Virus record (IMG/VR): IMGVR_UViG_3300036985_005157
Location: 1 to 35,916 of that record
Origin: a virus
Strand: one strand, 5' to 3'
DNA length: 35,916 nt
Part shown: positions 1 to 35,916 of the stretch, one piece after another
Layout of the letters: every line of letters begins with the position of its first letter
How positions within the stretch are numbered: position 1 is the first letter of the stretch
Notes under the pieces: model-generated
The model's database searches: none
Seen by the model: the letters and a program-made list of their open reading frames with translations, nothing else
Told to the model about the DNA's origin: nothing
Made by a program: the position numbers and the translations under genes

Positions 1-129
1 ATAGATTCTTCTCATAGAGAAACGCCTCTAATAACTCCAATATTGGGGTTATTTTTTTTATCCATATCCAGATCCAACTCCAGATCCAGATCCAGATCCA
101 ACTCCAGATCCAGATCCAGATCCATACCC
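1..129. repeat. Terminal overlap, left copy
   Basis: The first 129 bases match the last 129 (35788-35916) with no gap and a single difference, C at 127 against T at 35914. This shows that the contig closes on itself, so the real genome is about 35787 bp, circular or circularly permuted. It could also be a true short terminal repeat, but it ends inside the hexanucleotide array, where an assembler would stall, so an assembly overlap is the simpler reading. Confidence 0.9.
30..59 (+). terminator. Rho-independent terminator after the holin-like gene (left copy)
   Basis: An 11-bp inverted repeat (30-40 pairing with 43-53, one G-T pair) is followed by a run of eight T on the plus strand. On the closed circle it ends rightward transcripts leaving the holin-like gene at 35515-35769. 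On the minus strand the T-run precedes the stem, so it is probably not an efficient terminator for the leftward operon that ends at 58. Those transcripts may therefore run into the stem and the next region. Confidence 0.75.
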
Positions 130-408
130 AGATCCAGATCCAGATCCATATCCAGATCCAGATCCATATCCATATCCAGATCCAGATCCAGATCCATATC
201 CATATCCAGATTCATATCCATATCCAGATCCAACTCCAGATCCAGATCCAGAAATATCTCCAGGCCCAGATCCAACTCCAGATCCAGATCCAGATCCAGA
301 AATATCTCCAGGCCCAGATCCAGATCCAGATCCAGATCCAGAAATATCTCCAGGCCCAGATCCAAGTCCAAATCCAAGCTTAGATTCAGGACTATCTATC
401 TCTCCCAT
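58..408 (-). CDS. Gly-Ser-Tyr repeat protein encoded by a hexanucleotide array
   Basis: A 116-aa protein with a short unique head (MGEIDSPESKLGFG) and then an almost pure G-x repeat in which x is Ser, Tyr, Val or Pro, including three GPGDIS blocks. The start has a good Shine-Dalgarno (GAGG, seven bases before ATG) and overlaps the end of the upstream DUF6948 gene by 13 nt, as expected for the last gene of the leftward operon. Three facts favour this frame over the alternative Leu-Asp frame on the same strand and the Arg-Ser frame on the other: the RBS, the near-invariant Gly codon, and the one base that differs between the two contig ends, which is synonymous here (GGG/GGA). No signal peptide or known domain. 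The function is unknown; it may be a flexible, low-complexity protein. Copy number may be unreliable in the assembly. Confidence 0.65.
   Translation of the reverse strand: MGEIDSPESKLGFGLGSGPGDISGSGSGSGSGPGDISGSGSGSGVGSGPGDISGSGSGVGSGYGYESGYGYGSGSGSGYGYGSGSGYGSGSGSGYGSGSGSGVGSGSGSGVGSGYG
66..370. repeat. Hexanucleotide array (about 300 bp) with 27 GATC sites
   Basis: The array is built from the plus-strand unit CCAGAT with variants CCATAT, CCAACT and a longer block containing AAATATCTCCAGGCC that occurs three times. I count 27 GATC tetranucleotides between 71 and 366, against about one expected by chance. It encodes the Gly-Ser repeat protein on the minus strand. The contig junction lies in it. 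Since the phage encodes a Dam-like methyltransferase, the cluster could be a methylation-dependent element, for example a packaging site; that part is inference. Confidence 0.9.
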
Positions 409-797
409 ATGGCTACCTCATTTAAACTATTTAAAGCTTTTTCGGTCATGTCTATAATTTCTATGGCTTCAGTTAGTTTTATTCTGTCTACTGCAACAGG
501 GAAATTACATTTGTCTGGCTTAGATGTGCCGTCAACTGCCAATTGGCTTAGGCTTGCAGCTCCGTCCCAATACCAAACTCTTCTGGCATTCCTCATAACA
601 ACTTCTTTGCCATTTTCCGACTCAACTACGCCGTAAAATACGCCAGCTGAGTATGTTCTAACTATTTTGTATTCAGATGGTTTGTAGGTTTTTTTAGCTT
701 CATATTTCCCATTATTATAAGCTAATTCAAGAATTTCTTGCAACGAAGCTTCGTTATTAACCACTTGAGAAATCATTCTTGTAAAATCCATTTTCAT
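396..797 (-). CDS. DUF6948 domain-containing protein
   Basis: A 133-aa protein recognised as the phage DUF6948 family from the conserved middle (AGVFYGVVESENGKEV, ARRVWYWDGAASLSQLA) and the C-terminal part (FPVAVDRIKLTEAIEII). The family is common in phages and prophages and has no established biochemical role. No membrane segment or catalytic motif is evident. The start codon overlaps the stop of the small membrane protein gene upstream (ATGA, 794-797), and its own end overlaps the repeat-protein gene, so it is translated within a coupled operon. A second in-frame ATG two codons later also has acceptable spacing, so the start is uncertain by two residues. Confidence 0.85.
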   Translation of the reverse strand: MKMDFTRMISQVVNNEASLQEILELAYNNGKYEAKKTYKPSEYKIVRTYSAGVFYGVVESENGKEVVMRNARRVWYWDGAASLSQLAVDGTSKPDKCNFPVAVDRIKLTEAIEIIDMTEKALNSLNEVAIWER

Positions 798-901
798 TTC
801 CTTTTCCTAGTTACCATTAATATTACGACAATAATAAACACCCAAACACAAATATATCCAATTACCAGAAGGCTTTTAAGCATCATCCAAGATTCAATCA
901 C
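794..901 (-). CDS. 35-aa single-pass membrane protein, GTG start
   Basis: A small gene in the gap between two larger ones. GTG at 901 overlaps the upstream stop (GTGA) and has GAGG seven bases before it; the stop overlaps the next start (ATGA). The product is a short head (VIESWMMLKS), a hydrophobic stretch of about 20 residues (residues 10-31, rich in Val, Ile and Leu) and a basic tail (TRKRK), as for a protein inserted in the inner membrane with the tail in the cytoplasm. The exact fit to both neighbours is the main evidence for coding. The function is unknown. An internal ATG pair at codons 6-7 could serve as an alternative start. Confidence 0.65.
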   Translation of the reverse strand: MIESWMMLKSLLVIGYICVWVFIIVVILMVTRKRK

Positions 902-1629
902 TCTTCTACCTCGTATTCCCCAGTAAGTTTCATGCTTTTAATGTATCTATGTTTAGCTGTTTCAAAGTTACCAGCGATAGCTTCTTCTTCTGTTGTATGC
1001 ATAACCTCAGCAATGAGATCGCCTGCATATACATTTACCCATCTCTCAACAGTCTTTTTAATCATGGATTTAGGTCTGGTAAGTGACTCATTTAATGCCC
1101 TCACTTGCGCTTCTAACTTTTCAAGATTAATTAATGCGCCTTTTATTCTAACCTCTATTTTTTCAATATCTGCAAGAATTAAATTTATCTTGTCAGCAGT
1201 TGACAAGGGTGCTGCCTCCCAAAAATTAACTACACTAAGATCTAACTTTATCCGACATACACTACATGGCCGGCCTTTATTAAATTTAAATCGGCATGAT
1301 CCACACTCATTTTTTGGTATTTTTTTCCCATCCATTCCACTGAAAGGGTCTACAGTGAGCGGCATCTTTGGATCTCGATGTGGTAGTACGCTTGAGTGAG
1401 TTTTTGGAGAAGGATTAATTATAACATCCAATATTGTCTCTCCACATGCAGAAAAATGCCTGCCGTTTTTCATGCAAACAAATGTTAAATAGCTATTATT
1501 CGTCTCATATACAACGGAGTATTTGTAATAATCATTAGAGTCTGGCCTTTTTTTTAAAAGTACTATTTTATAACCATTTCTTGTTATAAGATCCTTAATA
1601 TTACATTCTCCTATATCTAAATCATTCAT
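898..1629 (-). CDS. Zinc-ribbon-like phage protein of unknown function
   Basis: A 243-aa protein. Two CxxC pairs (Cys109/Cys112 and Cys122/Cys125) could hold a zinc ion. Residues about 145-182 are helical and heptad-like, so probably a coiled coil. The last 50 residues (WVNVY, HTTEEEA, ending TGEYEVEE) resemble a short C-terminal module that recurs in phage hypothetical proteins with otherwise different N-termini. No enzymatic motif is seen. It starts inside the end of the HTH gene (overlap 8 nt) and its stop overlaps the GTG of the small membrane protein, so it belongs to the leftward operon. A role in binding nucleic acid or protein is possible but not shown. Confidence 0.75.
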   Translation of the reverse strand: MNDLDIGECNIKDLITRNGYKIVLLKKRPDSNDYYKYSVVYETNNSYLTFVCMKNGRHFSACGETILDVIINPSPKTHSSVLPHRDPKMPLTVDPFSGMDGKKIPKNECGSCRFKFNKGRPCSVCRIKLDLSVVNFWEAAPLSTADKINLILADIEKIEVRIKGALINLEKLEAQVRALNESLTRPKSMIKKTVERWVNVYAGDLIAEVMHTTEEEAIAGNFETAKHRYIKSMKLTGEYEVEE

Positions 1630-1798
1630 TTGGATTCTCCCAATATTTTTTTATAGCCTCATAAATATTCTCATTTTTTACAGGCATACCACGGATATAT
1701 CTGTGTAAACTAGAAGTACTTATTTTTAGTGCTTTAGAAAGCTGCGTGATAGTATGACTGATGCGGAGGTCTTCAAGCATCTCCTGAGCAGTACTCAT
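1622..1798 (-). CDS. Small helix-turn-helix protein, 58 aa
   Basis: A short ORF with a strong ribosome binding site (GGAGGG just before ATG at 1798). Residues 17-38 read as a classical HTH: first helix ITQLSKALKI, turn, recognition helix TSSLHRYIRG. The C-terminal helix contains YEAIKKYW. It overlaps both neighbours by a few codons (26 nt upstream, 8 nt downstream), typical of this operon. The likely role is a transcription regulator of the Cro or small-repressor kind. It lies in the leftward arm, while another small HTH gene (4118-4354) heads the rightward arm, so the pair may control the shared divergent operator at 4045-4060. That link is inferred, not shown. Confidence 0.7.
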   Translation of the reverse strand: MSTAQEMLEDLRISHTITQLSKALKISTSSLHRYIRGMPVKNENIYEAIKKYWENPNE

Positions 1799-1937
1799 GC
1801 ACCCTCCGTGGTAAGACAGTTACTAGATGCGTCCCATCATCTCGTAATTTAGAGATGCTTACAACATCATTACCTGCTGTGGTTACTGTTAATATTCCTT
1901 GCGATAACTGCGCCGGCGTTAGATAAATATAAATCAT
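1773..1937 (-). CDS. Small phage protein of unknown function, 54 aa
   Basis: I place the start at 1937 because AGGGG lies five bases before that ATG, while the in-frame ATG at 1979 has no Shine-Dalgarno. The product begins MIYIYLTPAQLSQG and looks like a compact beta-rich domain with a basic segment (LPRRVHEY). No catalytic motif, signal peptide or membrane helix. It overlaps the following HTH gene by 26 nt and follows the upstream gene after 16 nt. I do not recognise a family with a known role. Confidence 0.6.
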   Translation of the reverse strand: MIYIYLTPAQLSQGILTVTTAGNDVVSISKLRDDGTHLVTVLPRRVHEYCSGDA

Positions 1938-1953
1938 ATATTCCCCTAGCGTT

Positions 1954-2211
1954 TTATCCCGACGAGTCACACTGCCCATTGTAATTAATAAAACTGCCGA
2001 CTAATGTCGCATTTACTACTTGCCCACACCCAAAAATACCCGCATCTTTTAAAAGATTAATATCTTCTTGAGTTACTTCCCGTGTGGCATCCACTATTTT
2101 ATATTTGCCATTCCATGTGGAATAACATCGATTAGAACTTTTGATTGTTGCGGGTTCGTCCACTTCTAATTCAATATGGTTGTCTTTTGCAATTACATTC
2201 AGATTACCCAT
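1954..2211 (-). CDS. Small phage protein of unknown function, 85 aa
   Basis: ATG at 2211 is preceded by GAGGTGAT and overlaps the end of the upstream gene by 8 nt. The product starts with a beta-strand-like segment (NVIAKDNHIELEVDEPATI), contains three scattered cysteines, and ends with polar residues. No recognisable motif or membrane segment. Its place in a continuous overlapping operon and its good RBS support that it is real; the role is unknown. Confidence 0.6.
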   Translation of the reverse strand: MGNLNVIAKDNHIELEVDEPATIKSSNRCYSTWNGKYKIVDATREVTQEDINLLKDAGIFGCGQVVNATLVGSFINYNGQCDSSG

Positions 2212-2422
2212 TTATCACCTCACTAGACACTACTTTTTTCTTTGGCATGCCTTTGTCCTTGCGAGTTCTGCGAGGCACCGCAGGAGCAGTGGGGAGCACT
2301 GGGATAGCATTTACGCACGCGCTTAAAACTTCAATTATACTGAGAGCGTCTACTACTTCCATATCCATAATTGTAACATGATGATTTTTCACAAATTCAA
2401 ATACTTGTCTTACTGTTGTCAT
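2204..2422 (-). CDS. Small phage protein with basic tail, 72 aa
   Basis: A helical N-terminal half (TTVRQVFEFVKNHHVT, then VVDALSIIEVLSACV), a Pro/Ala linker and a strongly basic tail (PRRTRKDKGMPKKK) that could contact DNA or RNA. The start overlaps the stop of the preceding gene (ATGA, 2419-2422), indicating translational coupling. I do not recognise a family, and no function is assigned. Confidence 0.6.
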   Translation of the reverse strand: MTTVRQVFEFVKNHHVTIMDMEVVDALSIIEVLSACVNAIPVLPTAPAVPRRTRKDKGMPKKKVVSSEVING

Positions 2423-2622
2423 TTTATAGTCTCCATGTTTTTAACTTTCCAACATTTTGGAAATGTGAATCCGATTGTGGCGATACTGCCTTTTTTCATT
2501 GGATGAAGTTCAATATATAGCTGCAGACCCTCTTGCAACTTCTTCCTCATCTCTTCTATTTCTTTGTTGGAATAGAGAATGTTATTCTCTAATTCGATGG
2601 TTGTGATGTAATTCTGTTTCAT
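2419..2622 (-). CDS. Small phage protein of unknown function, 67 aa
   Basis: Starts with MKQNYITTIELE, has an acidic-basic helix (NKEIEEMRKKLQEGLQLYIE) and ends with a short beta-like stretch. It overlaps the recombination ATPase gene upstream (4 nt) and the next gene downstream (4 nt). Its position directly after the ATPase suggests co-expression with the recombination module. No known motif; the function is unknown. Confidence 0.6.
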   Translation of the reverse strand: MKQNYITTIELENNILYSNKEIEEMRKKLQEGLQLYIELHPMKKGSIATIGFTFPKCWKVKNMETIK

Positions 2623-3326
2623 AGTCTCATCTTCTCCAAGATTTTCTCATCAAGAGGTTCACTTGGTAATAAGTTAAAACGGTTCTTTGCTAGGTATGCT
2701 GGCGCTTCTATGGTGCGGAGTATACGTTTCCCCGTTGTTATCGCTCGAAGCCTCTCCTCGTCTCCTCTGTCAGTTTTAACGATGGTCTCTATTTGAGCAA
2801 ACAAAACTGCATCCATTTTAGCGCAAATTAAATTGACGCTCTTAGGATGTAACTTGATCGTGTATTTGTCGTAGGCGTCCTGATCCGGTGCGTTGAAAGT
2901 CCTAATTGTTTCATGTGCGAGTATGATAATGTTTTTATTCGCACCAAGAATATGATCCACAATTCCAAGGAATTTACACCATGCTTCTTGCGCCATCGTA
3001 TACGCTTTACCATAACCCGCTTGCTCCATGCTTTTCCATTGATTCGAGTCGCAGATGTGCTTGTGCAGCATAGCTTCTAGATAATCAATAGAGTCAATAC
3101 AAACTGTCTTAAACTCACTCTTGAAAAATTCTCTCAGGTGTTCTTCAAACTCTGGCCAGGTCTTTACTATCGGAGTTTTATTCACATTTGGTAGCTGACG
3201 CAAACCATTTTCAATGTCAATAAATACAACATCCCTACATTTACTAGCTAGAGTTGATTTACCAATGCCTCCGGCTCCATAAATCAGAACAGCAACGCCC
3301 GTTTCGATCTTCTCTTGTAGCCTCAT
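2619..3326 (-). CDS. Sak4-like RecA-fold ATPase (phage recombination)
   Basis: A 235-aa P-loop ATPase. Walker A is GAGGIGKS (residues 17-24) after a short N-terminal strand, and a Walker B-like VCIDSID is at 75-81, followed by conserved helices and a sensor-like strand IIILAHE. Size, motif spacing and the neighbouring SSB-like gene match the AAA_24/Sak4 group of phage proteins related to the RecA/Rad51 core. Family knowledge: Sak4 proteins promote single-strand annealing with help from a cognate SSB. The likely role is phage genome recombination and repair in the cytoplasm. It lies 9 nt after the DUF669 gene in the leftward operon. A generic nucleotide-binding role cannot be excluded. Confidence 0.85.
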   Translation of the reverse strand: MRLQEKIETGVAVLIYGAGGIGKSTLASKCRDVVFIDIENGLRQLPNVNKTPIVKTWPEFEEHLREFFKSEFKTVCIDSIDYLEAMLHKHICDSNQWKSMEQAGYGKAYTMAQEAWCKFLGIVDHILGANKNIIILAHETIRTFNAPDQDAYDKYTIKLHPKSVNLICAKMDAVLFAQIETIVKTDRGDEERLRAITTGKRILRTIEAPAYLAKNRFNLLPSEPLDEKILEKMRL

Positions 3327-3335
3327 AGCATCCTC

Positions 3336-3767
3336 TTAAAACGGTACATCGTTCGCTGCTGCTGCATCATTAGAGTGATTACAATATGGTTTAAATTCAA
3401 CCATTTTAGCGTTCATCTTATTATTTGTATCTTTTATGTGTACAATTTTAGCACAAAATATGCTGTCAATTAGTACAGACGCTTCCACTATTTCTTGCAC
3501 GTTAATTGCTAGACAAAACTTCTTCAAGTCAACTAACCCACGAGTTGCTACTTGCTCATTTGTGTTTTGGATGTTGAAATAGTGCCAGTGTTTTCTATTG
3601 CCACCTTCGATCTTACAAGTTAATTCAATGAAATTTCCAGTGCCTTTTTTACTCCCTCTTACTTCTGCATTTTCTACTATAAAATTATGATAGCCTTCTG
3701 GAATTAATTCGAAACTGTTTTCTGATTCCATTTCACGAGATATCTGATTAATATTAAATAATGCCAT
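3336..3767 (-). CDS. DUF669 protein, SSB-like partner of the recombinase
   Basis: A 143-aa protein with the DUF669 pattern: an early LIPEGYHNFIVENAEV strand, KKGTGNFIELTCKIEGG, then FNIQNTNEQV and a C-terminal tail ending in acidic/aromatic DVPF, which resembles the tail tip of bacterial single-stranded-DNA-binding proteins. Family knowledge: DUF669 proteins sit beside Sak4/Erf-type genes and are thought to act as SSBs. Here it is directly upstream of the Sak4-like gene, so coordinated single-strand DNA binding and annealing is the probable role. The first 20 residues and the OB-like beta content fit. DNA binding itself is not visible in the sequence. Confidence 0.8.
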   Translation of the reverse strand: MALFNINQISREMESENSFELIPEGYHNFIVENAEVRGSKKGTGNFIELTCKIEGGNRKHWHYFNIQNTNEQVATRGLVDLKKFCLAINVQEIVEASVLIDSIFCAKIVHIKDTNNKMNAKMVEFKPYCNHSNDAAAANDVPF

Positions 3768-3769
3768 GT

Positions 3770-3919
3770 TTAAATACTCCTATTAAAATTATAGCCCATC
3801 TCCGTAGCCGCCTCCGGCTCCATTGCCGAAGTCGCTGTTTCCGAAGCCGTAGCCGCCTCCGTCTCCATCTCCGTAACTCTTCCTTCAAAAATATCTTTAA
3901 TTACAGTTTTAATATCCAT
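3770..3919 (-). CDS. Small ORF, first of the leftward operon, with an overlapping Gly-rich frame
   Basis: ATG at 3919 has GGAG five bases before it and opens a 49-aa frame: MDIKTVIKDIFEGR, then an Ala/Glu/Thr-rich low-complexity part, ending in NFNRSI just before the SSB gene. The low-complexity part is odd. Read one base back, the same DNA gives G-D-G/G-Y-G/G-F-G repeats from 3884 to 3789, closely resembling the Gly-rich protein at 58-408. Codon third positions vary as expected for the Gly frame. The real product may therefore be the 12-residue head joined to the Gly-rich frame by a -1 shift, or the assembly may carry an indel. The function is unknown. Confidence 0.5.
   Translation of the reverse strand: MDIKTVIKDIFEGRVTEMETEAATASETATSAMEPEAATEMGYNFNRSI
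3789..3884 (-). other. Gly-rich frame overlapping the 49-aa ORF
   Basis: This frame lies between TGA (3885-3887) and TAA (3789-3791) and reads SYGDGDGGGYGFG, then NSDFGNGAGGGYGDGL. It has no ATG of its own. The pattern of GGN codons with mixed third bases (A, C, G) is what a true glycine-rich coding sequence gives, and the composition matches the 58-408 protein. Expression would need a -1 frameshift near codon 12 of the upstream frame, a non-standard start, or correction of a sequencing indel. Confidence 0.4.
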
Positions 3920-3939
3920 AAATTCTCCAAATATATAAG

Positions 3940-3972
3940 TTAAAAAAGGTGGAAATAAATTAAAAAAAGTGG
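3940..3972. repeat. Two near-identical A-tract repeats in the leftward leader
   Basis: TTAAAAAAGGTGG at 3940-3952 and TTAAAAAAAGTGG at 3960-3972 differ by one base and start 20 bp apart, about two helical turns. They lie in the roughly 120-nt leader between the leftward promoter and the first leftward gene. They could be paired protein-binding sites or elements of the leader RNA; nothing decides between these. Confidence 0.4.
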
Positions 3973-4029
3973 TGTGTGTGCTATAAAACCTCGCCGTAAT
4001 TGAGTGTTAAAATTAAATATTTGATCGGC

Positions 4030-4058
4030 TTGACAATAACTGTTGGATAGTACACTAT
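4030..4058 (+). promoter_or_regulatory. Rightward early promoter
   Basis: -35 TTGACA (4030-4035, consensus), a 17-bp spacer and a -10 CACTAT (4053-4058). It is about 60 bp before the Cro/YdaS-like gene at 4118. The -10 lies in the palindrome 4045-4060, so a protein bound there would block it. Confidence 0.6.
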
Positions 4059-4060
4059 CC
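4045..4060. promoter_or_regulatory. Palindromic operator between divergent promoters
   Basis: GGATAGT and ACTATCC form perfect 7-bp arms around AC. The -10 elements of both the rightward (4053-4058) and leftward (4047-4052) promoters fall inside it, so one bound dimer could control both transcripts. Candidate ligands are the HTH proteins at 4118-4354 and 1622-1798. Confidence 0.65.
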
Positions 4061-4075
4061 GTGGGTAAAAATCAA
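4047..4075 (-). promoter_or_regulatory. Leftward early promoter
   Basis: On the minus strand, -35 TTGATT (4070-4075), a 17-bp spacer and -10 TACTAT (4047-4052). It would start the leftward operon around 4040. It occupies the same DNA as the rightward promoter, so RNA polymerase could bind only one at a time. Confidence 0.55.
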
Positions 4076-4117
4076 TTGACTGACTGAATTATTTTATTTT
4101 CTCATTGAGGAGAAACA

Positions 4118-4354
4118 ATGTTTCCACTGAAGGAAATTAAGGCGCTGCAAGCACTATGTGGCAGTCCTGCAGAGTTTTGCAAGCGTATTGGCGTGTCTGT
4201 CCCTGCCTACTGGCACTGGATTAATAGAGAGTACATCCCCTCTAAACACTGGAAGCGGATACAATCCATCCATGTGGGGATTTTAACCGATGATATGCTC
4301 CAAAAAATGGAAACACAGCACATTTTACGCAAAAATCGAAGGGAGCACACATGA
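4118..4354 (+). CDS. Cro/YdaS-like helix-turn-helix regulator
   Basis: A 78-aa protein. Residues about 15-45 form an HTH of the Cro/YdaS type (SPAEFCKRIGVSVPAYWHW), where the second helix would read the DNA, followed by a helix with KHWKRIQ and a polar basic tail. GAGGAG precedes ATG by five bases. It is the first gene of the rightward operon, about 60 bp from the operator palindrome, and overlaps the primase gene by 4 nt (ATGA). By position it is the natural candidate for autoregulation and for switching off the leftward operon. Direct operator binding is inferred. Confidence 0.8.
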   Translation: MFPLKEIKALQALCGSPAEFCKRIGVSVPAYWHWINREYIPSKHWKRIQSIHVGILTDDMLQKMETQHILRKNRREHT

Positions 4355-6525
4355 TCTCTCTTGATGATTATCTGCAGCCTTTGCGCGAAATCGGTGTCTC
4401 CATATTCCCAGTCCATAGCGTTACAGAACATGGTTTCTGTACCTGTGGTGATCCAGAATGCATCCCAATGGGTAAACACCCTGCCTGTAAAAATGGCGTC
4501 TCTGATGCGTCCCCTGATTACAAAATACCCTCATCTAAAAATTATGGAATACAATGTGGGGTAAAACTAGCAGTATTAGATGTTGATCCAAGAAATGGTG
4601 GGAATGAATCGCTTGAGCGGCTTATTCGAATACATGGAGAACTACCATTAACGTGGGGAGTTGATACGGGTGGTGGCGGTTATCACTATTATTTTAAGGG
4701 AATAGAAGGGATTAAATCTAAACTACTAGCGCCTGGTTTAGACTTTCAAGGGACTGGGAAGTATGTTGTAGGCCCTGGCTCTAAACATAAATCAGGTAAA
4801 TTATACGAGTGGTCTGAAATAAATAACCCCTCAATGGGCTCATTAGCATCTCTGCCACAATGGATAATTGATGCGTGTTCTATTGCATCTGAAGTAGTTA
4901 TTTTAGACTCTATTGATAAGATCTCTAAAGAAGAATTTGAAACAATAATTAAAAATCTGCAATTAATATCTCCAGACTGTAACTACGAGAAGTGGCTTGG
5001 AATAGGGATGGGACTTCACTCTACTGGTTGGGGCAAACTCGCATTTGACGCTTGGGATGTCTGGAGTGCTAAATCTGCTAAATATCCGGGCACTGCAATG
5101 TTAACCAGGAAATGGTTGGGGTTTAAATTCAGGGCAAAAGATCCATCCGGCCGTGGTGCTTACTCGTATAAAATAATAGAAAAATTAGCTATCGATGCAA
5201 TGGATTTGTCTATTGTTAACCTTCTTGTCGTTAACAATGAAAAAAAAGAAATGCCTGTAAATAATCCAGACAGGCTCGAACCAACAGGATTAATATTATC
5301 GTTAGCAGAGTGGATTTATGATAATGCGCCGAGACAATACTGGGAGTGGGCAGTTGCCTCAGCTTTTGCCATCGTTAGTGGTGTTGCTCAAGGAGTTTAT
5401 CTTACGCCTATCGATACTCCTGTAACACTAAATCAGATTGTTTTAGGGAAATCCGCACAAGGAAAAGATCACTATTTGTCAGCAATTGAAACCGTATTAC
5501 GTTCTGTTGATAGTAGATTAATGATGAATGAGCCAGCGTCTAGCAACGGGTTACGAGAAACATTATACTGTTTTAATTCAAAAGTTTGGTGCATTGATGA
5601 AGTGCAGGATGTTTTTGCAAAACTCGTTGGAAGCAATAACGTCCATATACAAGGGATATTAAAAGATATTAAAGAGATATTCGGAGCCAAGAGAACACTC
5701 CTAGGTAGGGCGTCAAAGGGCATGATTCCAGTAGATATAGAGCTACCAACTATGGGACTTTTTGGGTTTGGAACTCCCGCGGGCATGGTAAAGCTCATGG
5801 AGGATACAAATATTAGTGGTGGATTAATAAGCAGACTTATACAGTGGCCACTAGTTAAGTCTGTTGATATACGCTACTTAAACAAAAAACCATGCCCTGA
5901 ATATATCATCGAGGCACTTCGCTTAATATTTAAGCAAGGTCTTACTCTGAATGAAACTATGGATGAATATCGTGCGCGACGTGCTGCAATATCATCGGAT
6001 AAAAAGCAAGTGCCTGACCATGTGACAGCAGTTTGCAGAAATAAAAAAGTAAAATTTTCTGATGATGCTAAAAAATTGTTTATGCAATTCGCAAAAGAGA
6101 AAAATGACTACTTCGTAGCACACGATGATGAGGATGATGCTTCTATAGTAGACCGAGCACCGAACATTGCGATGCGGTTTGCCGCCTTGGCTGCAATTGG
6201 GAATGGCACGGAGTCAATATCAATGGCCGATATAAAACTGGGTATAGAAATAACTGAATTAACCGTCGGTAGAGCAAAACAAGCCGTTATCGATTCTCAT
6301 GATACAAAAGTAGCTATAGGAATACTAGCGCGGCTTAGCAAGCCTGGAATCCATTCTAGGATAGTCCTTGGCAATAGTATGCGAGTGAATTTCAAAATTT
6401 TTGATGATGAAGTCCGAAACTTGGTAAGCCAAGGCCGCGTGCAGCTCACTTGGAAGGATGAACCCCTTCATGATCTCTCCAAAATCCCAAAATCTGCTGT
6501 CCTAAAATTAGCCGAATTTGCATAA
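4351..6525 (+). CDS. Primase-polymerase/helicase replication protein
   Basis: A 724-aa multidomain replication protein. The N-terminal prim-pol domain has the acidic pair of its active site in LDVDP (76-80), GGGYHYYF (108-115) and DFQGTGKYVVGPGS (131-144). A short cysteine-rich insert (CTCGDPEC, 30-37) precedes it. Residues about 190-275 look like the PriCT-2 primase C-terminal domain. The second half is a P-loop NTPase of the DUF3987 helicase kind, with GKSAQGKD near 366-374 and a Walker B WCIDEVQD near 413-420, followed by GLISRLIQWPL. The probable role is priming and unwinding at the phage origin, which lies just downstream (6526-6945). It is translationally coupled to the HTH gene. No separate replicative polymerase was recognised, so the host polymerase is probably used. 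Confidence 0.85.
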   Translation: MISLDDYLQPLREIGVSIFPVHSVTEHGFCTCGDPECIPMGKHPACKNGVSDASPDYKIPSSKNYGIQCGVKLAVLDVDPRNGGNESLERLIRIHGELPLTWGVDTGGGGYHYYFKGIEGIKSKLLAPGLDFQGTGKYVVGPGSKHKSGKLYEWSEINNPSMGSLASLPQWIIDACSIASEVVILDSIDKISKEEFETIIKNLQLISPDCNYEKWLGIGMGLHSTGWGKLAFDAWDVWSAKSAKYPGTAMLTRKWLGFKFRAKDPSGRGAYSYKIIEKLAIDAMDLSIVNLLVVNNEKKEMPVNNPDRLEPTGLILSLAEWIYDNAPRQYWEWAVASAFAIVSGVAQGVYLTPIDTPVTLNQIVLGKSAQGKDHYLSAIETVLRSVDSRLMMNEPASSNGLRETLYCFNSKVWCIDEVQDVFAKLVGSNNVHIQGILKDIKEIFGAKRTLLGRASKGMIPVDIELPTMGLFGFGTPAGMVKLMEDTNISGGLISRLIQWPLVKSVDIRYLNKKPCPEYIIEALRLIFKQGLTLNETMDEYRARRAAISSDKKQVPDHVTAVCRNKKVKFSDDAKKLFMQFAKEKNDYFVAHDDEDDASIVDRAPNIAMRFAALAAIGNGTESISMADIKLGIEITELTVGRAKQAVIDSHDTKVAIGILARLSKPGIHSRIVLGNSMRVNFKIFDDEVRNLVSQGRVQLTWKDEPLHDLSKIPKSAVLKLAEFA

Positions 6526-6945
6526 AACCATCCCACCGTTAGCGTCTGCAAAACTCTGTTAGCAAGTGCTAACGACGTAAGCTTTTAATTTAACTAACAT
6601 AATAGAAAAAAACGAGACCGTTAGCGCGTTAGCGTACCCCTCTAGCACACGGGGGAGGGGAGGGAGAGAAAAAAGGAGAGACCCGCTCTCTGAGTTGGGT
6701 TCTGCTAATTTGCTAATTATTAGTATATTATATATAAAATATTATATTATATATATATATACGTAAGAGAACTCTCAAAATACAAACGTTAGCAAAACGT
6801 TAGCAAAACCGTCAGCATTGCTAATTTTTGCAAAAATGCCAAATTATTTTCTTGTTTGTAATCAAAAGCACTAAAGTTTTCATTGCACCTGTCGATACGT
6901 CTTGTAAGGAACAAATGGGAGCTAACAGTCACCAAGGAGGACGGT
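6526..6945. repeat. Non-coding block with GTTAGC/GCTAAC iterons: candidate replication origin
   Basis: No credible gene lies in these 420 bp. GTTAGC occurs at 6538, 6558, 6620, 6628, 6788 and 6799 (plus strand), the inverted GCTAAC at 6568 and 6921, and related GCTAAT or GTCAGC at 6704, 6712, 6811 and 6820. Two copies (6788, 6799) are 11 bp apart, one helical turn. The repeats flank an AT-only tract at 6715-6761 and a purine-rich G-run tract at 6651-6680. Iterons plus an easily melted tract directly after the primase-helicase gene is the usual design of a phage or plasmid origin. Binding of the replication protein is inferred. Confidence 0.6.
6715..6761. other. AT-only tract (candidate DNA unwinding element)
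   Basis: About 45 consecutive bases with almost no G or C, including alternating TA steps, lying between two groups of iterons. Such tracts melt easily and are a standard part of origins. Confidence 0.55.
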
Positions 6946-7371
6946 ATGTGGAAAAAGTTTTTAGTCATGTCTATATCAATGGTAGTAGTTGGATGCGGAT
7001 CTGTTGAAGACGCTATTTCTAATCAAAAAACTACCGCGGCATCAGACAAACCAGCCGAGTGCAGTGGTAATGGTAGGACTGATATACCAACACAGCCTGC
7101 TCTCGCTGATAACTGGAAAATTCTTAGCAATACATGGCCAACTTCAGTATGGGCAGACATGAGAGATAAGTGCATTCAAAGCTTTGTTGATTTTGAGATC
7201 AAATGCGCGGTGTCGTTTCCTGAGGTCATTAAAACCGATTCTTGTGGATGCTGGGCTATGGGTATGACTAGCTATACAGTCTATCCTGAAAATACCACTG
7301 TCGCAGTTAGTGAAGCATGGGCATATTGGTGCGGATACTCGGCAGCAAAAAAATTTAGAGGTGCAAAATGA
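6946..7371 (+). CDS. Small secreted lipoprotein
   Basis: ATG at 6946 is preceded by GGAGG with five-base spacing, better than the upstream in-frame starts. The 141-aa product has a lipoprotein signal: a basic start (MWKKFL), a hydrophobic core and lipobox VVGC, so Cys17 would be lipidated. The mature part is Cys- and Trp-rich (SVWADMRDKC, DSCGCWAM, WAYWCGY), suggesting disulphides in the periplasm. It is next to the candidate origin among non-structural genes, a position typical of early genes. Known parallels for phage-encoded lipoproteins include superinfection exclusion and receptor blocking (for example T5 Llp); sequence relation to those is not evident, so the function is inferred only. 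Confidence 0.75.
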   Translation: MWKKFLVMSISMVVVGCGSVEDAISNQKTTAASDKPAECSGNGRTDIPTQPALADNWKILSNTWPTSVWADMRDKCIQSFVDFEIKCAVSFPEVIKTDSCGCWAMGMTSYTVYPENTTVAVSEAWAYWCGYSAAKKFRGAK

Positions 7372-7571
7372 AAATTCAATTAGAAATGAAATCCCAATAT
7401 GGTCAACAACGCTATTATGCTATTGATGTTAGTCAGTCTATTCCATTAGCGTATCTAACGGGAACTAAAACGTTAACAAAAGCTCATCTTGATGCACTTA
7501 CTGCGCTCGGATTTGAATTAGTTGTGGTAAAAGTAGAAGGTAGAACCATAACCGGATATACCCTCGACTAA
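7368..7571 (+). CDS. Small phage protein of unknown function, 67 aa
   Basis: GAGGTG precedes ATG by four bases, and ATG overlaps the lipoprotein stop (ATGA), so the two are coupled. The product begins MKIQLEMKSQYGQQRYYAID and has a helix TKTLTKAHLDALTALGFE. It resembles small phage proteins seen near replication or nuclease genes, none with a known function. Its end overlaps the end of the minus-strand nuclease gene by 4 nt, so the two transcripts converge here. Confidence 0.7.
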   Translation: MKIQLEMKSQYGQQRYYAIDVSQSIPLAYLTGTKTLTKAHLDALTALGFELVVVKVEGRTITGYTLD

Positions 7572-8047
7572 ATTACCGCCACGTCATCACACCATGCCGT
7601 AATCTCGCCACGCTCTATCCACGCCTGCAACTTCCCAACATTCACTACTATCGCCACTCGTGCTCCTAGCCTCGTTAAATCACTCAATACTGCGTACTGA
7701 TCTGAACTCACAGTTCCACCTGGTGCTTTGCATTCAATTGCTAACATTCGACCCTCATGACACCCCAGGATATCTGGGAGGCCACGCATTTCCCCTTGCA
7801 CCATCACACTCGCGCCATGCGTGTGCACTATCTTTCCCGCGTTATCGATCCTACGATGCCAAATATCTAACACATTCAATAATTGCTTAGTCGCTTTTAA
7901 AATATCAGCCTCTTTTAATCCAGTCCTTAACCTATAAATAGAAGGCAGTTGCTTAGAATTACCCTGCAGTAATTTGCTTTTATTTATTCTCTTATAAATG
8001 TTTAACTGCTCACTTAATGTACTACACTCAATGATTTTTAATGCCAT
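7568..8047 (-). CDS. VRR-NUC domain nuclease (PD-(D/E)xK fold)
   Basis: The start at 8047 is chosen because GAGG lies seven bases before ATG; a longer TTG version to 8101 lacks a Shine-Dalgarno. In this 159-aa protein Pro91-Asp92, Glu105-x-Lys107 and Gln118 give the VRR-NUC nuclease pattern, with a preceding helix (ADILKATKQLLNVLDIWHRR) and GLPD. The N-terminal 45 residues are basic and not part of the core. Family knowledge: VRR-NUC proteins cut branched or flapped DNA, and phage versions are proposed junction resolvases. It is the only minus-strand gene between 4118 and 34365 and has its own promoter (8076-8105). The likely role is resolving replication or recombination intermediates before packaging. 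Confidence 0.8.
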   Translation of the reverse strand: MALKIIECSTLSEQLNIYKRINKSKLLQGNSKQLPSIYRLRTGLKEADILKATKQLLNVLDIWHRRIDNAGKIVHTHGASVMVQGEMRGLPDILGCHEGRMLAIECKAPGGTVSSDQYAVLSDLTRLGARVAIVVNVGKLQAWIERGEITAWCDDVAVI

Positions 8048-8075
8048 TACTTGACCTCGATTAGCTGTTTGTGTA

Positions 8076-8105
8076 ATTATACTCTTATCAGCACGAGGCA
8101 ATCAA
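8076..8105 (-). promoter_or_regulatory. Promoter of the VRR-NUC gene
   Basis: On the minus strand, -35 TTGATT (8100-8105), an 18-bp spacer and a perfect -10 TATAAT (8076-8081), about 30 bp before the start of the nuclease gene. The -35 region overlaps the start codon of the rightward acetyltransferase-like gene, so transcription here could interfere with it. Confidence 0.6.
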
Positions 8106-8476
8106 TGCAATTACCAGTCCATTTAATAGATTACAGCTATATATCCCACTATGGGCTTATACTGTCATCCCTTAAATCAGCTCAATTGTATTCTACTCCT
8201 GCCGATGTTGTACTAGATAATATGCTCGCTATTTGTGACTGTAAACTCCTAGTCGCTGATGATGACGAAACCATTATCTATGGCGTTGTATGCTATTCTA
8301 GTACAATACTACTATGGATTTATATTAAAGAAGCATTTCGTGGGCATGGCCTCTCTAATTATTTACTTCCCGATGAGGCTAAAATTTACTGGCTTAAAGG
8401 AACTAATAAAACATGGCACAAATGGACAAAGCACAAGAAATTAGTCGCAAATCCGCTCTCGATCCTGATGAAATAG
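8105..8476 (+). CDS. GNAT-like N-acetyltransferase domain protein
   Basis: I start at ATG 8105 because GAGG lies six bases before it. The 123-aa product has the GNAT core order: a strand with an acidic turn (KLLVADDDETIIYGVV), a strand LLWIYIKEAFRGHG in which RGHGLS matches the acetyl-CoA pyrophosphate-binding loop (motif A), and a following helix. Family members transfer acetyl groups to amines; the phage substrate is unknown, and modification of a host protein is a possibility. The domain is short and degenerate. It overlaps the next gene by 64 nt and lies just before the packaging genes. Confidence 0.65.
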   Translation: MQLPVHLIDYSYISHYGLILSSLKSAQLYSTPADVVLDNMLAICDCKLLVADDDETIIYGVVCYSSTILLWIYIKEAFRGHGLSNYLLPDEAKIYWLKGTNKTWHKWTKHKKLVANPLSILMK

Positions 8477-8652
8477 ATTGCATCAGGATTGAGACATACG
8501 CTCCAGTTGCCCTCGATGGTAACGTTAGACAATCTTTCAACATGAAGGACATCTCTGTAAGATATAATAAGAAGCACCAATACTGTACAGTGGTTGGCGT
8601 AAAACAAACTGTACTCATTCCCGTGAGTAACATAGCATTTATGCAGATTTGA
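8413..8652 (+). CDS. Small phage protein before terminase, 79 aa
   Basis: A beta-rich product (CIRIETYAPVALDGNVRQSF, QYCTVVGVKQTVLIPVSNI) without a recognised motif. Its start overlaps the end of the acetyltransferase-like gene, and the closest purine-rich site (AAGGA at 8396-8400) is 12 nt away, so the start (or the second ATG at 8422) is uncertain. It ends one base before the terminase small-subunit gene. Its position suggests a packaging or head-associated accessory role, but nothing in the sequence shows it. Confidence 0.6.
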   Translation: MAQMDKAQEISRKSALDPDEIDCIRIETYAPVALDGNVRQSFNMKDISVRYNKKHQYCTVVGVKQTVLIPVSNIAFMQI

Positions 8653-8653
8653 C

Positions 8654-9133
8654 GTGGGTTTATTGCCAGAAGGCTACGTCTTTGGTAGGCCAACTAAATA
8701 CAAAAAAGAATATTGCAAGCAGCTAATAGAGCACATGAGTCAAGGTTATTCCTTTAAATCATTTGCTGCACGTGTACCGTGTAATGAAGATACTGTTGCA
8801 GAATGGGCAAAAGTACATCAGGACTTTTCCGATGCTAAAACCGTAGGCAAGGCTCTAGAACGGTTCCTTTGGGAGAAAATACATCTCAAATGTTCTATGA
8901 CTGGCGAAGGAAACATGACTGGTATTATCTGGGCACAAAAAAACAAATGGCCTGATGAATTTAAAGAAAAGAATGAAACTATTGTGAAACAAGAGCTAGC
9001 TGTGTCCGGTGACTTTAAATCAATTGTAGCAATGATGACACCTGAACAAATGTATCAATTATCTGTGGCATTAGAACAAAAAACACAAGTATTAGAGGCA
9101 ACACATGAAGTTCGAGACAGTAAAGATAAATGA
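8654..9133 (+). CDS. terS: Terminase small subunit
   Basis: A GTG-start ORF of 159 aa immediately after the preceding stop, without a clear Shine-Dalgarno, so it probably uses coupling. The N-terminal half is the HTH of phage small terminases: GRPTKYKKEYCKQLIEHM, then SFKSFAARVPCNEDTVAEW, which recognises DNA. A helical oligomerisation part follows (ALERFLWEKIHLKC, GIIWAQKNKWPDEFKEK) and a polar C-terminal tail. It binds the packaging site and activates the large subunit. It overlaps the ParB-like gene by 29 nt. Confidence 0.75.
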   Translation: MGLLPEGYVFGRPTKYKKEYCKQLIEHMSQGYSFKSFAARVPCNEDTVAEWAKVHQDFSDAKTVGKALERFLWEKIHLKCSMTGEGNMTGIIWAQKNKWPDEFKEKNETIVKQELAVSGDFKSIVAMMTPEQMYQLSVALEQKTQVLEATHEVRDSKDK

Positions 9134-9626
9134 CCTTACACCATATGTGAACAACGCTCGCAAACACAGTGATAAGCAGATTAAGCAGATCCAAAAGTCT
9201 ATTAAAGAATTTGGCTTTCTTAACCCTGTTATCATCGATGCTACAAATGGCATAATAGCGGGGCATGGTAGAGTTGCTGCTGCTATCAAACTCAAGATTA
9301 AAGAAGTGCCCTGTATCCGTGCCGAACACCTTACAGAAGTACAAAAGCAGGCGTACATCCTAGCGGATAACAAGCTGGCTCTAAATTCTGAATGGGATGA
9401 CACGATCTTGCAAAGCGAACTCCAGGCATTAAAAGAGCTGCAGTTTGATTTTGAGACTATCGGTTTCGATGAACTGCCAGGATTTACTCCCTCACTTCCC
9501 GATGAAAACAAAAGCAATGAGTCTCCAGAAGAAAAACTAGTGCTAATTGTTACGTTAGAGAGCCAAGAGGACAAGCAATTATTATTCGATGAGCTGAGAG
9601 ACCGCGGGTACAAGGTGAAGGTATGA
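9105..9626 (+). CDS. ParB-like (ParB/Srx) domain protein
   Basis: A 173-aa protein with the ParB/sulfiredoxin N-terminal fold: LTPYVNNARKHSDKQIKQIQ, FGFLNPVIID, then GIIAGHGRVAAA, where GHGR (53-56) is the conserved loop, followed by ADNKLAL. The C-terminal 50 residues are acidic and unlike ParB partition proteins. In many phages this domain is fused to a DNA methyltransferase; here the methyltransferase is the next gene with a 4-nt overlap, so the pair probably acts together. No partition parS or ParA is seen. GAGG six bases before ATG supports the start. Confidence 0.8.
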   Translation: MKFETVKINDLTPYVNNARKHSDKQIKQIQKSIKEFGFLNPVIIDATNGIIAGHGRVAAAIKLKIKEVPCIRAEHLTEVQKQAYILADNKLALNSEWDDTILQSELQALKELQFDFETIGFDELPGFTPSLPDENKSNESPEEKLVLIVTLESQEDKQLLFDELRDRGYKVKV

Positions 9627-10666
9627 GTGACTACGGCATTCCTTACATGGGTAGTAAAGCAGGTATAGCACCAAGTATTGCAATGAATTTTCCTTCGGCA
9701 GAGCACTTCTATGATTTGTTTGGCGGCGGATTTTCTATTAGTCATTACATGATTGAGAAGAAAGCAAATAAGTTTAAGTATTTTCATTACAATGAGATTA
9801 AAAAAGATGTAACAGAGTTAGTCAAAAAGGCTATCAATGGTGAGTTTAATTATGATAAGTTCAAACCAAAATGGGTCTCACGAGAGGACTTTTTTAGATT
9901 AAAAGACACTGATGCTTATATTAGATGCTTGTGGAGTTTTGGTAATAATCAGAAGAGCTATTTATTTGGTAAGGATATTGAAGACTATAAAAAATCAATG
10001 CATATGGCGATAGTATTCGGTGAAATTGATGATATTGCTTATTCTGTTTTAGAATTTAAAAAATGGCCGGAAAATGTAAAAACTATCACGCAAAGACGTT
10101 TTTATCTGAGACAAAAATTAGAGTGGTACAATCTGAATAAGAAAATACCAAAGATGTTATATCAATATTTATCTGAAAAACAGTTGAAAGAAATGGGAAT
10201 AAAAGACAACGTAAGACAGTTGCAGCAGTTGGAGCAGTTGGAGCGGTTGGAGCAGTTGGAGCGGTTGGAGCAGTTGGAGCGGTTGCAGCAGTTGCAGCAG
10301 TTGGAGCAGTTGCAGCAGTTGGAGCGGTTGCAGCAGTTGGAGCAGTTGCAGCAGTTGGAGCAGTTGCAGCAGTTGCAGCGACTTACTATTACCTGCGTAG
10401 ATTATCGCCAGGTTGAAATCCTACCTGATTCTGTTGTTTATTGTGATATTCCTTATGCTGGTACCTCTGATTACGGCACATTTTCACACAAAGAATTTTT
10501 CGACTGGGCAGCTACTCGCGCATTCCCTGTATATATTTCAGAGTACAATGTGCCTGATCCAAGATTTCAGCTTGTTTATTCTATTGATAAAAGGGTTTTA
10601 CTAACGACAACTGGGGATAAAAATAAGGTTAAATCTGAAAAACTATACTGGAATGGCGTCAAGTGA
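9623..10666 (+). CDS. DNA adenine methyltransferase (D12/Dam class) with repeat insertion
   Basis: A 347-aa enzyme. An N-terminal IPYMGSK motif, SAM-binding DLFGGG (31-36), an NEI turn and catalytic-loop motif DIPY (275-278, a variant of DPPY) identify a D12-class N6-adenine methyltransferase. Members commonly methylate GATC; the specificity here is not readable. Residues 200-253 are an inserted minisatellite-coded block of 18 LxQ/LxR triplets, between the recognition part and the catalytic loop. Its start overlaps the ParB-like stop (ATGA) and its stop overlaps the terminase large-subunit start (GTGA). Methylation would protect phage DNA or mark packaging sites. Confidence 0.9.
   Translation: MSDYGIPYMGSKAGIAPSIAMNFPSAEHFYDLFGGGFSISHYMIEKKANKFKYFHYNEIKKDVTELVKKAINGEFNYDKFKPKWVSREDFFRLKDTDAYIRCLWSFGNNQKSYLFGKDIEDYKKSMHMAIVFGEIDDIAYSVLEFKKWPENVKTITQRRFYLRQKLEWYNLNKKIPKMLYQYLSEKQLKEMGIKDNVRQLQQLEQLERLEQLERLEQLERLQQLQQLEQLQQLERLQQLEQLQQLEQLQQLQRLTITCVDYRQVEILPDSVVYCDIPYAGTSDYGTFSHKEFFDWAATRAFPVYISEYNVPDPRFQLVYSIDKRVLLTTTGDKNKVKSEKLYWNGVK
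10220..10381 (+). repeat. 9-nt minisatellite in the methyltransferase, 18 units
   Basis: TTG, then GAG or CAG, then CAG or CGG (CGA in the last unit) is repeated 18 times without interruption. The period is a multiple of three, so gain or loss of units by slippage keeps the reading frame. It codes for Leu-Glu/Gln-Gln/Arg triplets. Confidence 0.95.
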
Positions 10667-12000
10667 TTTCTGATCGCTTGTTCTCCCTCACAGCCTTTGG
10701 ACGATTATCTGCTACTCTATTCCAGCAGCAACAAGACTTCATACGCGATAAAGCCAAGATGAAGGTTGCCTGCTGTACGCGCCGTGCTGGCAAGTCACAC
10801 GTTGCAGCTATTAAATTACTGCAGGCTGCTTCGCGTGTACCTAACTCTACTGCTCTCTATTTATCTCTGACTCAGCGTAGCGCCAAAGGCATCATGTGGA
10901 GAAAATTAAAGCAGATAGTTACACAGTATAAGCTGCCTGTTGAGTTTAAAGAGTCTGAGTTAATAGCAGTACTACCGAATAACTCTAGAATAGTTTTGTA
11001 TGGAGCTGATAAAGAAAACCTTATGGATACGCTGCTTGGTGATGCATATTGCACAGTAGTTATCGATGAGGCTCAGTCTTTTGGCTCTCACCTCCAGGAT
11101 ATGATCGATGAAGTTTTAGAGCCAGCCACGTTGGATTACGCAGGCGATATATCGCTAATTGGTACACCAGGGCCTACTTGTAACGGTATTTTTTACGAGG
11201 CTGCCGTTGGCGCTGCAGAGTATTATTCTAGGCACAAATGGAGTCTGCTAGACAATTTCCACTTACATAATGCAGCAGGCTGGCTCTCTGATCTTAAAAC
11301 ACGCAGGGAGTGGAGCGATGATAATCCAACGTATCGTCGTCAGTATCTAGGGGAGTGGGTAGTCGATCTATCTGCTTTAGTGTACAAGTTTAATATTAAT
11401 AAAAATGTTTACCATGAGCTTCCCAATGTTGATTTTAACTATGTAATCGGCCTTGATTATGGGTGGAATGACGCCACGGCTTTTTGTGTGTTGGCTTATT
11501 CAGAAAAGCACCCGAATGCTTATGTGTTGGACTCATATGGCAGGTCAGAAATGACACCTTCGATGATAGCCACAGAGCTGAAAAAGCTAATGGTTAAATA
11601 TAACCCTGAGCGAATCATTGCGGATACAGGTGGTCTAGGTAGAAGTATCACTGAGGAAATGAGATTACGTTATGATTTACCAATTATTGCAGCAGAAAAG
11701 ACTGAAAAGATGACTGCAATTGATATGCTAAACTGTGACTTTATGGACAGAAGATTGTTTATTAACGCCAAATGCAAAGCATTACACTCACAACTAGAGG
11801 CGTTAACGTGGGATGATAAGCATAAAGAAGATCCAAGCCTACCAAATGATTTATGTGATAGTTTTTTATATTCAACAAGGTATTCTCGCCACTACTGGGG
11901 CAAGATACCGACAATTATTAACCCTCTTGAAACAATGGAACAGGAGATATTAGACTATGCAAGCGCTAAACCAAAATACTTTGACGATATTGGATATTAA
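10663..12000 (+). CDS. terL: Terminase large subunit
   Basis: A 445-aa ATPase/nuclease of the DNA-packaging motor. Walker A CTRRAGKS (38-45), Walker B VVIDEAQ (about 131-137), then the coupling motif region SLIGTPGP. The C-terminal RNase H-like nuclease shows GLDYGWND (about 262-269), IIADTGG (about 317-323) and DLCDSFLYS (near 397). GTG start overlapping the methyltransferase stop by 4 nt. It cuts concatemeric DNA and pumps it into the prohead docked on the portal. The family type (pac or cos) cannot be fixed without a tree; the circularly permuted contig favours headful packaging. Confidence 0.92.
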   Translation: MISDRLFSLTAFGRLSATLFQQQQDFIRDKAKMKVACCTRRAGKSHVAAIKLLQAASRVPNSTALYLSLTQRSAKGIMWRKLKQIVTQYKLPVEFKESELIAVLPNNSRIVLYGADKENLMDTLLGDAYCTVVIDEAQSFGSHLQDMIDEVLEPATLDYAGDISLIGTPGPTCNGIFYEAAVGAAEYYSRHKWSLLDNFHLHNAAGWLSDLKTRREWSDDNPTYRRQYLGEWVVDLSALVYKFNINKNVYHELPNVDFNYVIGLDYGWNDATAFCVLAYSEKHPNAYVLDSYGRSEMTPSMIATELKKLMVKYNPERIIADTGGLGRSITEEMRLRYDLPIIAAEKTEKMTAIDMLNCDFMDRRLFINAKCKALHSQLEALTWDDKHKEDPSLPNDLCDSFLYSTRYSRHYWGKIPTIINPLETMEQEILDYASAKPKYFDDIGY

Positions 12001-12184
12001 AGAGCTGATTACATTCTGCAAAACTAATGATGTATATGACTTTAGATTAGGCGGTCTACAATTCTCTTTAGAGCGCAAGAAGCCACAATTTTTTCCGCTA
12101 GAAGAAATGGCACCAACAGCACAACTGACACCTGCACAACAGCGCGCCGAAGATGATAAGCTCATGTTTATGAGTTCACTCTAA
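11957..12184 (+). CDS. Small protein between terminase and portal, 75 aa
   Basis: Overlaps the terminase end by 44 nt. The product has a helix (TILDIKELITFCKTNDV), a strand pair (YDFRLGGLQFSLERK) and a Pro/Gln-rich tail. Similar small proteins occur between terminase and portal in short-tailed phages; none has a known role that I can name. GGAG lies 10 bases before ATG. Confidence 0.6.
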   Translation: MQALNQNTLTILDIKELITFCKTNDVYDFRLGGLQFSLERKKPQFFPLEEMAPTAQLTPAQQRAEDDKLMFMSSL

Positions 12185-12199
12185 AACAGGAGATAATTG

Positions 12200-14044
12200 A
12201 TGTCAGAAAATCAAGTGCAACAATATCGCTGGTGGCAGCATGAAGGTGACAGAGCAGCAGTCACAATATTTACTTTAATGCGTCACTGGGATACTACACA
12301 AGGCGCTGTGCAAGCCTCTAACTTGCGCAACATGCGCTTATACGCAAACCGTGATGTAGCCTCGCTATCGATTGCGCAATACGTTTTAAGCGCGTCCCAG
12401 GAATACATGAGTGGCGGAATTTCTGGGGGTGCCAGTTGGAACAGGCAGTCTAGAATTACGCTCAACGTTGTTAAGTCCTGCATTGATACTCTCTATTCTA
12501 AAATCGGCAAGAATAAAGTTAAACCTACCTTTTTGACTACTGGCGGTAGCATTAAACATCGTCAGCGTGCGATGAAATTAAATAACTTTATGTTTGGTAC
12601 ATTCTGGGAAGGTGATATTTATAATATCGCACCGATGGCATTTAAAGATGCAATGATCTTTGGTACAGGATTTATTAAAGTCTATACTTGTCCTAAAACC
12701 AAACGTATTAAATACGATAGAATATTTCCTGATGAGATTACATGCGATCCTGCAGATGGCTATTATGGTAAACCTAGACAGCTATTCCAGCGAAGATTTG
12801 TATCTAGAGACTATTTAATGGAAATGTTTCCAGACCGTAAGAATGATATTCTATCAGTAAAACAAACTGATATTTCTTATACTGGGGCAGCTCAAGACAC
12901 GATATTAGTTTGCGAAGCATGGCATCTTGGAGATGATGGAAAGCATACGTTATGTATTGATGGTGTGAATTTGTTCACTGAAGACTGGAAGGACGATTGC
13001 TTTCCTTTTGTAGTTATCCGTTACACAGAGCAATCTGTTGGGTATTTAGGGTGTGGGGTATGTGAGGAGCTTCTTGGTATTCAAGTGGAGATCAATAGAC
13101 TACTTCTACACATTCAAGAATCAATGCGATTAATATCTCATCCTAGAATATTTATCGAAACAGGAAGTAAGGTAAATCCACGCCATATTACTAACGAAAT
13201 TGGTACATTTATCCCATACACTGGCACCCCTCCGATTATTCAAGCGGCACAAGCGGTACATCCAGAACAGTTTCAACAATTAGAAAACTTGTATCAAAAA
13301 GCATTTCAGGTTTGCGGTGTCTCCGGCCTTTCTGCAATGTCGCAAAAACCAGCTGGTTTAAACTCTGGCGCTGCAATAGCTGAATATAATGATATAGAAA
13401 CAGAACGTTTTGCACGAACAGGGCAACAATATGAGCAAGTATTCCTCGACTTAGCTAAACTAACCTGCAGAGAATTGAATAAAACTCCTGGTTATAGAGT
13501 TAATTCTCCACAAAAAGACGCAGGATTAGAGAGGTTAGTATGGAAAGATATTCGCTTGCCAGAGGATGAATATGCAATACAATGCTTTCCTACCTCTGCA
13601 CTACCTAAAACACCCGCTATGCGTCTACAACATGTAAAAGACATGATAGATATGGGTGTAATTGATCCGATGCAGGCCACAGAACTATTAGATTTTCCGG
13701 ATTTGGAAGCATACAATCGAATTACTTTATCGCCTATTCGTTTAGCGTACAAAGTAGTCGAAGGTATTCTATTTGATGGAAAATATGTAGGCCCTGAACC
13801 ATTCTTTGATCTACATTTAATGCAGCTCACAGCTCAGAAGTATTATTCATGGGCTCTTACGTTAGATGAAGTAGATGAAGATAACCTCGATCTTCTAAGA
13901 CAATTTATGGATGATATAGAGATTATCAAAGCGCAGGCCGCTATGCAAGCGCAGGCTGCTCTTCCCCCATCACCACAGGAGATGGGATTGCCTATGTCTC
14001 AGGACGTCGGAATGCCTCCTCAAGGGCTATTACCAGCAGCGTAA
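12200..14044 (+). CDS. Portal protein
   Basis: A 614-aa portal. I take ATG at 12200, which has AGGAG seven bases before it. The sequence has the portal order: an N-terminal helix-rich part (YRWWQHEGDRAAVTIF, RNMRLYANRD), the clip and wing region (AFKDAMIFGTGFIKVY, IFPDEITCDPADG), crown-side helices (QVEINRLLLHIQESMRLIS), and a C-terminal Pro/Met/Gln-rich tail. In this family twelve copies form the ring at one vertex where terminase docks and through which DNA passes. The position, right after terminase and before scaffold, agrees. A terminator-like hairpin follows at 14059-14107. Confidence 0.85.
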   Translation: MSENQVQQYRWWQHEGDRAAVTIFTLMRHWDTTQGAVQASNLRNMRLYANRDVASLSIAQYVLSASQEYMSGGISGGASWNRQSRITLNVVKSCIDTLYSKIGKNKVKPTFLTTGGSIKHRQRAMKLNNFMFGTFWEGDIYNIAPMAFKDAMIFGTGFIKVYTCPKTKRIKYDRIFPDEITCDPADGYYGKPRQLFQRRFVSRDYLMEMFPDRKNDILSVKQTDISYTGAAQDTILVCEAWHLGDDGKHTLCIDGVNLFTEDWKDDCFPFVVIRYTEQSVGYLGCGVCEELLGIQVEINRLLLHIQESMRLISHPRIFIETGSKVNPRHITNEIGTFIPYTGTPPIIQAAQAVHPEQFQQLENLYQKAFQVCGVSGLSAMSQKPAGLNSGAAIAEYNDIETERFARTGQQYEQVFLDLAKLTCRELNKTPGYRVNSPQKDAGLERLVWKDIRLPEDEYAIQCFPTSALPKTPAMRLQHVKDMIDMGVIDPMQATELLDFPDLEAYNRITLSPIRLAYKVVEGILFDGKYVGPEPFFDLHLMQLTAQKYYSWALTLDEVDEDNLDLLRQFMDDIEIIKAQAAMQAQAALPPSPQEMGLPMSQDVGMPPQGLLPAA

Positions 14045-14058
14045 ACCTGACCGACACA

Positions 14059-14107
14059 AATGCCCACTTGTTATTTTAGTGGGCATTACTTTATTATTTT
14101 TTTATTG
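14059..14107 (+). terminator. Hairpin terminator between portal and scaffold
   Basis: ATGCCCACT (14060-14068) pairs with AGTGGGCAT (14078-14086) with a 9-nt loop, and a T-rich run follows (14088-14107, interrupted). It sits between the portal stop and the scaffold start. It may end or attenuate packaging transcripts; no obvious promoter follows it, so partial read-through is probable. Confidence 0.65.
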
Positions 14108-14117
14108 GGAGCACATT

Positions 14118-14915
14118 ATGACAGAATTTACTACATCGCCAACACAAACTGGAGCAGCGCCGACGGGTGAGGCATCACAAGTGCAAAGCCAGGCATCAAA
14201 TGTAGATAATGATTATGCGTCGAGATTTGCTAGGCTGACACAAAAGGAAAGGCAAATGCAAACCCTCCGCGAGTCGATGAAATCGGATCGTGAGGAACTT
14301 GAGAGCTATCGTAACCTCAAGAAAACTGCATCAACTAATCCTAATGATGTATTGCAGAAATTTGGAATATCATATGGTGAGTTGACTGAGAAAATTCTAA
14401 CTCCTGAAGATAAGTACGCTACACTTGAACAAAGACTTGCTAAATTCGAAAATGATCAGCAGGAATCTTTGATAAAAAATCAAGAGCGTGACAATCAAGC
14501 GGCATATGACAATGGTTTAAATATTATTAGAACCTTTGTTAATGAGCGCGCAGATGATTATGAATTTATCAGAATAAACGAAGGATATGATGACGTGCTA
14601 GATTTAGCAGCTAAATATTTTAAAGAGACAGGTAAATACTTGTCCTTTGAAGAGGCTGCCAACTTAGTAGAAAAACATTTTGAGCAAGAAGCCGAGAAAT
14701 ACACGACTAGCAAGAAGCTCCAGGCAAAATTTCAGCAAGCACAGCAGCCCAAGGACGGTGCTACTGTCTCTGAAAAGTTGTTCAGCAATCAAGATACAAA
14801 GACACTGACAAATAACGCCACAGCTACGGCAACACCTCAAGAATCTGTAGCAGATGACAAGATTCTTATGCAACGTGCGATCCAAGCATACCGCAGTGGA
14901 TCAATTAAAAAATAA
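14118..14915 (+). CDS. Capsid scaffolding protein
   Basis: The start is ATG at 14118 with GGGAG six bases before it. This 265-aa protein has a polar N-terminus, a long helical coiled-coil-like part (ASRFARLTQKERQMQTLRES, KYATLEQRLAKFEND), and a basic helix at the C-terminus (ILMQRAIQAYRSGSIKK). This is the usual scaffold layout, where the C-terminal basic helix grips the coat protein during procapsid assembly, after which the scaffold leaves. It is immediately before the coat gene. The call rests on composition and gene order. Confidence 0.75.
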   Translation: MTEFTTSPTQTGAAPTGEASQVQSQASNVDNDYASRFARLTQKERQMQTLRESMKSDREELESYRNLKKTASTNPNDVLQKFGISYGELTEKILTPEDKYATLEQRLAKFENDQQESLIKNQERDNQAAYDNGLNIIRTFVNERADDYEFIRINEGYDDVLDLAAKYFKETGKYLSFEEAANLVEKHFEQEAEKYTTSKKLQAKFQQAQQPKDGATVSEKLFSNQDTKTLTNNATATATPQESVADDKILMQRAIQAYRSGSIKK

Positions 14916-14929
14916 TTACGGAGTAACTT

Positions 14930-16159
14930 ATGTTAGACATTAGCGCATTTTCAGCTGCATTAAAACAAATCTACCCTGATTGGAAGGTTCAAGATTTAAC
15001 ATTTCGTAACAATCCGTTCTACGCTCTTGTAGACAAGAATGAAGATTTTTATGGAGAGGTGATCAAGAGTCCCCTTATATACGGAAATCCAGTCAATCGT
15101 AGCAACACTTTCTCAAGCGCATTAGCTGGAACTTCAAGTTCTTTGCTAAAAGGTTTTCTATTAACTCGTAAGAGTGACTATTCTCTTGCAAGCATTTCTA
15201 ATGAAGCATTAGAAGCGTCACAATCCTCAGAAGGCGCATTCTTGGAAGCTGCTAAGCTAGAAATTGATGGCGCGCTTAAACAACTAGCTCGTTCGCACTC
15301 TATCAAAATCTTTAGATCTGGATCTGGATCTATCGGTATTATTAAAGCAGCTTCTTCTCCTACAACAACTGTTGAGATACAAACTATCCAAGATGCAGTG
15401 AACTTCGAAGTTGGTATGAAGTTAAACGCTTCTGCTACCGATGGCACAGGCACAGTTCACGCTGATAAACCTACAATCGTATCGATTGACAGAGCAGCTG
15501 GTACTATGGTTGTTACACCTAGCGTTGCATCGACATGGGCAGCTGGACACTACATTTTTGTAGATGGCGACTATGGCAACGCAATGAGTGGACTTGATGC
15601 ATGGGTTCCTTATGATGATCGCGCTACCCGCTTGGCAGCTAGCTATTATGGGGTAGTTCGAACCGCAGACAGCATTAGGTTGGGGGGTTGCGTTTATGAT
15701 GGCTCTTCTAGTAATTATGAGGAAGCCTTGATTGACGGGCTAAACTTCGCTTATAATGTTGGTGATGCTGAGATTGACTATGTATTTATGAACCCTATCG
15801 ACGTAGCGCAATTAACCAAGATATTGGGATCTAAAGTACAACGTGTGCAAGTATCTGCTGAAGTTAAAGAGGGTGGCCGCTCAATGGCTGCTATCGCATT
15901 TAACGGTATCGAAATATATTATGCTGGTGGATCTGCACGTGTAATTGGTGATCGTAACTGTCCTAAAAACAGAGCATTCGGAGTAACAATGAACACCTGG
16001 AAATTAAATTCACTAGGTAAAGCTGTGCGACTTTTTGAAGCAGATGGCCTTAAAATGCTTAGGAGCAACTCAAGCGATGCATTAGACATAAGAGCTTTCG
16101 GCTATTTAAATCTTAGCTGTACAGCCCCAAGTAGAAACGTTCAGATTAAATTAGCATAA
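14930..16159 (+). CDS. Major capsid protein
   Basis: A 409-aa coat protein preceded by GGAG, directly after the scaffold gene and well ahead of the tail genes. The N-terminal part (ISAFSAALKQIYPDWKVQDL) resembles the N-arm, followed by an E-loop-like region (GNPVNRSNTFSSALAGTSSS), a long spine-helix-like stretch (NEALEASQSSEGAFLEAAKL) and beta-rich A-domain segments. These suggest the HK97 fold of P22-like capsids. Assigned from gene order and pattern. A strong terminator follows at 16204-16228. Confidence 0.85.
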   Translation: MLDISAFSAALKQIYPDWKVQDLTFRNNPFYALVDKNEDFYGEVIKSPLIYGNPVNRSNTFSSALAGTSSSLLKGFLLTRKSDYSLASISNEALEASQSSEGAFLEAAKLEIDGALKQLARSHSIKIFRSGSGSIGIIKAASSPTTTVEIQTIQDAVNFEVGMKLNASATDGTGTVHADKPTIVSIDRAAGTMVVTPSVASTWAAGHYIFVDGDYGNAMSGLDAWVPYDDRATRLAASYYGVVRTADSIRLGGCVYDGSSSNYEEALIDGLNFAYNVGDAEIDYVFMNPIDVAQLTKILGSKVQRVQVSAEVKEGGRSMAAIAFNGIEIYYAGGSARVIGDRNCPKNRAFGVTMNTWKLNSLGKAVRLFEADGLKMLRSNSSDALDIRAFGYLNLSCTAPSRNVQIKLA

Positions 16160-16203
16160 AATGCTTGTTCATATTTTGAACAGATACTTAGTTAGTTAAT
16201 ACT

Positions 16204-16228
16204 GGAGCGGGTAACTCCGCTCCTTTTT
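16204..16228 (+). terminator. Rho-independent terminator after the major capsid gene
   Basis: GGAGCGG (16204-16210) and CCGCTCC (16217-16223) form a GC-rich 7-bp stem with a 6-nt loop, followed by five T. It sits between the coat gene and the next virion gene. A smaller hairpin (TGTTCA/TGAACA, 16166-16182) lies just after the coat stop and may stabilise the mRNA end. Confidence 0.85.
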
Positions 16229-16244
16229 CTTAAGGGAAAACAAA

Positions 16245-17354
16245 ATGGCTAATAGGACTTTTTACAACAGAATATTTACAGGAGAATGCGATATGACTAT
16301 TTTATCAGCACGTGCAAGCATTGGGCTCACTGGTGCTATCAGTGATATAGTCGGTACCGCTGTAAGCACAATCACTAAAGAATCTGGCAATGGTAACTAC
16401 TCGGTGACTCTTGCTGATCCTTACAATGCATTTTTAATGGGTCAAGTTATGTTTGCTTGCGAGTCAGACAGCGTAGCTAAAACCTGCGTTTCTGGTACTG
16501 CGCAAGTTGACAGACTGACTTTTGTTGCTAAAGCATCGTGTGTTTCCGGTGATTTCTTCATCGTGACAGATACTGCTGGCGTAAAATGGGCAGGATCAAT
16601 TGATGTTACCGGATCAGCTCCAGAGCCAACCTCTGCCCTTTGGACTGCTGTTGGCGCGACTAAAAAAGTGCATATTGATATCTCTGCAGCTACCACTGAC
16701 GCTGAGGTTGCGGCTGCTGTACGCGCTGCTTTTGCTGCTTTGACTGGTATTGGTACCACAATCACTGTAAGTGTCGTTACCGGCGCTTATTTCGATTGTA
16801 CTGAAGTTTACCGCGCACCTGTTGCTGTTCCTGCTCTTTACAAAGAAGATGGCGCTGCTACTCCTACCTCATTTACAACTACTGTTGGTACTGCAGGCGT
16901 TCAAACTGCGTATGACATCACCAACACTACCGGCGAGACGATGACTATCGTGGCTCACGGATTTACCACCGGCAAGCTAGTTGCTTTGAGCATTAACTCA
17001 GGTGCATTGCCTACTGGCTGGGCTGCTGGCGCTTATTATGTAATCGCTGTTTCTGCCAATTTGATTGCATTAGCATCAACTTTAGCTAACGCCGAAGCTG
17101 GAACTAGAGTAGCTATTTCTGATTATGGAGATGCTACTAAAACCGTTACTGTTACTCCAACTGCTCCATTTGGATCGCTTGTAGCAAGAACAGAATTCAC
17201 TTCTGTATCTCTAAAAGCAAATGTACAATCTAACAGCAAGATTTATTTTACTTGTTATGACTATGCAGGAACTCAAGTAAATCCATCTAATGGTAGCAAA
17301 ATGTATATTGAAATGCACCTTCGCAATAGCAACGTAAGCGGAGCAGGAGAATAA
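16245..17354 (+). CDS. Capsid-associated virion protein with two inserted beta modules
   Basis: A 369-aa protein right after the coat gene. Residues 1-88 (MANRTFYNRIFTGE, AISDIVGTAVSTITK) and 308-369 (IYFTCYDYAGTQVN, YIEMHLRNSNV) look like one small virion protein interrupted by two modules. Module one (about 91-218) carries FFIVTDTAGVKWAGSID and a TDAEVAAAVRAAF helix, a pattern found in many phage and bacterial surface proteins. Module two (about 222-305) carries MTIVAHGFTTGKLVALS and AYYVIAVSANLIALA, another recurrent beta-rich module. It could be a decoration or head-completion protein exposing the modules on the capsid. The role is inferred. Confidence 0.65.
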   Translation: MANRTFYNRIFTGECDMTILSARASIGLTGAISDIVGTAVSTITKESGNGNYSVTLADPYNAFLMGQVMFACESDSVAKTCVSGTAQVDRLTFVAKASCVSGDFFIVTDTAGVKWAGSIDVTGSAPEPTSALWTAVGATKKVHIDISAATTDAEVAAAVRAAFAALTGIGTTITVSVVTGAYFDCTEVYRAPVAVPALYKEDGAATPTSFTTTVGTAGVQTAYDITNTTGETMTIVAHGFTTGKLVALSINSGALPTGWAAGAYYVIAVSANLIALASTLANAEAGTRVAISDYGDATKTVTVTPTAPFGSLVARTEFTSVSLKANVQSNSKIYFTCYDYAGTQVNPSNGSKMYIEMHLRNSNVSGAGE

Positions 17355-17355
17355 T

Positions 17356-17676
17356 ATGCCACTACCGATGGGCCCAGACCGAACAAAAGGCAAAATTTCT
17401 GGCTTGATCATTGAACAAATGCGGCCAAGTTTTGCTAACGGTATGCGCAAAGGTAATGAAAAAAGTCTCCACGATATGCAGTACGGAGAGAATGAAGTCG
17501 AAGAGGAAAAGGAATTCCAGGCAGCTGGTTCCATGGCCCTCAGAGCAATGTTTTCTGCTATGCAAAGTGGAGATTTTAATGCTGCATACCAAGCTTATTT
17601 GAGTGCCCACAAGATTGTTGACGCTCAAATTGAAGAAGAGGAAGAAGAGGAAGAAGAAACGGGCATGGAGGATTAA
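17356..17676 (+). CDS. Small phage protein with polyglutamate tail, 106 aa
   Basis: ATG one base after the preceding stop, with GGAG upstream. The product has a short basic head (DRTKGKISGLII), a helical part (AAGSMALRAMFSAMQSGDFN, AAYQAYLSAHKIVDAQ) and a C-terminal run of nine Glu. It is next to the head-tail adaptor gene, so a role in the head-tail joint or as a chaperone is possible, but no known family is recognised. The acidic tail would repel DNA or bind a basic partner. Confidence 0.65.
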   Translation: MPLPMGPDRTKGKISGLIIEQMRPSFANGMRKGNEKSLHDMQYGENEVEEEKEFQAAGSMALRAMFSAMQSGDFNAAYQAYLSAHKIVDAQIEEEEEEEEETGMED

Positions 17677-17696
17677 TACCCTCTGCACTCGCTCAT

Positions 17697-17744
17697 CATA
17701 GTGTGATAGCCTCTATTTAAACGTATAGAGGGCACCACACTATG
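17697..17744 (+). promoter_or_regulatory. Two-tier RNA hairpin covering the adaptor RBS and start codon
   Basis: An outer 9-bp arm CATAGTGTG (17697-17705) pairs with CACACTATG (17736-17744), which contains the ATG of the next gene. An inner arm CCTCTAT (17710-17716) pairs with ATAGAGG (17725-17731), which contains the Shine-Dalgarno AGAGGG. Folded, the mRNA would hide both signals. Candidate translational control element for the adaptor gene. Confidence 0.6.
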
Positions 17745-18419
17745 ACTTACGCACCTAACACAGTTACAGTAGCTAGCATGATTACCGGAGCGCGCGAGCG
17801 TGCTGACATGCTAAACACGCAGTTTGTAACAGACACCGAAATAGTATCACTTATAGATCAGAGCTATCGAAAACTTTATAATGAAATAATTAACCGTTTT
17901 GAGAATTATTACGTATCAGAGGCCACTATTGTATTAGTGCCAGGCCAGCGGGATTATGATCTACCAGCTGACTTTTTGAAGCTGTTGGGCGTCGATATAG
18001 TATCTGGTGGCAAAAACTTTACCATGCAACCATGGTCTTTAAATGAGCGGAATAGACTGCTCACTGGTTGGGTTAGCAGACCGATACGCTACATTCTAAA
18101 AGGCGGCAAGATATCATTTGTGCCAGTTGCCTCAAGCGCTGATAGCATAACTATGTTTTATGTGCCAAGTCCTGCAGAAATTACAGCAGTTAGTTCAGTG
18201 GAAGTATTCAGTGGATTTGATGAGTTTATCATGTGTGATGTAGCAATAATGTTGAAACAAAAAGAGGAATCTGACTGCCAGATTTTGTTGATTCAAAAGG
18301 CAGAGCAAAAGCAAATGATAATGGAAACGTTACAGGGTAGAGATTCAGGATTCCCACAGAAAATGACAGATATGGCAAGAATAAATGACAGAGCATGGTT
18401 TCAATTCTGGGGTATGTAA
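17742..18419 (+). CDS. Head-tail adaptor (P22 gp4-like tail accessory factor)
   Basis: A 225-aa mostly helical protein with a central YDLPADFLKLLGVDI motif, TDTEIVSLIDQSYRKLYNEI near the N-terminus and a PVASSADSITMFYVPSP strand pair. It resembles the phage adaptor proteins that bind the portal after packaging and provide the platform for the tail. In P22 the counterpart is gp4. It is placed between the head and nozzle genes, as expected. Its start codon is inside the hairpin at 17697-17744, so translation may be regulated. Its stop overlaps the next start (TAATG). Confidence 0.7.
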   Translation: MTYAPNTVTVASMITGARERADMLNTQFVTDTEIVSLIDQSYRKLYNEIINRFENYYVSEATIVLVPGQRDYDLPADFLKLLGVDIVSGGKNFTMQPWSLNERNRLLTGWVSRPIRYILKGGKISFVPVASSADSITMFYVPSPAEITAVSSVEVFSGFDEFIMCDVAIMLKQKEESDCQILLIQKAEQKQMIMETLQGRDSGFPQKMTDMARINDRAWFQFWGM

Positions 18420-18724
18420 TGGCACTTAGGACTAAAAGTTTTCGTAAATTATATACAAAAGATGATACAATTAATAGGATACAGGACTCTATTAAAGAGG
18501 CTATTGATCCTGTGTTATCTGATTTAATATTAAATAGAGCAGAAATAATAACGACAATATTAACAACTGATACTGTAATAAGCCACAACTTAAACCGCAT
18601 ACCAACCGGTTTTATAGTGACAGATACCACGACGAATTCCACTCTTTGGAGAGTTGCATGGGATGCCTCCACGATAACACTCAAAGCATCGACCGACTCT
18701 CCAATTAAACTATTTTTATTTTGA
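18419..18724 (+). CDS. Tail-adaptor-region protein, 101 aa
   Basis: Start ATG at 18419 overlaps the previous stop by one base, with GGGG six bases upstream. The product begins with a basic helical segment (ALRTKSFRKLYTKDD, NRIQDSIKEAIDPVLSD), followed by beta strands (VISHNLNRIPTGFIVTDTTT, STLWRVAWDASTITLKAS). Proteins of this pattern sit next to adaptor and nozzle genes in short-tailed phages and are usually annotated as structural, but a specific role is not known to me. Confidence 0.65.
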   Translation: MALRTKSFRKLYTKDDTINRIQDSIKEAIDPVLSDLILNRAEIITTILTTDTVISHNLNRIPTGFIVTDTTTNSTLWRVAWDASTITLKASTDSPIKLFLF

Positions 18725-18732
18725 GGTAAATT

Positions 18733-21651
18733 ATGCCATTAGAATTTAGTCATGTACCGATACAAATTGGTGGCATAAACACCAAAATGGATGATAAGCA
18801 GTTGCAGGCAGGGACTTTTGTATCCGCTGAAAATGTTGTGATGCAAAAAACTGGGAAAATTCAGAACCGACCAGGGTACAAATTTACAAGCACTCCTATT
18901 ACGCACTCCTCAGAAGTGATTGCAGCAGCGGCATACGACAATGGGAATATATCTATTGAAAGAGATGGGTCTGTTTATTTTGATGAATTAAATGCCACTA
19001 ATAAAGTGGGATCCTGGAATAATTTTGCTACTATTGAATTTGAACAGGCAAAGTGGCCAGTTGTATTACAAAGTAATACTGTACAACATTATAATATGAG
19101 CACAAATAGTTTATATTGTTCTAGCGTATTTATGGTAAAAAACGCTACACAATATGAAATGAAGTACGCCATAGCCTCAATAAATACTAATTTAATATTA
19201 GAAAGTAATTTAAATACCTCCGTTATACTTGGAACTTCTGCTACAATAGCTGGCCCTGTTGCCTACAATGGAGACAGTGTGGCGTATACTTATAGTGGCG
19301 GGTCTATTGGGAATATAGTATTTAAAAAATATGCTACTACCGCGATAACTTACGCAACAGGTGCTCTTGAAGTAAGAAAAATGGATGTAAAAGAAACTGC
19401 TGCATACATTATTTGTTTGTATCAAGACAGCGCTAATAATATTATATTAGGAATATATACAAAAGTAGCTGCTACTTGGAATACAATAACAGTTGCTGCT
19501 ACTACTGCTAGTGTTATGATAGCGTTAAATGCTTCAGAATCAGGAAATGAAATTGATGTTGCTTATCAGAATGATACTGATGACGACTATTATGTTTTTA
19601 TATATAATTTTAGTGGTACTCTTATTTATAATTGGAGTATCCCAATTACTGATAATAGGGTTAAATTAGCCATAGGATTAAATAGTTCTGATGCTACTAA
19701 TATTTATATAGCTGCTCAAAACTCTAGTGCTGCTTATAATATTGCAATACATAAAGTAAATAAAGCAACTGGAGTAATTGCAACTACTACTAATATTCTT
19801 GGCTGCGAACTAGTTTCTAAAATATCCTATCCATATGTTGTAGTAAAAAATGCTGATATTCGTGCGAATTCCACCTATTTTATAGCAGATTTAAGCACTA
19901 CTTTTGTATATGCTCCTTTATATAATACACTAGTCGCATCTTATGGATACGGAGAAGCAATAATACAGTCTGAATTTACTGCATCTAGCTTATTATTAGA
20001 GATGGAAAATCTAGTATTCCCATATATCCGATTTAATCCCACAAGTGGTATTGGAGCAGCAGATAAAAGTTATGGCATATTTATGGGACATATGAAAGGG
20101 AATATAACTACAAATAAAGCGCAGGTTATTCCTTGGAATGGCAGCTTAATTACAAATGCTTGGGGTTCTTTAAGAACTATTGATAATGCGGAGGCATTCC
20201 AGCCATTATGGACTAGTATGCCTTTGGCAGCAATGATTCCTACGTTATCAGCACTCCCTCCTCATACAAGTACCGCATTAGGGGCAGGGACATATACATA
20301 TGTTTTAGTTTATCAAACCTATGACATTAACAACAATGTTATTTATAGTTCTCCATTACAAACCGCTAGTATTACATTTGCCGCTGGAACACAAAATTCA
20401 GTTAGAGTAGTTAATATCGCTCCTCAATTTAATTTTTTGCCTTTAAATGCCACATCAACTGATAGTGTAATTAAAATCTATCGAACAGAAGCAGACGGTG
20501 ATTTGTTTTATTTTGTTGGTGAAAAACTTATAACAACCGTTTTTGATGATATAGTTACCGATGCAGTTTTAATTGGCAATAGATCATTATATACAACTGG
20601 TGGATTAATTGATTCATCACCCTGCCCAATTGCTAAAAACATATCTCTTGCAAAAAATAGGCTATGGGTTATTACCTCTGAATCTAACGAATTAGTTTAT
20701 TTTTCTAAAAAACAATTTCCAAAAGAGGCTCCACAATTTAATTCCTACTTTGTTATTAAGGTTCAAAGTCTTGGAGGGAATTTAATAACGTGCGCTGAAA
20801 TGGATGATAAAGTAATAATCTTTAGACAGAATGCTATTTACGCAACATATGGCGAGGGCCCTGACGAATCAGGTACAGGATCGTTTGCAGACCCACAGCT
20901 GATTACTCAAAGCATGGGATGTAAATATGCTCAGAGCGTAGTTTTAACTGATGCAGGCCTCATGTTTATGAGTTATGAGGGTATTTGGCTGGTAACCCGT
21001 GGCCTCCAGTTGCAATATATTGGTGCTCCTCTAGAAGCATTTAATTCCCTAGAAATTACTGCCGCACTTAATCTTATAGATCGACACCAAGTCTGGTTTA
21101 CATCGGCAACGGGCACTACGCTTGTTTGGGATGACCAACATGGGATGTGGTACACGTTTATTAATCAACCTACATATGCACCGTTTTTAACTAATGTAGG
21201 CGTGCCAGCTCATTACAGGGCCATAGCGGCGAGTAAATACCCTGGGCGATTAATGATAGAGGACGCAACCAAATGGTACGATGGCGCCTCTGATAACCCG
21301 ATTACAGTGACATTAGAGACGGGTTGGATTGCACTAAGCGGAGTTCAAAATTTCCAGCGTTTAAAAAAATTGACCTGGCTGGGTAAACTAAACGATACGC
21401 TCACAATAAAATCTTACTTTAATTTTGAGACTACATTAAACGAAACTTTTACAGTTACTACAACTGCAGCCGGCACATCTCCAGCGCAATATCAAGTGCT
21501 ACCAAAACAGCAGAAATCCGAGAGTATGAAGTGGAAATTTGAAATAGCATCTTTAACAGGAGCTTTTGAGTTATCAAGTCTTGGAATAGAAGCAGGAATA
21601 AAACGTGGTACATTTAAAGTTAATCAATCAAAACGAGTACAGGGAGTATAG
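18733..21651 (+). CDS. Tail nozzle / DNA stabilisation protein (P22 gp10-like)
   Basis: A 972-aa protein, the largest in the genome. It starts with IQIGGINTKMDDKQ, then GTFVSAENVVMQKTGKIQNR, typical of the N-terminal strand of the P22 gp10-like tail hub. The middle consists of repeated beta-sheet segments, as expected for a propeller. Late in the sequence, RLWVITSESNELVYFSKKQF, DKVIIFRQNAIYATYGEG and GLMFMSYEGIWLVTRG are typical of this group. In P22 the hexameric hub binds the adaptor and plugs DNA until injection. The first residues and the position after the adaptor support the call; some phages have longer or shorter versions. Confidence 0.7.
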   Translation: MPLEFSHVPIQIGGINTKMDDKQLQAGTFVSAENVVMQKTGKIQNRPGYKFTSTPITHSSEVIAAAAYDNGNISIERDGSVYFDELNATNKVGSWNNFATIEFEQAKWPVVLQSNTVQHYNMSTNSLYCSSVFMVKNATQYEMKYAIASINTNLILESNLNTSVILGTSATIAGPVAYNGDSVAYTYSGGSIGNIVFKKYATTAITYATGALEVRKMDVKETAAYIICLYQDSANNIILGIYTKVAATWNTITVAATTASVMIALNASESGNEIDVAYQNDTDDDYYVFIYNFSGTLIYNWSIPITDNRVKLAIGLNSSDATNIYIAAQNSSAAYNIAIHKVNKATGVIATTTNILGCELVSKISYPYVVVKNADIRANSTYFIADLSTTFVYAPLYNTLVASYGYGEAIIQSEFTASSLLLEMENLVFPYIRFNPTSGIGAADKSYGIFMGHMKGNITTNKAQVIPWNGSLITNAWGSLRTIDNAEAFQPLWTSMPLAAMIPTLSALPPHTSTALGAGTYTYVLVYQTYDINNNVIYSSPLQTASITFAAGTQNSVRVVNIAPQFNFLPLNATSTDSVIKIYRTEADGDLFYFVGEKLITTVFDDIVTDAVLIGNRSLYTTGGLIDSSPCPIAKNISLAKNRLWVITSESNELVYFSKKQFPKEAPQFNSYFVIKVQSLGGNLITCAEMDDKVIIFRQNAIYATYGEGPDESGTGSFADPQLITQSMGCKYAQSVVLTDAGLMFMSYEGIWLVTRGLQLQYIGAPLEAFNSLEITAALNLIDRHQVWFTSATGTTLVWDDQHGMWYTFINQPTYAPFLTNVGVPAHYRAIAASKYPGRLMIEDATKWYDGASDNPITVTLETGWIALSGVQNFQRLKKLTWLGKLNDTLTIKSYFNFETTLNETFTVTTTAAGTSPAQYQVLPKQQKSESMKWKFEIASLTGAFELSSLGIEAGIKRGTFKVNQSKRVQGV

Positions 21652-21653
21652 AT

Positions 21654-23234
21654 ATGACTTTTATGGAAGATCTTGCGCATAGTTTAGGCGTTGTTACAGA
21701 TGAAGATGTAAAAAAGAAAAAAAAGGTCGCTTCGGATAAAGCTGCTGCAGATGCAGCTAAAAAAACTGCTGATAAAGCTGCTGCAGATAAAGTTATTTCA
21801 GATAAAGCAGCTGCTGATGCAAAAGCTATTCAAGATAGTATTACTGCCGCTGCTGAATTAATGAAAAAAGGGACTACTGAAGCTAAATATGATGCAACTA
21901 TGATGATTAAGGATGCAAAGTTAGCTGCAAAAGTAGCATCTGAAAAATATGGAGTAGATATTGCTAGTTTAATAGATAATACTACTAAAAATCTTGAAAA
22001 AGCATTAACAACCTCGGCAGATGCATCAGAAGCAGCTATTAAAGTTTCAGAAAAATCTACACAAGATTCTATTGATGAGATGAACAAAAATTTTAAAACA
22101 GCGATTACAGATTTAACTACTGGGACAGAAGAGTTGAAAAAAACTCAAGCTGCTGCATATGGTGGTGCAGAAACTGAGCAAAAAGCACGTGCTGATTATG
22201 AAATGCAAGAAGTAGAGAAATATAAAGCGCAAACTGCAAAGGAAAAAGCTGGGATATTACAAGAAGCTCCGATGACAGAGTTGCAAAAAGCAGCAATGGG
22301 ACAGACACAATCTGCTGCTGAAATCATGATTAAAAATCAAGCTAGAGAAGCACAAAGCAGAGCGCAAAGTGCCGCGTATGCTAGGGGATTTAGTCCTGCA
22401 GCACAACGGGCAGCAATAATGGCTGGTAGTCAGGCTCAAATGACAGCAACGGGCCAAGCTGCAACTATGAGAGCAGAGGAACAAGCTAAAGCGCGGGAGC
22501 AGTTTGCAAGTGCATATTTTGCGAGACAAGGGCAGTTGCAGCAAGCGGAACAGTTTGGATTAAACATGGGTTTAAGCGTTGAGCAGATGTATCAAAACGC
22601 AATTAATATCAAATTGCAGGCAGCAGAGACAGATAAAACGTTAACATCCCAAATGATATTGCAAAAAATGGGTTTACAAACTCAAGCGGCTCAATTAGGC
22701 ATGGGTGCGCAAATGCAACAAGTGTCTCAATCTATGAGTGCTAGACAACAAAATCAACAAAATGCTTTAGCGGTAAGACAAGCAAATATTGCACAAGGAA
22801 CAGCAGCACAACAAGGCGCATTGGCAACTGGACTAGGTGCACAATTAGACTTAAATACATTAGGAGTGCAACAACAAGCTGCATTAAGTGCACAAGGGTT
22901 AGGAGCAACTAATCAGATGGCAGGCGCAGCTCCTAGCGCTGTGCAAACAAGCCAAGCGGCAGCAACACAAAACCAACAATTTATAGAAACACAAGCGCAA
23001 AATGCGCAAATTGAAAGAGATAGAGCGGCAGCAGCAAAAAAAGCAGCTGATGATGCATTTTATCGGGATTTTTTAAAAACAATAGTTGGAGGGGGAGTTA
23101 GTGGTGCGGCAGGAGCAGTAACAGGCGGAATATCTCTAACAAACCCGGCGTCAGCATCTACTCCCTTAAACTTGTCTGCACCATTACAAGCTAATGCCGC
23201 ATATCCTTTACCACGCGCATCATCTAATATTTAA
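21654..23234 (+). CDS. Ejection (internal virion) protein 1, Ala/Gln-rich
   Basis: A 526-aa, strongly helical protein starting MTFMEDLAHSLGVV. The first 70 residues are Lys/Ala-rich and heptad-like; the middle is Gln/Ala-rich (SAAEIMIKNQAREAQS, FARQGQLQQAEQFGLNMG). A short hydrophobic stretch close to the C-terminus (FLKTIVGGGVSGAAGAV) may enter a membrane. This profile fits the short-tailed-phage proteins stored in the head and ejected ahead of DNA to form a channel (P22 gp7/gp20). The repeated Ala tracts make simple homology searches unreliable. It precedes two further proteins of the same kind. Confidence 0.65.
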   Translation: MTFMEDLAHSLGVVTDEDVKKKKKVASDKAAADAAKKTADKAAADKVISDKAAADAKAIQDSITAAAELMKKGTTEAKYDATMMIKDAKLAAKVASEKYGVDIASLIDNTTKNLEKALTTSADASEAAIKVSEKSTQDSIDEMNKNFKTAITDLTTGTEELKKTQAAAYGGAETEQKARADYEMQEVEKYKAQTAKEKAGILQEAPMTELQKAAMGQTQSAAEIMIKNQAREAQSRAQSAAYARGFSPAAQRAAIMAGSQAQMTATGQAATMRAEEQAKAREQFASAYFARQGQLQQAEQFGLNMGLSVEQMYQNAINIKLQAAETDKTLTSQMILQKMGLQTQAAQLGMGAQMQQVSQSMSARQQNQQNALAVRQANIAQGTAAQQGALATGLGAQLDLNTLGVQQQAALSAQGLGATNQMAGAAPSAVQTSQAAATQNQQFIETQAQNAQIERDRAAAAKKAADDAFYRDFLKTIVGGGVSGAAGAVTGGISLTNPASASTPLNLSAPLQANAAYPLPRASSNI

Positions 23235-23248
23235 TAGGAGTTTTTATT

Positions 23249-24616
23249 ATGGGTTACAGAATGCCATTTCAGCCACAAGATATGCAATTAATACCTGCTC
23301 AACAGGGCGATGTAAGAAATACTTTACCAGAACCTCAGTATGATACTATGCAAGGAGATCAAGGAGCACAAGCACTTAATGCAGGAATGCAAGGTGAAAT
23401 GCCAGTACAGAGTTATACTCCACAGCAACAAATGCAAGGAGGGCAACAGCAGGTTGTCACAACAGAACAACAAGTAAGTCCAGAATTTGCTAGTGAGATG
23501 GCGAATATCGAGGGTGCTACTGAAGCTCAAAAAGAGGCAATGAAAAGAGTTGCCGCTAAGGACGCAGAATTAGCAGATGCGCAAGCAACTATGGCTGAGC
23601 GTGCAGCAAATGAGACTCTACAAAGCTTAGCAGAACAAGAGCAACGAAGAATTGAATTAAAAAGTAATTTAGATGCACAAGAGCAAAAGATTAATACTGC
23701 TAAAAATGAATTCCAGAATAGTGGTATCGATGGGATGAGGATATTCAGAGATAATAATCAGAATAAAATCATCGCAGTTTTAGGTATGGCGTTAGGCGGT
23801 ATGGGTGCAGCTATGACTGGCGGTAAGAATTACGCTGCAGATATGCTCAATACCATTATTGATTCAGATATCAATCAACAGAAGTATGAAGCAGAGAAAA
23901 AAGGTACAATGTATTCTCAGTCATTAAAAGAAAGAGATATTATAAATAATACATTTGACCATGAAGAGGATAGATTTAATGTGCAGAAGCTGCAGAGATT
24001 AGATGCTATTAAATCGCAGGGCGAGGCTATGATGAGCCGTATAGGTGGAGCAAAACAAAAAGAACTAATGGCCGCTACTCTTGCAACAATAGATCAAAAG
24101 TTAGCAGAAACAAAAGCTAATTTGTATCAAAATGCTAGTAAAAAAGTTGAGACTACTACAAAAACTGGAGGCCCTGCAGTTGGCGGCGCAGGATTAACAG
24201 AGGCGCAAGCAAAGGCAAATACATTTGCTAACGCTATGGGAAACGCTAACAAACAAATGGAGGGTGCAGAAGAATATGCTGCGTCTGCTATGGGTGCTAC
24301 CGCTGTTAAATGGGTGCCAGAGATTTGGAAACCAGAAAAAGCTAAGATGTATCAACAGGCAGCAAACGCTTGGCAGGAGGCATATCTGAGATTCGCTTCT
24401 GGAGCTGCATTAGCAGACAGTGAAATTCAGAGAACAATTGCAACAGCTATGCCAGCTATTGGAGATACTGCTGCAGTTCTAAAGCAAAAACGTGATTATA
24501 GAATTAGAACTCAAAATGATATTACAACTGGAGTAATCGGCTCTGCTTCTTCTGTTCGGCAAGAAGTAGGACAGAAAAGATATATGCCTGGATCAGCAAC
24601 AAAAGTTGGACAATAA
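23249..24616 (+). CDS. Ejection (internal virion) protein 2
   Basis: A 455-aa protein with a Gln/Pro-rich N-terminus, long helices (KEAMKRVAAKDAELADAQAT, SLAEQEQRRIELKSNLDAQE), a hydrophobic hairpin IIAVLGMALGGMGAAMTGG near residue 178, and the motif IDSDINQQKYEAEKK shortly after it. The hydrophobic hairpin followed by an IDxDI motif is often seen in internal virion proteins of short-tailed phages. The probable role is to form part of the channel that carries DNA through the host envelope. AGGAG precedes the start. Confidence 0.7.
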   Translation: MGYRMPFQPQDMQLIPAQQGDVRNTLPEPQYDTMQGDQGAQALNAGMQGEMPVQSYTPQQQMQGGQQQVVTTEQQVSPEFASEMANIEGATEAQKEAMKRVAAKDAELADAQATMAERAANETLQSLAEQEQRRIELKSNLDAQEQKINTAKNEFQNSGIDGMRIFRDNNQNKIIAVLGMALGGMGAAMTGGKNYAADMLNTIIDSDINQQKYEAEKKGTMYSQSLKERDIINNTFDHEEDRFNVQKLQRLDAIKSQGEAMMSRIGGAKQKELMAATLATIDQKLAETKANLYQNASKKVETTTKTGGPAVGGAGLTEAQAKANTFANAMGNANKQMEGAEEYAASAMGATAVKWVPEIWKPEKAKMYQQAANAWQEAYLRFASGAALADSEIQRTIATAMPAIGDTAAVLKQKRDYRIRTQNDITTGVIGSASSVRQEVGQKRYMPGSATKVGQ

Positions 24617-24627
24617 AGGATAAACAT

Positions 24628-27339
24628 ATGCCAGTATTATTTAATAATGTTGCTAATAAATGGGAGGCATTGCCTGAAGAAAACGTAAATGAAGGCGTTA
24701 AATCAGGTCAATATGCACCTCGCAGAGGCTCTAGAATTACAATGCTCAATCCAGAGGGTGAGCAATATGTAGTTGATGCAGCTGAAATGCAGTCAGCTCT
24801 TAACAATGGTTGGAACTATTTAGGAAATACTGCCGCAAAGAAAATAGCTGAAGAACAAATATCAAATATCTACCGACAAGAATTTGATATGCCTGCAACC
24901 GCTGCAGCAGCTGGTGCGCTGCGTGGGTTTACGTTTGGCTTATCCGATGTAGCTATGCGCGCAATCGGTGGGAAAGAGCTAGCAGCAGGCCTAGAAACAG
25001 TCAAAGAAGTATCACCAATGGCTAGTGCTGCTGGTGAAATTGCAGGGAGTGTTGCAGGGCTTGGAAAAATTGGATTAGGCAAAACAGCGGCGGGTTTAAT
25101 AGCTAAAGGGACAGAAAAAGCAGGTGTAGGTTTTTTAGGTAAAGAATTAGGGACTAAAGGTATTGGAGAATTAGCCGGCGCTGGTGCAGCTAAAATAACC
25201 GGTGGCATAGCTGCAAAATATGGAGAAAAGGCACTGATAACCCAGGCGGCTAGGGTGGGTGCCGGATCTGCTATCGAAGGTCTAGCGATGGGTACAGGGC
25301 AAGTTATTTCAGAAGCTGCTCTTGGTGATCCTGATCTAAGTTTCCAACATGCAGCTGGAATAATCGGATTAAATATGGCATTTGGTGGAGGTGTTGGAGC
25401 GTTCACTAAGGCTGGTACTATGGGCATCAAAACAGTTTTAAACTCGCTTAAAGAAGCTACGTTACCCACTGCAACTGCAGATGTAATTGGAAAAGCGTGG
25501 GCAAAGGTTGCACCTTCTATTCGAGGCTTTTCTAAAGAGCAAACAGAGATAGCGCAAAAGGGTTTTGGTACTGCAGAAGGTAGGCAATTACTTAATGATG
25601 CATTGCAATCACCAGCTACTCTAGAAGTTAAAGCCCTCCAGAATATGAAGGACTTAAAAACTATCGGGCAAAAATTAGAAGATATTACACTAGATGCTAG
25701 GTCTACACTGCAGGGAGAAGCTGGAAAGTTTACTGCATTAAACACCAAGAAATCTACCTTAAAAAATCTTAATAATTCTATTGATTCAGCAGTAGGTGAA
25801 ATTGAACATACACCGAGTTTGTTTAATGCTGATGCAAAGAATGCTTTGACTGATTTTAGAAAGCTTCTAAATGAGAAATTTTCTTCTGTTACAAATAAGG
25901 GAGAAATGCATAAGTCAGTGCAGGATATTAGAATAGGGATTGATGCTTTAATAAGAGATTGGAGTAAAACATTAAAGCTTAGTAAAAATTCTAGAACAGA
26001 TAAATTATTACAACAGGTGCGAGGAACCTTTGCAGATCATTTAAAAGATGAAACAATATACGGGCAATTTGGAAAAGATTACGACGTATTAAATAGCGCA
26101 TTACATAAATATTACGGAATACAAAAGTCATTTTTAAAAGATTTTACAGTTAAACGTCCTAATGCTCAGGGTGTGGATGAACTGGTAATTTCAGATTCTA
26201 AGATTAAAGCTTACCTTATGAAACCTGAAAAAGGTGACAAGGAATTAGGACTAAATGCATTTCAAGAAGCGCTAGATAATCTACAAAAGACAGCAGATGC
26301 TACTGGAAAAACTAACCCAGTATTAGGAGAAGCTCTTGGGATGAAAGTCCAAGAAGCTAAACAAACCATCAAAAATCTAACTGAGCAACGTGGCACTGCA
26401 ATTATCGTGAACGGTATGGAATCATATACTGGTAAATCACTGATGGGATCACTCGCAGGTTATGCGCTGGGATCTGCAACGGGACTAGATCCTACTGGCG
26501 GCATATTAGGTGGAGTAATAGGCTCAGCAATCTCATCCCCTGCTACCATGCTTAAAATTATGACTCGCATTGAAAATCTTGGAGTAGCGGGCTTACAGCG
26601 CAACCAAAGTGTGATTGCTAATATGCTAGCACGTCCTTCGATTAAAACGTCTAGTGAGCTTGTAAACAAATATGTGCCTAGAGTTTCAATGGCAGCCGTC
26701 TCAAGTATGCTGCAACAAGATGAAGAAAAACCGATTGCTAAACCAACCATGCTCCAATTTAGACAGATGCTAGATGAGAATATACAGGATAAACACAAGC
26801 CAGTCATACACTTTACAAACAATAATCCGCATATGGAGGAGTTTACACCTGGTTATGTTGCAGCTGCCGCGAATACAATGAATCGGGCATTATCATTTTT
26901 GCAAAGCAAAATGCCTCAGAATACGGGCATGGATATTAATCCTGAGTCTGACTTGAGGATGAGTAAATCTCAACAACAAATTTTTGATACTTATCTTGAT
27001 GCGGCTTTTAGACCTTCACGTCTCCATGAAGAACTAAAATCACACCGACCTGATCCCAGGGTTGTTGAGGCTGTACAAGTAGTTTATCCAGAAATGTTTG
27101 CTGATCTACAAAAAGAAATTTTGAACCAGGCAACAGAAGGCAAATTAGGCTATCAGCAGAAGTTAACACTTGGTAGATTATTTGCAGTAAATACTTCACC
27201 ATCCATGAGTAAAATACAAAACCTGCAGAATAATTTTATCCAAGCTGAAAAACAAGAAGCTGCACTTGCAATGAAAAAAAATACTATCTCCAAATTAGCC
27301 GAAGCAGGGATGACACCTACCGATCGTCTCCAGATGTGA
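24628..27339 (+). CDS. Ejection (internal virion) protein 3, large
   Basis: A 903-aa protein. Residues 1-80 form a short beta domain (MPVLFNNVANKWEALPEE, MLNPEGEQYVVDAAEMQSAL). Residues about 90-270 are Gly/Ala-rich with hydrophobic helices (ALRGFTFGLSDVAMR, AAGEIAGSVAGLGKIG, AAGIIGLNMAFGGGVGAFT), suited to membrane insertion. Long amphipathic helices follow (KDLKTIGQKLEDITLD), then a second hydrophobic Gly-rich part (SLAGYALGSATGLDP) and a polar C-terminus. As the last of three tandem ejection genes it may be the P22 gp16 counterpart that crosses the cytoplasmic membrane. No lytic transglycosylase motif was recognised. Confidence 0.7.
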   Translation: MPVLFNNVANKWEALPEENVNEGVKSGQYAPRRGSRITMLNPEGEQYVVDAAEMQSALNNGWNYLGNTAAKKIAEEQISNIYRQEFDMPATAAAAGALRGFTFGLSDVAMRAIGGKELAAGLETVKEVSPMASAAGEIAGSVAGLGKIGLGKTAAGLIAKGTEKAGVGFLGKELGTKGIGELAGAGAAKITGGIAAKYGEKALITQAARVGAGSAIEGLAMGTGQVISEAALGDPDLSFQHAAGIIGLNMAFGGGVGAFTKAGTMGIKTVLNSLKEATLPTATADVIGKAWAKVAPSIRGFSKEQTEIAQKGFGTAEGRQLLNDALQSPATLEVKALQNMKDLKTIGQKLEDITLDARSTLQGEAGKFTALNTKKSTLKNLNNSIDSAVGEIEHTPSLFNADAKNALTDFRKLLNEKFSSVTNKGEMHKSVQDIRIGIDALIRDWSKTLKLSKNSRTDKLLQQVRGTFADHLKDETIYGQFGKDYDVLNSALHKYYGIQKSFLKDFTVKRPNAQGVDELVISDSKIKAYLMKPEKGDKELGLNAFQEALDNLQKTADATGKTNPVLGEALGMKVQEAKQTIKNLTEQRGTAIIVNGMESYTGKSLMGSLAGYALGSATGLDPTGGILGGVIGSAISSPATMLKIMTRIENLGVAGLQRNQSVIANMLARPSIKTSSELVNKYVPRVSMAAVSSMLQQDEEKPIAKPTMLQFRQMLDENIQDKHKPVIHFTNNNPHMEEFTPGYVAAAANTMNRALSFLQSKMPQNTGMDINPESDLRMSKSQQQIFDTYLDAAFRPSRLHEELKSHRPDPRVVEAVQVVYPEMFADLQKEILNQATEGKLGYQQKLTLGRLFAVNTSPSMSKIQNLQNNFIQAEKQEAALAMKKNTISKLAEAGMTPTDRLQM

Positions 27340-27389
27340 TAATCTCCTCATAGTCCCTAGTTACAAACTTTAACTCACAAGGGGAAGCT

Positions 27390-27773
27390 ATGAGCAGCAC
27401 AAAGCGCGTACTCCGCCCGTATCGAGTAATAGACGGTGGCAATTTAGCGGCTGACATTACAGGTTCGGAAACTAACGTCCAATTTCTTGATTACGTTCTA
27501 CTCCAGGTAGACTGGTCAGGTACTAGTCCAGTCGGCGTATTTAATGTTGAATATCTTAAACTGGAAGCAGAAAGAAATACTGCAACTGGTGTGGATATTT
27601 GGGAAAAAGTAGATTTTGGTGGAGCAATTGGAACAGATATTCCAATTTCTGGTAGTCCAGGTTCCCACCAAATAATTTTAAATGAGATAGCCTTTCCAAA
27701 AATCCGCTGTTTTTACGATAGAACGTCAGGCAGTGGAAGCTTAACTGTTACATTAGTCGGAAAGGAGAGATAA
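27390..27773 (+). CDS. Small virion (tail-associated) beta protein, 127 aa
   Basis: A beta-rich protein. QVDWSGTSPVGVFNVEYLKL, SGSPGSHQIILNEIAFPKIR and the ending TSGSGSLTVTLVGKER resemble small structural proteins found next to tail-fibre genes in short-tailed phages. The jelly-roll-like pattern suggests a capsomer-like or fibre-base unit. AAGGGG precedes ATG. It is the first gene after the ejection protein genes, with about 50 nt in between. Confidence 0.65.
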   Translation: MSSTKRVLRPYRVIDGGNLAADITGSETNVQFLDYVLLQVDWSGTSPVGVFNVEYLKLEAERNTATGVDIWEKVDFGGAIGTDIPISGSPGSHQIILNEIAFPKIRCFYDRTSGSGSLTVTLVGKER

Positions 27774-27774
27774 C

Positions 27775-28368
27775 ATGACACTTTATATATACCCGCCATT
27801 AGGAACTATTACCATATCTCCTGCTGTTGGTACTGATTTTGCAACGGAAACAACGCTTGCAGCAGTAGAGACCGCAGTTGATGGGTTAGAAACTTTGATA
27901 ACCTCTACAAATACAAAATTAGATACGCTACATGCTGATGTAGACGGAATCGAGACATTAATAGGCACGACAAACACAAATACTGCCAATATTAAAACAG
28001 CAGTTGATTTGACCACAACGGCAGTTAATGCGGTAACAGTTGCAGTTGCTGCGGCAGCTAAACCAGAATATGCAAGGGCAAATGCAGCGGTACTACATAA
28101 TTTTGCAGTTACGCCTGTTGTAGCCACTCTTTTTACTACAGTTATTGCATCAATTGCAGCTAAAGCAGTCAGATGGCAATTTGCGAATACTTCTGGAAGC
28201 TGGATGCAGATAGCGTCTGGAGCAATTGGGTCAGAATTTATATTCTGTCAGATACCTCCTGGTGGCGCAGCGGAAGTGGATAAAATGCTTATTGCTACAA
28301 CCAGAATCAGCGTAACTAGTGATGAAAATGTGGCAAGCGGAAAACTTTCTGTATGTTCGTTTGTTTAA
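27775..28368 (+). CDS. Fibre-like virion protein with coiled coil, 197 aa
   Basis: Starts one base after the preceding gene. The head (MTLYIYPPLGTITI) leads to a coiled-coil segment (residues about 25-95) with two near-copies of VDGLETLITSTNT / VDGIETLIGTTNT, typical of trimeric stalks, then a globular beta domain at the C-terminus. The likely role is a small trimeric fibre or connector between the tail and the larger fibre genes that follow. There is no known receptor-binding motif. Confidence 0.6.
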   Translation: MTLYIYPPLGTITISPAVGTDFATETTLAAVETAVDGLETLITSTNTKLDTLHADVDGIETLIGTTNTNTANIKTAVDLTTTAVNAVTVAVAAAAKPEYARANAAVLHNFAVTPVVATLFTTVIASIAAKAVRWQFANTSGSWMQIASGAIGSEFIFCQIPPGGAAEVDKMLIATTRISVTSDENVASGKLSVCSFV

Positions 28369-28379
28369 GGGGATGAATT

Positions 28380-30086
28380 ATGGGAAGCATAACACAATCA
28401 ATTGACTATCAAATGGCTGGATTTATGAAAGACCCTAGCGGTTTTTTAGATCCAAGCCTTATTACAATGAGTTATGACGCAGCTACTGGCGTTATTTCGA
28501 TGTATTCCAGCACCGGAATAATTCAAATACTTGAAAACAGAAAAATGTATTCTATTGCAGCTACTCTGGTGGCTCCATTAAATATTGCAGCACATACACT
28601 TGCTACTGGATCATATTGGCTAACATTTACCAATGGAGTTTTTGTATGGGGAGGATCAGTATGGACTTTTGACAAAGTGCAAGTTGCAAAAGTAATCTAT
28701 AATACAACACAGACGCCAAAAGGATTTTTTATAAAAGAATGCCATGACTTAATGCAATGGCAAACGCATCAAGAGATGCACGAAAAAATTGGTACAACAC
28801 TAAACTCACCAACGGTACTTGCTGATTACGCAATAACAACAGGGGCTGGAATTACTGACGCTGATTTAACATATTCAATACCTCAATCAGTATTAGACGA
28901 TGAAGATTTGCACCATACTTTAGCGGCATTGGCGGACGGAGGCCCTTATACTATTTTACAGCGTTCTGGCGTAGCTGGCACATGGACTTGGCTTACTACA
29001 TATACTGTCCCATTTTTAAGAACAGATCCGAGCCTAATTATGCGTAGAAATTACGACGCCGGAGGAGGAACTGGCTGGACAACTGCGGCAGCGACAGGAA
29101 CTTCACAAAGATTGAACATGTGGGTTGCTGCTGTTCCTAATGGAACCTCTGGATTATTCCGATACATAATCATACCTGGGCAAACTTTTCCTACGTCAAG
29201 CGGTACGGCGTTGGCGGAAACTTTTGCACAAATGAGTCTAGGAACTCTGCTTGTAGATTTAGCGGAAATCTTTGTATTTGCACAAGTCACATTAAAATGC
29301 GACTCTGCCGCAGGAAATGGGCGTACCGCAATAGAAACTGTCACCACAATTACTGGAAACTCTAGGTCTACAGTAGCATCTGCTCTTGCGCCGTCAAACC
29401 ATCAGACGTTAAGCAATAGGAATACCCTTACACAACATCAATTAATGGCAATCGAAGCTATTAGCGCAGGCAAAGCCATTGTTTCACAGGCTGATGGATC
29501 TGGAGGATTTAACCTCACAGAATCCGCTACAACGGAAGCAGAGCTTGCATTAATTCATGGAAATATTGCAAAGAAATATACCCTTCTTGGGTTTGATGAG
29601 CTTGGTGGTCTTCGATATGACGGCGCAAATGCTCATATTTTAGCTTATGGCGACACTGCAAATAGACCTGGAGGCAGTGCAAGACCGGCAGAAACTGCAA
29701 GCATTGGAATGATTCGCTACAATTCAGAGCTAGAAATTCATGAGACTTACCGAGCTGCCGGATGGGCATGTGTGGGACATAGGTGGAGTTCTGGAGCATT
29801 GGTTAGTGCAGCACCAGGTACAGACGTGTTTAGTCCACCAAGTATTGCAGGTGCAATGTGTACGGGTTTCTCGTTAATGCTTAATTTAACTAGGACTGCT
29901 GACAATAAATCAGAAAAAGTTATGATTGAAGCAGAGCTAGACGATACAATGTGGTCTGGATCAGTAATATCTTGCGGCACTACGGATTTGGCAGCGCTTA
30001 TTGCAATAAATGCAGCGACCGGTGTTGTTAATATTCAAGGAATTACCGGGTCATTTAAACTAAAAGCAGACGGATTTATATTCTGA
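28380..30086 (+). CDS. Tail fibre / appendage protein, 568 aa
   Basis: A long beta-rich protein after the small fibre gene. The N-terminus (MGSITQSIDYQMAGFMKDPS) is followed by repeated Thr/Ala/Gly-rich strands; QEMHEKIGTTLNSPT and TQHQLMAIEAISAGKAIVSQ mark helical joints between modules. No enzyme motif, such as a pectate-lyase ladder with acidic clusters, was recognised, so a receptor-binding fibre is more likely than an enzymatic spike. Order with the next gene suggests the two form the host-recognition device. The family identity is uncertain. Confidence 0.6.
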   Translation: MGSITQSIDYQMAGFMKDPSGFLDPSLITMSYDAATGVISMYSSTGIIQILENRKMYSIAATLVAPLNIAAHTLATGSYWLTFTNGVFVWGGSVWTFDKVQVAKVIYNTTQTPKGFFIKECHDLMQWQTHQEMHEKIGTTLNSPTVLADYAITTGAGITDADLTYSIPQSVLDDEDLHHTLAALADGGPYTILQRSGVAGTWTWLTTYTVPFLRTDPSLIMRRNYDAGGGTGWTTAAATGTSQRLNMWVAAVPNGTSGLFRYIIIPGQTFPTSSGTALAETFAQMSLGTLLVDLAEIFVFAQVTLKCDSAAGNGRTAIETVTTITGNSRSTVASALAPSNHQTLSNRNTLTQHQLMAIEAISAGKAIVSQADGSGGFNLTESATTEAELALIHGNIAKKYTLLGFDELGGLRYDGANAHILAYGDTANRPGGSARPAETASIGMIRYNSELEIHETYRAAGWACVGHRWSSGALVSAAPGTDVFSPPSIAGAMCTGFSLMLNLTRTADNKSEKVMIEAELDDTMWSGSVISCGTTDLAALIAINAATGVVNIQGITGSFKLKADGFIF

Positions 30087-30104
30087 TAGTGAAAGGATAT
30101 TATC

Positions 30105-31655
30105 ATGAGTACAGTACCATTTTTTGTAAAGAGTAAATTAAAGATCAAGAATTCATCAGCTGACACAGGCTACACGCTGTTTGAAAATGGGGACACAACA
30201 ACTGCAAGAACAATAACTATTCCTAATTTTGCAGCAATAACGCTTGCTAGAACTAATGATACTAATACATTTGCAGGAATACAGACATTTAGTGCAGTGC
30301 CAGTGTTTACGCTTGGGTTAGATACTGTTTACGGCAGCAATGCTGCTAATGGAGATTTGACTTTAGTTGGGACAAGCAGCGCAACTAAAACCACGTCAAA
30401 TATTTATTTTGGAGCTGCTGGTGCGCATGGAAATATTGATTGCAATACTAGCGCTTGGACGATTGGAGAGTCAACGGCTGATGTTTATTTTCCAGCTTTT
30501 GGCCCAGCGTTTACACCAGGAACTGGAAGTTATAGGTCATTCGGAGGCACAACCTCTAATATCATATCTTCAGTAGGCGTAACGATATTATCTAATTCCC
30601 AATATGTTAGTGGAGGAGCATATAAAGACACGGTTGCTGCATTCGCCGGATGCGACATATTTATGTCTTATTCATCTACGCTTGCATCTACAGCAATAGC
30701 CTTTAGATCCTCTCAGGATTTTGTAAATACTGCTAATAGAACAGTGACACCGGTAACTCTTGGCGAAGTAACACACGCAGGAGCCTGGACGTTTCCTATT
30801 AATACAACCCATGCTTTTGGGTCATCTGCGGGAAACAATGCATCGTCTCTATTAGCGATTAGAGCTGGAGGTACAACACGGACATCCACACTTGAATTGC
30901 AATCCAATGGTAAATATTTAGATATCGTACTAGCAGCAGATGGTTCTTGGTCTCTTAATGACGGCATTACTGCCAATAAATTTGCATCAATTACCGCAGG
31001 AGGAGCCTGGACGCTGGGGGCTGAAGGGGCTCCGGCTGGTACTTACAAAGTAGGTATCTCTGGGAATTGCTCTTCCGCAGCTACTACTGCATCTTTACTA
31101 CTTACAGATCAATCGTCTGCAACTTCTCGGCAGTTTGCTCTTTCAAATGGATATGGTACATCAGCAAATAATTACGGTAATTTATTTTTTTTAGCTAGCA
31201 CTTCAGTGGGAGGAGATGTTTTTTCTGGTACGATTCTTGCCACCGTTACAGGAGCAGGCTTGTGGTACAACTACTCTAATTCAGTTCACTGGGATATCAC
31301 TTCTGATGTTCGCATTAAAAAGGATGTAAGAGAAATTACAGGTGCTTTGGATAAAATATGTGCCCTGCATCCAGTGCATTTTAAATATATACATAGGACA
31401 AGCGTTCAAAAATCAGGGTTCTTGGCGCAAGAATTTGAAAAGGTATTGCCTGGCCATGTAACTACGAGTGTTTGCCCAAAAGAAATAAGCGACATTAAGC
31501 CTGAGTTAGAAAATGAGTTAATAAAAGGATTAATTTTAGATTTAGATCCTTATTATGTAAAAGCAATCCAAGAATTAAACTCAAAAGTAGAAACCCAACA
31601 AACAATAATCAACACCCTTACATCACGCTTAGAAGCTCTAGAATCAAAAGGATAA
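30105..31655 (+). CDS. Tail fibre with Peptidase_S74 intramolecular chaperone
   Basis: A 516-aa protein with a beta-rich N-terminal and middle part and a C-terminal S74 (endosialidase-type) chaperone starting near residue 400. There, ITSDVRIKKDVREITG has the Ser400-Asp401 bond at which family members cut themselves after helping the trimer fold; then comes LHPVHFKYI, and a final coiled coil (VKAIQELNSKVETQQTIINT). Self-release of the chaperone leaves a mature fibre of about 400 residues. It is probably the main receptor-binding protein. No glycosidase motif is seen. Confidence 0.85.
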   Translation: MSTVPFFVKSKLKIKNSSADTGYTLFENGDTTTARTITIPNFAAITLARTNDTNTFAGIQTFSAVPVFTLGLDTVYGSNAANGDLTLVGTSSATKTTSNIYFGAAGAHGNIDCNTSAWTIGESTADVYFPAFGPAFTPGTGSYRSFGGTTSNIISSVGVTILSNSQYVSGGAYKDTVAAFAGCDIFMSYSSTLASTAIAFRSSQDFVNTANRTVTPVTLGEVTHAGAWTFPINTTHAFGSSAGNNASSLLAIRAGGTTRTSTLELQSNGKYLDIVLAADGSWSLNDGITANKFASITAGGAWTLGAEGAPAGTYKVGISGNCSSAATTASLLLTDQSSATSRQFALSNGYGTSANNYGNLFFLASTSVGGDVFSGTILATVTGAGLWYNYSNSVHWDITSDVRIKKDVREITGALDKICALHPVHFKYIHRTSVQKSGFLAQEFEKVLPGHVTTSVCPKEISDIKPELENELIKGLILDLDPYYVKAIQELNSKVETQQTIINTLTSRLEALESKG

Positions 31656-31656
31656 T

Positions 31657-32298
31657 ATGAAGTTACTTATACTAATTTCCTTTTTATTAGTAGGTTGTGC
31701 AACTGTACCAGTACGGGATGTGAAGACTTTTCCTAATGAAGCTACCATGCCATTTTCAGTTGATGGGGTTAATTACGTCGGAATGGCTGCTGTACCAAGG
31801 AAAACTAAGCAGATAATCAAATACTCACTGCCAAAGACAGCGGAAAGAATAGTAATTTCTAGCTGTCACGGTGCTCCTACTGCATTAAATCCATCAAATC
31901 CTTATGTGTTTGAATATTACCCTGTTCATCTCATTGAAGATGTTGGACTTTGCTTGCTTAAAGCAGAAGTGGCATCTAAAGAGTCGCCATTGAGCCTTGC
32001 TGTCATTGACTTTTATGGTGAAGATGTAACAATGCCAGCGTGGGTAACGTGCAATCGCATCTCTCTAAGAGTTGGTGGAGGCAGTGTTTGCCAGGCTCCG
32101 GCAGGATTGATTCAGAGAATTACATTTGATGAAGCTGTGCTTGCAGAACCACTTGATGGGAGCAATAAAATTGAATGCGATGGCGGAAATTGCATTTACA
32201 CTATGACAAAAGGCTATGGCGGTTACATTTTTAGAGGAATTAAAACAGGCAAAGATCATCGACACACGATTAGAGGCACAACAGCAACGGAGAATTAA
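31657..32298 (+). CDS. Lipoprotein, 213 aa
   Basis: The N-terminus MKLLILISFLLVGC is a lipoprotein signal with lipobox LVGC (Cys14). The mature part is beta-rich with several Cys (VISSCHGAP, GLCLLKAE, WVTCNRI, IECDGGNCIYT), suggesting disulphides in the periplasm. It lies between the fibre and lysis genes. Possible roles are blocking superinfection at the outer membrane or an envelope function in lysis; it is too long for a typical o-spanin. The function is not known. Confidence 0.7.
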   Translation: MKLLILISFLLVGCATVPVRDVKTFPNEATMPFSVDGVNYVGMAAVPRKTKQIIKYSLPKTAERIVISSCHGAPTALNPSNPYVFEYYPVHLIEDVGLCLLKAEVASKESPLSLAVIDFYGEDVTMPAWVTCNRISLRVGGGSVCQAPAGLIQRITFDEAVLAEPLDGSNKIECDGGNCIYTMTKGYGGYIFRGIKTGKDHRHTIRGTTATEN

Positions 32299-32528
32299 TG
32301 CTAGCACTCATAACAACTCTGCTCCCATTTTTAGCCAAGATCGGCCTGTGGTATTTAGACAAAACCATCAAAGACAGTGCAAAAAAAGCAGCACTTAATC
32401 AGCAATGGCTTGATACAATCCACAATATTGCAAGTAATGTTGGCGAATCGGCAGCAATTGGCAAGAAATATGACGACGCAAAAGCTAGATTAGACGATAG
32501 ATTTAACGAGTTAAAGGGGAAGTTATGA
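32298..32528 (+). CDS. Small membrane-anchored protein of the lysis region, 76 aa
   Basis: The start overlaps the lipoprotein stop by one base. The N-terminus has a single hydrophobic segment (LALITTLLPFLAKIGLWYL), followed by an amphipathic helix (KDSAKKAALNQQWLDTIHNI) and a Lys/Asp-rich coiled-coil end (AKARLDDRFNELKGK). It could be an inner-membrane spanin-like or pinholin-like protein in the lysis cassette. With one membrane segment it is not a classical two-segment holin. Assignment is by context only. Confidence 0.55.
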   Translation: MLALITTLLPFLAKIGLWYLDKTIKDSAKKAALNQQWLDTIHNIASNVGESAAIGKKYDDAKARLDDRFNELKGKL

Positions 32529-33082
32529 AGTTTACATTTTACTCTGACATACATAATTTTGCTCCACATGCTTTAGATGTTTACATGCCTCTGAGCCAAA
32601 ATGTGATTGAGGAAGAAAACGCCTGGCTACTTGGAGATATTATTGATCTTAAAGGGTGTGATCCAAAGGATAAGAACGATTGCTTGCGCACTTTTGAGGC
32701 GTTCAATAACATATACAAAGAGCGTTACATCAAAGGCAACCATGATGGCGATGATATTGATCCTTATTTTGCAAAAGTTAACAACGTCCTACTGACGCAT
32801 GGTGATTTGATTTGCTGGGGTGGAGAGCGTTCATGTGATTTTCGTAGTGGCGATAATTTTCATGGCTATGGCTGGATCAAACGTTTTATTAACTGGGCTA
32901 GACACCTTTGGAAACAGCGGATAAGTAAACTTGAAATTGAGCAAGCAACTAAATATTGCAAGACATTAGATTGCAATATTATTGTTTACGGCCATTCTCA
33001 CACAAAGAAACTATTAGTCAAAAAGGTTAATGGAATCACTATTTACAATATTCCAAGAGGCAGAACGGAGCTTGATTTATGA
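32525..33082 (+). CDS. Calcineurin-like metallophosphoesterase
   Basis: A 185-aa enzyme with all five metal-binding motifs: D8-x-H10 in FYSDIH, GDIID (37-41), GNHD (71-74), THGD (91-94) and GHSHT (156-160). This is the compact YfcE/MJ0936-like form of the family. Family members hydrolyse phosphodiesters or phosphomonoesters, with two divalent metals. The substrate is not readable; a cytoplasmic nucleotide or an RNA end is plausible. It overlaps the preceding gene and the endolysin start by 4 nt each, an unusual place among the lysis genes. Confidence 0.88.
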   Translation: MKFTFYSDIHNFAPHALDVYMPLSQNVIEEENAWLLGDIIDLKGCDPKDKNDCLRTFEAFNNIYKERYIKGNHDGDDIDPYFAKVNNVLLTHGDLICWGGERSCDFRSGDNFHGYGWIKRFINWARHLWKQRISKLEIEQATKYCKTLDCNIIVYGHSHTKKLLVKKVNGITIYNIPRGRTELDL

Positions 33083-34365
33083 GTATATTTGATGAAAGAA
33101 AAAAGCAAGAAATAGCTGGGTGTTGGAACGCTTGCATTATTGATTCAGATAAAATTCAGTCATGTGAGAGTAATGTAAATAGAATTGTCAAGAACAAAGC
33201 AAGATATGAGGCAGTTTCGCTTAAGACAAATGTCCCTTGGTATGTAATTGCAGTTATTCACACAATGGAATCAGACTGCGATTTCAATACTCATTTGCAC
33301 AATGGTGACAGCTTAAAAGCAAGAACGCATCAGGTACCAGCTGGTAGACCATTAAAAGGCAATCCTCCATTTAGTTGGGAAGAGTCCGCTATTGATGCTC
33401 TTGAGTATGACCATTTAGCAGAAAATAAAGATTGGTCGATGGCTCGCATTTTGTATTTATGTGAAGCGTACAATGGGTTTGGATACGAGAAACACATGAT
33501 ACCAAGCGGTTATGTTTGGAGTGGCACTAATATCGCCAAGCCTGGCAGATATATTGCAGACCATGTTTGGGATGCTAGCGCAATAAGCAAGCGTTGCGGA
33601 TGCGCTGCAATGATAAAAATGATGATTAAGTTAGGAGTGATACAAAATGGAGGCATACCTAGTGATTCTGTTCCTAAGCCTTTGCCTATTCCTGAAAATC
33701 CTAGAAGCATAGTTAAATGGGTAATTAATAGCAACGACACTAATGATGTGCGTGGATTTGATGCAGATAATAAAGTTGTTTGCTGGCTTGATTCCCAGTC
33801 TAGTTTAGAAATCATGTACTATAGCGCAGTAACAGCAGGAGCACCAAGAGCCAAGTTTTTCATAGAGAGCATGGATAAAAAGCCAGGATCAACACCAGTA
33901 CCAAAACCAGAACCAAAGCCAACAATTCCTAATGCAAAGAAATTTGTTGAATATTACAAGGGTAACTACAGCAAAGTCAGAGCTAAAGTAGAGGAGTGGT
34001 TTGTTGGAAAGCATTCTCCTACCGCTACAAAAAATGGCTGTGTTGCACATGTTTATAGCTGTCTTTGGTTATGCAGTTTGGATCGGCCAAAAGTTGATAC
34101 AATGGAGTCAATTAATGTCGATTACTTCTTTGCATGGGCATTGAAGAATGGATGGTCAAAAGTAACTGATATGAGCAAATTACAGCCAGGTGACGTTTGT
34201 GTGTCAGGCCCTAGTGATAAAGACTTCGATCATGTGTATACATTTCTAGAATATGTTGACGCAAAAAACTGCTACTGTTTAGATAATCAAAAATTTGATT
34301 CGCATGTAAGAGCATTGAAAGATGGGTCATGTGGTGAATGGAGATTTGCGATTAGAATGGCTTAA
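33079..34365 (+). CDS. Two-domain endolysin (muramidase-like + Cys amidase/peptidase-like)
   Basis: A 428-aa lysin without a signal peptide, so it needs a holin. N-terminal domain: PWYVIAVIHTMESDCDF with Glu64 as candidate acid, then HLHNGDSLKARTHQVPAGRP, a lysozyme-like fold shared by several phage lysins. After Pro-rich linkers (PKPLPIPE; KPGSTPVPKPEPKP, near 272-287), the C-terminal domain resembles CHAP/NlpC-P60 with Cys321 (NGCVAHV), His385 (DHVYTF) and Asp402/Asn403 (LDNQ). The protein would cut both glycan and peptide bonds of peptidoglycan. A start overlap with the phosphoesterase (ATGA) and a stop overlap with a minus-strand gene bound it. Confidence 0.8.
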   Translation: MSIFDERKKQEIAGCWNACIIDSDKIQSCESNVNRIVKNKARYEAVSLKTNVPWYVIAVIHTMESDCDFNTHLHNGDSLKARTHQVPAGRPLKGNPPFSWEESAIDALEYDHLAENKDWSMARILYLCEAYNGFGYEKHMIPSGYVWSGTNIAKPGRYIADHVWDASAISKRCGCAAMIKMMIKLGVIQNGGIPSDSVPKPLPIPENPRSIVKWVINSNDTNDVRGFDADNKVVCWLDSQSSLEIMYYSAVTAGAPRAKFFIESMDKKPGSTPVPKPEPKPTIPNAKKFVEYYKGNYSKVRAKVEEWFVGKHSPTATKNGCVAHVYSCLWLCSLDRPKVDTMESINVDYFFAWALKNGWSKVTDMSKLQPGDVCVSGPSDKDFDHVYTFLEYVDAKNCYCLDNQKFDSHVRALKDGSCGEWRFAIRMA

Positions 34366-34571
34366 GTGCATTTGCCATTTGGCAACAAGCATGGCAATCT
34401 TTCGTTCAATCTCTCAAGTGCAATTATCCTAATTTTATGTTCGCCAGAATCAACTGCAATTCTAGTTAAGTTCTCCCTTATTCCTTTTAATTCTGAGTAA
34501 ATTGCACCAAGCATCACGAGTGCAATGCCGCAAACTCCGCTGAATATCCACAAAACGATATCTTGTTGCAT
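34362..34571 (-). CDS. Small membrane protein, holin/spanin-like, 69 aa
   Basis: The start at 34571 is chosen because GGAG lies six bases before it; two upstream in-frame ATGs lack a site. The N-terminal segment (VLWIFSGVCGIALVMLGAI) spans the membrane once; the rest (YSELKGIRENLTRIAV, IIALERLNERL) is a charged coiled coil ending in Cys. This pattern is common among small phage proteins near lysis genes, resembling XhlA-like proteins. It is convergent with the endolysin gene (4-nt overlap). A role in lysis is inferred. Confidence 0.6.
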   Translation of the reverse strand: MQQDIVLWIFSGVCGIALVMLGAIYSELKGIRENLTRIAVDSGEHKIRIIALERLNERLPCLLPNGKCT

Positions 34572-34602
34572 ATTGTGCTCCATATTGTATGAAGCAATCA
34601 TA

Positions 34603-35034
34603 TCATCTGTGCGTAATGAATCCCATTGCTTTGCCTGTTTCGATTAATCTATCAAGTGTGCGGCGATCCATGCCTAATTCATTTGCAGCCCTAGAGCGAA
34701 CATTTTTATTGTTCTCCATTGCGTGCAGTACTAGTTTGATTTTAATCAGTGTGGTTTTTGATGGTTTGTGTCTGCATTTTGGCGCTTTAGAATGGTAATT
34801 AAAACCATCAATTTCTAAGCTGTCAGGTTTTTGGTACTCGATAGATGGAAGTTGAGGAGGTTTCCATCCCTTCATTCCAATTCTTGCCATCATTTCAACG
34901 AGCGTGGTGCGATTTATTCCAAGACACCTAGCAGCTATAGTCCTAGACCCATTTGTTGCTGTCAGTAACGCTGTAATCATATATTTTTGATAATCTTTGA
35001 ATGCGTCATTGAAAGCAGCAATGGTTTTTAGCAC
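34603..35034 (-). CDS. Regulator with two Fis-type helix-turn-helix domains
   Basis: A GTG-start ORF of 143 aa. Residues 18-53 (TATNGSRTIAARCLGINRTT) and 99-137 (ENNKNVRSRAANELGMDRRT) are each a Fis/HTH_8-type HTH, joined by a polar Pro-containing linker. Single Fis-type domains usually sit at the C-terminus of sigma-54 activators; two in tandem without an ATPase suggests a DNA-bending or repressor protein that binds paired sites. It is coupled to the small protein upstream and probably regulates a set of phage genes. The target is not readable. Confidence 0.75.
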   Translation of the reverse strand: MLKTIAAFNDAFKDYQKYMITALLTATNGSRTIAARCLGINRTTLVEMMARIGMKGWKPPQLPSIEYQKPDSLEIDGFNYHSKAPKCRHKPSKTTLIKIKLVLHAMENNKNVRSRAANELGMDRRTLDRLIETGKAMGFITHR

Positions 35035-35204
35035 TGCGCAGAACCAGGTTCTGATTCGACTGGTTTTGCAAACTCAATAGGAGTTGCTTTTTGCATTTCA
35101 TTTATCAAATGAGCTACTTCTTTGAACGGGCGTTCTGAGAGATAGTTAGCAATTGATTGTAGCAAAACTGCTTCAACTTTGAAAAACTTAATTTCTGGTA
35201 GCAT
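35028..35204 (-). CDS. Small phage protein of unknown function, 58 aa
   Basis: GGGG six bases before ATG 35204. The product is helical (KFFKVEAVLLQSIANYLSE, FKEVAHLINEMQKA) with a polar C-terminus ending in Cys. Similar small proteins with a YLxxxPFxEVAxLIN pattern occur in phages, without a known role. Its end overlaps the GTG of the Fis-type gene by 7 nt, which implies coupled translation with that regulator. Confidence 0.65.
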   Translation of the reverse strand: MLPEIKFFKVEAVLLQSIANYLSERPFKEVAHLINEMQKATPIEFAKPVESEPGSAQC

Positions 35205-35207
35205 GAT

Positions 35208-35441
35208 TTACCCCTTTGTTTTATCCGCATCATATGCGTCTTTATGTTCTTTTAACTTAGCTTTCATTACATCTTTTGTAGCTTTATCAACAATTCTCTC
35301 GTCAATTTTTTTGCCTGGAAGTTCAAGCATATCAATTGATAGCCCAGGTATTAACATGCATAAAATTTCTTCCAATGAGTCAATTCTTGCATACAAAAAC
35401 GATACTTGATCCTCTAAACTAAGGCCTTCTGGCTTGCCCAT
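35208..35441 (-). CDS. Small phage protein, first of the right-end leftward operon, 77 aa
   Basis: The start is ATG at 35441 with GGAG seven bases before it. The product has a helix (SLEDQVSFLYARIDSLEEIL), a short hydrophobic patch (CMLIPGLSIDMLELPG) and a Lys-rich helix (VMKAKLKEHKDAY). It leads the four-gene minus-strand group that contains the tandem Fis-type regulator. No known family is recognised. Confidence 0.65.
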   Translation of the reverse strand: MGKPEGLSLEDQVSFLYARIDSLEEILCMLIPGLSIDMLELPGKKIDERIVDKATKDVMKAKLKEHKDAYDADKTKG

Positions 35442-35472
35442 TTTTTGGCTCCTATCTTTTGGTTGAGTCCTT

Positions 35473-35481
35473 TGGTATGAT
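35473..35481 (+). promoter_or_regulatory. Rightward extended -10 promoter
   Basis: TGG followed by TATGAT (35476-35481) matches an extended -10 (TGN-TATAAT) and lies 33 bp before the start codon of the holin-like gene. No clear -35 is needed for this class. It overlaps the leftward -10 on the other strand by five bases. Confidence 0.5.
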
Positions 35482-35504
35482 ACACAAAGAACATTAAATA
35501 ACAA
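35477..35504 (-). promoter_or_regulatory. Leftward promoter of the Fis-regulator operon
   Basis: On the minus strand, -35 TTGTTA (35499-35504), a 16-bp spacer and -10 TATCAT (35477-35482). It would drive the four-gene leftward group. It faces the rightward -10 over the same bases, so only one polymerase can use the region at a time. Confidence 0.5.
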
Positions 35505-35514
35505 GGGAGATACC

Positions 35515-35769
35515 ATGGATACAGCAGTAATCGACGCTATCATTGCATTTTTAACCGGAGCATTTGGCCCTACGATGCTAGTTGTGTTTGCTGTAATAGG
35601 CATATTTAGAGCCATTTTTAAGCCTCTCATGGCATTGATTGCAGCTATTGTTGCAGTTACACCATCGAAGTCAGACGATGAGCTGTTGGCAAAAGTAGAG
35701 GGCAATAAGTGGTATGCAATGTTTGTTTGGCTTATAGATTACTTGACATCTGTTAAGCTTCCCAAGTAA
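35515..35769 (+). CDS. Probable holin (two-segment membrane protein)
   Basis: An 84-aa protein with two hydrophobic segments, AIIAFLTGAFGPTMLVVF (8-25) and FKPLMALIAAIVAV (35-48), then a polar part and a C-terminal amphipathic helix ending TSVKLPK. Size and topology fit a class II holin, which would open the inner membrane and release the signal-less endolysin. It has its own promoter, a GGGAG site before ATG, and ends 48 bp before the terminator at the contig end. It may instead be a virion or host-membrane protein. Confidence 0.6.
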   Translation: MDTAVIDAIIAFLTGAFGPTMLVVFAVIGIFRAIFKPLMALIAAIVAVTPSKSDDELLAKVEGNKWYAMFVWLIDYLTSVKLPK

Positions 35770-35787
35770 GCTGCATGAGCAACGTTC

Positions 35788-35916
35788 ATAGATTCTTCTC
35801 ATAGAGAAACGCCTCTAATAACTCCAATATTGGGGTTATTTTTTTTATCCATATCCAGATCCAACTCCAGATCCAGATCCAGATCCAACTCCAGATCCAG
35901 ATCCAGATCCATATCC
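35788..35916. repeat. Terminal overlap, right copy
   Basis: Matches 1-129 with one substitution (T at 35914 against C at 127). It contains the holin terminator and the start of the hexanucleotide array. It marks contig closure rather than new content. Confidence 0.9.
35817..35846 (+). terminator. Rho-independent terminator after the holin-like gene (right copy)
   Basis: Same stem and eight-T tail as at 30-59, here in its natural place 48 bp after the holin-like stop codon. Confidence 0.75.

Follow-up and report, generated by a model that had tools for sequence, protein, structure and literature searches.

A GATC-dense hexamer array in a viral contig is very probably a coding by-product of a Gly-X repeat gene linked to DUF6948

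The dense cluster of GATC sites at the start of the 35,916-nt virus record IMGVR_UViG_3300036985_005157 (“the window”, i.e., the whole stretch of DNA that was analysed) is very probably a by-product of the Gly-Ser codon pairs of a small gene that encodes Gly-X dipeptide repeats. This gene belongs to a widespread and apparently undescribed cassette, in which a predicted Sm-like protein, DUF6948, is followed by a hypervariable Gly-X open reading frame. The tempting reading of the cluster as a set of phage Dam sites is thereby removed, and a testable cassette pattern takes its place. The features of the window around the array are the following:

30 to 53, plus strand: terminator-like hairpin with a T run, between the convergent small gene at 35515–35769 and the repeat gene
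58 to 408, minus strand: Gly-X dipeptide-repeat gene P0001 (116 aa), with its ATG at 408 and its stop at 58–60; frame and start are conserved in relatives
66 to 370, minus strand: GATC-rich stretch, a hexamer array of GGATCT, GGATAT and GGAGTT with three copies of the block GGGCCTGGAGATATTTCT and 27 GATC
396 to 797, minus strand: DUF6948 gene P0002 (133 aa; PF22253, E 5.2e-29), a predicted Sm/LSm-like small beta-barrel
35788 to 35916, no strand assigned: end repeat of the record, a copy of 1–129 (129 bp) with one mismatch at 127

The sequence-only reading of this DNA had reported 27 GATC sites between positions 66 and 370, and a motif count over the whole window confirmed the cluster, with the first site at 71 and the last at 362. 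Outside the array, GATC occurs 0.82 times per 302 bp with a maximum of 4, which puts the excess in the array at ~33-fold. The frequency in the rest of the window is neutral (2.7 per kb), and dinucleotide shuffles of the window contained ~105 GATC in total, or ~0.9 per 305 bp. All 27 array sites read AGATCC on the plus strand, i.e., each is a GGA|TCT junction on the coding strand, where the repeat gene (408 to 58) spells its Gly-Ser, Gly-Tyr and Gly-Val repeats as GGA-TCT, GGA-TAT and GGA-GTT. With Gly written GGA and Ser written TCT in the repeat unit, a GATC arises at every Gly-Ser pair.

The 116 codons of P0001 comprise 50 Gly, 33 Ser, 9 Tyr, 4 Val and few others, with Gly spelled GGA in 46 cases and GGG in 4, and Ser spelled TCT in 32 cases and AGT in 1. 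The gene provides its own internal control, in that Gly is GGA in 19 of the 23 cases before residues other than Ser, and Ser is TCT in five of the six cases without a preceding Gly, and no GATC arises in either position. Gly before Ser is GGA in 27 of 27 cases, a small difference from the 19 of 23 elsewhere; the codons are also homogeneous at pairs that do not make GATC, and the homogeneity is therefore not specific to the pairs that do. With the general codon use of the phage (GGA 0.33 of Gly, TCN 0.66 of Ser), the 27 Gly-Ser pairs would be expected to yield 5.8 GATC in place of the 27 observed, so that codon usage alone is insufficient and a homogenisation of the repeat appears to be needed. 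The three identical GGGCCTGGAGATATTTCT blocks are a direct sign of block duplication. Slippage or unequal recombination would make the array grow and shrink, and this turnover may fix one Gly codon (here GGA) across the array, by which the GATC sites would be multiplied. The end repeat (1–129 = 35788–35916) places the break of the contig within the array, so that the first part of the array is present twice and its second copy accounts for the seven GATC at 35858–35909; the length of the array in the window is uncertain because of this cut in the assembly. A search of Rfam gave no match, no near phage isolate was found by the DNA of 9000–20000, and the only direct relative of this phage that was found is a 4.6-kb contig with a 94% TerL.

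The gene directly upstream, P0002, was assigned to DUF6948 (PF22253) with 100.7 bits versus a gathering score of 27, and the last 13 nt at its 3′ end (797 to 396) are shared with the start of the repeat gene, which is read in a different frame. In all of the first eight viral relatives of P0002, a Gly-X hexamer array directly follows the gene; its codons are different ones, and GATC is not dense in it. Loci were then collected from viral (80), prokaryotic-genome (45) and phage and plasmid (10) records, the labels of the prokaryotic-genome loci covering a very wide range of bacterial phyla and also some MAGs of archaea. Counts were based on the 140 DUF6948 loci whose downstream sequence extends for 60 nt or more, a set that includes the window and a few duplicates. 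In 134 of these a Gly-X repeat gene, with X mostly Ser, Tyr or Asp, lies directly downstream. The main Gly codon of the 134 arrays is GGC in 109, GGT in 14, GGG in 9 and GGA in 2, and 112 of the arrays contain no GATC at all because Gly is spelled GGC or GGT. The 73 GATC that do occur in the 134 arrays are, without exception, GGA|TC junctions. The retention of GATC in relatives had been put forward as a means of deciding whether the sites themselves matter, and the outcome was that the Gly-X protein is kept where GATC is lost; the simpler view offered alongside, that the sites follow from the GGATCT codon pair, accounts for every site here and in the relatives.

GATC-rich GGA-TCT arrays behind DUF6948, with 8 to 22 sites, recur (L129, L130, L132, L157, L163 and L208). 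Pure (GGATCT)n Gly-Ser tracts were also seen at L185, L181 and L133 with no DUF6948 match nearby, and these are apparently unrelated microsatellites or linkers. Many DUF6948 loci besides the window (e.g., L012, L223, L228, L232, L237, L245 and L256) lie on contigs that end inside the Gly-X array, i.e., the repeats break assemblies and many phage contigs stop within them.

The genes around the cassette in annotated phages belong to recombination and replication (Erf, SSB, RecE, Bet, RusA and XerD), and the cassette of the window lies near a Sak4-like AAA_24 ATPase, DUF669 and a primase. The Pfam entry PF22253 assigns no function to DUF6948, and the literature search found no paper on this family, nor one that matched phage dipeptide repeats of the Gly-X type. 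What the present analysis adds to DUF6948 is its predicted Sm-like fold and the Gly-X ORF linked to it. The cassette spans phages and prophages of very diverse hosts, and in it the predicted Sm-like protein nearly always precedes a fast-evolving dipeptide-repeat gene.

The Gly-X array is translated, as judged from the sequence signs of an overlapping ATG, a locked frame and in-frame fusions. The start ATG of the repeat gene overlaps a conserved Trp codon of DUF6948 (ATGG), and the base before this TGG is A in 105 of the 117 loci that have Trp at that position. The same A is found in 31 of the 35 loci with a GC content above 50%, where GTA or ATA codons would not be expected. In nearly all loci, the array shares its frame with an ATG that overlaps DUF6948 or lies close by. 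The DUF6948 end is different in a subfamily from Pectobacterium, Iodobacter and Vibrio phages, and there an alternative overlapping ATG, in the other frame, has the same role. In some lineages, several of which come from gut or rumen bacteria, the ORF runs on into a conserved C-terminal domain of ~155 aa. A search for this domain, from which 80 loci were kept, revealed Gly-X repeats fused to it in frame in all 78 loci having upstream sequence, and a preceding DUF6948 gene in all 54 loci with enough of it. The predicted model of the domain is confident (pLDDT 94) and bears no resemblance to the solved structures with which it was compared, and the domain had no match in Pfam, PHROG or NCBIfam. 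As a separate observation, the Gly-X-fused domain occurs in at least 141 viral contigs (loci L016, L325, L326, L329, L333 and L357–L436). A frameshift that would fuse DUF6948 to the repeats was also considered and rejected, as no conserved slippery site was visible by eye at the junctions and the overlapping ATG is the simpler route.

The arrays themselves are hypervariable. The Pectobacterium phages Ymer and Amona are identical over the 404 nt before and the 200 nt after the array, whereas their repeat proteins have 73 versus 67 residues and a different order of X. In Koroua, Pappous and others the arrays differ again, between the shared ends MSKLIKPEKYG and GEG. The variation is confined in an unusual manner: within arrays, the median entropy is 0 at hexamer positions 3 and 6, which are synonymous, and ~1 bit at positions 4 and 5, i.e., the coding positions vary and the synonymous ones are fixed, the opposite of how proteins ordinarily evolve. 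As for the main Gly codon, it is GGC in 90 of 111 loci, where the codon usage of the phages themselves would predict 37.9; among AT-rich loci the corresponding figures are 23 of 29 and 6.8. The repeated blocks were longer than those in permuted arrays in 27 of the 109 longer arrays. This pattern is read as repeat turnover combined with selection for a mixture of Ser, Tyr and Asp, and the nucleic acid itself may be under constraint as well. Two further observations were made on arrays L009–L016 and L213–L347, namely that TC, TA and GA, the main dinucleotides at X, are closed as a set under reverse complementation, and that Gly is spelled GGC also where the phages are AT-rich.

A possible role for the cassette is suggested by the fold of DUF6948. 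AlphaFold2, run with 104 DUF6948 sequences, predicted a confident small beta-barrel (pLDDT 91), and in a Foldseek comparison of this model with the PDB the best 50 matches were all Sm/LSm proteins (best E 2.8e-3, probability 1.00, TMt up to 0.69). The sequence profile of DUF6948 matched no Sm chain at E values up to 10. DUF6948 is thus predicted to have an Sm-like fold, at the level of fold and from a model. The protein, encoded in the early replication/recombination region, might then form a phage ring of the Sm/Hfq type that binds nucleic acids, and the Gly-X protein would be its translationally coupled, disordered and usually Asp- and Tyr-rich partner, which would tune or cluster it. This joint mechanism is much weaker than the turnover proposed for the array; it is put forward tentatively, as a possibility that is rather doubtful on balance. 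Eukaryotic Sm proteins carry Gly-Arg tails, to which the Gly-X partner would be comparable.

A rival explanation places the function at the level of RNA. The transcript of the array, in which the GGC-NN-Y scaffold is constant and NN varies, would be bound by the Sm-like DUF6948 and would carry information, in analogy to the VIPR phage guide RNAs built of GGY/NN repeats that were reported in a 2026 preprint (PMC13142463). Such a function would fit the contrast between the frozen positions 3 and 6 and the variable NN, the GGC bias that goes beyond the usage of the phages themselves (in the AT-rich ones too), the variability between identical flanks and the RNA-binding-type fold predicted for the neighbour. 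However, GGY may also be favoured by the major tRNA-Gly. The array moreover is translated, with its overlapping ATG, locked frame and uniformly in-frame C-terminal fusions; it has a period of 6, not 5; its NN is almost confined to TC, TA and GA (Ser, Tyr and Asp); the DUF6948 model is not of the RRM/RAMP type; and the predicted RNA folding is no stronger than that of hexamer-permuted arrays (mean z −0.37). The window's own array, in addition, uses GGA rather than GGY. An RNA-level function is therefore improbable. It is likewise a long shot that the array acts twice, as a translated gene and, through its mRNA (fixed GG-C..Y, variable NN), as a ligand of the Sm-like DUF6948. If this were true, the array would be a hypervariable hexanucleotide code read as RNA in inter-phage or phage-host conflict, and a period-6, Sm-based counterpart of VIPR.

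The reading that the GATC cluster itself had invited concerns methylation, i.e., that methylation of the array by the phage's own Dam-like enzyme controls when the terminase cuts, in the manner of the P1 pac site, or when replication occurs. The features that bear on it lie in the order TerS-like gene, ParB-like gene, methyltransferase and TerL:

8654 to 9133, plus strand: small terminase-like gene (TerS; phrog_309, E 1.4e-14), with 0 GATC
9623 to 10666, plus strand: D12/Dam-like DNA methyltransferase (phrog_56, E 1.5e-32), with FGGG at aa 29–37 and DIPY at aa 275
10220 to 10381, plus strand: tandem repeat (L-Q/E-Q/R)18 in the target-recognition region of the methyltransferase, an in-frame 9-bp unit
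10663 to 12000, plus strand: large terminase gene (TerL; phrog_2, E 3e-43)

The enzyme that had been noticed between the terminase genes is thus present, although it is distant from Dam. Like the Dam family (TIGR00571), the protein METHYLTRANSFERASE has readable motifs X, I and II, and it matches T4 Dam remotely (E 1.5e-5), over residues 6–95 only. For the SAM-binding motif FxGxG, the sequence FGGG was read at aa 29–37. Unlike that family, the protein carries DIPY in place of the catalytic DPPY and scores 38.6 bits against TIGR00571, below the cut-off of 114.85. Residues 6–95 and 246–296 align to Dam, and the stretch between them (aa 95–246) is unaligned. In alpha-class enzymes, the target-recognition domain lies in the stretch between such blocks, and it is here that the L-(Q/E)-(Q/R) repeat is found. 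The repeat is present in 55 of 62 viral relatives of the methyltransferase, with 5 to 20 units, and its variation is nearly confined to two positions of the 9-mer, both non-synonymous. With a hypervariable repeat in the recognition region, a GATC specificity of the enzyme cannot be assumed, and the repeat, being of the same style as the array, is a warning against reading that specificity from the family name. As a side observation, a methyltransferase match in record G057 (the contig of L130; 19913–20161) contains two in-frame TAG codons, possibly those of a TAG-recoded phage or of a broken gene.

The 33-fold excess of GATC and the vicinity of the enzyme to the terminase genes speak for a methylation-gated element. 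Counting against the by-product reading, GATC-rich arrays recur in several other phages, and two of these records have a methyltransferase match, strong or weak. Most homologous arrays, however, lack GATC, as described above, and the hallmarks of P1 pac are absent. That site consists of 161 bp inside pacA, the small-terminase gene, with seven TGATCA/G (PMC10028697); the array contains no TGATCR and is located 8,246 bp from TerS. GATC-rich arrays occur in phage records of 34–43 kb without a detectable enzyme, among them DUF6948 arrays with 18 and 22 GATC in 40-kb records without a phrog_56 match, where the fragments among the records make single absences weak. An obligate link between cassette and methyltransferase was rejected, as phrog_56 was found in 4 of 50 records with DUF6948 or an array (the window serving as positive control, 1.3e-34) and DUF6948 in only 1 of 48 methyltransferase-bearing records, many of which are fragments. 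The likeness to P1 pac is limited to the clustering of GATC and to a phage gene for an adenine-methyltransferase-like enzyme, and the analogy failed on motif, location and conservation, the 27 AGATCC being part of a Gly-X gene. A methylation-gated packaging or replication element is therefore highly improbable. A functionless expanded microsatellite or a misassembly at the contig end, which the break inside the array, the two copies differing at one base and the similar contig ends of many relatives might suggest, is scarcely credible given the position of the array behind DUF6948 in nearly all loci, finished phage isolates included, and the conserved start codon and in-frame fused domain, which contradict an artefact.

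The preferred reading, a coding by-product within a translated Gly-X gene of the DUF6948 cassette, can finally be set against the systems that it resembles. The superficial likeness to VIPR is strong, as in both a small phage-encoded protein lies beside an array with a fixed GG-Y and a variable NN. VIPR, however, has a period of 5, with YNNGG pentamers in an untranslated RNA of ~100 nt with a conserved tail, and a RAMP/RRM protein (PMC13142463); the VIPR locus of SUSP1, inspected as a yardstick, has this period of 5, is untranslated and adjoins a 195-aa Vipr candidate. Membership of the DUF6948 arrays in VIPR was ruled out by period, translation and the fold predicted for the neighbour. In Hfq, an acidic tail and RNA compete for the ring (PMC5606850), and for the working mechanism this tail would by analogy be the closest functional picture of the Gly-X partner. 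As in Hfq, Sm and LSm proteins with low-complexity tails, a predicted Sm-like fold is tied here to a disordered, usually acidic low-complexity segment. Unlike in Hfq, the tail is a separate overlapping ORF, made of Gly-X repeats and hypervariable, and it would act beside a putative ring that may bind RNA.

Follow-up and report, generated by a model that had tools for sequence, protein, structure and literature searches.

A palindrome and promoter pair between divergent primase and Sak4 operons as a plausible variant Cro-type regulator site in a recurrent phage gene layout

The paired promoters and palindrome that lie between the replication and recombination genes of IMG/VR virus record IMGVR_UViG_3300036985_005157 plausibly constitute a Cro-type regulator site of a variant kind, set in a gene layout that recurs in other phages. 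In the window, by which is meant the whole stretch of 35,916 nucleotides that was analyzed, the intergenic gap between a leftward and a rightward series of genes (3920-4117) holds the promoter pair and the palindrome (Table 1). The two putative promoters are of the host main-sigma type and would face outward from one centre. Transcription from the rightward promoter would lead into the gene for a Cro-like protein and then that for a primase-polymerase, and transcription from the leftward promoter into the genes for a single-strand DNA-binding protein (SSB), a Sak4-like ATPase and further small proteins.

Table 1. Features of the promoter region and of the genes on either side (positions in the window)
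Feature	Position	Strand	Remarks
Rightward -35, TTGACA	4030-4035	+	17-nt spacer to -10
Rightward -10, CACTAT	4053-4058	+	3/6 consensus
Leftward -35, TTGATT	4070-4075 (read 4075-4070)	-	17-nt spacer to -10
Leftward -10, TACTAT	4047-4052 (read 4052-4047)	-	4/6 consensus
Palindrome GGATAGT-AC-ACTATCC, perfect 7-2-7, 16 bp	4045-4060	no strand	candidate single operator
Cro-like HTH protein, 78 aa, first rightward gene	4118-4354	+	GAGGAGA ribosome site; ATGA overlap with next gene
Primase-polymerase (Prim-Pol, PriCT_2, DUF3987)	4351-6525	+	
Low-complexity ORF, 49 aa, first leftward gene	3770-3919	-	no family
Single-strand DNA-binding protein (DUF669)	3336-3767	-	
Sak4-like annealing ATPase (AAA_24)	2619-3326	-	
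Possible HTH protein, 58 aa, helical, eighth leftward gene	1622-1798	-	weak

Cro is usually viewed as half of a lysogeny decision. Opposite the cro gene of the window there is no CI-type repressor; the genes found there are the 49-aa ORF, SSB and Sak4. The record contains terminase, portal, major head and tail genes. Searches gave no match to a tyrosine integrase, an S24 repressor or a resolvase in the record, which may be a fragment since it is linear with an ORF open at its left end. The preliminary description of this DNA, made from the sequence alone, had proposed a Cro-type circuit in a phage with no recognisable CI or integrase, and this is supported. Neighbouring genes of the leftward series are at most nine bases apart or overlap by up to 26, and its first member, the 49-aa ORF, is made of GCCGCCTCC-type repeats. 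Elsewhere in the record, a terminator-like stem of ten pairs followed by a T run lies near the left end (30-53), and genes for a ParB-like domain protein and then a methyltransferase-like protein (9105-10666) lie directly upstream of the large terminase gene.

The hexamers and 17-nt spacers of the preliminary description were all recovered in the sequence, as was its perfect 7-2-7 palindrome covering both -10 elements. One centre, at 4052.5, is common to the palindrome and to both the -35 and the -10 pairs. The promoters had been said to overlap almost fully, which does not hold for the -35/-10 cores (4030-4058 and 4047-4075), as these have only 12 bp in common; a large overlap would be expected for the whole RNA polymerase footprints of both promoters. 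The two -10 boxes abut each other and account for five of the seven arm pairs of the palindrome, leaving the outer GG/CC unexplained. The symmetry is partly a product of these mirror-image boxes, and its independent part is the placement of TTGACA and TTGATT at mirrored distances. If transcription starts about seven bases past each -10 box, the starts would be at about 4065 rightward and 4040 leftward, and the palindrome would be transcribed from neither promoter. Between the promoters and the leftward operon, at 3935-3972, there is a pair of 18-nt copies (ATAAGTTAAAAAAGGTGG and ATAAATTAAAAAAAGTGG) at a distance of 20 nt, which are possible leader or origin repeats.

Neither promoter appeared in the output of a stock consensus scan, because CACTAT matches only three of six positions and the leftward promoter totals eight of 12. 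In a ranking of 71,780 positions with a weighted matrix, the rightward promoter came 41st and the leftward 189th, the latter being the best leftward site in 3900-4118. A -35 at least as good as TTGATT occurs among 2.3% of the hexamers of the window, and one at least as good as TTGACA among 0.013%. The promoter-pair score of the window is not significant by itself when compared with shuffles (p = 0.164), and the window alone is therefore insufficient to prove a promoter pair.

What is unusual about the palindrome is its exact form. Taken as a generic inverted repeat (the best in the gap with any spacer of 0-10), it is no better than chance (p = 0.264), and the window as a whole has 34 perfect palindromes with arms of at least seven and spacers of 0-10, three of them with a spacer of two. 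The exact 7-2-7 form was present in 2.05% of 2000 shuffled gaps, and at other loci 124 such sites were found in 1.06 Mb, or about 0.02 per gap of the length of that in the window. Only one second site resembles the palindrome, with three mismatches, at 11945, and two or more sites turned up in 31 of 100 shuffles. Several related operators, a trait of CI/Cro switches, are not found in the window, which has the one exact site and the three-mismatch site. In IMG/VR, 41 stretches carry the exact palindrome, 17 of the sites being outside longer ORFs. The contexts of these 17, inspected by eye, showed no adjoining HTH gene and no similar locus; the 41 occurrences are discounted as evidence of conservation. 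The palindrome was also considered as a general feature of the layout and rejected, with no enrichment in 32 gaps including that of the window (lowest p, 0.109).

The protein encoded by the first rightward gene is predicted to have a Cro fold. Searched alone, the 78-aa sequence had YdaS_toxin as its best Pfam match (19.1 bits, cut-off 30), with no P22_Cro match listed, and among PDB sequences it gave unrelated matches only and no Cro. A profile was made from a nine-member alignment headed by the window protein, whose IMG/VR relatives are 17-24% identical to it. This profile, which the relatives dominate, matched Xfaso 1 Cro (1e-14), P22 Cro (6e-9), YdaS (8co2; 3e-7) and N15 Cro (0.004), and in hhalign it gave 95.5% to PY54 Cro and 91.1% to N15 Cro. 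The AF2 model made from the same alignment has five helices (pLDDT 79). Foldseek placed N15 Cro with operator DNA first (E = 0.18) and Xfaso 1 Cro close behind, all E-values being 0.18 and above and none below 0.001. In VIA, the model reached Z 8.4 to Xfaso 1 Cro over 63 residues at 2.2 Å, and HigA-type antitoxins scored about 7 to 7.7. The predicted structure is that of a small, all-helical, single-domain Cro/HTH protein of the P22/N15/Xfaso 1 type.

Because of this fold, the operators of the telomere phages were chosen for comparison; the choice was made from the protein and not from the palindrome. Exact 7-2-7 sites are present in the repressor-cro gaps of PY54 (GTATAGCTGGCTATAC) and N15 (TTATAGCTGGCTATAA). 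The window palindrome, which has the same 16-bp 7-2-7 symmetry as the OR3 of the telomere phages, agrees with the PY54 site at ten of 14 arm bases (five of seven arm positions) and with the N15 site at eight of 14. For random arms, the probability of five matches in seven to PY54 is 0.014, and of the 124 further sites of exact 7-2-7 form in the 1.06 Mb, one matched PY54 or N15 at five or more of seven. The geometry and core of the operator are supported by prediction, as is the fold. The TA-N10-TA motif described for the phiKO2 and N15 operators (PMC4997575) is absent from the window palindrome, where positions 2 and 15 are G and C. PY54 Cro binds a single 16-bp palindromic site, with specificity set by its outermost bases (PMC4488713), and phiKO2 Cro binds the 16-bp OR3 only (PMC4997575).

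The reading preferred here, held with as much confidence as doubt, is that Cro governs the two operons without CI: RNA polymerases would exclude each other at the promoters, and Cro at the one shared operator would repress both operons, producing an early shut-off and not a bistable switch. The operons would compete because the overlapping cores would seat only one RNA polymerase at a time. As Cro accumulates, a dimer would settle on the 16-bp palindrome over both -10 boxes and shut both promoters, including that of cro itself. Replication and recombination genes would be expressed in an early burst that then shuts itself off, and with no CI there would be no lysogenic state to hold. The positions, the symmetry, the gene content and the recurrent layout are seen directly in the sequences, and from them we infer that the promoters are used, that Cro binds the palindrome and that it acts in the direction of repression. 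One operator lies over both -10 boxes, and therefore joint repression with feedback is predicted rather than a two-protein flip-flop. The preliminary description had envisaged a switch that times recombination against replication genes instead of lysogeny; the location of the site between the replication and recombination operons bears this out in part, whereas the single operator does not favour alternation. Autorepression is not given by analogy, because the PY54 and phiKO2 Cro proteins reportedly do not repress their own synthesis.

No close relative that would allow footprinting of the palindrome was found. None turned up when IMG/VR was searched with single proteins (primase, Sak4 and the 78-aa protein) or when positions 1-8000 were compared with phages by blastn. 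The best IMG/VR pair alignment reached 29% (L051), and genome contigs yielded ten loci, none of them close. The layout of a small HTH gene, a primase gene and a divergent gene for a Sak4-type ATPase does recur in named phages and in IMG/VR contigs, and the circuit that had been ascribed to one phage thus sits in a layout that is not peculiar to it. In Yersinia phage vB_YenS_P400, the Cro-like gene overlaps the primase gene and a Sak4-like gene runs leftward; Klebsiella phages VLCpiS13b and 6991 have the same layout. So does Alteromonas phage XX1924, where a TOPRIM-domain protein follows the regulator without overlap. The gaps of P400, VLCpiS13b and XX1924 contain no near-perfect 7-2-7 palindrome. 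Pseudoalteromonas AL has the regulator and the primase, and its first opposite gene is without a Pfam match. Sf11, Sa179lw, H40/1 and C7 have their primase elsewhere or in another orientation, but here too the Cro-like gene and the operon with the Sak4-like gene diverge.

Among 80 IMG/VR primase loci, 61 were readable upstream of the primase (eight had no full primase ORF and 11 were too short), and a small upstream ORF was present in 49 of these and missing from 12. Scanning of 50 upstream proteins, that of the window included, gave 23 HTH_3, 15 HTH_17, 10 YdaS and 8 P22_Cro matches, with overlap between families; the slot before the primase is therefore occupied by different HTH families. 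The divergent gene was AAA_24 in 22 of 26 cases scanned, counting the Sak4 gene of the window, and the other four comprised genes for an exoribonuclease, an S24 repressor and an FGE-sulfatase domain, plus one gene that matched nothing.

Overlapping divergent promoters also recur in these gaps. At p < 0.05 they were found in 16 of 22 non-redundant relatives versus three of 27 control gaps taken from our own ORF calls in viral loci (Fisher p = 1.8e-5), or three of 18 if only controls up to 170 nt are used (Fisher 5.4e-4). The 22 relatives leave out the window and near copies (L132, L089, L062, L102, L098, L122 and L130), and pair scoring left out L059 and L113; in gaps over 220 nt, scoring was confined to the 160 nt that adjoin the HTH gene, and several left gene starts in the relatives' gaps are guesses. 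Three of the 22 were without an AAA_24 gene opposite in the scans (L084, L112 and L134, of which L134 was scanned for its first opposite gene only), and without these three the count is 15 of 19. Since any two divergent operons can be expected to have strong promoters facing both ways in the gap between them, the excess shows recurrence of the arrangement and not regulation. A leftward -10 at or next to the rightward -35, with strong scores, was seen in eight of 22 relatives and two of 27 controls; the spacing in the window differs. In four gaps (L074, L097, L101 and L100), the divergent promoters are fully nested, the leftward -10 adjoining the rightward -35 and the reverse, as TTGACA-N22-TGTCAA. 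The best hint of Cro operators among the relatives comes from Pseudoalteromonas phages H40/1 and C7, where TAAAC-N7-GTTTA occurs twice in the regulator gap (L043:8608-8758 and L045:8606-8748), with changed centres in one copy; any such repeated site was present in 0 and 1 of 300 shuffles.

The chief alternative, which appears unlikely, accepts the promoters as real and divergent and takes the palindrome for chance symmetry, arising partly from the mirror-image -10 boxes, with the Cro-like protein binding elsewhere or at asymmetric repeats within the gap. The generic palindrome test, the 32 gaps without enrichment and the 41 IMG/VR stretches, in which no HTH gene was seen beside the 17 non-ORF sites, would all agree with this. 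It fits less well with the rarity of the exact 7-2-7 form in shuffles, with a likeness to PY54 that only one in 124 other sites equals, and with the outer GG/CC pairs that the -10 boxes do not explain. An alternating switch, in which the 78-aa protein and the 58-aa protein of the leftward operon compete for the palindrome and so time recombination against replication, is improbable. A small HTH protein had been proposed for each arm; the first rightward gene is well supported as such, whereas the case for 1622-1798 is weak and distal, with no evidence linking it to the palindrome. Both proteins are predicted to be helical and HTH-like, and the 58-aa protein has an HTH_3 match below the cut-off (E = 0.0033) and weakly resembles a class of 59-aa HTH proteins that other phages encode at the corresponding place of the primase operon (E = 0.00037, hhalign probability 36%). 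At this probability, a single family for the two was rejected. However, the gene of the 58-aa protein is the eighth of its series and lies about 2.2 kb away from the promoter; among known structures, the protein most resembles the N-terminal domain of MuB, at Z 7.9, below 8; and the gap shows no sign of two binders.

It is distinctly improbable that the site belongs, or once belonged, to an ordinary lysogeny switch of the CI/Cro type whose CI or integrase lies outside the record or has been lost. The linear record, with an ORF left open at its left end, could accommodate such a history, which has a counterpart in locus L112 (3816-4827), where the genes for an S24-type CI and a Cro-like protein diverge and the latter immediately precedes the primase. 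This locus has a classic CI/Cro pair where other phages have Sak4. Against it, the recombination operon occupies the place opposite Cro, and the related records, many of those from IMG/VR being fragments, have an integrase in 0 of 26, a resolvase in 0 of 26 and an S24 repressor in one of 26, the sole case being L112. Phage P400, with the same layout, failed to lysogenise its host, and its authors state that they found no integrase or genetic switch (PMC9412545). The same authors regard ORF76, the Cro-like gene of P400, as a possible toxin-antitoxin component (PMC9412545), and together with the best Pfam match of the window protein, YdaS_toxin below cut-off, this would suit a protein that is mainly a YdaS-type toxin or toxin-antitoxin component and not an operon regulator. 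This is most improbable, considering that YdaS structures are described as Cro-type proteins in their deposition (8co2), that the position beside divergent promoters is conserved and that no partner gene was seen.

If Cro does govern replication and recombination operons without lysogeny, as in the preferred reading, this would reveal a use of Cro-like control alone, and the window site would offer a testable minimal circuit for early shut-off. Searches of the open-licence literature listed no paper in which Cro, without CI, governs primase and Sak4 operons. It is possible, and is put forward only tentatively, that such an early governor is widespread among phages without lysogeny genes. Its regulator would be a small HTH protein, drawn from one family or another, whose gene immediately precedes that of the primase; by acting on symmetric, overlapping promoters that also serve the Sak4 operon, it would let one site set replication start-up and recombination. 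If so, L112, with an S24 CI opposite a Cro-like gene, would show interconversion with the classic CI/Cro switch, CI being swapped for the recombination operon. Such circuits may be missed in the annotation of virulent phages; for P400, the authors reported no genetic switch (PMC9412545).

Among known systems, P400, VLCpiS13b and XX1924 resemble the window in that the Cro-like gene immediately precedes a primase or TOPRIM gene, which it overlaps in P400 and VLCpiS13b, and diverges from the gene of a Sak4-type ATPase; the P400 protein is about 20% identical to that of the window. The lambda CI/Cro switch likewise has a Cro-type regulator and divergent early operons. However, the window is without CI or integrase, it has one operator where lambda has six, and its opposite gene set is SSB-Sak4. 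The Pr/Pc switch of pLS20, controlled by Rco, has overlapping divergent promoters, like the putative pair of the window; they differ in strength and lie under an operator (PMC4207663). Unlike the window, pLS20 is a plasmid, with conjugation genes, a second operator and looping, whereas the only second site of the window is the three-mismatch one at 11945. The immB regions of PY54, N15 and phiKO2 have a prophage repressor opposite cro, and their OR3 adjoins the repressor gene, unlike the arrangement in the window. Nevertheless, the window would share with them a Cro-fold protein, a 16-bp 7-2-7 operator and divergent promoters, with ATAG/CTAT in register and, as in PY54, G/C ends and a single operator.
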